Positions 1 through 36,869 of a stretch of 36,869 bases of DNA are shown here, piece after piece. Within the stretch, counting starts at the first letter, position 1, and each line of letters starts with the position of its first letter. The DNA comes from Gemmatimonadota bacterium. Lineage in GTDB: Bacteria > Gemmatimonadota > Gemmatimonadetes > Gemmatimonadales > GWC2-71-9. Where the stretch lies: NCBI GenBank assembly GCA_022566515.1, contig JADFIT010000017.1, forward strand, positions 1 to 36,869, read 5' to 3'. Under the pieces are notes generated by a model. It was given only the letters and a program-made list of their open reading frames with translations. It made no database searches and was not told where the DNA came from. The position numbers and the translations under genes were made by a program.

Positions 1-57
1 CCACACCCCCCCGGGGGTGGCGCGGGGCCCTCTCCCCTCTCCCCTCTCCCCTCTCCC
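1..57. repeat. GC-rich hairpin plus 7-bp tandem repeat (TCTCCCC, about four copies)
   Basis: Bases 1-20 can fold on themselves: CCA and CCCCC pair with GGGGG and TGG, with a two-base bulge. Bases 31-57 are almost four head-to-tail copies of TCTCCCC. The unit is the reverse complement of GGGGAGA and resembles the GGGGAGT repeat at the other end of the window. No coding function is seen. Confidence 0.75.
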
Positions 58-61
58 TTTA

Positions 62-90
62 TTGACCTTCTCCTATATCGTTGCTATATT
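62..90 (+). promoter_or_regulatory. Sigma-70-like promoter for the NlpC/P60 gene
   Basis: A -35 box TTGACC (62-67) and a -10 box TATATT (85-90) are separated by exactly 17 nt. Transcription would start near 97, only about 8 nt before the ATG at 105. No Shine-Dalgarno sequence is visible, so the mRNA is probably leaderless or nearly so. Confidence 0.6.
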
Positions 91-104
91 TACACTTACA
101 TAAC

Positions 105-1172
105 ATGAGAGCGCTACCGACTTTACCCCTGAGCTGCCTCCTGGCGGCTCTTCTGCCATTCGGGGCCGACTTGGCAGCCCAGGCGGCCGACTTGGATTTC
201 TCCTACGGGCGGTGGTGGCGCGACGGTACGGTCGGCGAGATCTATTCCTTCACCTACTACAGGCCTTGGTTCGGGCCGGTAGCCATCGGGATCGGCGCCA
301 CGCACCTCGATGACCGGGGCGCGGCGTTAGGTCGCACTCAAAGCGGCGGCCAGCTTACGCTCGCGATCGGCCGGGCGAGCGGTGGATTGTACGCTGTCGG
401 GTCGGGTGGGCTCACCATGCGGCACGACGGTGGAAGCCTGAACGGAGTATGGAGCGCCGGAATGGGCTACGCCCTGCGACCGCTGTCGTTCTTCACACTC
501 TCGGGTGAATTGCGTTACCGCGTTGAAAAGGACACATGGACCGAAGGCTTCTGGCGGTTCGACTCGGCGACCGATCGTAGGGGATGGCACTTGCGAGGGG
601 GCCTCGCCGTTCACTTCGGCGGCGGACGACGTGCGACTCCCATTCCCCGACCGAGGCGTACCGCTCCCAGCGACGCCGGAGCTGCCACGGAGACATCCCG
701 CAGCAACGGCTCGGAATTCGTACCACCCTCCGAATCCGACATCAAGGGGATCGCCCGCTCGAGCGGCGCCTCGAAACCCGCCGCCAAGACCGCCGCCAAC
801 GTAGTGCAGACCGCGATAGACGTCATGGGGACGCCCTACAAGTGGGGCGGCACCGATGAGAACGGTTTCGACTGCTCTGGCTTGATCCAGTACGCCTACG
901 GTGAGAGCGGCATCATCCTACCGCGAGTGAGCCGCAATCAAACCCGGACGGGATCCTTCGTAGAACCGCGCGTAGCGTACCTTCGACCCGGAGACATCCT
1001 GGGGTTCTCGGTCGAGCGCAGCTCCCGCATCACCCATGTGGGACTGTACATCGGCGACGGCCAATTCATTCACAGCGCGTCAGACGGTGTGGCCATCTCC
1101 AGCCTCATAGCAACCGACCCGAACAGCCGCTGGTGGCAACGCCGCTGGGTCGTCGCCCGACGAATCCTTTGA
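105..1172 (+). CDS. Exported NlpC/P60-family cysteine peptidase (cell-wall hydrolase)
   Basis: The start is placed at the ATG at 105, because this gives a clean signal peptide (charged MR, hydrophobic core, probable cleavage after LAAQA). An upstream in-frame TTG at 81 overlaps the promoter. The mature N-terminal ~150 residues alternate aromatic and glycine residues like outer-membrane or periplasmic beta structure. A Pro/Arg/Ser-rich linker follows. The last ~115 residues form an NlpC/P60 (C40) domain: the catalytic Cys sits in FDCSGL (about residue 257) and the catalytic His in the THVGLYIG segment. C40 enzymes cleave peptide stems of peptidoglycan, so a periplasmic or surface murein endopeptidase is likely. 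The N-terminal part is not recognised and may be an anchor or sensor. The gene is 355 aa and has its own promoter. Confidence 0.85.
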   Translation: MRALPTLPLSCLLAALLPFGADLAAQAADLDFSYGRWWRDGTVGEIYSFTYYRPWFGPVAIGIGATHLDDRGAALGRTQSGGQLTLAIGRASGGLYAVGSGGLTMRHDGGSLNGVWSAGMGYALRPLSFFTLSGELRYRVEKDTWTEGFWRFDSATDRRGWHLRGGLAVHFGGGRRATPIPRPRRTAPSDAGAATETSRSNGSEFVPPSESDIKGIARSSGASKPAAKTAANVVQTAIDVMGTPYKWGGTDENGFDCSGLIQYAYGESGIILPRVSRNQTRTGSFVEPRVAYLRPGDILGFSVERSSRITHVGLYIGDGQFIHSASDGVAISSLIATDPNSRWWQRRWVVARRIL

Positions 1173-1247
1173 GAGCTGGTTGTCAGGCCGCAGTCCCGCA
1201 ACAGTCACTAACCACACTCCACATGACTCACACCGGCTCAACCACAC

Positions 1248-1790
1248 ATGCCCTGGATCGAATGGATTGAAGAAAAGGCTGCCACCGGTCGGCTCAAGGA
1301 GAGCTACGAGCGCTACGGCACCCGACGAGGTATGGACCATATTCTCAAGATCCACTCCCTCAACCCAAGATCGCTCGAGGATCATTACCGCCTTTACGCC
1401 CACCTAATGCGGGGTCCATCGGAGCTTTCCAGGGCAGATCGAGAGATGATCGCCGTGGTCGTCTCGAAGACAAACGACTGCCTCTATTGACTGCACCACC
1501 ACGGAGCGGGCCTCCGTCAGCTGTTGAAGGACGATGATCGCACGGCCGCCATCGAGCAGGACTACCGTGAGGCACAGCTGTCGCCGCGTGAACGGGCGAT
1601 GCTCGACTACGCCGTCAAACTCACACTCACCCCCTCAGAGATGGAGCAGGCTGACGTTCGACAGCTGCGAGAGGTGGGCCTGAGCGACGCAGCAATCCTC
1701 GATGTGTGCCAGGTGACCGCCTATTACAACTATGTGAACCGCCTGGCCGAGGGGCTCGGAGTGGAGTTGGAAGACGGCGGTGAGGGGTAG
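1248..1790 (+). CDS. AhpD-like peroxidase-related selenoprotein (in-frame UGA = Sec81)
   Basis: One reading frame runs from the ATG at 1248 to the TAG at 1788-1790, interrupted only by TGA at 1488-1490. Read through, it gives a 180-residue protein of the uncharacterised peroxidase-related branch of the AhpD/carboxymuconolactone decarboxylase fold. The active site reads C78-L-Y-U81-L-H-H-H85, so the UGA falls exactly on the second cysteine of CxxC. Glu66, Cys78, Sec81 and His85 keep the spacing of Glu118, Cys130, Cys133 and His137 of mycobacterial AhpD. The C-terminal part (AYYNYVNRLAEGLGVEL) is typical of the family, so the downstream half is still under constraint. A hairpin follows the UGA, and a tRNA-Sec gene lies at 33844. 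Likely role: thiol/selenol peroxide reduction in the cytoplasm. The start lacks a clear Shine-Dalgarno. The alternative, a nonsense mutation or base-call error splitting the gene, is less likely. Confidence 0.88.
1488..1520 (+). promoter_or_regulatory. UGA codon with predicted bacterial SECIS hairpin
   Basis: The UGA is at 1488-1490. A 6-bp stem, ACGGAG (1501-1506) with CTCCGT (1512-1517), closes a 5-nt loop CGGGC. CTG (1491-1493) can pair with CAG (1518-1520) below a 7-nt bulge. The loop begins 17 nt after the UGA and has G in its second position. This fits the bacterial SECIS model, in which the SelB-binding stem-loop lies within the coding sequence just 3' of the UGA. Folding was judged by eye only. 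Confidence 0.65.
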
Positions 1791-1813
1791 GTGGGTGGTC
1801 AACTATACGGGGC

Positions 1814-1841
1814 TTGACGGGTACTAGAAGGTCGATATATT
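1814..1841 (+). promoter_or_regulatory. groESL promoter
   Basis: TTGACG (1814-1819) and TATATT (1836-1841) are spaced 16 nt apart. The start of transcription would fall near 1848, at the left edge of the CIRCE operator, so a bound repressor would block initiation. Confidence 0.7.
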
Positions 1842-1848
1842 CCGATTC

Positions 1849-1875
1849 CTAGCACTCGACAATGTTGAGTGCTAG
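1849..1875 (+). promoter_or_regulatory. CIRCE operator (HrcA-binding site)
   Basis: The arms CTAGCACTC (1849-1857) and GAGTGCTAG (1867-1875) are perfect inverted repeats around a 9-nt spacer. They match the CIRCE consensus TTAGCACTC-N9-GAGTGCTAA except for the outermost base pair. CIRCE is the target of the heat-shock repressor HrcA. The hrcA gene itself is not in the window. Confidence 0.95.
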
Positions 1876-1928
1876 CCACGTAAGGCGTTTTCCACTAACA
1901 ATTTATAGGCTGACGGAGGTACTGCGTC

Positions 1929-2246
1929 ATGACGACTGCATCGAAATCTAAGAAGAAGCTCGGTGTGAAGCCCTTGGGTGATCGCGTTGTGATCCTACCC
2001 AAGGAAGAGGCAGAAGAGATGCGCGGTGGTCTGTACATCCCAGATACCGCCAAAGAGAAGCCGCAACAGGGGAGTATCGTGGCAGTTGGCCCGGGTCGGT
2101 TCGAGAAGGGCGCACGCGTTCCCATGGACCTCTCTGAGGGCCAAACAGTGCTGTACGGCAAGTACAGTGGTACCGAAGTCACGCTCGACAACGAGCAATA
2201 TCTCATCGTCAAAGAATCCGACGTCCTCGCCATCATCGACGGGTGA
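1929..2246 (+). CDS. groS: Co-chaperonin GroES
   Basis: This 105-residue protein begins with a short Lys/Ser-rich extension, then the conserved start LGVKPLGDRVVI. The mobile loop around residues 26-42 contains the GGLYIPD segment that docks onto GroEL, and the domain ends with a LIVKESDVLAII-type strand. It forms the heptameric lid of the GroEL folding chamber in the cytoplasm. A strong ribosome site GGAGGT (1915-1920) lies 8 nt before the ATG. groEL follows after 20 nt in the same operon under CIRCE/HrcA control. It is slightly longer than the usual ~95-97 residues because of the N-terminal extension. Confidence 0.98.
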   Translation: MTTASKSKKKLGVKPLGDRVVILPKEEAEEMRGGLYIPDTAKEKPQQGSIVAVGPGRFEKGARVPMDLSEGQTVLYGKYSGTEVTLDNEQYLIVKESDVLAIIDG

Positions 2247-2266
2247 ACGAATAAGGAGGCAGATCA

Positions 2267-3901
<1,635 letters not shown>

Positions 3902-3949
3902 GCCTGACCCACTAGGCTAGAAACCACCGTTGGGTTGGCTGATTTTGGA

Positions 3950-3977
3950 AGGGCCTCGGAGCTATCCGGGGCCTTTT
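3950..3977 (+). terminator. Rho-independent terminator after groEL
   Basis: GGCCTCGG (3952-3959) pairs with CCGGGGCC (3966-3973), with one G-T pair around a 6-nt loop. TTTT follows, with three A bases upstream that can extend the stem. It lies 48 nt after the groEL stop. Confidence 0.8.
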
Positions 3978-4060
3978 CATGCTATCCCAACCTGCTACCG
4001 AGAGTCCCCAATACGGCTCGGCCGATGGCGCGAGGCTCAGCCAACGGGTAAAATTGTGTC

Positions 4061-4450
4061 ATGCGAACCAGGATATTGTTGCTGCTCTTCATGTTCGGTC
4101 TCGGATTCCCGGGATCGCTAGCGTCCCAGGCTACCCTTCCCGATATCTCCGGAACGTGGCGCGTGCAAACCCCCGACGGACCGCAAGAATTGGTGATCCG
4201 GGCGGATTCTTCTGCCTCGTTCGGTGATGATACGGTCCGGTGGCGGCTAGTGGCCGATTCCATCCACATTGCGCTGGGTGACGAGTGGATGGTCTATGCC
4301 TACAAGCTTCGCGGAAAGAAGAGGATGACCCTGTCGGGAGGCGATCTCGAAGAGCCGATGGAACTCGATAGGATTGGGCCGGCGACTGCCCTAGCCGAGG
4401 GGGTAGAGATCCCGCCGGCTCCCCCGGCTGATCGACGAGCCATGACCTAG
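4061..4450 (+). CDS. Small exported protein, lipocalin-like (function unknown)
   Basis: This 129-residue protein starts with MRTR and a hydrophobic stretch (about residues 5-20), ending in a likely signal-peptidase site near SLASQA. The mature part opens with DISGTWRV, a motif common at the first strand of lipocalin-like or beta-sandwich proteins. It continues as short alternating strands with an acidic tail and a Pro-rich end. I cannot name a function. No Shine-Dalgarno sequence is present. A -10-like TAAAAT (4049-4054) ends only 6 nt before the ATG, so a leaderless transcript is possible, although a -35 box is not clear. The gene is flanked by the groEL terminator and a convergent minus-strand operon. 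Confidence 0.65.
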   Translation: MRTRILLLLFMFGLGFPGSLASQATLPDISGTWRVQTPDGPQELVIRADSSASFGDDTVRWRLVADSIHIALGDEWMVYAYKLRGKKRMTLSGGDLEEPMELDRIGPATALAEGVEIPPAPPADRRAMT

Positions 4451-4457
4451 GGGCCAC

Positions 4458-4502
4458 TCACCGTCTGGATAGCCCCGGCCCGGAGACTCCGGCAGACGGT
4501 GA
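4458..4502. terminator. Large inverted repeat between convergent genes (possible bidirectional terminator)
   Basis: CACCGTCTG (4459-4467) and CAGACGGTG (4493-4501) are perfect 9-bp arms, extendable by T4458-A4502. An inner CCGG/CCGG stem can form inside. The element sits between the stop codons of the convergent genes ending at 4450 and 4520. It lacks a U-tract, so a terminator or mRNA 3'-end stabiliser role is inferred from position only. Confidence 0.5.
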
Positions 4503-4519
4503 CGGAGGTTCAACCGACG

Positions 4520-5326
4520 CTAGCCGGCAATCCCCAACTCGAACTGACCAGGCTCCTGGCCCACGCAAATAGGATCGAGCGGCTCGTCCTGACGGGCCAC
4601 GAAGAGTTGCCCGCGAAAACCTCTCGCCGATAGCGCCTGCTCGACTTCAGATCGAGCGATGTCCGAACGGTTACACCGATCACTCAAATGGACGAGAACC
4701 ACCGAGTCCATTTTTTCATGACATAGCTCCGCCAGGAGTTCGCCGGCGGCTCGGTTTGACAAGTGCCCACCCGCACCCGCTATTCTAGCCCGCAGTGAAG
4801 CCGGGTAGGGACTCGTGCGCAGCAAAATCTCGTCATGGTTCGCCTCGAGCAGCAAACCGGTCACGCCCCGGAGGAGGTAGCGCACCGCCGCAGTAGGCCG
4901 GCCCAGGTCGTAAGCCAAACCGAGCCTCGCACCGTTCACCCCGACCACGAACGCCATGGGCTCGGCAGCGTCGTGACTGGTGCGGCATCCCATCACCGAG
5001 AACGGACCGATGGCCGTATTCCTATGGGGTGTGATGCGATTTCGCCTGGTTCCATCCAGTCGGTCGCCCAGCGCCGTGAGCGTGCCTCCCGAGGCAAAGA
5101 TCGGACACCCAACTTTGCGGGCCAGCGCCCCGGCACCCCTGGCGTGATCCCCGTGTTCGTGGGTGAGCACTATACCCACCACCCCACGGAGGTCGATACC
5201 TACCTTCTTGGCCCGCTGTACCAACGTGCGCGGACCGAACCCGGCATCGAGCAAGAGCGAACACCCGCCGGAGGTGACGACGAACGCGTTGCCGCGGCTC
5301 CCCGATCCCAAAACCACCAGCTTCAC
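4520..5326 (-). CDS. Metallo-beta-lactamase-fold hydrolase of the WalJ/YycJ type
   Basis: The 268-residue protein begins KLVVLGSGSRGNAF and carries the metal-binding HEHGDH motif near residue 56. A further histidine lies in the SHD segment, and a late VHLSDRCN motif matches the YycJ/WalJ branch of the metallo-beta-lactamase superfamily. These proteins are thought to act on nucleic acids and have been tied to cell-wall/chromosome coordination in Firmicutes; the substrate here is unknown. The start is a GTG (5326-5324) overlapping the stop of the upstream gene in a GTGA, so it is the third cistron of a tightly coupled minus-strand operon with two sugar nucleotidyltransferase genes. Cytoplasmic, with no signal peptide. 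Confidence 0.88.
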   Translation of the reverse strand: MKLVVLGSGSRGNAFVVTSGGCSLLLDAGFGPRTLVQRAKKVGIDLRGVVGIVLTHEHGDHARGAGALARKVGCPIFASGGTLTALGDRLDGTRRNRITPHRNTAIGPFSVMGCRTSHDAAEPMAFVVGVNGARLGLAYDLGRPTAAVRYLLRGVTGLLLEANHDEILLRTSPYPASLRARIAGAGGHLSNRAAGELLAELCHEKMDSVVLVHLSDRCNRSDIARSEVEQALSARGFRGQLFVARQDEPLDPICVGQEPGQFELGIAG

Positions 5327-6495
5327 CGCTGCGTAGCCGTCCGATGAAGTTCCTCCAACATCCGGCGCACCTCGTCTGTCAGGGCGACGTCTCGCCTCGG
5401 CATCACCCGAGACGCCACCGTGAGGAATCCTTCGGCAGTCATGATCTCACCATCGGTGCCCCAAGCGAAGGGAACAACGTATTTCGGCGAGCGCGTGGCA
5501 CCGAACACGTTGGCACCGGTTCCGATAACCGTCCCGGTCTCGAGCAGGGTGCCGATAGCGGTCTTGGCATGATCTCCGATGAGGCTGCCGAGTTTCTGCC
5601 GATGCGTTTCGATCGTCTCGTCGCCGAGCCGCAAACGAATGAGCCCGTACGTGTTCTTGAGATCTGACGTGACGGTATCGGCTCCCAGATTTACCCATTT
5701 CCCAACCACAGAGTGGCCGATGAATCCGTCATGCACCTTGTTGGCGTAGCCTAGAAATACAGAATCGGCTATCTCCCCGCGAACCCGGCAGCGGGGTCCA
5801 AATACGGACGCCTGGATCAATCCCCCCAACACCTCCGTGCCCGGGCCAACATAGACAGGGCCCTCAAACCGGGTTCCCGACCTGACGTATGCATGCTGCT
5901 CCAGAACCACCGCACCTTTTCGCACATCGAAGACGACCCCGGGCTCGACGCGAGCACCGAGCAAAATCACGTCGACTGGATCGCCTATCACCACACATTC
6001 ATCGGGGAGGCCGTCGCCTCCTTCGTTGATGAAGTCCGCCACGTCCGCAACCAGAAGATGCTCCAGCGCCGTGATAATGTCGTACGCGCCGTGCAGCAAG
6101 AACCCGTCCAGTTCAACTGCCTCCCAATCGTCGTGCGCGCCTTCTTCCCACGTTGATCCCTCTGGAACCCACCATCCAACGGTGGCGTCGTCGTTCACGA
6201 AGCGGGCGGGCGCCGCCGGTAGGTTGGGAGTGATGCCGGTGGGGGCAAAAACGGTGCGGCCGACAATGATCGGCCCAGAAAGGGACTCCGTAGAACTCAC
6301 CGCCGGCACGGCGTCTTCGACAAAGGCGTGAAGGTCTTTGTGACCAAAAATACCTTTTGTCTCGCCGCCTGCGATCGCCTCCCACCGTTCGCGGATCAGC
6401 CACGCTCCCGCACGCAGCTCGCTCAGGGGGCGCGACTCGCAAAACGGAGCCCACTGGATAGTAGGTTCGGGATCGATCAGGTAAAGGTCGGTCAT
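5323..6495 (-). CDS. GlmU-like putative sugar-1-phosphate nucleotidyltransferase
   Basis: The start is set at the ATG (6495-6493) that overlaps the stop of the preceding gene as ATGA and gives MTDLYLIDP. This trims a spurious 55-residue extension and leaves 390 aa. The N-terminal ~190 residues look like the NTP_transf_4 domain (KGIFGHKDL region). The middle, about residues 195-340, is a left-handed beta-helix with hexapeptide-style repeats (VEPGVVFD, VRSGTRF, VYVGPGTEVLGG). The stretch LGADTVTSDLKNTYG is typical of GlmU-like proteins of Bacteroidetes and related phyla. It probably activates or acetylates a sugar phosphate for cell-envelope precursors. It is coupled to a mannose-1-phosphate guanylyltransferase upstream. 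The exact sugar is not readable from sequence. Confidence 0.85.
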   Translation of the reverse strand: MTDLYLIDPEPTIQWAPFCESRPLSELRAGAWLIRERWEAIAGGETKGIFGHKDLHAFVEDAVPAVSSTESLSGPIIVGRTVFAPTGITPNLPAAPARFVNDDATVGWWVPEGSTWEEGAHDDWEAVELDGFLLHGAYDIITALEHLLVADVADFINEGGDGLPDECVVIGDPVDVILLGARVEPGVVFDVRKGAVVLEQHAYVRSGTRFEGPVYVGPGTEVLGGLIQASVFGPRCRVRGEIADSVFLGYANKVHDGFIGHSVVGKWVNLGADTVTSDLKNTYGLIRLRLGDETIETHRQKLGSLIGDHAKTAIGTLLETGTVIGTGANVFGATRSPKYVVPFAWGTDGEIMTAEGFLTVASRVMPRRDVALTDEVRRMLEELHRTATQR

Positions 6496-7562
6496 AGCCC
6501 ACCAGAGGGCCGGAACCGCGGCGGGAGAGAGGCGAGTAACTGCTTGAGGTGAGCTGCCCTTTCTGTTGTGGTTACAAGAGTTACGCCATTTGCTTGTACC
6601 ACTACCAGCCCCTGAACCCCGTCGATGACCACAGCACCGTCTTCCGCCCAGACCACGCAATTGGAGGCGTCACGCTGCACCGTATCTCCCACGAGCACAT
6701 TGCCCGAGTTGTCCTGAGATCGTACCCGCGACAGCGCGCCCCAAGTACCGACGTCGTCCCAGGGAAAGTTGCCGGGAACAACGGCTACTCGGTCACTCCG
6801 CTCGAAGTGTGAGTAATCCACGGCGATGGCGGTGACGTTGGCGAAGAAATCTTGCACGTCACCGGCTTCGAGTTGGGCCAACACCCCGGAAATCTCTGTG
6901 GCTACTGCTCGGGTTTCGGCCAGGAAACGAGCGGAGGTCCAGGCGAACAACCCGCTGTTCCACAGGGCTCCCGAGGCAACCAGACGCACCGCCTCCTCAC
7001 GGCTTGGCTTTTCGGTGAAACGGACCACGCTGCGGGCGTCCCCCTCCCCCTCCCCCTCCCCCTCACCCTCTCGGCCCAGGGGATCTCCGGGCTCTATGTA
7101 CCCATAACCCACTTCCGGCCGGTCCGGTACGATACCAACGGTTACGAGCACATCGTGGCCCTCGGCGACGTCCAGCGCTCTCGATGCCGTTTCCCGAAAC
7201 GCTTGGTCGTCTCCCACGAACCAGTCTGCGTGCAGCGAAAGGATGGACGCATCCGGATCCCGTTGCGCCGCATACACGGTGGCCCAGGTGAGTGCTGGGC
7301 CGGTCGAAGCAGGCTGCGGTTCGCCCAGAATGTTCTCATTCGGGATATGGGCCAGCAGCTTCGCGGTTTCGGAGCGGAGACGCTCCGCCGTCACAACAAT
7401 AATTCGCGTAGGCGCGATGAGACCCTCGAGACGGCGAACGGCCTGCTCGAGCAGCGACAAGTCACCCGCCAGGGCGAGCATCTGTTTGGGGATCTCCGGT
7501 GTCGAAAGCGGCCAAAAGCGCGTGCCGGACCCGCCCGCCAGGACCGCCGCCCAGCGAGTCAT
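6492..7562 (-). CDS. manC: Mannose-1-phosphate guanylyltransferase (GDP-mannose pyrophosphorylase)
   Basis: The 356-residue protein has the nucleotidyltransferase signature GGSGTRFWPLS...PKQ at residues 10-27. HADW follows near the metal site, then VGYGYIEPG, FTEKP and WNSGLFAW, the usual order in ManC/RfbM enzymes. It makes GDP-mannose from mannose-1-phosphate and GTP, feeding glycan or lipopolysaccharide synthesis in the cytoplasm. It lacks the C-terminal isomerase domain of bifunctional ManC. It is the first gene of a three-cistron minus-strand operon. A 6-bp tandem repeat (7039-7062) encodes a run of alternating Gly and Glu just before the FTEKP segment, in a loop where length change could be tolerated. 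It is not flanked by another mannose-pathway gene, so the symbol is by family. Confidence 0.92.
   Translation of the reverse strand: MTRWAAVLAGGSGTRFWPLSTPEIPKQMLALAGDLSLLEQAVRRLEGLIAPTRIIVVTAERLRSETAKLLAHIPNENILGEPQPASTGPALTWATVYAAQRDPDASILSLHADWFVGDDQAFRETASRALDVAEGHDVLVTVGIVPDRPEVGYGYIEPGDPLGREGEGEGEGEGDARSVVRFTEKPSREEAVRLVASGALWNSGLFAWTSARFLAETRAVATEISGVLAQLEAGDVQDFFANVTAIAVDYSHFERSDRVAVVPGNFPWDDVGTWGALSRVRSQDNSGNVLVGDTVQRDASNCVVWAEDGAVVIDGVQGLVVVQANGVTLVTTTERAAHLKQLLASLPPRFRPSGGL
7039..7062. repeat. In-frame 6-bp microsatellite (TCCCCC, four copies) inside the guanylyltransferase gene
   Basis: Four perfect copies of TCCCCC lie on the plus strand, then a degenerate continuation. Read on the minus strand they encode Glu-Gly repeats. 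Because the unit is 6 bp, gain or loss of copies changes protein length by two residues and keeps the frame. Confidence 0.85.
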
Positions 7563-7669
7563 CAGAATCCTTCGGCGTCAGGAGTCAGCCCGGTGCTGCG
7601 CCGACCCGAATGCCGCGGTGGAAAAGGGGCACTTGAGTCGCCTGGGAGGGAAGGGCCTGGCATGCCGGA

Positions 7670-8023
7670 TCAGAGCAGCTCGGCGATAGCGGTGCGATAA
7701 CGGCGAAGCTCGTACAGCAGGCCACCCACGTTGGTACCGGATCGGACCACAATCGCCATCAGAGCGTCTGCGGAGAGCACACTGACCACCACAAAGCCAT
7801 CTCCATACTCCATCACACCGGCGTTGAACTCGCCGCGAATTCCCACCTCACCCAGTTTCGCACAAGCTTTGACGAAGGACGGGACGAGCGCCGCAACGCC
7901 GTCGGAGTCCAACCCGTCACGCGAAAAGGAGTCGATTGCGAGGCCGTCCCTCCCCAATACGACGACGGTCTCGACCCCTTCATGCCGCCCGAGCGCCTGA
8001 ACAACGTCACGGATGGTAGCCAT
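7670..8023 (-). CDS. Roadblock/LC7-domain protein (MglB-like)
   Basis: The start is placed at the ATG (8023-8021) giving MATIRDVVQALGRHEGV, 117 residues. An upstream in-frame start would add a 20-residue tail unlike the family. The body is a single roadblock/LC7 domain: V-E-T-V-V-V-LGRDGLAID, then an alpha-helix, MEYGDGFVVVSVL, and a final helix LLYELRRYRTAIAELL. Bacterial roadblock proteins such as MglB regulate small Ras-like GTPases of the MglA type in polarity and motility. No MglA-like GTPase is present in the window, so the partner is unknown. It is transcribed divergently from the lipoprotein gene at 8126 and lies upstream of, but 107 nt from, the minus-strand sugar operon. Confidence 0.85.
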   Translation of the reverse strand: MATIRDVVQALGRHEGVETVVVLGRDGLAIDSFSRDGLDSDGVAALVPSFVKACAKLGEVGIRGEFNAGVMEYGDGFVVVSVLSADALMAIVVRSGTNVGGLLYELRRYRTAIAELL

Positions 8024-8102
8024 CGGCGGCAAGCTAGAGATGCCCTGAGCCGAAGTCAAGCAAGCGGTTCGGGTTGACCTCATTTCCAGACCCCGCTAAT
8101 CT

Positions 8103-8119
8103 TCTTCCTCACAGGAAGA
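8103..8119 (+). promoter_or_regulatory. Hairpin covering the lipoprotein gene's ribosome-binding site
   Basis: TCTTCCT (8103-8109) pairs perfectly with AGGAAGA (8113-8119) around a 3-nt CAC loop. The 3' arm contains the AGGAAG Shine-Dalgarno, 8 nt before the ATG at 8126. If folded, the site would be hidden from the ribosome. Confidence 0.45.
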
Positions 8120-8125
8120 TACCCT

Positions 8126-8701
8126 ATGTCCTTTGCTCGCTTGATGTTCGGTCCCGTTGTGTTGGGAGTTGTCTTGTTTTCGGCGGGATGTGACAACACT
8201 CTCGCCCTGCCGCCTGCAACTGTGCCCAATGTCGTCGACACCGTAACCCTCTCCGCGTTGCAGGGAACCTCGATCAACTCCGCCAGCGGCTTCGACGTGA
8301 CCCTCAGGCGCACCGCCAGAACCGATCGCCAGAGCGAGGCGTTCGACTTCGCGTTTGATATTGACGATGGGGGCCGAGCGTTGATTTTCACGACCGGTGC
8401 CCTGGGGCTGAACGCGAGATCGGGCATCCAGCCCTCGGACCGTGCCTTCGGAGACATCGTGATCGCGCCATTGGAAGATTACCAGCTTGACAGTGCGCTC
8501 GTCGTGGGAGTGGATTCCGTTTTCATAGTCCGGTCCAGGCCGACCTCCTTCGGATGTGTGTTTTTCCTGGGGCAATTACCTCGCTACGGCAAGTTCCACG
8601 TTCTGGAACTGAATCTAGCGACGCGTCAGATCACGCTGGAGAATCTCGTCAACGTAAACTGCGGGTTTCGCGGTCTCGAATCTGGCATACCAATCCGCTA
8701 G
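8126..8701 (+). CDS. Predicted lipoprotein, function unknown
   Basis: This 191-residue protein has a lipoprotein signal peptide: hydrophobic residues 6-19, then a lipobox-like FSAG followed by Cys22. The cleaved protein would be lipid-anchored. The remainder is polar, rich in beta-prone segments, and has two pairs of cysteines late in the chain (Cys in FGCVFFLG and VNCGFRG) that could form a disulfide. I do not recognise the family. It begins 42 nt from the divergent roadblock gene, and its stop lies only 6 nt before serS, so the two are probably co-transcribed. The ribosome site AGGAAG sits within a hairpin. Confidence 0.75.
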   Translation: MSFARLMFGPVVLGVVLFSAGCDNTLALPPATVPNVVDTVTLSALQGTSINSASGFDVTLRRTARTDRQSEAFDFAFDIDDGGRALIFTTGALGLNARSGIQPSDRAFGDIVIAPLEDYQLDSALVVGVDSVFIVRSRPTSFGCVFFLGQLPRYGKFHVLELNLATRQITLENLVNVNCGFRGLESGIPIR

Positions 8702-8707
8702 AAAAAC

Positions 8708-9988
8708 GTGATCGATCTCAAGCGGCTCCGTGACGCGCCGGAAGAGTTCAAGGCGGCAGCTGCGCGGCGCGATGCAGGCCTCGTTTCGCAGCTCGACGAC
8801 ATACTGAAATTGGACTTGCACCGTCGTGCACTGGTTCGGCAGGTCGAAGCCCTCAAAGCCGACCGGAACCATGCCTCCGAGGAGGTTGCCCATCTCAAGA
8901 GGCAAAGGGCGGACACCACCGAGTTGCTGGCACGCCTCAAGGACCTGAGCAAAATGATCAAGGACCAGGACCAAGAGCTGCGAGAGGCGGACCGCAGCCT
9001 GAAGGAGCGCCTCCTCGGGATCCCCAATCCGCCGCTGGAGAGCGTCCCCGAGGGCGACGCGTCCGCCAACCAAGAGCTACGCTCATGGGGAGAACTACCG
9101 CGTTTCACCTTCGAGCCCAAGCCCCATTGGGAGCTTGGCGAGACACTGGGGATCTTGGATCTCGCCCGGGGCGCCAAGGTGACCGGAAGCGGGTTCCCGT
9201 TCTACACCGGCCAGGGCTCGAGGCTGGTGCGGAGCTTGATCAACTTCATGCTCGATCTACACACCCAAGAGCATGGGTACCGCGAAATGTGGCCCCCGGC
9301 CTTGATCAACGAAGACAGCGCTTGGGGAACCGGTCAGCTTCCCGACCTCGAGAACAACATGTATGTGACCGAGGACGGCCTCTATCTGGCACCAACGGCG
9401 GAGGTATCGGTTACCAACTTCCACCGCGACGAGATTCTCTTGGGCGATCAGCTGCCCCTGAGCTACGCAGCGTACGCGCCCTGTTTTCGCAGAGAGGCCG
9501 GGGCCCACGGCAAGGACACGCGCGGAATCATTCGCATCCACCAGTTCGACAAGGTGGAGCTGGTGCGGTACTGCACCCCCGAGACTTCGAGCGATCAACT
9601 GGAGTTGCTGCTCGGCCATGCGGAGGCGGTGCTGCAGCGGTTGAGATTGCCATATCGTGTGCTGGCTCTGGCCAGCGGCGACATCGGTTTCTCGAGCGCG
9701 AAGACGTACGACCTCGAGGTGTGGGCTGCGGGCGTCGACACATGGCTGGAGGTCTCCAGCGCAAGCGTGTTTACGGATTTTCAGGCACGTCGCGCAAATA
9801 TTCGGTACCGCCCCCAACCAGGTGCCAAGCCAGAATTCGTGCACACGCTGAACGCATCCGGCCTGGCTCTCCCGCGCACGATCGTTGCGCTCCTGGAGAA
9901 CAACCAGCAGGAGGACGGCAGCGTCCGGGTCCCGGAAGCATTGGTCTCATACATGGGAGTGGATCGACTGACGCCCAATGGTGCGTAG
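8708..9988 (+). CDS. serS: Serine--tRNA ligase
   Basis: This is a full-length 426-residue class II synthetase starting at GTG. Residues 1-105 form the N-terminal long coiled-coil arm that holds the tRNA variable arm. Motif 2 is CFRREAGAHGKDTRG, near residue 259. Motif 3 is SGLALPRTIVALLEN, near residue 385. The usual NCTDFQARR region reads VFTDFQARR, a mild variation. SerRS charges tRNA-Ser and also tRNA-Sec with serine, which matters because a tRNA-Sec gene and a selenoprotein gene lie in the same window. The end overlaps the histidine kinase start by 11 nt. Confidence 0.98.
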   Translation: MIDLKRLRDAPEEFKAAAARRDAGLVSQLDDILKLDLHRRALVRQVEALKADRNHASEEVAHLKRQRADTTELLARLKDLSKMIKDQDQELREADRSLKERLLGIPNPPLESVPEGDASANQELRSWGELPRFTFEPKPHWELGETLGILDLARGAKVTGSGFPFYTGQGSRLVRSLINFMLDLHTQEHGYREMWPPALINEDSAWGTGQLPDLENNMYVTEDGLYLAPTAEVSVTNFHRDEILLGDQLPLSYAAYAPCFRREAGAHGKDTRGIIRIHQFDKVELVRYCTPETSSDQLELLLGHAEAVLQRLRLPYRVLALASGDIGFSSAKTYDLEVWAAGVDTWLEVSSASVFTDFQARRANIRYRPQPGAKPEFVHTLNASGLALPRTIVALLENNQQEDGSVRVPEALVSYMGVDRLTPNGA

Positions 9989-11171
9989 ATTAGGAAAGCG
10001 CCTCCGCCGCGCGGCCCCAACCATCGCCCTGACACTGGCGTTCGTCGTCGGTGGAATCTCTCTGTGGCAGGCACTCGGCATCGTGAGTCATCTGCGATCA
10101 GAGGCTAGAGATCAAACGCGCATCTTTGGCCGCATCGTGGGAGCGCTGACCGATACGACACCCGAGATCCAGATGAACCAACTGCTGGAAATCACGGCCC
10201 AAATACGAGAGACCGGCATGCCGTTGGTGCTGATGAACCGTTCGGGCGCAGTCATGCTCTGCGCCAACATGCCGTTCGAACCCGATCCGTGCGATCCCGG
10301 TGTCGAACAGAACTTGAACGATCCACGCATCGTGAAGCTGGCACGTGACCTTGCGGCGTCCAACCTCCCTCTCATGAATGCAGATTCGAGCCAGATCTAT
10401 TTCGGCTCGACGCCTGCCGGGCGCCAGCTGACGATGCTGGCAGTCTTGCAGCTCGCAGTGCTGGTCGTCGCCGTATTCGCCGGCGTCTGGGGATATCGTG
10501 CTGCGGCCCACTCGCATCGAGATCGTCTCTGGATAGCGATGGCTCGTGAGTCCGCGCACCAACTCGGCACACCTTTGATGAGCGCGGCCGCGTGGATCGA
10601 GCGGTTGCGCGACGAGCAGCCGGACACCAAGAAAATTGCCAAGTACCTTCGCGCGGACCTCGATCGGCTGGAGCGAGTGGCCCAGCGCTTCGAGCGGATA
10701 GGCCGGCCCGCCCGACGGGAGCGGGTGGGCATGGGATCGTTGACCGCAAGGGTTGCGACGTATTTCGAACCGCGGCTGCCGCGCCACGCCAACAAGATTG
10801 CCCTATCGGTGGATGCACCCTCAGCCGGCCCGATGGTATCCGGTGATCCCGTGTTGCTCGAGTGGGCGGTAGAGGCGCTGATCCGAAATTCCATTGACGC
10901 ATTGAGCGGCCGTGGCGGACGTATCGACGCCATTGTGCGACGAGAGGGCAGCATGGTCACCCTAGTAGTCGAAGACGACGGACCGGGCGTCGGCATCGAA
11001 GTGCGGGACAGCCTCTTCGAACCCGGCGTCAGCACGAAATCGGGAGGCTGGGGGATAGGATTGGCCCTTGCGAGCCGCATCATCGAAGACGTGCACGGCG
11101 GACGTCTGCGCTTTGAGTCGATCGAGGGGGGTGCCCGGTTCGTCGCAGAGCTACCGGCGTTGGTCGGGTGA
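9978..11171 (+). CDS. Membrane sensor histidine kinase (orphan)
   Basis: The 397-residue protein has a transmembrane helix near residues 15-33, a ~120-residue extracytoplasmic sensor part, and a second helix near 152-172. The H-box is unusual, ESAHQLGTPL, with the phospho-acceptor His kept. The ATPase domain shows an N-box (RNSIDAL), a G1 box (DDGPGVG) and a G2 box (GGWGIGLALA). It should autophosphorylate and pass phosphate to a response regulator, but none is adjacent. The gene overlaps serS (11 nt) and the helicase gene (GTGA), so it sits in an operon of housekeeping genes. The signal is unknown. Confidence 0.9.
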   Translation: MVRRLGKRLRRAAPTIALTLAFVVGGISLWQALGIVSHLRSEARDQTRIFGRIVGALTDTTPEIQMNQLLEITAQIRETGMPLVLMNRSGAVMLCANMPFEPDPCDPGVEQNLNDPRIVKLARDLAASNLPLMNADSSQIYFGSTPAGRQLTMLAVLQLAVLVVAVFAGVWGYRAAAHSHRDRLWIAMARESAHQLGTPLMSAAAWIERLRDEQPDTKKIAKYLRADLDRLERVAQRFERIGRPARRERVGMGSLTARVATYFEPRLPRHANKIALSVDAPSAGPMVSGDPVLLEWAVEALIRNSIDALSGRGGRIDAIVRREGSMVTLVVEDDGPGVGIEVRDSLFEPGVSTKSGGWGIGLALASRIIEDVHGGRLRFESIEGGARFVAELPALVG

Positions 11172-13381
11172 CGTCACTACATCTCAACGATCCGCAACGG
11201 AAAGCCGTGCAATATTTCGGTGGACCGGCCCTCATTCTGGCAGGAGCCGGTTCCGGGAAGACCCGTGTGTTGACCGCGCGTATCGCCCATCTGGTGCAAC
11301 AGCACGGGATTCCGCCGCAACAGATCTTCGCGGTCACGTTTACGAACCGCAGCGCTGCGGAGATGCGCCGGCGGGTGGGCGAGTTGCTTGGGCGTGACCC
11401 GACAGGCCTCTGGATCGGTACCTTCCACTCGTTGTCCGCCCGGATTCTCCGTCGGGAAGCGGAGTTGCTCGGCTTTAGCAGCCGGTTCAGCATATACGAC
11501 GACGCCGACCAACTATCGCTCATCAAGCGCCTGCTCGAACGTGGTGGATATGCCCCCAAGGCGTTCCCACCACGTCTGATCCGCGCAATAATATCGAACG
11601 CGAAAAATCACCTGCAACTGTTGGTAGCGGCCGATGCCCAGGATCCCGTCGAGCGCGTCGCAGCAGAGATTTTTACGGTGTACAACAAGGCGCTCGCGTC
11701 CCAAAACGCCATGGATTTCGACGATCTGCTGCTCCATCCCCTCACGCTGTTCCGTGAGCATCCCGAGCGCCTGGCGGTCTACCAGCAACGCTTCCGTGCC
11801 GTCCTGGTCGACGAGTTTCAGGACACTAACCGCGCGCAGTATCTCCTGGTCCGAAACTTGAGCGCCGTGCACCGCGATCTCTGCGTCGTTGGCGACGACG
11901 ACCAATCGATCTACGGTTGGCGCGGCGCGGACCTTCGGAACATGCTCGACTTCGAGCGCGATTTCCCCGACACGACAGTTTACCGACTGGAGGAAAATTA
12001 CCGGTCCACTCAGATGGTGCTCGATGCCGCCAACGGTGTGATTGCCGAGAACACCAACCGATTGGGCAAGACGTTATTCACGTCGCGTTCCGGGGGCGAG
12101 CCCATCAACGTCGTTGCCACGGCCGACGAGCGGGACGAGGCAGAGTGGATCGCTCGTGAGTTTCGCGAACGATGCGCGACAGATCATTATTTGTTTTCCG
12201 ACATGGCTGTTCTCTACCGCACCAACTCGCAATCACGCGCGTTTGAAGAGGCATTCCGGCGCTCCGCCATCCCCCATCGGGTCGTCGGCTCGGTTAGCTT
12301 TTTCAGCCGGAGGGAAGTGCGCGACCTCGTCGCATATCTCCGCCTGATCGCGAACGCAGACGACGACGAAGCATTCCTCCGGGCGATCCAAGTGCCCCGG
12401 CGAGGTCTCGGAATAGCCAGTATCCGCGATCTCCAAGCGGCGGCGTTACAATGGCACCGATCTCTGTTGGACACGGCCGGGATCGCCGATCGAATAACGG
12501 GGCTGCGCCCACCGACCAAGAGCGGTTTCACCGCGTTCGCAAAACTCATCTCCAATTTGAGCGCCGACATCGAACGTGCATCGCCGGCGACTATTCTGGA
12601 GCGCGTAATCGAGGCCCTCGATTACGAGTCGTACGTCGGCGCAGACTCACTGGAGGGCGTCGATCGAATGGAGAATGTGCGAGAACTGATCGCGAGTGCA
12701 GCCGAATGGTCGGAGGAGGCCGATCTCGACGAACCGGGCAACCCCCTGGAGCGGTTTCTGACGTCTGCAGCCCTCACCACCTCGGACGAATCCACCGCCG
12801 GCGACGCGGAAGGCGTGCAACTCATGACTGTGCACACGGCCAAGGGCTTGGAGTGGCCCATTGTTGCCGTGACTGGACTGGAGGACGGACTGTTTCCTCT
12901 GGCCCGCTCCATGGAAACCCCGGCCGGAATCGAGGAGGAGCGGCGTCTGATGTACGTGGCCATCACGCGGGCCCGCGATCGGGTGTACTTGTCTTGGGCG
13001 CGGGCACGCCGTCGCGGTGGACAACTGATGCCGGGCATTCGATCCCGGTTCATCGACGCGGTTCCCCTCGAAATCGTCGAAGAACGACGCAGCAGCGGAG
13101 TTTTTGGAGCGGATTGGTCTCGCAAACCCGCCAAGCGACAGGCAATCCATCCGGCTCTTGGCGTGATCGACGTGAGCCCGGAAATGGAGTCGCAAGATGT
13201 GCCGCGCTACATCAAAGGTGAACGAGTGAGGCACCGGACATTCGGATCAGGCACCATTCTGGGACTCTCGGGTGCGGGACGTGATCTCAAGGTGGTAATC
13301 TCCTTCGATGAAGAGGAGCATGCTACCAAGCAGCTGCTCGTCGCCAACGCGAGCCTCGAGCGCGATTGGGACTCGGCTTGA
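11168..13381 (+). CDS. pcrA: ATP-dependent DNA helicase, UvrD/PcrA family
   Basis: This is a 737-residue superfamily 1A helicase. Walker A reads GAGSGKT near residue 28. The other family motifs follow: FTNRSAAEMRRR (Ia), VDEFQDTN (II), GDDDQSIYGWRGA (III), the LEENYRS (IV) region, VHTAKGLEW (V) and YVAITRARD (VI). A short C-terminal Tudor-like segment (GERVRHRTFGSGTIL) is typical of PcrA. It unwinds 3'-5' in nucleotide excision and mismatch repair and displaces RecA or RNA polymerase. The start is GTG, overlapping the kinase stop. uvrD and pcrA cannot be separated by inspection; the C-terminal segment favours PcrA. Confidence 0.95.
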   Translation: MTSLHLNDPQRKAVQYFGGPALILAGAGSGKTRVLTARIAHLVQQHGIPPQQIFAVTFTNRSAAEMRRRVGELLGRDPTGLWIGTFHSLSARILRREAELLGFSSRFSIYDDADQLSLIKRLLERGGYAPKAFPPRLIRAIISNAKNHLQLLVAADAQDPVERVAAEIFTVYNKALASQNAMDFDDLLLHPLTLFREHPERLAVYQQRFRAVLVDEFQDTNRAQYLLVRNLSAVHRDLCVVGDDDQSIYGWRGADLRNMLDFERDFPDTTVYRLEENYRSTQMVLDAANGVIAENTNRLGKTLFTSRSGGEPINVVATADERDEAEWIAREFRERCATDHYLFSDMAVLYRTNSQSRAFEEAFRRSAIPHRVVGSVSFFSRREVRDLVAYLRLIANADDDEAFLRAIQVPRRGLGIASIRDLQAAALQWHRSLLDTAGIADRITGLRPPTKSGFTAFAKLISNLSADIERASPATILERVIEALDYESYVGADSLEGVDRMENVRELIASAAEWSEEADLDEPGNPLERFLTSAALTTSDESTAGDAEGVQLMTVHTAKGLEWPIVAVTGLEDGLFPLARSMETPAGIEEERRLMYVAITRARDRVYLSWARARRRGGQLMPGIRSRFIDAVPLEIVEERRSSGVFGADWSRKPAKRQAIHPALGVIDVSPEMESQDVPRYIKGERVRHRTFGSGTILGLSGAGRDLKVVISFDEEEHATKQLLVANASLERDWDSA

Positions 13382-13680
13382 GCATCTCACGTGAAGAGGT
13401 CGAGCGCATCGCTCACTTGGCCTCACTCGCCGTGGACGAGGCCTCCATCCCCGAACTCACCAGGCAAATAGGCGATATTCTCCAATACGTGGCCCAATTG
13501 GACGACCTCGAGCCCGGCGACACATCCGTGGCCTTCCGTCCGGGGCCGGCTAGTGCACCGCTGCGGGCCGACGTGACAACGCCGATTCGCATGACCTTTT
13601 TACCACGGGAGATGGCACCCGACTTCGAACGAGGCTTCTACATAGTGCCCAGGGTAGGAGGATTGGGCAACGACACGTGA
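13378..13680 (+). CDS. gatC: Asp-tRNA(Asn)/Glu-tRNA(Gln) amidotransferase subunit C
   Basis: The chosen start is TTG (13378-13380), which overlaps the helicase stop as TTGA and gives SISREEVERIAHLASLAV, the classic GatC opening. An in-frame TTG 12 nt earlier is possible. The 100-residue protein has the two-helix start and the tail wrapping around GatA (TSVAFRPGPASAPLRAD). GatC is the small belt subunit that stabilises GatA-GatB in the transamidosome. Together they convert misacylated Glu-tRNA(Gln) and/or Asp-tRNA(Asn) to the correct species. The order C-A-B with four-base overlaps shows tight coupling. Confidence 0.93.
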   Translation: MSISREEVERIAHLASLAVDEASIPELTRQIGDILQYVAQLDDLEPGDTSVAFRPGPASAPLRADVTTPIRMTFLPREMAPDFERGFYIVPRVGGLGNDT

Positions 13681-15059
13681 ACGGACCCCTACGATCGGCG
13701 GATGAGACAGCAGCCCTGATCGCCGCCGTCGAAGACAAGGGCCTGAACGCCACCATCTCGTTCGACCACACCGTCATGCAGCGTCAGGCGGAGGAGATAA
13801 CCGGCCGACCCGATTCGACGCGCCTCAACGGTTTGGCCATCGGCGTGAAGGACAACATCTGCACCATTGAGTACCCCACTACCTGTGCGTCTCATATCCT
13901 ACAAGACTACCGGTCACCCTATGAAGCCACGGCCGTATCACGCCTGAAGGACGCCGGCGGAATCGTTGCATGCAAAACCAACCTCGACGAATTTGCCATG
14001 GGTTCGTCGACGGAACACTCCGCGTTCGGACGGGTGCGGCATCCGCACGATCCTGATCGGGTGCCCGGCGGATCGTCCGGAGGCTCCGCCGCCCTGGTGG
14101 CTGCGGGTGCGCTGCGCGTCGCCCTGGGATCGGAAACCGGAGGATCCGTCCGACAACCGGCGGCGTTCTGCGGCGTGGTAGGTGTCAAACCGAGTTATGG
14201 CCGCGTCAGCCGGTACGGGTTGGTAGCATTCGGAAGCTCGCTGGACCAGATCGGCGTCTTCGGAAAGACGGTAGCCGATGCCGCGTCACTGCTGGAGGTG
14301 ATCTCGGGACGCGACGCCAACGACTCGACCTGTGCCGACCTGGATCAGCTTGATGCTCCACTGGAGCGACAAGACCTGGATGGGATCGTCATCGGACTCC
14401 CGTCGGAATACTTCCCGGACGATTTGGATCCCGCCATTCGTGTCGCGTGCGATCGCACCATTGCTGCCCTGAGGCAAGCAGGCGCGAGGGTACGAGCCGT
14501 TTCGCTCCCTCACACGTCGCTCGCCGTGCCGTGCTATTACGTGATCGCGCCTGCCGAAGCGAGTGCGAACCTCGCGCGCTATGACGGCGTCCGGTACGGA
14601 CTCCGTGTACCACAAGACGACCTCCATGCCCTCTACCGTGAAACCCGAGGCAGCGGATTCGGACCGGAGGTGCGCCGCAGGATCATCGTGGGCACATACG
14701 TCCTTTCCTCCGGCTACTATGAGGCGTACTACACCAAGGCTCAGCACGCGCGCGGAAGGATCGCACGTGATTTCGACGACGTGTACGCCAGCGGCGTGGA
14801 CCTGTTGTTTACACCCACCACGCCCACCACGGCGTTCAGGGCAGGAGAGAAATTGCGGGATCCCGTCGCCATGTATTTGGCCGACGTATTCGTCTGCTCC
14901 GCCAATCTCGCAGGAATCCCAGCCGTCTCGCTGCCGATAGGTCGGACAGGAGGCTTGCCTATCGGTGGACAACTCATGGCGCCGGCGTATGAAGAGGAGC
15001 TGCTACTCAATGCCGCACACGTGCTCGAGGAGCGCGTCGACCCGATGGAAGAAATATGA
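13677..15059 (+). CDS. gatA: Asp/Glu-tRNA amidotransferase subunit A (amidase)
   Basis: This is a 460-residue amidase-signature enzyme. The catalytic Lys is in IGVKDNI (about residue 60), and the Ser-cisSer-Lys triad continues in the glycine/serine-rich stretch GGSSGGSAA and in ETGGSVRQPA (nucleophile). It hydrolyses glutamine to ammonia, which is channelled to GatB. The start is GTG overlapping the gatC stop, and the stop overlaps the gatB ATG. The length is at the short end of the usual ~480 residues, and no domain is missing. Confidence 0.97.
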   Translation: MNGPLRSADETAALIAAVEDKGLNATISFDHTVMQRQAEEITGRPDSTRLNGLAIGVKDNICTIEYPTTCASHILQDYRSPYEATAVSRLKDAGGIVACKTNLDEFAMGSSTEHSAFGRVRHPHDPDRVPGGSSGGSAALVAAGALRVALGSETGGSVRQPAAFCGVVGVKPSYGRVSRYGLVAFGSSLDQIGVFGKTVADAASLLEVISGRDANDSTCADLDQLDAPLERQDLDGIVIGLPSEYFPDDLDPAIRVACDRTIAALRQAGARVRAVSLPHTSLAVPCYYVIAPAEASANLARYDGVRYGLRVPQDDLHALYRETRGSGFGPEVRRRIIVGTYVLSSGYYEAYYTKAQHARGRIARDFDDVYASGVDLLFTPTTPTTAFRAGEKLRDPVAMYLADVFVCSANLAGIPAVSLPIGRTGGLPIGGQLMAPAYEEELLLNAAHVLEERVDPMEEI

Positions 15060-16480
15060 CTTGGGAAACCGTCATCGGACTCGAAGTGCACGTGCAGCTT
15101 GCAACGCGGTCCAAGATGTTTTGCGGTTGCTCGGCAGCGTTCGGTGGGCCGTCCAACACAAATGTGTGTCCGGTTTGTCTGGGACTTCCCGGCGCCCTAC
15201 CAGTTGCAAACCTCGAAGCCGTGCGACTCGCCACACGCGCGGCGCTAGGGTTGGAATTCACCGTGCATCCCAAGAGCTTCTTTGCCCGCAAGAACTATTT
15301 CTACCCGGACCTGCCAAAGGGGTATCAAATCTCCCAATTTGATCGGCCACTAGCCACCAACGGGCGCTTGCTGATCAAATCCCCCGATCGAGGAGACGTC
15401 ACCATCGGCATGGCGCGGCTGCATCTAGAGGAAGACGCGGGAAAGTCAGTGCACGATCTCATCCCCGGAAGGTCGGCCGTGGATTTCAACCGATCGGGCG
15501 TACCGCTCGCAGAAATCGTGAGCGACCCCGACCTGCGGTCACCCCCCGAGGCTCGGGCTTACCTTGTTGCATTGAAGCAGCTGCTTCAGTACTTGGACGT
15601 CTCCGACTGCAGCATGGAAGAGGGACATCTCCGTGTGGACGCCAATTTGTCGGTTCGGCCGCAGGGCGACCCGGCGTTGGGAATCAAGCAAGAAGTCAAG
15701 AACATGAACTCGTTTGCGGCGGTCGAACGCGCGCTGGAGCAGCTCCGTGACTGCCAGATACGACTGCTCGAGGGGAACGGATCGGTAGAACTCACCACCT
15801 TTTCAGCGGCGACCGGCGAGCTGCGCGTCATGCGAACCAAGGAAGAGAGCCACGACTATCGCTATTTTCCCGAGCCAGATCTCCCGCCACTCACCCTCGC
15901 GGATGCCTGGATCGACGCGGAGGGGAAGGCACTTCCCGAGTTGCCAGCGGCCAAGCGGGCCCGTTTGCAAGAGGAATACGGTATTCGCCCGTACGACGCC
16001 GAGGTCTTGTCGGCCACGCGCGACGTTGCCGACTACTTCGAGGCGGTCATCGCAGCCGGCGGAGAGCCGCAAAGCGCAACCAACTGGGTAATGGGTGCCG
16101 TCCTGCGAGATGCCAAGGAGAGCAACGGGGCACTGCGGGTACATCCACACCGTCTCGCCGTATTGATGGACATGGTTGCCACCAGCGTGCTGTCCAATCA
16201 AGCCGCGAAGCGCGTGTTCGCCGAACTCACATCTACAACCGAGCAACCGGAGGACGTTGCAGAGCGGTTGGGTTTGCTACAGGTCAGTGATGCAGGCCAA
16301 ATATCCGCGTGGATCGATTCTGTTCTGGAATCCCGCCCCGCCGAGGTCGCCCGATTCCGCAATGGCGAGACGAAACTAATAGAGTTCTTCATTGGAAAGG
16401 TGATGCAGGAATCCGAAGGGAAGGCGGATCCGAAACGTGTCAAAGAGATTCTGAGTGATAAACTGGAAGCGATGAAATGA
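15056..16480 (+). CDS. gatB: Asp/Glu-tRNA amidotransferase subunit B
   Basis: The 474-residue protein opens with the signature ETVIGLEVHVQL and the cysteine-rich zinc segment CGCS...CPVCLGLPG (residues 23-45). A later RPKG-like kinase segment includes DLPKGYQISQFD. The C-terminal ~150 residues are the YqeY/tail domain that grips the tRNA. GatB phosphorylates the misacylated residue and completes amidation using ammonia from GatA. The ATG start overlaps the gatA stop (ATGA). Its stop is 11 nt from the stop of the convergent minus-strand gene, with no obvious terminator between. Confidence 0.97.
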   Translation: MTWETVIGLEVHVQLATRSKMFCGCSAAFGGPSNTNVCPVCLGLPGALPVANLEAVRLATRAALGLEFTVHPKSFFARKNYFYPDLPKGYQISQFDRPLATNGRLLIKSPDRGDVTIGMARLHLEEDAGKSVHDLIPGRSAVDFNRSGVPLAEIVSDPDLRSPPEARAYLVALKQLLQYLDVSDCSMEEGHLRVDANLSVRPQGDPALGIKQEVKNMNSFAAVERALEQLRDCQIRLLEGNGSVELTTFSAATGELRVMRTKEESHDYRYFPEPDLPPLTLADAWIDAEGKALPELPAAKRARLQEEYGIRPYDAEVLSATRDVADYFEAVIAAGGEPQSATNWVMGAVLRDAKESNGALRVHPHRLAVLMDMVATSVLSNQAAKRVFAELTSTTEQPEDVAERLGLLQVSDAGQISAWIDSVLESRPAEVARFRNGETKLIEFFIGKVMQESEGKADPKRVKEILSDKLEAMK

Positions 16481-16491
16481 TTGCTCAATCA

Positions 16492-17472
16492 TCAATCGGG
16501 GGTGGTGTCTTTTTTCCGTTTCCTGCTGCTCTTCTTCCGGTTGCCAGTTCCGTTCCCTTTCCACGGCCAGTGAGCCTGGGACGAGCGCCAGTACGGCACT
16601 GGCGTGTCGGGCACCGCGAAGTGCTCGTCGGCCATCTGCGTGAGTTCGGTAACCGGTGGTGAAACCATACGTTTGACTACGTCCAAGCGCATGCGTTTGG
16701 CCAGGCGCAGGGAACTCTCACCCGACGGATCCAAGCGTCGGGGGGCAGGATCTTCCTCCGTACCCAGCAGTTCCATGATGTACTGGAACGCCGATCCCAT
16801 GTAACGCTCCATGTCGATGTCGGCGATGTCCCACCGGCTTTTTTGGTCCACCATACGCACGATGCGCTGCCAACTTTGCGTTTCGGTCACGCCTACCATT
16901 CCCCGGAACAGCCGGCGACTCGTTCTGACGGAGAACACCGTAGGGGCGAGGATCTGATCGAGATGGGCATCCGCCGCACCATGACCCAGCCGGATAACGT
17001 CCATGGCCGTCGCGGCATACTGCGGTCCGAGTTGCGTTTCGAATCGACTCTCCCAGTACGAGTGCCCCACCGCAATCGTCCGTGAAGTTACGACGAGCTG
17101 CCGCGGTACGAAGTAGTTGTGGGCAACCGTGTCGGCCGCCAGATGTGCGAGATAGCCAAGTCCGAAGGCCTTGAGTGCGTCGGTTTCCGCCTGGTCGTAT
17201 ATCTCCTGCCCCACATGCCAGGAGTGGCAATGCCGTCCGACGGGCGCGTACTTCTTCGCCATCGACGTGTCGGCGGCAATGCTTCCGTACAAGAAATCGT
17301 ATGGGAAGGCCCGCAGGAGCGCGGCAACGACCTCTGGCAGTTGTGCCAGGTTGGCAAGCACCGATTCGCCCAGAAAGATATGGGTTGCCGGAGTCCAAGC
17401 GTATGCGTCGCCAGGGAACAGAGCGATCAACACCAGCGCCCCTCCGAAAACGGCAAGCCACCGTCGCGTCAT
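16492..17472 (-). CDS. Exported zinc-dependent phospholipase C-like protein
   Basis: The 326-residue protein has a signal peptide (about residues 4-25) ending AYA, so the mature chain would begin with Trp-Thr. In zinc phospholipase C enzymes the N-terminal Trp is itself a zinc ligand. Further likely ligands follow: THIF His, YGSIAAD Asp, the HCHSWH cluster, HLAADTVAHN and GHSYWE. This pattern fits the zinc-dependent phospholipase C / S1-P1 nuclease fold. The C-terminus is a basic Lys/Arg/Ser tail. Substrate and location beyond the periplasm are not shown. It is preceded, 4 nt away, by a small membrane protein gene on the same strand and is probably co-transcribed with it. Confidence 0.8.
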   Translation of the reverse strand: MTRRWLAVFGGALVLIALFPGDAYAWTPATHIFLGESVLANLAQLPEVVAALLRAFPYDFLYGSIAADTSMAKKYAPVGRHCHSWHVGQEIYDQAETDALKAFGLGYLAHLAADTVAHNYFVPRQLVVTSRTIAVGHSYWESRFETQLGPQYAATAMDVIRLGHGAADAHLDQILAPTVFSVRTSRRLFRGMVGVTETQSWQRIVRMVDQKSRWDIADIDMERYMGSAFQYIMELLGTEEDPAPRRLDPSGESSLRLAKRMRLDVVKRMVSPPVTELTQMADEHFAVPDTPVPYWRSSQAHWPWKGNGTGNRKKSSRKRKKDTTPD

Positions 17473-17476
17473 TGTC

Positions 17477-17941
17477 TCAGCGCTTTCGTCTGCGCTTTTT
17501 TCCGGATCCGAGGAAGATCCGCTTCATCGACCGAAGAATGCTCGATCCACGCCGGGTGGTCCGCAACGCTGCAGATATGTCCAGAACCGTCTCCTCCACC
17601 TCTTCTTGAAAAACGTCGAGCAACGCCTCCAGGTCCAGCAGCCTACCTTCAGCCGCATCGGCGGCGTTTCCGACGCGAGTGCGTATGTCTCGCGAAGTTT
17701 CAACCACCCCATCGATCTCCGAACGAAGCTTCATCACCGCTTGATTGGCCTCGGAGACCATCGACCTGGCGTCTTCGATGAGTGGCTTCGAATCCTTCTC
17801 GAGGAGGTTTAGGAACCGCTCGACGGCGGCACCGGTCCGCGACGCCTGGCGCATCAGCGGAAGCCCAAAGATCGCCAATCCCACGGCGATCAACGCGACA
17901 ATCACGGTCGCAATGGCGGTAACCGTAGGCGCCCAACCCAT
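17477..17941 (-). CDS. Small membrane-anchored coiled-coil protein (DUF948-like)
   Basis: The start is chosen at ATG (17941-17939), giving MGWAPTVTAI. The 154-residue protein has one N-terminal transmembrane helix (about residues 6-28), then a long amphipathic, heptad-like region with many Glu, Leu and Val. It ends in a very basic GKKRRRKR tail. The layout resembles DUF948-type proteins, which have a membrane anchor and a cytoplasmic coiled coil; the match is by appearance. No enzymatic motif is present. It lies 4 nt upstream of the phospholipase C-like gene. The 217-nt stretch between it and the PII-like gene holds nothing recognisable. Confidence 0.65.
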   Translation of the reverse strand: MGWAPTVTAIATVIVALIAVGLAIFGLPLMRQASRTGAAVERFLNLLEKDSKPLIEDARSMVSEANQAVMKLRSEIDGVVETSRDIRTRVGNAADAAEGRLLDLEALLDVFQEEVEETVLDISAALRTTRRGSSILRSMKRIFLGSGKKRRRKR

Positions 17942-18158
17942 TATGTCGCCCTCCGCCCGAACACCGGCGTCGAGGTCAGATTCCAACCTCCAGCTTTCAG
18001 GTCATTTGCCGTCAAGGATTGCTCTCCCAACAGTGTAGTGTCAGAATCTCGCGGTCGCCCTCCAATTGCGCTGGAGCCTACGTCACCAGCACCCCCGGAA
18101 TCTTCGGCCACGCTTCACTTGTGAGGCGCTCCGCCACACACTCCCCATCTCCCGCAAC

Positions 18159-18512
18159 TCAGTCCTCCTCCGGACTCAGCTCCTGCGCCAGGCCGATGAC
18201 CCGATTCAGCGGGATGGTAAAGATGATGCCCGTGGACGGCTCGTCGAAGCTACCACACACCTCTTGCACCATGTCCACAGCCCTTTGGAGTACTTCGGGC
18301 GATTCAATCACTGATAGAATGGTCGTGTTCTGGGGCCGAGAGCGCGACATCAAAGTTTGCAAACCAGCGAAAACCGGTACCTCCTGCGACAGGACTCGGC
18401 CCATACCCTCACTATGGAGGACAGTCGCCCCGGTAACCCCCAATTCGAGGAAACCGGACAGAATCTGCTCGAGCTTCTCATCCCGATTCACCACACATAC
18501 CAACAATTCCAT
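18159..18512 (-). CDS. Divergent PII-like (GlnB/CutA-fold) protein
   Basis: This is 117 residues from ATG (18512). The sequence MELLVCVVNRDEKLEQILSG opens with a PII-style beta-alpha start. GVTGATVLHSEGMGRVL matches the region before the T-loop. The end, STGIIFTIPLNRVIGL, resembles the GTGKIFVLPVE strand of PII. The usual T-loop tyrosine and effector-binding residues are not obvious, so it is likely a PII-like signalling protein with a different ligand, not classical nitrogen PII. It is transcribed divergently from murA. An alternative start at 18554 would add about 14 residues. No amtB or glnA neighbour supports a nitrogen role. Confidence 0.7.
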   Translation of the reverse strand: MELLVCVVNRDEKLEQILSGFLELGVTGATVLHSEGMGRVLSQEVPVFAGLQTLMSRSRPQNTTILSVIESPEVLQRAVDMVQEVCGSFDEPSTGIIFTIPLNRVIGLAQELSPEED

Positions 18513-18622
18513 GATTTCGGATCTGTGCTGGAGGTCGAAGGTTGGGTAGCCCATGATCGGGCACGCCGGTTGCAACGATCAATTTCGCCTGTGTGCTGCC
18601 GTAACAGAAGGCCGCAGTCACG

Positions 18623-18654
18623 GATCGCGCTGGAACGGGCAGATCAGCGCGATC
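18623..18654. repeat. Perfect 10-bp inverted repeat upstream of murA
   Basis: GATCGCGCTG (18623-18632) and CAGCGCGATC (18645-18654) are perfect inverted copies separated by 12 nt. They lie between the divergent PII-like gene and murA, immediately upstream of the possible murA promoter. The element could be an operator or a stem-loop; no known regulator consensus is matched. Confidence 0.6.
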
Positions 18655-18662
18655 AGTGGCGC

Positions 18663-18691
18663 TTGTTTCCGTGTGATCTGCGGCGTATGGT
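18663..18691 (+). promoter_or_regulatory. Possible murA promoter
   Basis: TTGTTT (18663-18668) and TATGGT (18686-18691) are 17 nt apart. The start of transcription would lie close to the ATG at 18702, giving a nearly leaderless message. The boxes are weaker than those of groES or the NlpC gene. Confidence 0.4.
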
Positions 18692-18701
18692 TCGCCACAT
18701 C

Positions 18702-19988
18702 ATGAGTGAATTCTTTCGCGTGGTTGGCGGTAAACCGCTGCGGGGCACCATCCGGCCGGCAGGGAACAAGAACGCTGCGCTGCCGATGATTGCCGCCACG
18801 CTGTTGGCCGACGGCCCGTGCGAGATCGTCAACGTGCCGCGTATAGCCGATGTCGAGTTACTCCTCCAACTCGTCGCCGAGCTCGGCGCTGCGATCGAAT
18901 GGACCGGCAAGAACACGCTGCGCATCGATCCTTCCCAGCTCCAACCGACCTCACTCAGCACCGAACTCGCAGCACGCATCCGAGCCTCGATACTCCTCGC
19001 CGGCCCGCTCCTTGCCCGCTTTGGTCGGGTGGTCTTGCCCCCTCCGGGCGGTGACGTGATAGGACGTCGTCGCCTAGACACACATTTCCTAGCCCTCGAG
19101 ATGCTGGGAGCGGAGGTCACTGTCGGCGCAGACTACACGCTCGAAGCCTCGCAGCTGGTAGGTGCCGACATCTTCTTGGACGAGCCGAGCGTTACCGCCA
19201 CGGAGAACGCGTTGATGGCCGCTGTCCTGGCCCAGGGAACAACCACGCTCCAGAACGCGGCCTCAGAACCACACGTACAAGACTTGGCGCGCGGGCTCGT
19301 AGGCATGGGTGCCGAGATCGAGGGGATCGGGACGAACCGGCTCACGATCCACGGCACGCGTTCCCTCCGAGGAGCAACTCTCCACGTAGGACCCGACCAT
19401 ATAGAGGTCGGGAGCTTCATCGGACTGGCAGCCGTCACCGGCGGAGAAATCACCATCGAAGGAATCCGACCTGAGGAGTTGCGCAGTATCCTTATAGTGT
19501 TCAACCGTCTCGGCGTGCACCCGGTGGTCGAAAACGATCGAGTGTTCCTGGGGTCCCCACAAGAAATGCGCATTCGCCCCGATCTCGGCGGCCACATTCC
19601 CAAAATCGAAGATGGTCCATGGCCGGCTTTTCCCGCAGATCTCATGTCGATAGCCATCGTAGTCGCGTCCCAGTGCGAAGGCCAGGTGCTGGCCTTCGAA
19701 AAGATGTTCGAGTCGCGGCTGTATTGGGTGGACATGCTCATCGGACTAGGCGCCAGGATCGTGCTGTGCGACCCCCACCGCGCAGTCATTGCCGGCCCAG
19801 CGCGGCTGCGTGGCACGGAGGTCCGTAGCCCCGATATTCGGGCCGGCATGGCCATGCTGCTGGCCACCCTGGCGGCGGAGGGAGAGAGCCAGATCTACAA
19901 TATCTCACAGATCGACCGCGGCTACGAGCGCATCGACGAGCGCCTGCGGTCTCTGGGCGCACAGATCGAAAGAGTCGACGACACATAG
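18702..19988 (+). CDS. murA: UDP-N-acetylglucosamine 1-carboxyvinyltransferase with Asp in place of catalytic Cys
   Basis: The ATG at 18702 gives MSEFFRVVGGKPLRG, and the frame upstream is spurious. The 428-residue enzyme has the expected key residues: Lys23 in AGNKNAA, Arg123 (E. coli Arg120), Asp in FPADLMS (Asp305 region) and Arg in RAGMAML (Arg397 region). The loop that normally reads PGGC-x-IG reads PGGDVIG, with codon GAC at 19053-19055, so residue 118 is Asp. MurA transfers enolpyruvate from PEP to UDP-GlcNAc, the first committed step of peptidoglycan synthesis. Enzymes with Asp here are known to be insensitive to fosfomycin, which alkylates the Cys. The stop overlaps the pgeF start by one base. 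Confidence 0.96.
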   Translation: MSEFFRVVGGKPLRGTIRPAGNKNAALPMIAATLLADGPCEIVNVPRIADVELLLQLVAELGAAIEWTGKNTLRIDPSQLQPTSLSTELAARIRASILLAGPLLARFGRVVLPPPGGDVIGRRRLDTHFLALEMLGAEVTVGADYTLEASQLVGADIFLDEPSVTATENALMAAVLAQGTTTLQNAASEPHVQDLARGLVGMGAEIEGIGTNRLTIHGTRSLRGATLHVGPDHIEVGSFIGLAAVTGGEITIEGIRPEELRSILIVFNRLGVHPVVENDRVFLGSPQEMRIRPDLGGHIPKIEDGPWPAFPADLMSIAIVVASQCEGQVLAFEKMFESRLYWVDMLIGLGARIVLCDPHRAVIAGPARLRGTEVRSPDIRAGMAMLLATLAAEGESQIYNISQIDRGYERIDERLRSLGAQIERVDDT

Positions 19989-20755
19989 TGCCGGTTGCCT
20001 TCGAGCGCGAAGTGCTGCTCGTGCGAGATGCCGGCGTCCCGGGTGCGGAACTCTCAGCCTGGCGGACCGCACACGGGCTAGTGGCCGGCATAACCACCCG
20101 GGGACCCGCCGGAGATTTCAACCTCGGGCTGATGACCTCCGACGACTCCCGATCGGTCACCAATCGGTGGCGCCAGGTTGGCGAGGCCTTCCACCACGAA
20201 TTCCCGAGCATCGCCGTCAGCCTCCAACCGCACGGAGCAGAGGTGCGGGAGCACGAGTCGGAGTTTGACGGATGGCTGGTCCTGAGCGGATACGACGGCC
20301 ACGTCACCCGTCACGCCGGCATTCTGCTCACCGTCACCGTGGCAGACTGTGTCCCGGTGTACTTGGCACATCCCCCGACGGGCGGTGTCGCCCTGCTGCA
20401 TGCCGGGTGGAGAGGAATCGTAGCTGGGATTCTCCAACGGGGGATCGATCGCCTCGGCGACGTCACGGGGGCCCCGCCGGAGGAGTTGGTCATGCATTGT
20501 GGCGTGGCCATCGGAGAAGCCAACTATGAGGTTGGAGTGGACGTGATCGAGCAGCTCGGGCTCGAATCTGCCACCGGCCCTCGTAGGGTCGATCTGCGGC
20601 AGATCCTGGCTCGCCACGCACGGGCCGCCGGAGTCGGCAAGATCACGCTGAGCCCGTGGTGCACGTATGAGGATTCCCAGCTCTTCTGGTCGCACCGCCG
20701 GAATCCGGCAGCCGCTGGCCGGATGATCGCATATCTAGGTCGGCCTTTGACTTAA
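19988..20755 (+). CDS. pgeF: Purine nucleoside phosphorylase/laccase-domain protein (PgeF/YfiH family)
   Basis: The 255-residue protein starts at GTG, sharing the last base of the murA stop (TAGTG). It has the family core: THGLVAGITTRG at the start, HGAEV in the middle, LTVTVADCVPVYL with the zinc-site Cys, then LLHAGWRGIVAGIL with the His. Family members bind zinc through Cys and His. They have been assigned as editing factors that remove L-Ser misincorporated into peptidoglycan precursors (PgeF) or as purine nucleoside phosphorylases. Coupling to murA favours the peptidoglycan role. The promoter of the next operon overlaps its 3' end. Confidence 0.9.
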   Translation: MPVAFEREVLLVRDAGVPGAELSAWRTAHGLVAGITTRGPAGDFNLGLMTSDDSRSVTNRWRQVGEAFHHEFPSIAVSLQPHGAEVREHESEFDGWLVLSGYDGHVTRHAGILLTVTVADCVPVYLAHPPTGGVALLHAGWRGIVAGILQRGIDRLGDVTGAPPEELVMHCGVAIGEANYEVGVDVIEQLGLESATGPRRVDLRQILARHARAAGVGKITLSPWCTYEDSQLFWSHRRNPAAAGRMIAYLGRPLT

Positions 20756-20775
20756 CCACCCCTCGACCGTAGATT
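20747..20775 (+). promoter_or_regulatory. Promoter for the rimP-nusA-infB cluster, inside the end of pgeF
   Basis: TTGACT (20747-20752) and TAGATT (20770-20775) are exactly 17 nt apart. Transcription should begin near 20782, so the RNA would start with about 44 nt of leader that contains the terminator hairpin at 20788. Confidence 0.65.
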
Positions 20776-20787
20776 TAGGTGTGTGAA

Positions 20788-20817
20788 GCGGGCGCAGTCA
20801 GGCCCGCGCTTTTTTTT
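20788..20817 (+). terminator. Intrinsic terminator between the promoter and rimP (candidate attenuator)
   Basis: GCGGGC (20788-20793) pairs with GCCCGC (20802-20807) around an 8-nt loop, followed by GC and eight T residues (20810-20817). It ends 8 nt before the rimP ATG. As the promoter lies upstream, it terminates either the murA-pgeF transcript only or also new transcripts entering rimP. Confidence 0.85.
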
Positions 20818-20825
20818 ATGAAGAT

Positions 20826-21299
20826 ATGGACGACAACCTCGAGAACCTCACGGCCGAAGTGCGCCATCGTATCGCGGAGATGGGATACGAGCTGGTAGAT
20901 CTGCGACGCAAGGGCTCTGAGAGGCGACCGCTGATGCAGGTACGCATCGACCGGATTGAGTCCGGGCCAGGTCGAGGCATCACTCACGAAGATTGCCAAC
21001 TGGTCAGTCGGGCCCTCGAAGGGTGGCTCGATGCGTATGCTGCCCTGGGCAAGCACTATGTCTTGGAGGTATCGTCGCCGGGGATCGAACGGCCAGTCTG
21101 CTGGCCCGAACATTGGAGTCGGTATCGCGGCCAGGATGTCAACGTGAAGATAGCGGGAAAGGGTCGCGTACGAGCGACGATAGTGGAGGTAGCCGATGAC
21201 GGCTCCACAGTGGTGCTGCGACCGGTTGGGACGGGAAACGAGATTGCCGTTCCGCTGAAAGACGCCCGGGACGCCACCCTGGTGTTCGACTGGAAATAG
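20826..21299 (+). CDS. rimP: Ribosome maturation factor RimP
   Basis: The 157-residue protein contains the conserved YELVDLRRKG opening of the N-terminal domain. VRIDR is followed by the ITHEDC motif, and YVLEVSSPGIERP marks the domain junction near residue 85. A C-terminal SH3-like beta-barrel completes the protein. RimP helps mature the 30S subunit. It has no clear Shine-Dalgarno, and the preceding 8-nt U-tract belongs to a terminator, so its translation start may be weak or governed. It is first in a cluster with nusA, infB and rbfA, the usual bacterial order. Confidence 0.95.
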   Translation: MDDNLENLTAEVRHRIAEMGYELVDLRRKGSERRPLMQVRIDRIESGPGRGITHEDCQLVSRALEGWLDAYAALGKHYVLEVSSPGIERPVCWPEHWSRYRGQDVNVKIAGKGRVRATIVEVADDGSTVVLRPVGTGNEIAVPLKDARDATLVFDWK

Positions 21300-21321
21300 G
21301 CCCAGACCGTAAGGAGTTTAC

Positions 21322-22881
21322 ATGGCAACACCCGCCGAAGTGCTTTCGGCGCTCCGCGAACTCGCCATTGCCAAGCAACTCGAGCCAGGCGAGCTAATCG
21401 ACCTGCTGCAGGACGGCATTCAGGCCGCCATACAGCGGGGATACGGCCCGACCGCGAATTCGGAGATCACGATCGACGAAAACGAGGGCATCATAAAGGT
21501 GGTCGTGTTGCGCCGCGTCGTCGAAGAGGTGGAGGACGCAGCCTCGCAAATCAGCTTGGAGGAGGCACGCTGGGAGGATCCCGATTTCCAAATCGGTGAA
21601 GTTCTCGAAGAAGAAGTGCCGTTCGAGGCGTTCGGGCGTTCGGCGGTCCAGGCGGCGAAGCAGCGTATCATACAGCGCGTGCGCGAGGGAGAACGATCAC
21701 GCATTCGGGACGAATTCTCGGGTCAGATCGGGGAACTCCTGTCGGGCGAGATCCAGCAGATCGACCGCGGCAAGCTGGTGATCATGCTCAACCAGTTTCG
21801 CGAAGCGGAAGCCATCATACCGTACCGGGAACAGAACCGCAGGGAGCATTTTCACCAAGGCGATACCATTCGGGCGGTCCTGAAACGGCTCGAAGAGACA
21901 CCGCGGGGACCACGTCTGATTCTGTCGAGGGCCGATGCCGGCTTCGTGAGCGCGCTCTTCGAACTAGAAGTGCCTGAAATTGCGCAGGACATAGTCGAGA
22001 TCCGCTCGGCCGCCCGTGAAGTGGGGGCCCGGACGAAGATCGCCGTGGTCAGCAATGACGACTCAGTCGATCCGGTTGGGGCCTGCGTGGGCCTCAAAGG
22101 CAGTAGGGTGCAAGCCGTGGTCAACGAGTTGGGTGGGGAACGGATAGACATCGTGCCATGGTCGCCGGATCCGGAACGCTTCGCCCGCATGGCTTTGGCC
22201 CCCGCCCGCGTGTCGCGAGTATTCTTCGATGCTGAAAGCGGCGCCATTCAAGCGGTCGTCGATGAAGACCAGTTGTCTTTGGCGATCGGAAAGCACGGTC
22301 AAAACGTGCGCCTCGCTTCTGAACTCACTGGATGGAAAATCGACCTATTCTCCAGCAGGGAATGGCTCGACCGGGGAGGTGAAGGACCGTTGTTTGCACC
22401 GCTCGAGCCGGCCGAGGACATCGCCGCCGACGTGGGGCTTGGTGAGCTGCGCGGATTCCCCACGGGGCTCGTTGAGACGCTGCAGAATGCCGGCTATCAA
22501 TCGCTCCGAGACATTCTGGATCTCGAACGGTCGGACGTGCTGGCCATCGAAGGCATGAGCCCGGAGCACGTCGATATCCTGATGGGATTCCTGTCAGAGG
22601 TAACCGAGGAGGCCGTTCCTGAGGACACCGATGGAGGGGCGACGGCGACCCAGGAGACGTCCGCCGAAACCGCGGCGGTAGAAACGGGCGCGGCTGAGGC
22701 CGAGATCCCTGCTGCGGAGATAACCGCTGGGGCAACCGTTGAGGCGGATGTAGAAGACACGACTGTAGCAGAGACGACTGAAGAGAAAGTAGCTGAAGGA
22801 GGGTCCCCTCCAGGGGAAGAAGCTGCGCCCGACTCAGCCGAAGGGTCGGATGCGGAACCGGAACGTACGACCACCGCCTGA
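21322..22881 (+). CDS. nusA: Transcription termination/antitermination factor NusA
   Basis: The 519-residue protein is preceded by AAGGAG. Domains in order are: an N-terminal RNA polymerase-binding domain (about 1-130), S1 (about 135-200), two KH domains (about 205-345; the GXKGSRV and GKHGQNVRLA loops are visible), one helix-hairpin-helix repeat (about 360-425), then an unusual tail of ~85 residues rich in Ala, Glu and Thr. NusA modulates pausing, termination and antitermination. The acidic low-complexity tail replaces the second C-terminal repeat seen in some proteobacteria. It overlaps the L7Ae-like gene by one base. Confidence 0.97.
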   Translation: MATPAEVLSALRELAIAKQLEPGELIDLLQDGIQAAIQRGYGPTANSEITIDENEGIIKVVVLRRVVEEVEDAASQISLEEARWEDPDFQIGEVLEEEVPFEAFGRSAVQAAKQRIIQRVREGERSRIRDEFSGQIGELLSGEIQQIDRGKLVIMLNQFREAEAIIPYREQNRREHFHQGDTIRAVLKRLEETPRGPRLILSRADAGFVSALFELEVPEIAQDIVEIRSAAREVGARTKIAVVSNDDSVDPVGACVGLKGSRVQAVVNELGGERIDIVPWSPDPERFARMALAPARVSRVFFDAESGAIQAVVDEDQLSLAIGKHGQNVRLASELTGWKIDLFSSREWLDRGGEGPLFAPLEPAEDIAADVGLGELRGFPTGLVETLQNAGYQSLRDILDLERSDVLAIEGMSPEHVDILMGFLSEVTEEAVPEDTDGGATATQETSAETAAVETGAAEAEIPAAEITAGATVEADVEDTTVAETTEEKVAEGGSPPGEEAAPDSAEGSDAEPERTTTA

Positions 22882-23192
22882 TGGTGGGCGGTGCGCTGGG
22901 GCTCTTGGGCCTTGGCATGAGGGCCGGGTCGGTAGTCGTTGGGACAGCCGGAGTCCGGGCCGCTCTGCGGCGTGGCGAGTTGGCACTGGTGATGGTAGCA
23001 AGCGATAGAAGTTCACGTACCAACGAAAAGGTACTTCGCCTAGCTGGCGCGCGGAGAGTACCATTGATCGTTGGGCCAAGCGCGGATGATTTGGGGCGCT
23101 CCGTCGGTCGTGGATCGGTCCAAGCCGTTGGTGTTCGCGACGCCGAATTGGCTGCGGGCATCAAGGATCAAACCTGTGAAGACGGACGGTAG
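22881..23192 (+). CDS. L7Ae-family RNA-binding protein (YlxQ-like)
   Basis: The 103-residue protein has the L7Ae/L30e/Gadd45 pattern: GLGMRAGSVVVGTAGV, ALVMVASDRS, NEKVLRLA, VPLIVG and a late RSVGRGSVQAVGV. Its position between nusA and infB matches the YlxQ protein of Firmicutes. Family members bind kink-turn RNA. The ATG overlaps the nusA stop (TGATG). The ylxR gene that often lies between nusA and ylxQ is absent here. Function is inferred from family and place. Confidence 0.85.
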   Translation: MVGGALGLLGLGMRAGSVVVGTAGVRAALRRGELALVMVASDRSSRTNEKVLRLAGARRVPLIVGPSADDLGRSVGRGSVQAVGVRDAELAAGIKDQTCEDGR

Positions 23193-23203
23193 GAGGTTTT
23201 GAG

Positions 23204-25939
23204 GTGTCGAAGACGCGAATACACGATCTCGCGGCCGAGTTCAGGATTCCGACCGATCAGCTCTTGAGGCTGTTGGCCGAGATGAACATCCATGTCCGCA
23301 GTCACCTGTCGGCACTTGATGGAGAACAGGTGGCTTTGGTGCGCGCCCGCTGGGAGCGGGAAAAACGCCAGCGAGCCGAGCCTGCCACCACGACTCGTAG
23401 GCGCCGTGCGACGAAGAAAAAGGCAACCCGCGCGAAGCCGGCCGTCGCAGAAAAATCCACAGATGCCCGTCCAAAACGCCGGCGCCGCACCGCCGCCGAG
23501 GTGGAAGCCAAGGCCGAAGAAAAGGCGGCCGAAGAGGCGAAACAGGCCGAAGAAATGGCCGCGACGATGGCTCCAGCCCAACCTCTGATGGAGCCGTCCG
23601 AAGCCAAGCCTTCGATAGAGGAGCGGGCAGCGGCTTTGTTCGGTACGGCAGACGAGTCACAAGATGCTGGCGAGCTGGCCGCCGCGGAGATCGAAGCGCC
23701 TAGCGAGGCTATCGCTCCAACGGTGTCCGCCGAAGGACCAGAGCGGCCGGTGGCGGTTCCGGAAGCCACGGCCGGGCCCGTAGCGGAGGAGATCCGCCCG
23801 ACGCCGGTCACCAGCGGTTTGCGCCCCGTCGCGTCCGCCGCGCCCAAAGGACGGGCTCCCTTGAGGCAAGGACCCCAGCGTCGTCCCGTGCCGGGAGCGA
23901 GGCCCGTGGCGTCCGCGGCACCCCGCGTGGACTCAGCCGAAGATCGGCGTCGCGGTCTCGAGCACGATCGCAAGAAGCGCAAGAGAACCAAGCGCACTCA
24001 AGTCGATCAGCAGACGGTGCAGGCGAACATCAGCCGGACGCTTGCCAGCCTCCGCGGACCGACGCACAAGAAGACCGCACGGCGTCGTGGGACCGAACCG
24101 TCATTTCGCGAGATACAGGAGAAACGGCTAGCTGAAGAGAAGGAGCGGGAGAAGACTCTTATACGAGTGAACGAATACGTCACCGTATCAGAACTCGCGG
24201 ACATGCTGAGAGTGAGCGCGACCGATATCGTCACCTTCTGCTTCAAAGAACTTGGCATGATGGTGACGGTGAATCAGCGACTCGATTTCGATCAGATCGA
24301 AATCATCGCCAGCGAATTCGATTTCGAAGCGGAGCGCGAAGAAGAATACAGTCCTGCGACTGTCATGACTCAACCGGAGGAGTCGCCGGAAGACCTCGAA
24401 TCTCGTCCGCCCGTGGTGACGGTGATGGGACATGTCGACCACGGCAAGACGTCGCTACTGGATTATGTCCGCAAGACCAACGTGATTGCCGGCGAGTCCG
24501 GAGGCATCACACAGCACATCGGCGCATACCACGTCAACGTCGGGCACGATCGGGTCATTACTTTCCTTGATACGCCGGGCCATCAAGCCTTTACGGCCAT
24601 GCGTGCTCGGGGCGCACAAGTGACGGACATCGTAGTGCTCGTAGTCGCCGCCGACGATCAAGTGATGCCGCAGACGGTGGAAGCGATCAGCCATGCCAAG
24701 AATGCCGGCGTGCCGATAGTCGTGGCAATCAACAAGATCGACCTCCCGTCGGCCAACATCGAAAAGGTCAAGCAAGACCTCCTGCAACACGACGTCATTC
24801 TCGAAGACTTTGGTGGTGACACCATTTGGTCCGCTCTTTCCGCCAAGACAGGCGAGGGCGTGGAAGAGCTACTCGAAAAGATCCTGCTCCAGGCAGACGT
24901 TCTCGACAAGAAAGCGAACCCCAATCGGGCGGCCGCCGGGATCGTGGTCGAGAGTTCCCTGGATCCCGGCAAGGGACCCGTTGCCACAGTTCTGATACAG
25001 CAGGGAACGCTCAAGCGAGGCGACGATTTCATCTGCGGCCATCTGGCGGGGCGTGTGCGTGCTATGTTCGACGAACGCGGCGCTGCCGTAAAAACGGCTG
25101 GCCCGTCCATACCCGTGCAGGTGATCGGGTTCAACGAGGTGCCGGTCGCCGGAGATTCGCTGAACGTCGTTGCTACCGCGGCCGAAGCCCGTGAGATCGC
25201 ACAGAAGCGTCAGCGACTTCATCGGGAAGCGGCGCTCCGGCGCACGTCGCGCGGCGTGAGTCTGGAAGACCTGTCGAGGCAACTCGAAGCCGGCAAGGTC
25301 CAGGTACTCAGAATCATCATCAAAGCCGACCAGGGCGGCCCCGCCGAAGCGCTGGCAGATTCCTTCGCCAACCTCTCTACCGAGGAAGTGCGGGTGGAAA
25401 TCGTTCACCGCGGTATCGGCGCGGTGACGGAGAGCGACGTGATGTTCGCGAAGGCCGCGAACGCGATCATCATAGCGTTCCACGTGCGCCCTGACGCCAA
25501 CGCCCGGAGTGCGATCGACCGAGAGCAGGTCGACGTTCGCACGTACCGTGTGATCTACGAAGCCGTCGAGGACGTGAGGTCCGCCCTCGAGGGCCTCCTT
25601 GTACCGGAACAAAGAGAATCGGTCTTGGGCGACGCCGAGGTGCTCCAGATCTTCAAGATTTCGAAAGTCGGCACGATTGCAGGATGTGTGGTACGCAACG
25701 GGACGATCCGCCGGAACGCCAAAATTCGCGTCATGCGAGATGCCGTGGCGGTTTACGACGGAGTGCTGGCAAGTCTGAAGCGGTTCAAAGAAGACGTCCG
25801 CGAAGTGAAAGACGGACTGGAATGCGGAATGTCGGTAGAGAACTTCAACGATATCAAGGTGGGTGACTTCCTGGAGGCATACACCATCGAGGAAATCACC
25901 CGAACGCTGGAAACAGCCGGGGCGTCCAAGGGCGAATAA
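23204..25939 (+). CDS. infB: Translation initiation factor IF-2
   Basis: The 911-residue protein starts at GTG with AGGAGG (23191-23196) 7 nt upstream. An IF2 N-terminal subdomain occupies residues 1-55. A long Ala/Glu/Lys/Arg/Pro-rich linker (about 60-310) follows, including Arg/Lys-rich stretches. A second IF2N segment sits at about 320-370. The GTPase has G1 GHVDHGKT (about residue 408), G3 DTPGHQAF and G4 NKID, followed by domains 2, 3 and the tRNA-fMet-binding domain 4. It recruits initiator tRNA to the 30S subunit with GTP. The linker varies greatly in length among bacteria, and this one is long but within the range. Confidence 0.97.
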   Translation: MSKTRIHDLAAEFRIPTDQLLRLLAEMNIHVRSHLSALDGEQVALVRARWEREKRQRAEPATTTRRRRATKKKATRAKPAVAEKSTDARPKRRRRTAAEVEAKAEEKAAEEAKQAEEMAATMAPAQPLMEPSEAKPSIEERAAALFGTADESQDAGELAAAEIEAPSEAIAPTVSAEGPERPVAVPEATAGPVAEEIRPTPVTSGLRPVASAAPKGRAPLRQGPQRRPVPGARPVASAAPRVDSAEDRRRGLEHDRKKRKRTKRTQVDQQTVQANISRTLASLRGPTHKKTARRRGTEPSFREIQEKRLAEEKEREKTLIRVNEYVTVSELADMLRVSATDIVTFCFKELGMMVTVNQRLDFDQIEIIASEFDFEAEREEEYSPATVMTQPEESPEDLESRPPVVTVMGHVDHGKTSLLDYVRKTNVIAGESGGITQHIGAYHVNVGHDRVITFLDTPGHQAFTAMRARGAQVTDIVVLVVAADDQVMPQTVEAISHAKNAGVPIVVAINKIDLPSANIEKVKQDLLQHDVILEDFGGDTIWSALSAKTGEGVEELLEKILLQADVLDKKANPNRAAAGIVVESSLDPGKGPVATVLIQQGTLKRGDDFICGHLAGRVRAMFDERGAAVKTAGPSIPVQVIGFNEVPVAGDSLNVVATAAEAREIAQKRQRLHREAALRRTSRGVSLEDLSRQLEAGKVQVLRIIIKADQGGPAEALADSFANLSTEEVRVEIVHRGIGAVTESDVMFAKAANAIIIAFHVRPDANARSAIDREQVDVRTYRVIYEAVEDVRSALEGLLVPEQRESVLGDAEVLQIFKISKVGTIAGCVVRNGTIRRNAKIRVMRDAVAVYDGVLASLKRFKEDVREVKDGLECGMSVENFNDIKVGDFLEAYTIEEITRTLETAGASKGE

Positions 25940-25940
25940 G

Positions 25941-26222
25941 GTGGTCGTGGCCGTCGTGACGTGGGAGCTGCATCTCAGCGGCTGCCAGTCGCTCAAAGAC
26001 AAACGCCGGATCATGAAGAGTTTGAAAGACCGGTTACACAACCGGTTCAATGTCTCCGTCGCAGAAACGGACTATCAAGATCTCTGGCAACGTGCCGAGC
26101 TGTCGTGTTGCGTTGTCGCAACCGACAAGAGACACGCCGAATCCGTGCTGAGTGCAGCCGACAACCTGGTGGGGCAAGAAGCGATGGCCCGCATCATAGA
26201 CTCCCAGAAGAGCTGGCTATGA
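25941..26222 (+). CDS. ylxP: DUF503 protein YlxP
   Basis: The start is taken at GTG (25941), 1 nt after the infB stop. The 93-residue protein carries ELHLSGCQSLKDKRRIMKSL, the standard YlxP/DUF503 opening. FNVSVAETDYQDLWQRAEL and a last helix-strand segment follow. The family is small and appears between infB and rbfA in many bacteria. A role in ribosome assembly has been proposed because of this place, not from evidence in the sequence. The stop overlaps the rbfA start (ATGA). Confidence 0.85.
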   Translation: MVVAVVTWELHLSGCQSLKDKRRIMKSLKDRLHNRFNVSVAETDYQDLWQRAELSCCVVATDKRHAESVLSAADNLVGQEAMARIIDSQKSWL

Positions 26223-26584
26223 AAACTGGAGGGAGCCATCGACAGGAGAGGGTGGTCACGATGATTCGGCAGATCCTGGCCGAGGCGCTCACAACCCGCG
26301 TCAGAGACCCCCGCGTCGGTTTCGTTACCGTCACCAGCGTGACGGTGTCTGCGGATTTTTCACACGCGACCGTGCGCGTCAGCATAATGGGCGACGACCC
26401 ACAAAAGGCGGAGGCGCTCGCCGGTTTGCAGCACGCCAAAGGATACCTCCGCTCCTTGCTGGCACGCGCGACCGACCTGCGTACGGCCCCCGAGCTACAC
26501 TTCGTTATCGATCGCGGTCTCGAACACGCACACCGGATCGACAATCTGCTCGCTGAAATCAACCGCGAAGAGTCGGAATCCTGA
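26219..26584 (+). CDS. rbfA: 30S ribosome-binding factor RbfA
   Basis: From ATG (26219) the protein is 121 residues. It shows the KH-type fold elements of RbfA: an N-terminal basic helix, VRDPRVGFVTVTSVTVSADFSHATVRVS with the AxG-type turn, then GYLRSLLARATDLRTAPELHF and IDNLLAEI. RbfA helps finish 16S rRNA 5' end maturation and acts with RimP and IF-2, whose genes lie in the same cluster. It has four-base overlaps on both sides. Confidence 0.95.
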   Translation: MKTGGSHRQERVVTMIRQILAEALTTRVRDPRVGFVTVTSVTVSADFSHATVRVSIMGDDPQKAEALAGLQHAKGYLRSLLARATDLRTAPELHFVIDRGLEHAHRIDNLLAEINREESES

Positions 26585-27432
26585 TCGACGGATACTTGCT
26601 CATAGACAAACCGGCTGGCCCGACCTCACACGACGTCGTGGCAGCCCTTCGCCGCGCCATTGGCGTGCGACGGGTGGGACACACCGGCACCCTCGACCCC
26701 TTTGCCTCAGGTCTCCTAGTGATGCTGGTGGGACGGGCAACCAGGCTCGCGCAATTCCTGGTGGGGCTGACCAAGCGGTACCGGGGAATCATCAGGCTCG
26801 GAACCACCACCGACTCCGGCGACCCTACCGGAGTGGTGATCGCAACGTCCGACGCCTGGAGAACCTTGGCGTCAGATGACATCCGGCAGGCGATGGCCCA
26901 ATTCACCGGACTACTGAGCCAGCGGCCCCCGGCTCTTTCGGCCAAGAAGGTGAACGGGCAACGTGCCTATAGGCTCGCCCGACGCGGCGAGAGCCCCGAC
27001 CTCCCGGCCCAAGACGTGGAGGTCTTCTCGTTCACCCTCACCGAGAGGAACGGCGTGGATGTCGGGTTTGACACGCTGGTTAGCAGCGGCACCTACATCC
27101 GATCGCTGGCCCGGGACCTGGGAGATGCGTTGGGTTGCGGGGCCCACCTCGCTGAATTGAGGCGCACGGCGGTGGGATCCTTCGACATCATTGACGCCTT
27201 GCCGGTCAAAGAGGTCAGCCGTGATTGTGTCCTACCACCCCGGAAGGCCGTCGCTCATTTGCATGCAGTGGAGGTCGGTGCCACCGACCGAGAATCGATC
27301 TGCCACGGTCGGGTGATTTCGTCGCCCAGACCCTTGTCGGGATCGGTGGCTATCGTGAACAGCGAAGAACTGATTGCCGTTGCCGACGCTAGCGGAACAG
27401 AACTCAAACCGTTCGTCGTGCTCGCCGGATGA
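26581..27432 (+). CDS. truB: tRNA pseudouridine(55) synthase TruB, predicted CTG start
   Basis: The frame before the first ordinary start (TTG at 26596) encodes IDGYLLIDKPAG, which matches the normal TruB opening. A CTG at 26581-26583 overlaps the rbfA stop as CTGA, exactly like the ATGA, GTGA and TTGA junctions elsewhere. I therefore place the start at this CTG, giving 283 residues. The catalytic Asp is in GHTGTLDPFASG. The PUA-like end is short. TruB makes pseudouridine at position 55 in the T-loop of most tRNAs. Confidence 0.93.
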   Translation: MIDGYLLIDKPAGPTSHDVVAALRRAIGVRRVGHTGTLDPFASGLLVMLVGRATRLAQFLVGLTKRYRGIIRLGTTTDSGDPTGVVIATSDAWRTLASDDIRQAMAQFTGLLSQRPPALSAKKVNGQRAYRLARRGESPDLPAQDVEVFSFTLTERNGVDVGFDTLVSSGTYIRSLARDLGDALGCGAHLAELRRTAVGSFDIIDALPVKEVSRDCVLPPRKAVAHLHAVEVGATDRESICHGRVISSPRPLSGSVAIVNSEELIAVADASGTELKPFVVLAG

Positions 27433-28391
27433 ACCGTACGTCGATCTCAGGGGGCAGCCAACGTGGCTCCGTCGTCACGGTTGGCACATTCGACGGCGTG
27501 CATCTGGGCCATTGGGCCGTACTTAGGGAAATCGCCCTCAGGGCCAAGCGAGACCACAGACGCAGCGTGCTCGTCACCTTCGATCCCCACCCACTCGAGA
27601 TCGTAAACCCCCAGGCCGCCCCCCGACTGCTTACCGTGGGCGATGAGCGGCTGGAGATTCTGGCCCAGGTCGAACTGGACCTGGTAGTCTTCCTTCCTTT
27701 CACGAAACAGCTCTCACAGTACTCACCCGAAGCCTTTGTTCGCCTTCTGATCGATCGCTTCCAAATGGAAGAGTTGGTGATCGGCCACGACCACGGGTTT
27801 GGTCGGGCCAGATCGGGCGACGAGACAATTCTTCGTGAACTGGGCGAGAAGCTGGGGTTTGTGGTTGACTTGGTTGGCGCCGTTGCTGTGGGGAATCGAC
27901 TGGTCTCATCGACGCTCGTACGCCGAGCGGTGGCTGGCGGAGACCTCAAGACCGCGGAAGAACTGCTCGGCAGGCCGTACTCCATCACGGCCCCCGTGAT
28001 TCGGGGAACCGCACGAGGCCGCGAACTCGGATATCGCACGATCAACCTGGAGATCACCAACCAGAGGAAGCTCTTGCCACCAGACGGCGTATATGCAGTG
28101 TGGGCGGAATGGCGAAACGGGGCGGCGGGCGGAATGATGCATCAGGGACCCCGGCCCACGTTCGGCGAACGCGACCGGACTTTGGAAGTCCACCTCTTCG
28201 ATGTGGATGTGGAACTGTACAACGTTCCGGTGAAGGTGTCCTGGCTCTCACGGATCCGCGACGTCATGAGTTTTCCTGACACCCGAGCGCTGTCAGCCCA
28301 ACTCGAAAGAGACCTGAAAGCCGCCAAGAGCGCGTTGACAGGCTCCCCCGGGGCCGCTAGTTATCAACGTTCTCAAGCTTCGGGCTGGTGA
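27429..28391 (+). CDS. ribF: Bifunctional riboflavin kinase/FAD synthetase
   Basis: The 320-residue protein has the nucleotidyltransferase half with GTFDGVHLGHWAVL (residues ~18-31) and TFDPHPLEI. The flavokinase half, from about residue 185, has the PYSITAPVIRGTARGRELGYRT motif and a C-terminal TLEVHLFD segment. It converts riboflavin to FMN and then FAD. It follows truB with an ATGA overlap, and its stop overlaps the secD start. The truB-ribF pairing is common in bacteria. Confidence 0.96.
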   Translation: MNRTSISGGSQRGSVVTVGTFDGVHLGHWAVLREIALRAKRDHRRSVLVTFDPHPLEIVNPQAAPRLLTVGDERLEILAQVELDLVVFLPFTKQLSQYSPEAFVRLLIDRFQMEELVIGHDHGFGRARSGDETILRELGEKLGFVVDLVGAVAVGNRLVSSTLVRRAVAGGDLKTAEELLGRPYSITAPVIRGTARGRELGYRTINLEITNQRKLLPPDGVYAVWAEWRNGAAGGMMHQGPRPTFGERDRTLEVHLFDVDVELYNVPVKVSWLSRIRDVMSFPDTRALSAQLERDLKAAKSALTGSPGAASYQRSQASGW

Positions 28392-30004
28392 TGGCGAGCA
28401 TACGTAATCGATTAATCTTCATAGCAATACTGGTCTCGATGGCCCTGTGGGGCCTGCGGCCACGAGAGGTGTCCATAGGTACCGCCGCCGACGGCACGGA
28501 TTCGACCGAGACCCGGTGGGGCCTCAAGCTCGGCCTCGATCTGCAAGGCGGCATGCATCTGGCGATTGAAATCGACGAGAGCGCCGGCCCGGTGACGAAT
28601 CCGGAAGACGCCATCGACCGGGTGGAGACCGTGATCCGGAGTCGTGTCGACGAATTCGGTGTTGCGGAGCCACTCATTCAAAAGGTCGGCAACAAAAGGC
28701 TCATCATCCAGCTCCCCGGAATCAGCGACCCCGCCCGGGCCAAGCAGATCATAGAGCGTTCTGCCTTCTTGGAGTTCCGCATAACGGACATGCAGGGGCA
28801 GTTCGAGGCCTCTCTCGAGCGGATCGATCGCGCCCTGGAGCGGGCGGGCGTTGTGGTGGGGGACGAGGCCGAATCGCGACGCGTGGCCCGGACGCGAATT
28901 GAACAGATCTTGGGTGCGGCGACCGACACCACGGCCCATTCCGCGGATTCCGCGGCGATCTTCTCGCGTTTCCTCAACCAGGGCCAGTTGCCGGGCGAGT
29001 TTCTTGTGGCAGAGGAAGACGTGCCGCGCGTCACCCAACTGATCGAGCACCCGGAGTTCCAGCGCAACATGCCCCGGGGGTTCGACCTGCGGTGGGGCAG
29101 GGAACCGATGTCGAGGGGCGGGAGGATGTATCGCGGACTCTACGCCGTGGAATCCCGCCCGATCATCACGGGTGACCGGCTGGCCGATGCACAAGCTCAA
29201 CTCGACCCCGTGTTCAACCAGGCGGTGGTCAACTTCCAGTTGACGCGGGCCGGTGGCCGGATTTTTGGACGCGCAACGTTGGAGCACGTCAACGATTACA
29301 TGGCCATCATTCTCGATGGGCGAGTACAGGGACAACCGCCCATCATCCGAAGCCAGATCCGGCGAAACGGGCAGATCGAGTTGGGAAACACCAGCATTCA
29401 AGCGGCGCAAGATCTCGCGCTGGTTCTTCGGGCCGGTGCGTTGCCGGCTCCGATCCGGATCGTAGAGGAGCGGACGGTGGGAGCCAGCCTCGGGGAGGAC
29501 TCGATTCGTGCGGGGCGCCTGGCCGGCGCAGTGGCCATCGGGTTGGTCATCGCTATCATGGCTGTCTATTACCGCAGGGCAGGTCTCCTGGCGATCGTGG
29601 CGCTGGGGTTTTACGTGCTGTTCACGCTCGGAGGGCTGGCAACCCTGAATGCCACTCTCACGCTCCCCGGGCTCGCCGGTTTTGTGTTGTCGTTGGGTCT
29701 CGCAGTCGATGCCAACGTGCTGATTTTCGAACGCATCCGTGAGGAACTCGCGCTCAACCGATCACCGAGGGTGGCGGTCGAGTCCGGCTTCGACCGTGCG
29801 ATGCCGGCAATCATCGACGGCAACCTGACCACCATGATCACGGCAGCCTTCCTCTTTTGGTTCGGAACGGGTCCGGTGAAGGGATTCGCCGTTACCCTCA
29901 TCATCGGCATAATGGCGTCGCTGGTGACCGCAGTCTTTGTCACAAAGACTCTCTTCCTGATTTGGCTGCAGCGTAAGTCGGCTGCCGCGGAGTTGTCGAT
30001 CTGA
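28388..30004 (+). CDS. secD: Protein translocase subunit SecD
   Basis: The 538-residue protein has a GTG start (28388, GTGA overlap with ribF), or ATG 28391 one codon later. One N-terminal transmembrane helix is followed by a large periplasmic domain with GLKLGLDLQGGMHL near residues 46-60. Five C-terminal helices follow, with the GLAVDANVLIFERIREE motif. With SecF it uses the proton gradient to pull proteins through SecYEG. yajC, often upstream, is absent. It overlaps secF by one base (TGATG). Confidence 0.97.
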   Translation: MMASIRNRLIFIAILVSMALWGLRPREVSIGTAADGTDSTETRWGLKLGLDLQGGMHLAIEIDESAGPVTNPEDAIDRVETVIRSRVDEFGVAEPLIQKVGNKRLIIQLPGISDPARAKQIIERSAFLEFRITDMQGQFEASLERIDRALERAGVVVGDEAESRRVARTRIEQILGAATDTTAHSADSAAIFSRFLNQGQLPGEFLVAEEDVPRVTQLIEHPEFQRNMPRGFDLRWGREPMSRGGRMYRGLYAVESRPIITGDRLADAQAQLDPVFNQAVVNFQLTRAGGRIFGRATLEHVNDYMAIILDGRVQGQPPIIRSQIRRNGQIELGNTSIQAAQDLALVLRAGALPAPIRIVEERTVGASLGEDSIRAGRLAGAVAIGLVIAIMAVYYRRAGLLAIVALGFYVLFTLGGLATLNATLTLPGLAGFVLSLGLAVDANVLIFERIREELALNRSPRVAVESGFDRAMPAIIDGNLTTMITAAFLFWFGTGPVKGFAVTLIIGIMASLVTAVFVTKTLFLIWLQRKSAAAELSI

Positions 30005-30981
30005 TGTTTCGTTTCTTTGACAAGGCCGATTACGACTTTCTCAGCATCCGCAAGCCGGCGCTCAACTTCGCACTGCTGTTCATGATTCCGGGACTGTTGT
30101 TGCTGGCCATCCGCGGCGTCAACCAGAGCATCGAGTTCACAGGAGGAACCCTGATCGAGCTCACGGCCAAGTCGGATGATATCAACACCGCCCGGCTGCG
30201 GTCGACGCTCGATGCCGCCGGCATCACGGCCCCGGAGATCACGACGTTTGGAGCACCTAATGAGTTCATCATCCGGGCACGGCTCGACCCGCGGGCCGAA
30301 GTAACCGAGGCAACGACGCAAGAGACGGCAGCCGCCATCGACGCAGCGTTCAGGAACGCCTTCGGAGCTGACCAATACGAAATAGTCCGCACGGAGGCGA
30401 TCGGGCCGACGGTGGCCGGGGAATTGCGCCAAAAAGCCATACTCGCAATCCTCATGGGATTTGCCGCGATCTTTTTGTACCTGTCCATCCGAATGGAGTG
30501 GCGCTTTGCGATCGCCGCCGTGGTGGCGACGTTGCATGACATTCTCAGCGCCCTCGCGTTCCTCTCGTACCTGAACATCGAGGTTACGCTGGCAGTTGCG
30601 ACGGCGCTGCTCTTCATCGTGGGTTACTCGGTGAACGATACGATCGTCACGTTCGATCGCGTGCGAGAGAACCTGCACAAGTTCAAGCGGAAGAACCTGT
30701 ACGAAATCCTCAATCGCAGTATCAACGAAACGCTTCCACGCACGGTAGTCACATCGGGAACGACGGTGGCGGCAACGCTGGCATGGGTCATCCTCGGAGG
30801 CGAAGTGCTGCGCGGCTTCGCTATGGTGATGACGTTCGGCATCATCACCGGCACCTTCTCCTCGATTTTCATCGCGTCTCCGATTCTCCACTTGGTCGAG
30901 CAGAGGTGGCCCGGAGAGGACGTGCGGGGCGCCCGGGCGTTTTCTGGCGGCCCCACGGTGGTTCAGAGTCCGGCAAAGTAG
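30004..30981 (+). CDS. secF: Protein translocase subunit SecF
   Basis: The 325-residue inner-membrane protein has an N-terminal helix near residues 19-38, then the signature FTGGTLIEL, a ~100-residue periplasmic region and five more helices. The conserved GYSVNDTIVTFDRVREN lies at about residue 210. The short C-terminal cytoplasmic tail ends PTVVQSPAK. It partners with SecD. A 24-nt gap separates it from tatD. Confidence 0.97.
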   Translation: MFRFFDKADYDFLSIRKPALNFALLFMIPGLLLLAIRGVNQSIEFTGGTLIELTAKSDDINTARLRSTLDAAGITAPEITTFGAPNEFIIRARLDPRAEVTEATTQETAAAIDAAFRNAFGADQYEIVRTEAIGPTVAGELRQKAILAILMGFAAIFLYLSIRMEWRFAIAAVVATLHDILSALAFLSYLNIEVTLAVATALLFIVGYSVNDTIVTFDRVRENLHKFKRKNLYEILNRSINETLPRTVVTSGTTVAATLAWVILGGEVLRGFAMVMTFGIITGTFSSIFIASPILHLVEQRWPGEDVRGARAFSGGPTVVQSPAK

Positions 30982-31005
30982 ACGCCGCTCGTCAATCCCG
31001 CTCGT

Positions 31006-31779
31006 GTGCTAGTCGATACCCATTGCCACCTTGGCGCTGACCAGTTCGACGAAGATCGGGCCGCAGTGGTGAAACGCGCTTCGGCCGCGGGTGTTGCGCA
31101 CATCATCGTGGTGGCTGATTCCGAGCCCGCCACAACAAGAGCCATCGAGCTGGCTCGGCGATTCGACCTTTCCGCCACCGCCGGGGTCCATCCCCACGAG
31201 GCATCGGCGTGGAACTCGAACGTGGCTGCCAAGATCGAGGCGGCGCTCAACAATCCCCTCGTGGTCGCCGTAGGCGAGACGGGACTCGATTACCATTATG
31301 ATCACTCACCGCGCCAGGCGCAGCGCGTGGCGTTCGCGGCCCAACTCGAGTTGGGAGAGCGACACAGCCTCCCGGTGGTAGTGCACTCGCGGTCGGCCGA
31401 CGCCGACATGGTGGCCATGCTGCGAGACACCGGCGCCAGCTACATCTTGCACTCGTTCAGTTCGGGACCGGAGGTGCTGGAAATTGCTCTTGCGGCGAAA
31501 GCATACGTGTCGTTCAGCGGCATGGTGACCTTCAACTCATGGAGCGACTCCGAGGCGGTTCGAGCCGTCCCGGCCGATCGACTTCTCGTCGAGACCGACG
31601 GGCCGTACCTTGCTCCCACACCACATCGGGGCAAACGCAACGAGCCGGCCTTCGTTCGCGAGATTGCATTGAAGGTGGCAGAAATCCGCGCGGAGAGTCC
31701 GCACGACATTGAGGAACAAACCTCGCAAAACGCTGTTGCATGTTTTGGAACCCGCATACAAGTAAAACAACCACAATGA
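31006..31779 (+). CDS. tatD: TatD-family metal-dependent DNase/deoxyribonuclease
   Basis: The 257-residue TIM-barrel protein starts at GTG. The HxH motif is in LVDTHCHL, and GVHPHEA, the metal-binding Glu in VGETGLDYHY, VVHSRSAD, ILHSFSSG and the late VETDGPYLAP follow, which is the full set of TatD metal ligands. TatD enzymes are 3'-5' exonucleases on damaged DNA or RNA. No Shine-Dalgarno is visible. Its stop overlaps the fhs ATG. Confidence 0.92.
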   Translation: MLVDTHCHLGADQFDEDRAAVVKRASAAGVAHIIVVADSEPATTRAIELARRFDLSATAGVHPHEASAWNSNVAAKIEAALNNPLVVAVGETGLDYHYDHSPRQAQRVAFAAQLELGERHSLPVVVHSRSADADMVAMLRDTGASYILHSFSSGPEVLEIALAAKAYVSFSGMVTFNSWSDSEAVRAVPADRLLVETDGPYLAPTPHRGKRNEPAFVREIALKVAEIRAESPHDIEEQTSQNAVACFGTRIQVKQPQ

Positions 31780-33452
31780 TTACAACCGTTCCGTCTGATA
31801 TTGCTATCGCCCAAGAGGCGAAGCTGCGCCCCATCACCGAAGTAGCGGGTGACCTGGGGCTCGATCCCAACGAGATCATCACCTACGGCGACAACAAGGC
31901 CAAGATCAAACTCGAGGCGATGACCTCACGCCAACGACGCGCCCGGCTGGTACTGGTCACCGGCATCAACCCGACCGCCGCCGGGGAGGGAAAGTCTACG
32001 GTAGCAGTCGGGGTCGCACAGGCGTTCAACAAGCTCGGCGAGAACGCCGTGCTGTGCATACGCGAACCCAGCCTTGGCCCCGTGTTCGGCATCAAGGGTG
32101 GCGCCGCCGGCGGCGGGTACGCCCAGGTAGTACCCATGGATGAAATCAACCTGCATTTCACCGGGGACTTCCATGCGATTTCCAGCTCGCACAACCTGCT
32201 GTCTGCGATGCTCGATAATCACCTCCACCAAGGGAATGCCCTGGGCGTAGACCAACGCCGCATCACGTGGCCCCGCACCATGGATATGAACGACCGCGCG
32301 CTGCGCAGCATCATGGTTGGACTCGGCGGCCCGCTGGGAGGGGTCCCGCGCGAGGAACGGTTCGTCATCACGCCCGCCAGCGAAATCATGGCGATCGTGG
32401 GACTGGCGCGCGATCTGGGAGACCTCGAAACCCGTCTCGGAAACATCATCGTAGGCCAAACAAGGGATCGACAACCGGTCCGTGCTCGCCAACTAAAAGC
32501 CCACGGCGCCATGACGCTCCTGTTGAAGGACGCGCTGCTGCCCAACCTGGTACAAACACTGGAGGGCGGCCCGGCTCTGGTGCACTGTGGGCCCTTCGGG
32601 AACATAGCCCACGGCTGCAATTCGCTCATCGCCACGGAGATGGCGCTGAGACTCGCCGATATCGTCGTGACAGAAGCCGGATTCGGCGCCGACCTGGGCG
32701 CCGAGAAGTTCTTCGATATCAAGTGCCGGGCGGGCGACCTACATCCTGAGGTTGCTATCATCGTCGCCACGGTGCGTGCCCTCAAGCTCCACGGCGGCGT
32801 CCCCAAGGACAAACTGACGGAACCCGATCCCGACGCCGTAGAGCGCGGCTTCGCCAACCTGCGACGGCACATCGAGAACATCGGCAAGTACGGCGTACCG
32901 GTCGTCGTGGCCCTGAACCGCTTCATCACCGATTCCGACGAAGAGTTGGAGGTCGTTCGGAGAGGCTGCGAGGCGCAAGGCGCCCGCGTCGCACGGTGCA
33001 ACGTGTGGGAGGAAGGTGGGGCTGGCGGCATCGAGCTCGCCGAAGAAGTACTGGATGTCCTGAAGACCGAGAAGTCGAACTTCGAACCCCTCTACGACGA
33101 GAAGAAACCGATCCGGGAAAAGATAGAGATAATCGCCAAAGAGATCTATGGCGCAGACGGTGTCGATTTCACTCCGATGGCTGCGCGCAAGGCCAAGCAA
33201 CTCGCCGAGTTTGGGTTGGGCGAGACGCCGGTCTGCATCGCCAAGACCCAGTATTCCTTCAGCGACGACCCGTTGCTCCTCGGAGCCCCCGAAGGATTCC
33301 GAATCACCATTCGCGACATGTATCCATCGGCCGGCGCCGGATTTGTCGTGGCGATGGCCGGAGACATCATGACGATGCCTGGTCTGGGGAAGACGCCCGC
33401 TGCCGAGAGGATGAAAATCAACGCCGACGGCGCAATCGAAGGACTATTTTAA
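31776..33452 (+). CDS. fhs: Formate--tetrahydrofolate ligase
   Basis: The start is set at ATG (31776), overlapping the tatD stop; the 12 residues before it are part of tatD in another frame. This gives 558 residues. Landmarks are TGINPTAAGEGKST (ATP loop, about residue 63), REPSLGPVFGIKGGAAGGGYAQV in segments, DINLHFTGDFHAI-type EINLHFTGDFHAI, EAGFGADLGAEKF and the C-terminal PGLGKTPAAERM. It makes 10-formyl-THF from formate, THF and ATP, feeding purine and formyl-methionine synthesis. The latter links it to initiation genes in the same cluster. Confidence 0.97.
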   Translation: MITTVPSDIAIAQEAKLRPITEVAGDLGLDPNEIITYGDNKAKIKLEAMTSRQRRARLVLVTGINPTAAGEGKSTVAVGVAQAFNKLGENAVLCIREPSLGPVFGIKGGAAGGGYAQVVPMDEINLHFTGDFHAISSSHNLLSAMLDNHLHQGNALGVDQRRITWPRTMDMNDRALRSIMVGLGGPLGGVPREERFVITPASEIMAIVGLARDLGDLETRLGNIIVGQTRDRQPVRARQLKAHGAMTLLLKDALLPNLVQTLEGGPALVHCGPFGNIAHGCNSLIATEMALRLADIVVTEAGFGADLGAEKFFDIKCRAGDLHPEVAIIVATVRALKLHGGVPKDKLTEPDPDAVERGFANLRRHIENIGKYGVPVVVALNRFITDSDEELEVVRRGCEAQGARVARCNVWEEGGAGGIELAEEVLDVLKTEKSNFEPLYDEKKPIREKIEIIAKEIYGADGVDFTPMAARKAKQLAEFGLGETPVCIAKTQYSFSDDPLLLGAPEGFRITIRDMYPSAGAGFVVAMAGDIMTMPGLGKTPAAERMKINADGAIEGLF

Positions 33453-33455
33453 CTT

Positions 33456-33833
33456 ATGAAATCAGTTGCTACCAGTAACGCCCCTAAGGCGATCGGACCA
33501 TACAGCCAGGCTGTGATCACCGGCAATCTCGTGTTCTGCTCGGGCCAGATCCCACTCGATCCCGAGACCATGGAGATCGTGGGCGACACCATCACCGAGC
33601 AGACGAACCGGGTTTTCCTGAACCTCGCCGGGCTGCTCGAAGCCGCCGGAAGCGGGTTGCAGCACGTGGTGAAGACGACGGTCTATCTCAAGGACATGTC
33701 GGAATTCGCCGCGATGAACGAAGAGTACGCGCGCCATTTCGGCGATCACCGCCCGGCACGGGCGGCAGTGGAGGTGGCACGCCTGCCGAAGGACGTACGC
33801 ATCGAGATTGACGCCATCGCGCTCACAGAGTAG
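33456..33833 (+). CDS. ridA: RidA family reactive-intermediate deaminase
   Basis: The 125-residue protein has GPYSQAV near residue 13, the FCSGQIPLD strand, KTTVYLKDM, and the signature [14 protein letters not shown] with the Arg that marks active RidA. The family hydrolyses enamine/imine intermediates (2-aminoacrylate) from PLP enzymes such as serine or threonine dehydratase. It starts 3 nt after the fhs stop and has no Shine-Dalgarno, suggesting translational coupling. It is the last coding gene before the tRNA-Sec. Confidence 0.95.
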
Positions 33834-33843
33834 CCTGGCCCGG

Positions 33844-33940
33844 GGGGGCGGATTTGGCCTGGTGGCTTGCACGGTCTTCAAAACCGCTGGGAGGTGCCTT
33901 CGGCGGCTCCGGTGGGTTCGATTCCCACACGCTCCCGCCA
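33844..33940 (+). tRNA. selC: tRNA-Sec (anticodon UCA)
   Basis: The 97-nt sequence has the anticodon loop CTTCAAA, with TCA at 33878-33880, flanked by CGGT/ACCG. The acceptor arm is GGGGGCG pairing with CGCTCCC, with one G-U pair; the eighth pair expected for tRNA-Sec would be G-A, a mismatch. A long variable arm GGAG...CTCC ends in GCC-TTC-GGC. The T arm is GTGGG-TTCGATT-CCCAC. CCA is encoded (33938-33940). Length, long variable arm and UCA anticodon together identify bacterial tRNA-Sec, close in size to the 95-nt E. coli selC. It begins 10 nt after ridA, so it is either co-transcribed with the preceding operon or has a promoter inside ridA. A terminator follows at 33950. Confidence 0.95.
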
Positions 33941-33949
33941 CAACGACTT

Positions 33950-33986
33950 ACGGCGTTTCGCACACCCCGTGTGAGGCGCCGTTTTT
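33950..33986 (+). terminator. Rho-independent terminator after tRNA-Sec
   Basis: ACGGCG (33950-33955) pairs with CGCCGT (33977-33982). An inner CACAC/GTGTG stem closes a CCC loop, and TTTTT runs at 33982-33986. It lies 9 nt after the encoded CCA. Confidence 0.85.
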
Positions 33987-33990
33987 CAAT

Positions 33991-34007
33991 CCCGGTAACA
34001 AACCGGG
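33991..34007. repeat. Short hairpin with a repeated GGTAACAAA motif
   Basis: CCCGGT (33991-33996) pairs with ACCGGG (34002-34007) around AACAA. GGTAACAAA occurs twice, 11 nt apart. This follows the tRNA terminator in a stretch (to 34158) where I see no gene. Whether it marks an old insertion boundary is unknown. Confidence 0.4.
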
Positions 34008-34158
34008 TAACAAATGGGTCACAGAAAAGACCAGTGGGAGCTGTTCACACGCGCCTCCGGTGGAGGTCGGTGACGTCCGCCTCACGAGGGTGGCATCATG
34101 GGTCGGTCGTAACTCTTCGGCGAGCAGCTCGTGCCGGCCGAGCATGTGTCGTCTCTGG

Positions 34159-34593
34159 CTATCCGGAGAACGGGTCGACCACCCGTAACCCCTGGAATCG
34201 ATGGAAATCGCGATCGCCGGTGACCAACTCGGTGACGCCATGCTCGAGGCAGAGCGCGGCGATGTGGGCGTCATGGATCAAGTTGCCGGTCGCTCCCGAC
34301 GACCGGACGACCGCGTCCATCACGTCGGCGTGTCGGGGCGTTTCGGACAGAAGCACAAGGGATGGAGAAGCCAAGACCGCGCGCATGTCGCCGAGCGCCA
34401 CTTCGGGTGGGACTGGTGGATGATACACCCGGGGGTGCGTCACCACTCGAAGGAACTCATAAACGCACGGCCAGGGAATCGCCCACGCCATCGGGCCTTC
34501 GCTGCACTCTCGGAGGATCTCCCGTGCTCGATCGTGTTGGGGGCTGCTGGTGATCTCGGCAAACACAAGGACGTTGGTGTCGATGGCGCGCAC
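34159..34593 (-). CDS. PIN-domain toxin (VapC family)
   Basis: The 144-residue PIN-domain protein starts at GTG. Its acidic catalytic positions are visible: Asp5 in AIDTNV, Glu46 in YEFLRV, Asp108 in IHDAHI, and Asp127/Asp129 in TGDRDF. VapC toxins are magnesium-dependent RNases that often cut tRNA or rRNA. It lies 3 nt after a ribbon-helix-helix antitoxin gene, forming a standard VapBC module. RNA target unknown. Confidence 0.88.
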   Translation of the reverse strand: MRAIDTNVLVFAEITSSPQHDRAREILRECSEGPMAWAIPWPCVYEFLRVVTHPRVYHPPVPPEVALGDMRAVLASPSLVLLSETPRHADVMDAVVRSSGATGNLIHDAHIAALCLEHGVTELVTGDRDFHRFQGLRVVDPFSG

Positions 34594-34596
34594 CGC

Positions 34597-34830
34597 TCAC
34601 CGACCATGCATCAAATCGAACAACGCGTCTCGATCGAGAAGATCGACCCCAGGTTGTGGCGTCGCTTCCCATCCCCCGAGTTCGAGGGTGTACGGTTGCC
34701 GATCTTGCGTGGCCAGACCACGCCGCAGCAACTGGTTGGCGAGATCCTGGAGCGTTCGCCCCTCGGCAGCCGCCTGCTGCTTGAGACGGCGCAGCACACT
34801 CTCGTCAAGCTTTAAAGTGGTTCGTTTCAT
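34597..34830 (-). CDS. Ribbon-helix-helix antitoxin (VapB-like)
   Basis: The 77-residue protein begins MKRTTLKLDESVLRRLKQQA, an RHH DNA-binding fold, with a C-terminal half rich in Pro and Asp that would wrap the toxin. It is upstream of the PIN toxin by 3 nt. The start codon lies inside its own operator, and its promoter predicts a leaderless mRNA. By family, it represses its own operon with the toxin. Confidence 0.85.
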   Translation of the reverse strand: MKRTTLKLDESVLRRLKQQAAAEGRTLQDLANQLLRRGLATQDRQPYTLELGGWEATPQPGVDLLDRDALFDLMHGR

Positions 34831-34866
34831 ACATTAAAATGTATCATAGAGACATCTTAATGTCAA
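34829..34866 (-). promoter_or_regulatory. Promoter/operator of the VapBC module
   Basis: On the minus strand TTGACA (34866-34861) and TACATT (34843-34838) are 17 nt apart. A 16-bp palindrome, ATACATT-AA-AATGTAT (34829-34844), covers the -10 box and the ATG (34830-34828). The start site would be near 34831, giving leaderless mRNA. Such palindromes at the start are typical of autoregulated antitoxin operators. Confidence 0.7.
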
Positions 34867-34867
34867 A

Positions 34868-34884
34868 CACGACTCGGTGTCGTG
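34868..34884 (-). terminator. Short hairpin between the two toxin-antitoxin modules
   Basis: CACGAC (34868-34873) pairs with GTCGTG (34879-34884) around a 5-nt loop. On the minus strand it is followed by TTT, which is also the start of the VapBC promoter, so it could end the upstream module's transcript. Confidence 0.45.
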
Positions 34885-34909
34885 ACGCTCATTCCCGGGG
34901 CCACCGCGA

Positions 34910-35323
34910 TCATCGGTTCGGCAGGACCGACCATCCGGATGAATTCAGCATACGGTCGTCAGCGGTCACCAAGGTCAGTTCGTAAACCACCGCGGTCGCG
35001 GCGAGAAAACGGTCGGCCGGGTCGTCGTGCGGCAGTTGAACTCGCCGGCTGTGCATCGCCACCGCGTGCGTGACCGGCGCCTCCCGGAACGGACCAGTCT
35101 TGAGCATGTCGTTCACGACCGACGCCGGCTGCCCGCGCACCTTCAAACGTCCCCGCTCGACCAACAGTAAGGTCTCCCAAATGCTGATTGGCGACAGCCA
35201 CAGCTCGTTGTCAGGAGACTCCAAATGGCCGGCCACGGTGCCGGTCAACTTGTCGGGAGCGAACAGGCTCCAAATCCAGATGTGCGTGTCGAGAAGGAGT
35301 TTCAACTTTGCAATGCTTCCCAT
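34910..35323 (-). CDS. Second PIN-domain toxin (VapC-like, Phd-type partner)
   Basis: The 137-residue protein has PIN motifs LLLDTHIWIW (Asp12), SIWETLLL (Glu50), DPADRFLAATA (Asp104) and TADDRML (Asp122). It overlaps the 3' end of a Phd/YefM antitoxin gene by 22 nt, so the two are translationally coupled. The IWIW motif and Phd partner place it in a different VapC subgroup from the neighbour at 34159. RNase activity is inferred by family. Confidence 0.88.
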   Translation of the reverse strand: MGSIAKLKLLLDTHIWIWSLFAPDKLTGTVAGHLESPDNELWLSPISIWETLLLVERGRLKVRGQPASVVNDMLKTGPFREAPVTHAVAMHSRRVQLPHDDPADRFLAATAVVYELTLVTADDRMLNSSGWSVLPNR

Positions 35324-35556
35324 TCCTCGGTATCAGCCGCTGGCTCGGTGAGGTCGGCGGTGATGCGCCCTCGGCCGGCCAACGCACCCAGCCATTTAGG
35401 GCCTGCGGACGTTGGGGGCGGAGGGATCACCTCTGCCACTGGCTTGCCGCGCCGAGTGATGACAATGGACCGGCCTGTCCGCCGAACCCGCTCCAGGACG
35501 GCCAGGCAGGTGGCCTTGAATTCGGAGATGGCCATTTGCTCGGTGTTTGTTGACAT
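35302..35556 (-). CDS. Phd/YefM-family antitoxin
   Basis: The 84-residue protein opens with AISEFKATCLAVLERVRRTG, continues SIVITRRGKPVAEVIPP, and ends in a less ordered tail. This is the standard Phd/YefM antitoxin pattern: an N-terminal DNA-binding fold and a toxin-binding tail. It is transcribed just before the PIN toxin at 34910. The promoter predicts a near-leaderless mRNA, and direct repeats in the spacer are likely operator sites. Confidence 0.88.
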   Translation of the reverse strand: MSTNTEQMAISEFKATCLAVLERVRRTGRSIVITRRGKPVAEVIPPPPTSAGPKWLGALAGRGRITADLTEPAADTEEWEALQS

Positions 35557-35562
35557 ACAACT

Positions 35563-35591
35563 AATATACCATGGTCAACGATCATGGTCAA
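35563..35591 (-). promoter_or_regulatory. Promoter and direct repeats of the Phd/PIN module
   Basis: On the minus strand TTGACC (35591-35586) and TATATT (35568-35563) are exactly 17 nt apart. The ATG is 6 nt after the -10 box, so the message would be leaderless. ATGGTCAA occurs twice on the plus strand (35571-35578 and 35584-35591), 13 bp apart, suggesting operator half-sites. Confidence 0.6.
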
Positions 35592-35815
35592 TTAATGGCG
35601 GTTGAGAATCGTCGGAGCGAATGATCAGCACGACGCCATCGAGTCTCTTCCAAATCTATTCTACCTCGCGCATCGAACGAGATACCCTCGCACTCCAACA
35701 GATGGCGCTGTTCCCCCTCGGCACCTGGCGTTGATCGGAGACTCACCTCCCCCTTTGCGTTAATGACCCGGTGCCACGTGACTTTGGTGTGACTCGGCAA
35801 GCCCCAACACATCGA
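35588..35815 (-). pseudogene. C-terminal fragment of an MGMT/alkyltransferase-like protein
   Basis: From about 35815 the frame reads CWGLPSHTKVTWHRVINAKG, then SLRSTPGAEGEQRHLLECEG and FDARGRIDL. This matches the DNA-binding C-terminus of O6-methylguanine methyltransferase and alkyltransferase-like proteins, including the WHRVI segment. The N-terminal part is missing. The fragment joins a PadR piece at about 35816 in another frame, so it is a remnant left by a deletion. It ends close to the Phd promoter. Confidence 0.7.
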
Positions 35816-35966
35816 ACAGGGTCGCCGATGCACCGGTTGCGGCCGAGCGTTTCGCGACTTCCTTTTTGATGCCGTACCCGTGGAGCTCTTGGGCCGCCAG
35901 GACGACCAAAACTAGGAAAGTGGCCGGTTTGAGCGGTAGAAAGTCTTCCGGACGTGGTGGGCTCAT
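35816..35966 (-). pseudogene. N-terminal fragment of a PadR-family regulator
   Basis: The frame starts MSPPRPEDFLPLKPATFLVLVVL, split here as the PadR wing opening, and continues AAQELHGYGIKKEV and GASATLF, the region before the conserved TLY of PadR. The frame then leaves PadR sequence and runs into the MGMT fragment out of frame. PadR proteins often regulate adjacent transporters of the FtsX/MacB type, and a remnant of such a permease lies at 36428. It is probably inactive. Confidence 0.7.
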
Positions 35967-36002
35967 CTCGTCGTCTCGCCAGCGTAGATGTGTTTATCCT
36001 GC

Positions 36003-36024
36003 ATGTTATTTACATACAGTAACA
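36003..36024. promoter_or_regulatory. Inverted repeats between the PadR fragment and a small membrane-protein gene
   Basis: ATGT (36003-36006) and ACAT (36012-36015) form an ATGT-N5-ACAT palindrome, overlapping TGTTA (36004-36008)/TAACA (36020-36024). PadR operators often contain ATGT/ACAT arms, though with longer spacers. The site lies between the divergent PadR remnant and the gene at 36045. A PadR site is only a suggestion. Confidence 0.3.
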
Positions 36025-36044
36025 CTACTTTAAGGATCGGAACG

Positions 36045-36269
36045 ATGGAAAAAGGACAGCCGTACGCCATAGCAGCAGCGATCATCGTGGCCGGACTCAT
36101 CATTGCGGCAGCCATTCTGGTCGTCGGCCAGCCAAATCAGGTCGGCCGGTTTGCGTTCGGCGAAGGCACCAACGCCGTCGTTATCGACACCCAGACGGGT
36201 GATGTCTGGGGGAGGGCGCTGTCGGCGGGGGATGGCGCATGGCGACGATTACGTTATTTCGAGAGGTGA
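36045..36269 (+). CDS. Small single-pass membrane protein, function unknown
   Basis: The 74-residue protein starts at ATG (36045), with AAGGA (36032-36036) 8 nt upstream. A transmembrane helix (residues ~7-27, AIAAAIIVAGLIIAAAILVV) is followed by a short domain with NAVVIDTQTGDVWGR, which looks like a single beta-propeller-type or PQQ-like repeat start. The family is not recognised. It lies in an accessory region with decayed genes, but its start and ribosome site look intact. A terminator follows at 36326. Confidence 0.6.
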   Translation: MEKGQPYAIAAAIIVAGLIIAAAILVVGQPNQVGRFAFGEGTNAVVIDTQTGDVWGRALSAGDGAWRRLRYFER

Positions 36270-36325
36270 GCACCCAGGGGGCGAAACCCATAACAGCTAG
36301 GCGTTCCTAAGGACAATCTCCAATG

Positions 36326-36347
36326 GCCGAGCCCGCGGCTCGGCTTT
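36326..36347 (+). terminator. Intrinsic terminator after the small membrane-protein gene
   Basis: GCCGAGCC (36326-36333) pairs with GGCTCGGC (36337-36344), an 8-bp stem with a CGC loop, followed by TTT. It is 57 nt after the stop codon at 36269. Confidence 0.6.
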
Positions 36348-36427
36348 CGGAAAGTGGGCTGTGCAAGTCTTCGTAATTGCCGATCACTTGATAAGCGTCT
36401 TAGCGATCCCCGCCTGCCGACTTTTTA

Positions 36428-36730
36428 TTACTCGGACCGCAAAGCGACGATCGGCTCGATCGTACTTGCCTTCCGAGCGGGTAGGTAACTCGCCAGTATT
36501 GCGACTCCGGTGAAGAACACAGCGACGCCTACGAACGTCACCGGGTCCGTTGCGCTTACGCCGTACAAAATTCCCGTCAGAAGTCGCGTGGGTATGAGAG
36601 CGCCCCCGACGCCGATCGCGATTCCAATCAGCGCCATTGACACTCCCTGCTTGAGCACCAGCCGCAGCACCCTGCCACTGCCGGCGCCAAGCGCCATGCG
36701 CACGCCGATTTCCTGGGTTCGCTGCGCCAC
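36428..36730 (-). pseudogene. C-terminal fragment of an FtsX/MacB-type ABC permease (ADOP-like)
   Basis: The 100-residue frame carries VAQRTQEIGVRMALGA, LVLKQGVSMALIGI, LYGVSATDPVTFVGVAV and YLPARKASTIEPIVALR, the last transmembrane part of permeases of the FtsX/MacB type. The match to duplicated orphan permeases common in Acidobacteria and Gemmatimonadota is close in my judgement. Upstream codons (AVSEHT) still fit, but the frame meets a stop shortly before them, and the rest of the protein is missing. It has no start that would give a working protein. Confidence 0.75.
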
Positions 36731-36797
36731 CGTGTGTTCCGAGACAGCTCACGTGTCAGCACATGGAGTTTACATCCCGTATCAAGGTACGAACGCA

Positions 36798-36846
36798 AGT
36801 GGGGAGTGGGGAGTGGGATGCAATAGGCTGCCTTCGCCCACTCCCC
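36798..36846. repeat. 7-bp tandem repeat (GGGGAGT) with inverted copy
   Basis: GGGGAGT is repeated from 36801 to 36817 (just under three copies). GGGGAGTGGG (36808-36817) is matched by CCCACTCCCC (36837-36846), a perfect 10-bp inverted repeat with a 19-nt loop. The unit is close to the repeat at the start of the window. The window then ends with a GAATAT/ATATTC inverted repeat. Confidence 0.75.
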
Positions 36847-36869
36847 GAATATCCAATATTCATCATTCG

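Follow-up and report, generated by a model that had tools for sequence, protein, structure and literature searches.

The window, a stretch of 36,869 nucleotides from an uncultured Gemmatimonadota bacterium (contig JADFIT010000017.1 of assembly GCA_022566515.1), contains a gene that we read with high confidence as an AhpD-like selenoprotein of the TIGR01926 type, in which UGA 1488 would be decoded as selenocysteine (Sec) and Cys78 and Sec81 would act together as a thiol/selenol oxidoreductase. The decoding is deduced from conserved machinery and a conserved element: the UGA is taken as Sec because the genome holds the full Sec machinery, the codon lies opposite Cys in homologues, its presence almost always goes with that of selA and tRNA-Sec, and the SECIS hairpin that follows it is conserved. 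The features are listed in Table 1.

Table 1. Features of the AhpD-like selenoprotein gene and the tRNA-Sec gene (window coordinates)
Feature	Position	Strand	Details
AhpD-like selenoprotein CDS (TIGR01926 peroxidase-related, CMD fold)	1248..1790	+	180 residues, ATG start, TAG stop; M-P/A-W-I start common to relatives
Glu66, by its spacing the counterpart of Glu118 in the AhpD proton relay	1443..1445	+	invariant in alignment; AhpD relay from PMC3141380
Cys78, partner thiol of Sec81	1479..1481	+	invariant in alignment
In-frame TGA read as Sec81, closing the C-L-Y-U redox motif (78-81)	1488..1490	+	63 distinct sequences have UGA here; homologues without Sec have Cys
His85, corresponding by spacing to His137 of AhpD; codon also the base of the SECIS stem	1500..1502	+	invariant; CAC in 56/56
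Bacterial SECIS hairpin (predicted)	1501..1517	+	6 bp stem ACGGAG/CTCCGT (1501-1506 with 1512-1517), 5 nt loop CGGGC, 16 nt from UGA to loop
tRNA-Sec, anticodon UCA at 33878-33880	33844..33936	+	Rfam RF01852, 70.5 bits

Read with the TGA as Sec, the frame begins with MPWIEWIEE and has its single internal TGA at residue 81, but translation with table 11 breaks it into 1248-1490 and 1524-1790. The protein matches Pfam CMD (E 4.5e-15) and is a member of the NCBIfam family TIGR01926, "peroxidase-related enzyme", whose match spans residues 2-173 (E 3.5e-50; 170.2 bits against a cut-off of 81.8). Two other family labels were discarded, NF041238 AhpD_rel_CFYUT at 59 bits against a cut-off of 175, and TIGR04030, likewise on score. 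An AlphaFold2 model with Cys put in for Sec (pLDDT 84) has the all-helical fold of the AhpD type; its best PDB match is 6k40, an AhpD-like protein of D. radiodurans (TM 0.84), and other AhpD-like structures match as well. E66, C78, U81 and H85 are invariant in a 21-row alignment and match Glu118, Cys130, Cys133 and His137 of AhpD in spacing. An initial annotation of the DNA had described a frame open on either side of one TGA, family sequence persisting 3' of it, the AhpD spacing of these four residues and a gene that standard stop codons would split, and all of this is borne out.

By analogy with AhpD, the mature protein would carry the Cys78-Leu-Tyr-Sec81 pair on its helical fold, and Glu66 and His85 would relay protons. 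Sec81 occupies the place of AhpD's exposed nucleophile and would most likely attack either a peroxide or a partner in its oxidised state, e.g. a peroxiredoxin; a selenenylsulfide between Sec81 and Cys78 would form and then be re-reduced by a cellular thiol system. Attack is probably the role of Sec81 and resolution that of Cys78, since in M. tuberculosis AhpD it is the second cysteine, Cys133, that is exposed and links to AhpC, the first being partly buried; the AhpD of B. thailandensis is reported to depend more on its first cysteine (PMC6626918). The initial annotation had put Sec at the resolving position of CxxC, which holds as to the second position of C-L-Y-U and fails, on the precedent of AhpD Cys133, as to the resolving role.

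On the same analogies, a peroxidase or peroxiredoxin-reductase activity is the most likely function. Loss of the AhpD-like protein makes D. radiodurans more sensitive to H2O2, and the CxxC cysteines matter there (PMC8945050). The main alternative, less probable and still to be taken seriously, is a true selenoprotein that catalyses some other reaction of the CMD/AhpD fold, being neither a peroxidase nor an AhpC reductase. This would suit a subfamily without an assigned reaction such as TIGR01926, a fold that also covers the debrominase Bmp8 and sestrin domains, and a set of conserved neighbours (an NlpC/P60 gene and groESL) that includes no peroxiredoxin gene; it sits less well with relay residues that are all invariant, and with the nature of the nearest solved relatives, which are proteins of the AhpD type or putative antioxidant ones, a peroxide-sensitivity phenotype being known for one.

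Relatives of the same genus, and some members of the family, share the gene order NlpC/P60 gene - AhpD-like gene - groES - groEL. Upstream of groES (1929-2246) and groEL (2267-3901), positions 1849-1875 hold a CIRCE-like inverted repeat, CTAGCACTC-N9-GAGTGCTAG, with two mismatches to the consensus, and this sequence suggests control of groESL by HrcA through a CIRCE-like operator. The tRNA-Sec gene lies 32 kb from the AhpD-like gene, and the two are found on one contig, 33-41 kb apart, in four relatives (G127, G189, G023 and G051). We dropped the idea of tRNA-Sec as an operon partner; the separation in these relatives represents a conserved long-range gene order.

The genome to which the window belongs is a fragmented metagenome-assembled genome (MAG) of 241 contigs (3.59 Mb, 95% complete) and possesses the full set of SelA, SelB, SelD and tRNA-Sec. 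Its selA match reaches 505 bits. selB is in two pieces: contig C240 ends in its N-terminal part, and its C-terminal part is matched on contig C198, as would fit a contig break. selD, on contig C170, has one in-frame TGA, and its product, selenophosphate synthetase, is probably a selenoprotein itself. The tRNA-Sec gene follows a formate-tetrahydrofolate ligase gene (31740-33452); it was detected by Rfam and overlooked by ARAGORN, which reported no tRNA. The initial annotation had placed a tRNA-Sec gene in the window and had proposed a search of the genome for selA, selB and selD: the tRNA is there, as are all three genes, selB being split.

The closest named relatives are Gemmatimonadota MAGs. 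Homologues at E 1e-20 or better occur in 53 of the 201 genomes of the order, nearly all with one TGA, and homologues at E 1e-40 or better in 143 of 395 sampled genomes of the phylum, mostly in the UGA form; about 70% of these 395 genomes have selA. Of the homologues collected, 63 distinct ones carry the UGA and 13 carry Cys, and the UGA is always the codon that holds Cys in the other forms. Over the last 63 codons, comparison with a relative of the same genus (L022) gives dN 0.15 and dS 1.25. By this comparison of sequences the half 3' of the UGA is under purifying selection, and a decayed 3' half is excluded. Such selection and the recurrence of the UGA in so many genomes go far beyond what chance would give. 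Cys homologues at the UGA position and a UGA kept in close relatives, both of which the initial annotation had suggested looking for, are therefore present, and the degraded 3' half that it had named as contrary evidence was not seen in this comparison. One relative (L027) has a second, non-conserved in-frame TGA near the N terminus, at match residue 22, which is either an assembly error or real.

The form of the enzyme follows the machinery. Among the matches listed for the phylum, selA is found in 99 of 103 UGA-form genomes vs one of 12 Cys-form genomes (Fisher p 2e-11, a value that ignores relatedness). The remaining four UGA-form genomes, of 86-90% completeness, gave no selA match, and each has tRNA-Sec. 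tRNA-Sec is missing from all 12 Cys-form genomes, G371 among them; its selA match, the only one in this set, is perhaps due to contamination or to a Sec trait that was lost recently. On the protein tree, which is short and weakly resolved, the UGA and Cys labels take three changes and eleven Cys rows form one clade among Sec rows, so that the exchange likely ran from Sec to Cys. Lineages without Sec machinery carry the enzyme with Cys at site 81. We lean, by a modest degree, towards the wider reading that Sec-AhpD is old and widespread in Gemmatimonadota, switches to Cys upon loss of selA and tRNA-Sec, and retains Sec in related groups with displaced or compensated hairpins.

The predicted hairpin would recruit SelB with Sec-tRNA(UCA), so that Sec is inserted at the UGA. 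Published limits for bacterial SECIS elements are a loop of 3-9 nt, a stem of 4-16 bp, G in the first two loop positions, a distance of 16-37 nt from the UGA and an energy of -7.5 kcal/mol or lower (PMC13188914). With a loop of 5, a stem of 6, G at loop position 2 and a spacing of 16, the hairpin of the window lies within the structural limits, and its energy is borderline at -7.5: -6.9 kcal/mol for the bare 17 nt, -7.5 to -7.6 with short flanks and up to -12.3 with flanks. No unusual stability was found, as the 45-50 nt that follow the UGA, folded freely, favour another structure and shuffled sequences fold equally well. Stability alone fails to single out the hairpin, and the case for a SECIS element therefore rests on codon conservation and on pairing across homologues.

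The hairpin covers the codons CAC GGA GCG GGC CTC CGT (residues 85-90), and the main group, which counts 56 UGA sequences, has them almost fixed. Arg90 is encoded by CGT in 53 of 56, against 10% expected from codon use elsewhere in the same genes (p 2e-49); Leu89 is CTC in 55 of 56, Ala87 is GCG in all 53 sequences having Ala, His85 is CAC throughout, and Gly86 is GGA or GGG only, a purine opposite U. Codons beyond residues 85-90 are mostly without comparable bias. Stem pairs are formed in 333 of 336 cases (99%) in this group, and in about half or less when the partner strand is slid. In a sister group of three sequences 18 of 18 pairs form, one G-C being turned into C-G on both sides. The Cys forms make the hairpin pairs in 45%, although they are a different amino-acid subfamily and the contrast is not purely synonymous. 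Relative to L022, dS is lower in the first 29 codons 3' of the UGA than upstream (0.82 vs 2.36), which fits a hairpin that restrains silent sites as well. A third group of four sequences, termed AHAHDL, lacks the hairpin of the window; three of its members have instead a predicted stem of 7 bp, with a loop of 6 nt, some 7 nt further 3'. This group includes a divergent paralogue in the same genome as the window (L102; G000 contig C43, 12240-15791), which also has a UGA, in the motif C-R-Y-U.

Reassignment of UGA, or leaky readthrough, to an ordinary amino acid without Sec would be compatible with a frame open through the TGA, taken alone, but we consider it very improbable: the UGA is found only at the Cys site of homologues, together with selA and tRNA-Sec, and with the conserved hairpin after it. 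A general reassignment is rejected, as TGA still serves as the stop codon of ordinary genes of the window, e.g. at 1172 (NlpC/P60 gene) and 2246 (groES). A pseudogene or assembly error, in which the TGA would be a real premature stop, or a TGC/TGT called wrongly, and the full-length protein would not be made, might be suspected from the split standard annotation and the 241-contig assembly, but is scarcely credible and in effect refuted by the identical TGA and the downstream frame kept in many independent assemblies throughout the phylum, by purifying selection on the 3' half and by the freezing of the codons directly after the TGA into a hairpin.

The gene is better read as a Sec-encoding one, and an apparent pseudogene becomes a conserved selenoenzyme. 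Annotation with standard stops would halve this redox enzyme across much of Gemmatimonadota, since more than a third of the sampled genomes carry the family, mostly in the UGA form, and most have selA. The matched Sec and Cys forms offer a ready test of what Sec gives to an AhpD-type enzyme. If Sec-AhpD is indeed old and widespread, with displaced or compensated hairpins, it would provide a natural series for SECIS evolution and for the exchange of Sec and Cys.

AhpD-like CxxU selenoproteins were first reported, from the Sargasso Sea, in 2005 (PMC1088965), and a 2026 review has the entry "AhpD-like protein, TIGR01926, CxxU" (PMC13188914). Sec use in Gemmatimonadota seems little described; no description of the TIGR01926 CxxU family or of selenoproteins in this phylum was found in the open-licence literature. 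The initial annotation had regarded AhpD-like selenoproteins as known and the peroxidase-related branch as an extension of them: the family has been known since 2005 and its range is extended into Gemmatimonadota, but the TIGR01926 CxxU type was already listed in the review. What is new here, by the open-licence literature, is the members and their phylum-wide distribution in Gemmatimonadota, the selenoprotein family itself being on record.

With the recorded AhpD-like selenoproteins (COG2128/TIGR01926, CxxU; PMC1088965, PMC2398784, PMC13188914) the present members have in common the NCBIfam subfamily TIGR01926, Sec as the second redox residue and a bacterial SECIS right after the UGA, and they differ in belonging to Gemmatimonadota. 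NF041238 AhpD_rel_CFYUT and other AhpD-fold selenoproteins share the AhpD fold and CxxU, the window protein scoring well below the NF041238 cut-off. M. tuberculosis AhpD, which works with AhpC, DlaT and Lpd, shares the active-site spacing Glu-x11-Cys-x2-Cys-x3-His, but is distant (structural match 1lw1 at E 0.041 only) and has Cys133 instead of Sec. The Cys proteins of known structure, 6k40 (D. radiodurans), 2pfx, 3c1l, 2oyo and 2prr, agree with the window protein in fold and family (E 1e-36 to 1e-45, TM 0.77-0.84) and differ in having Cys at the Sec position.
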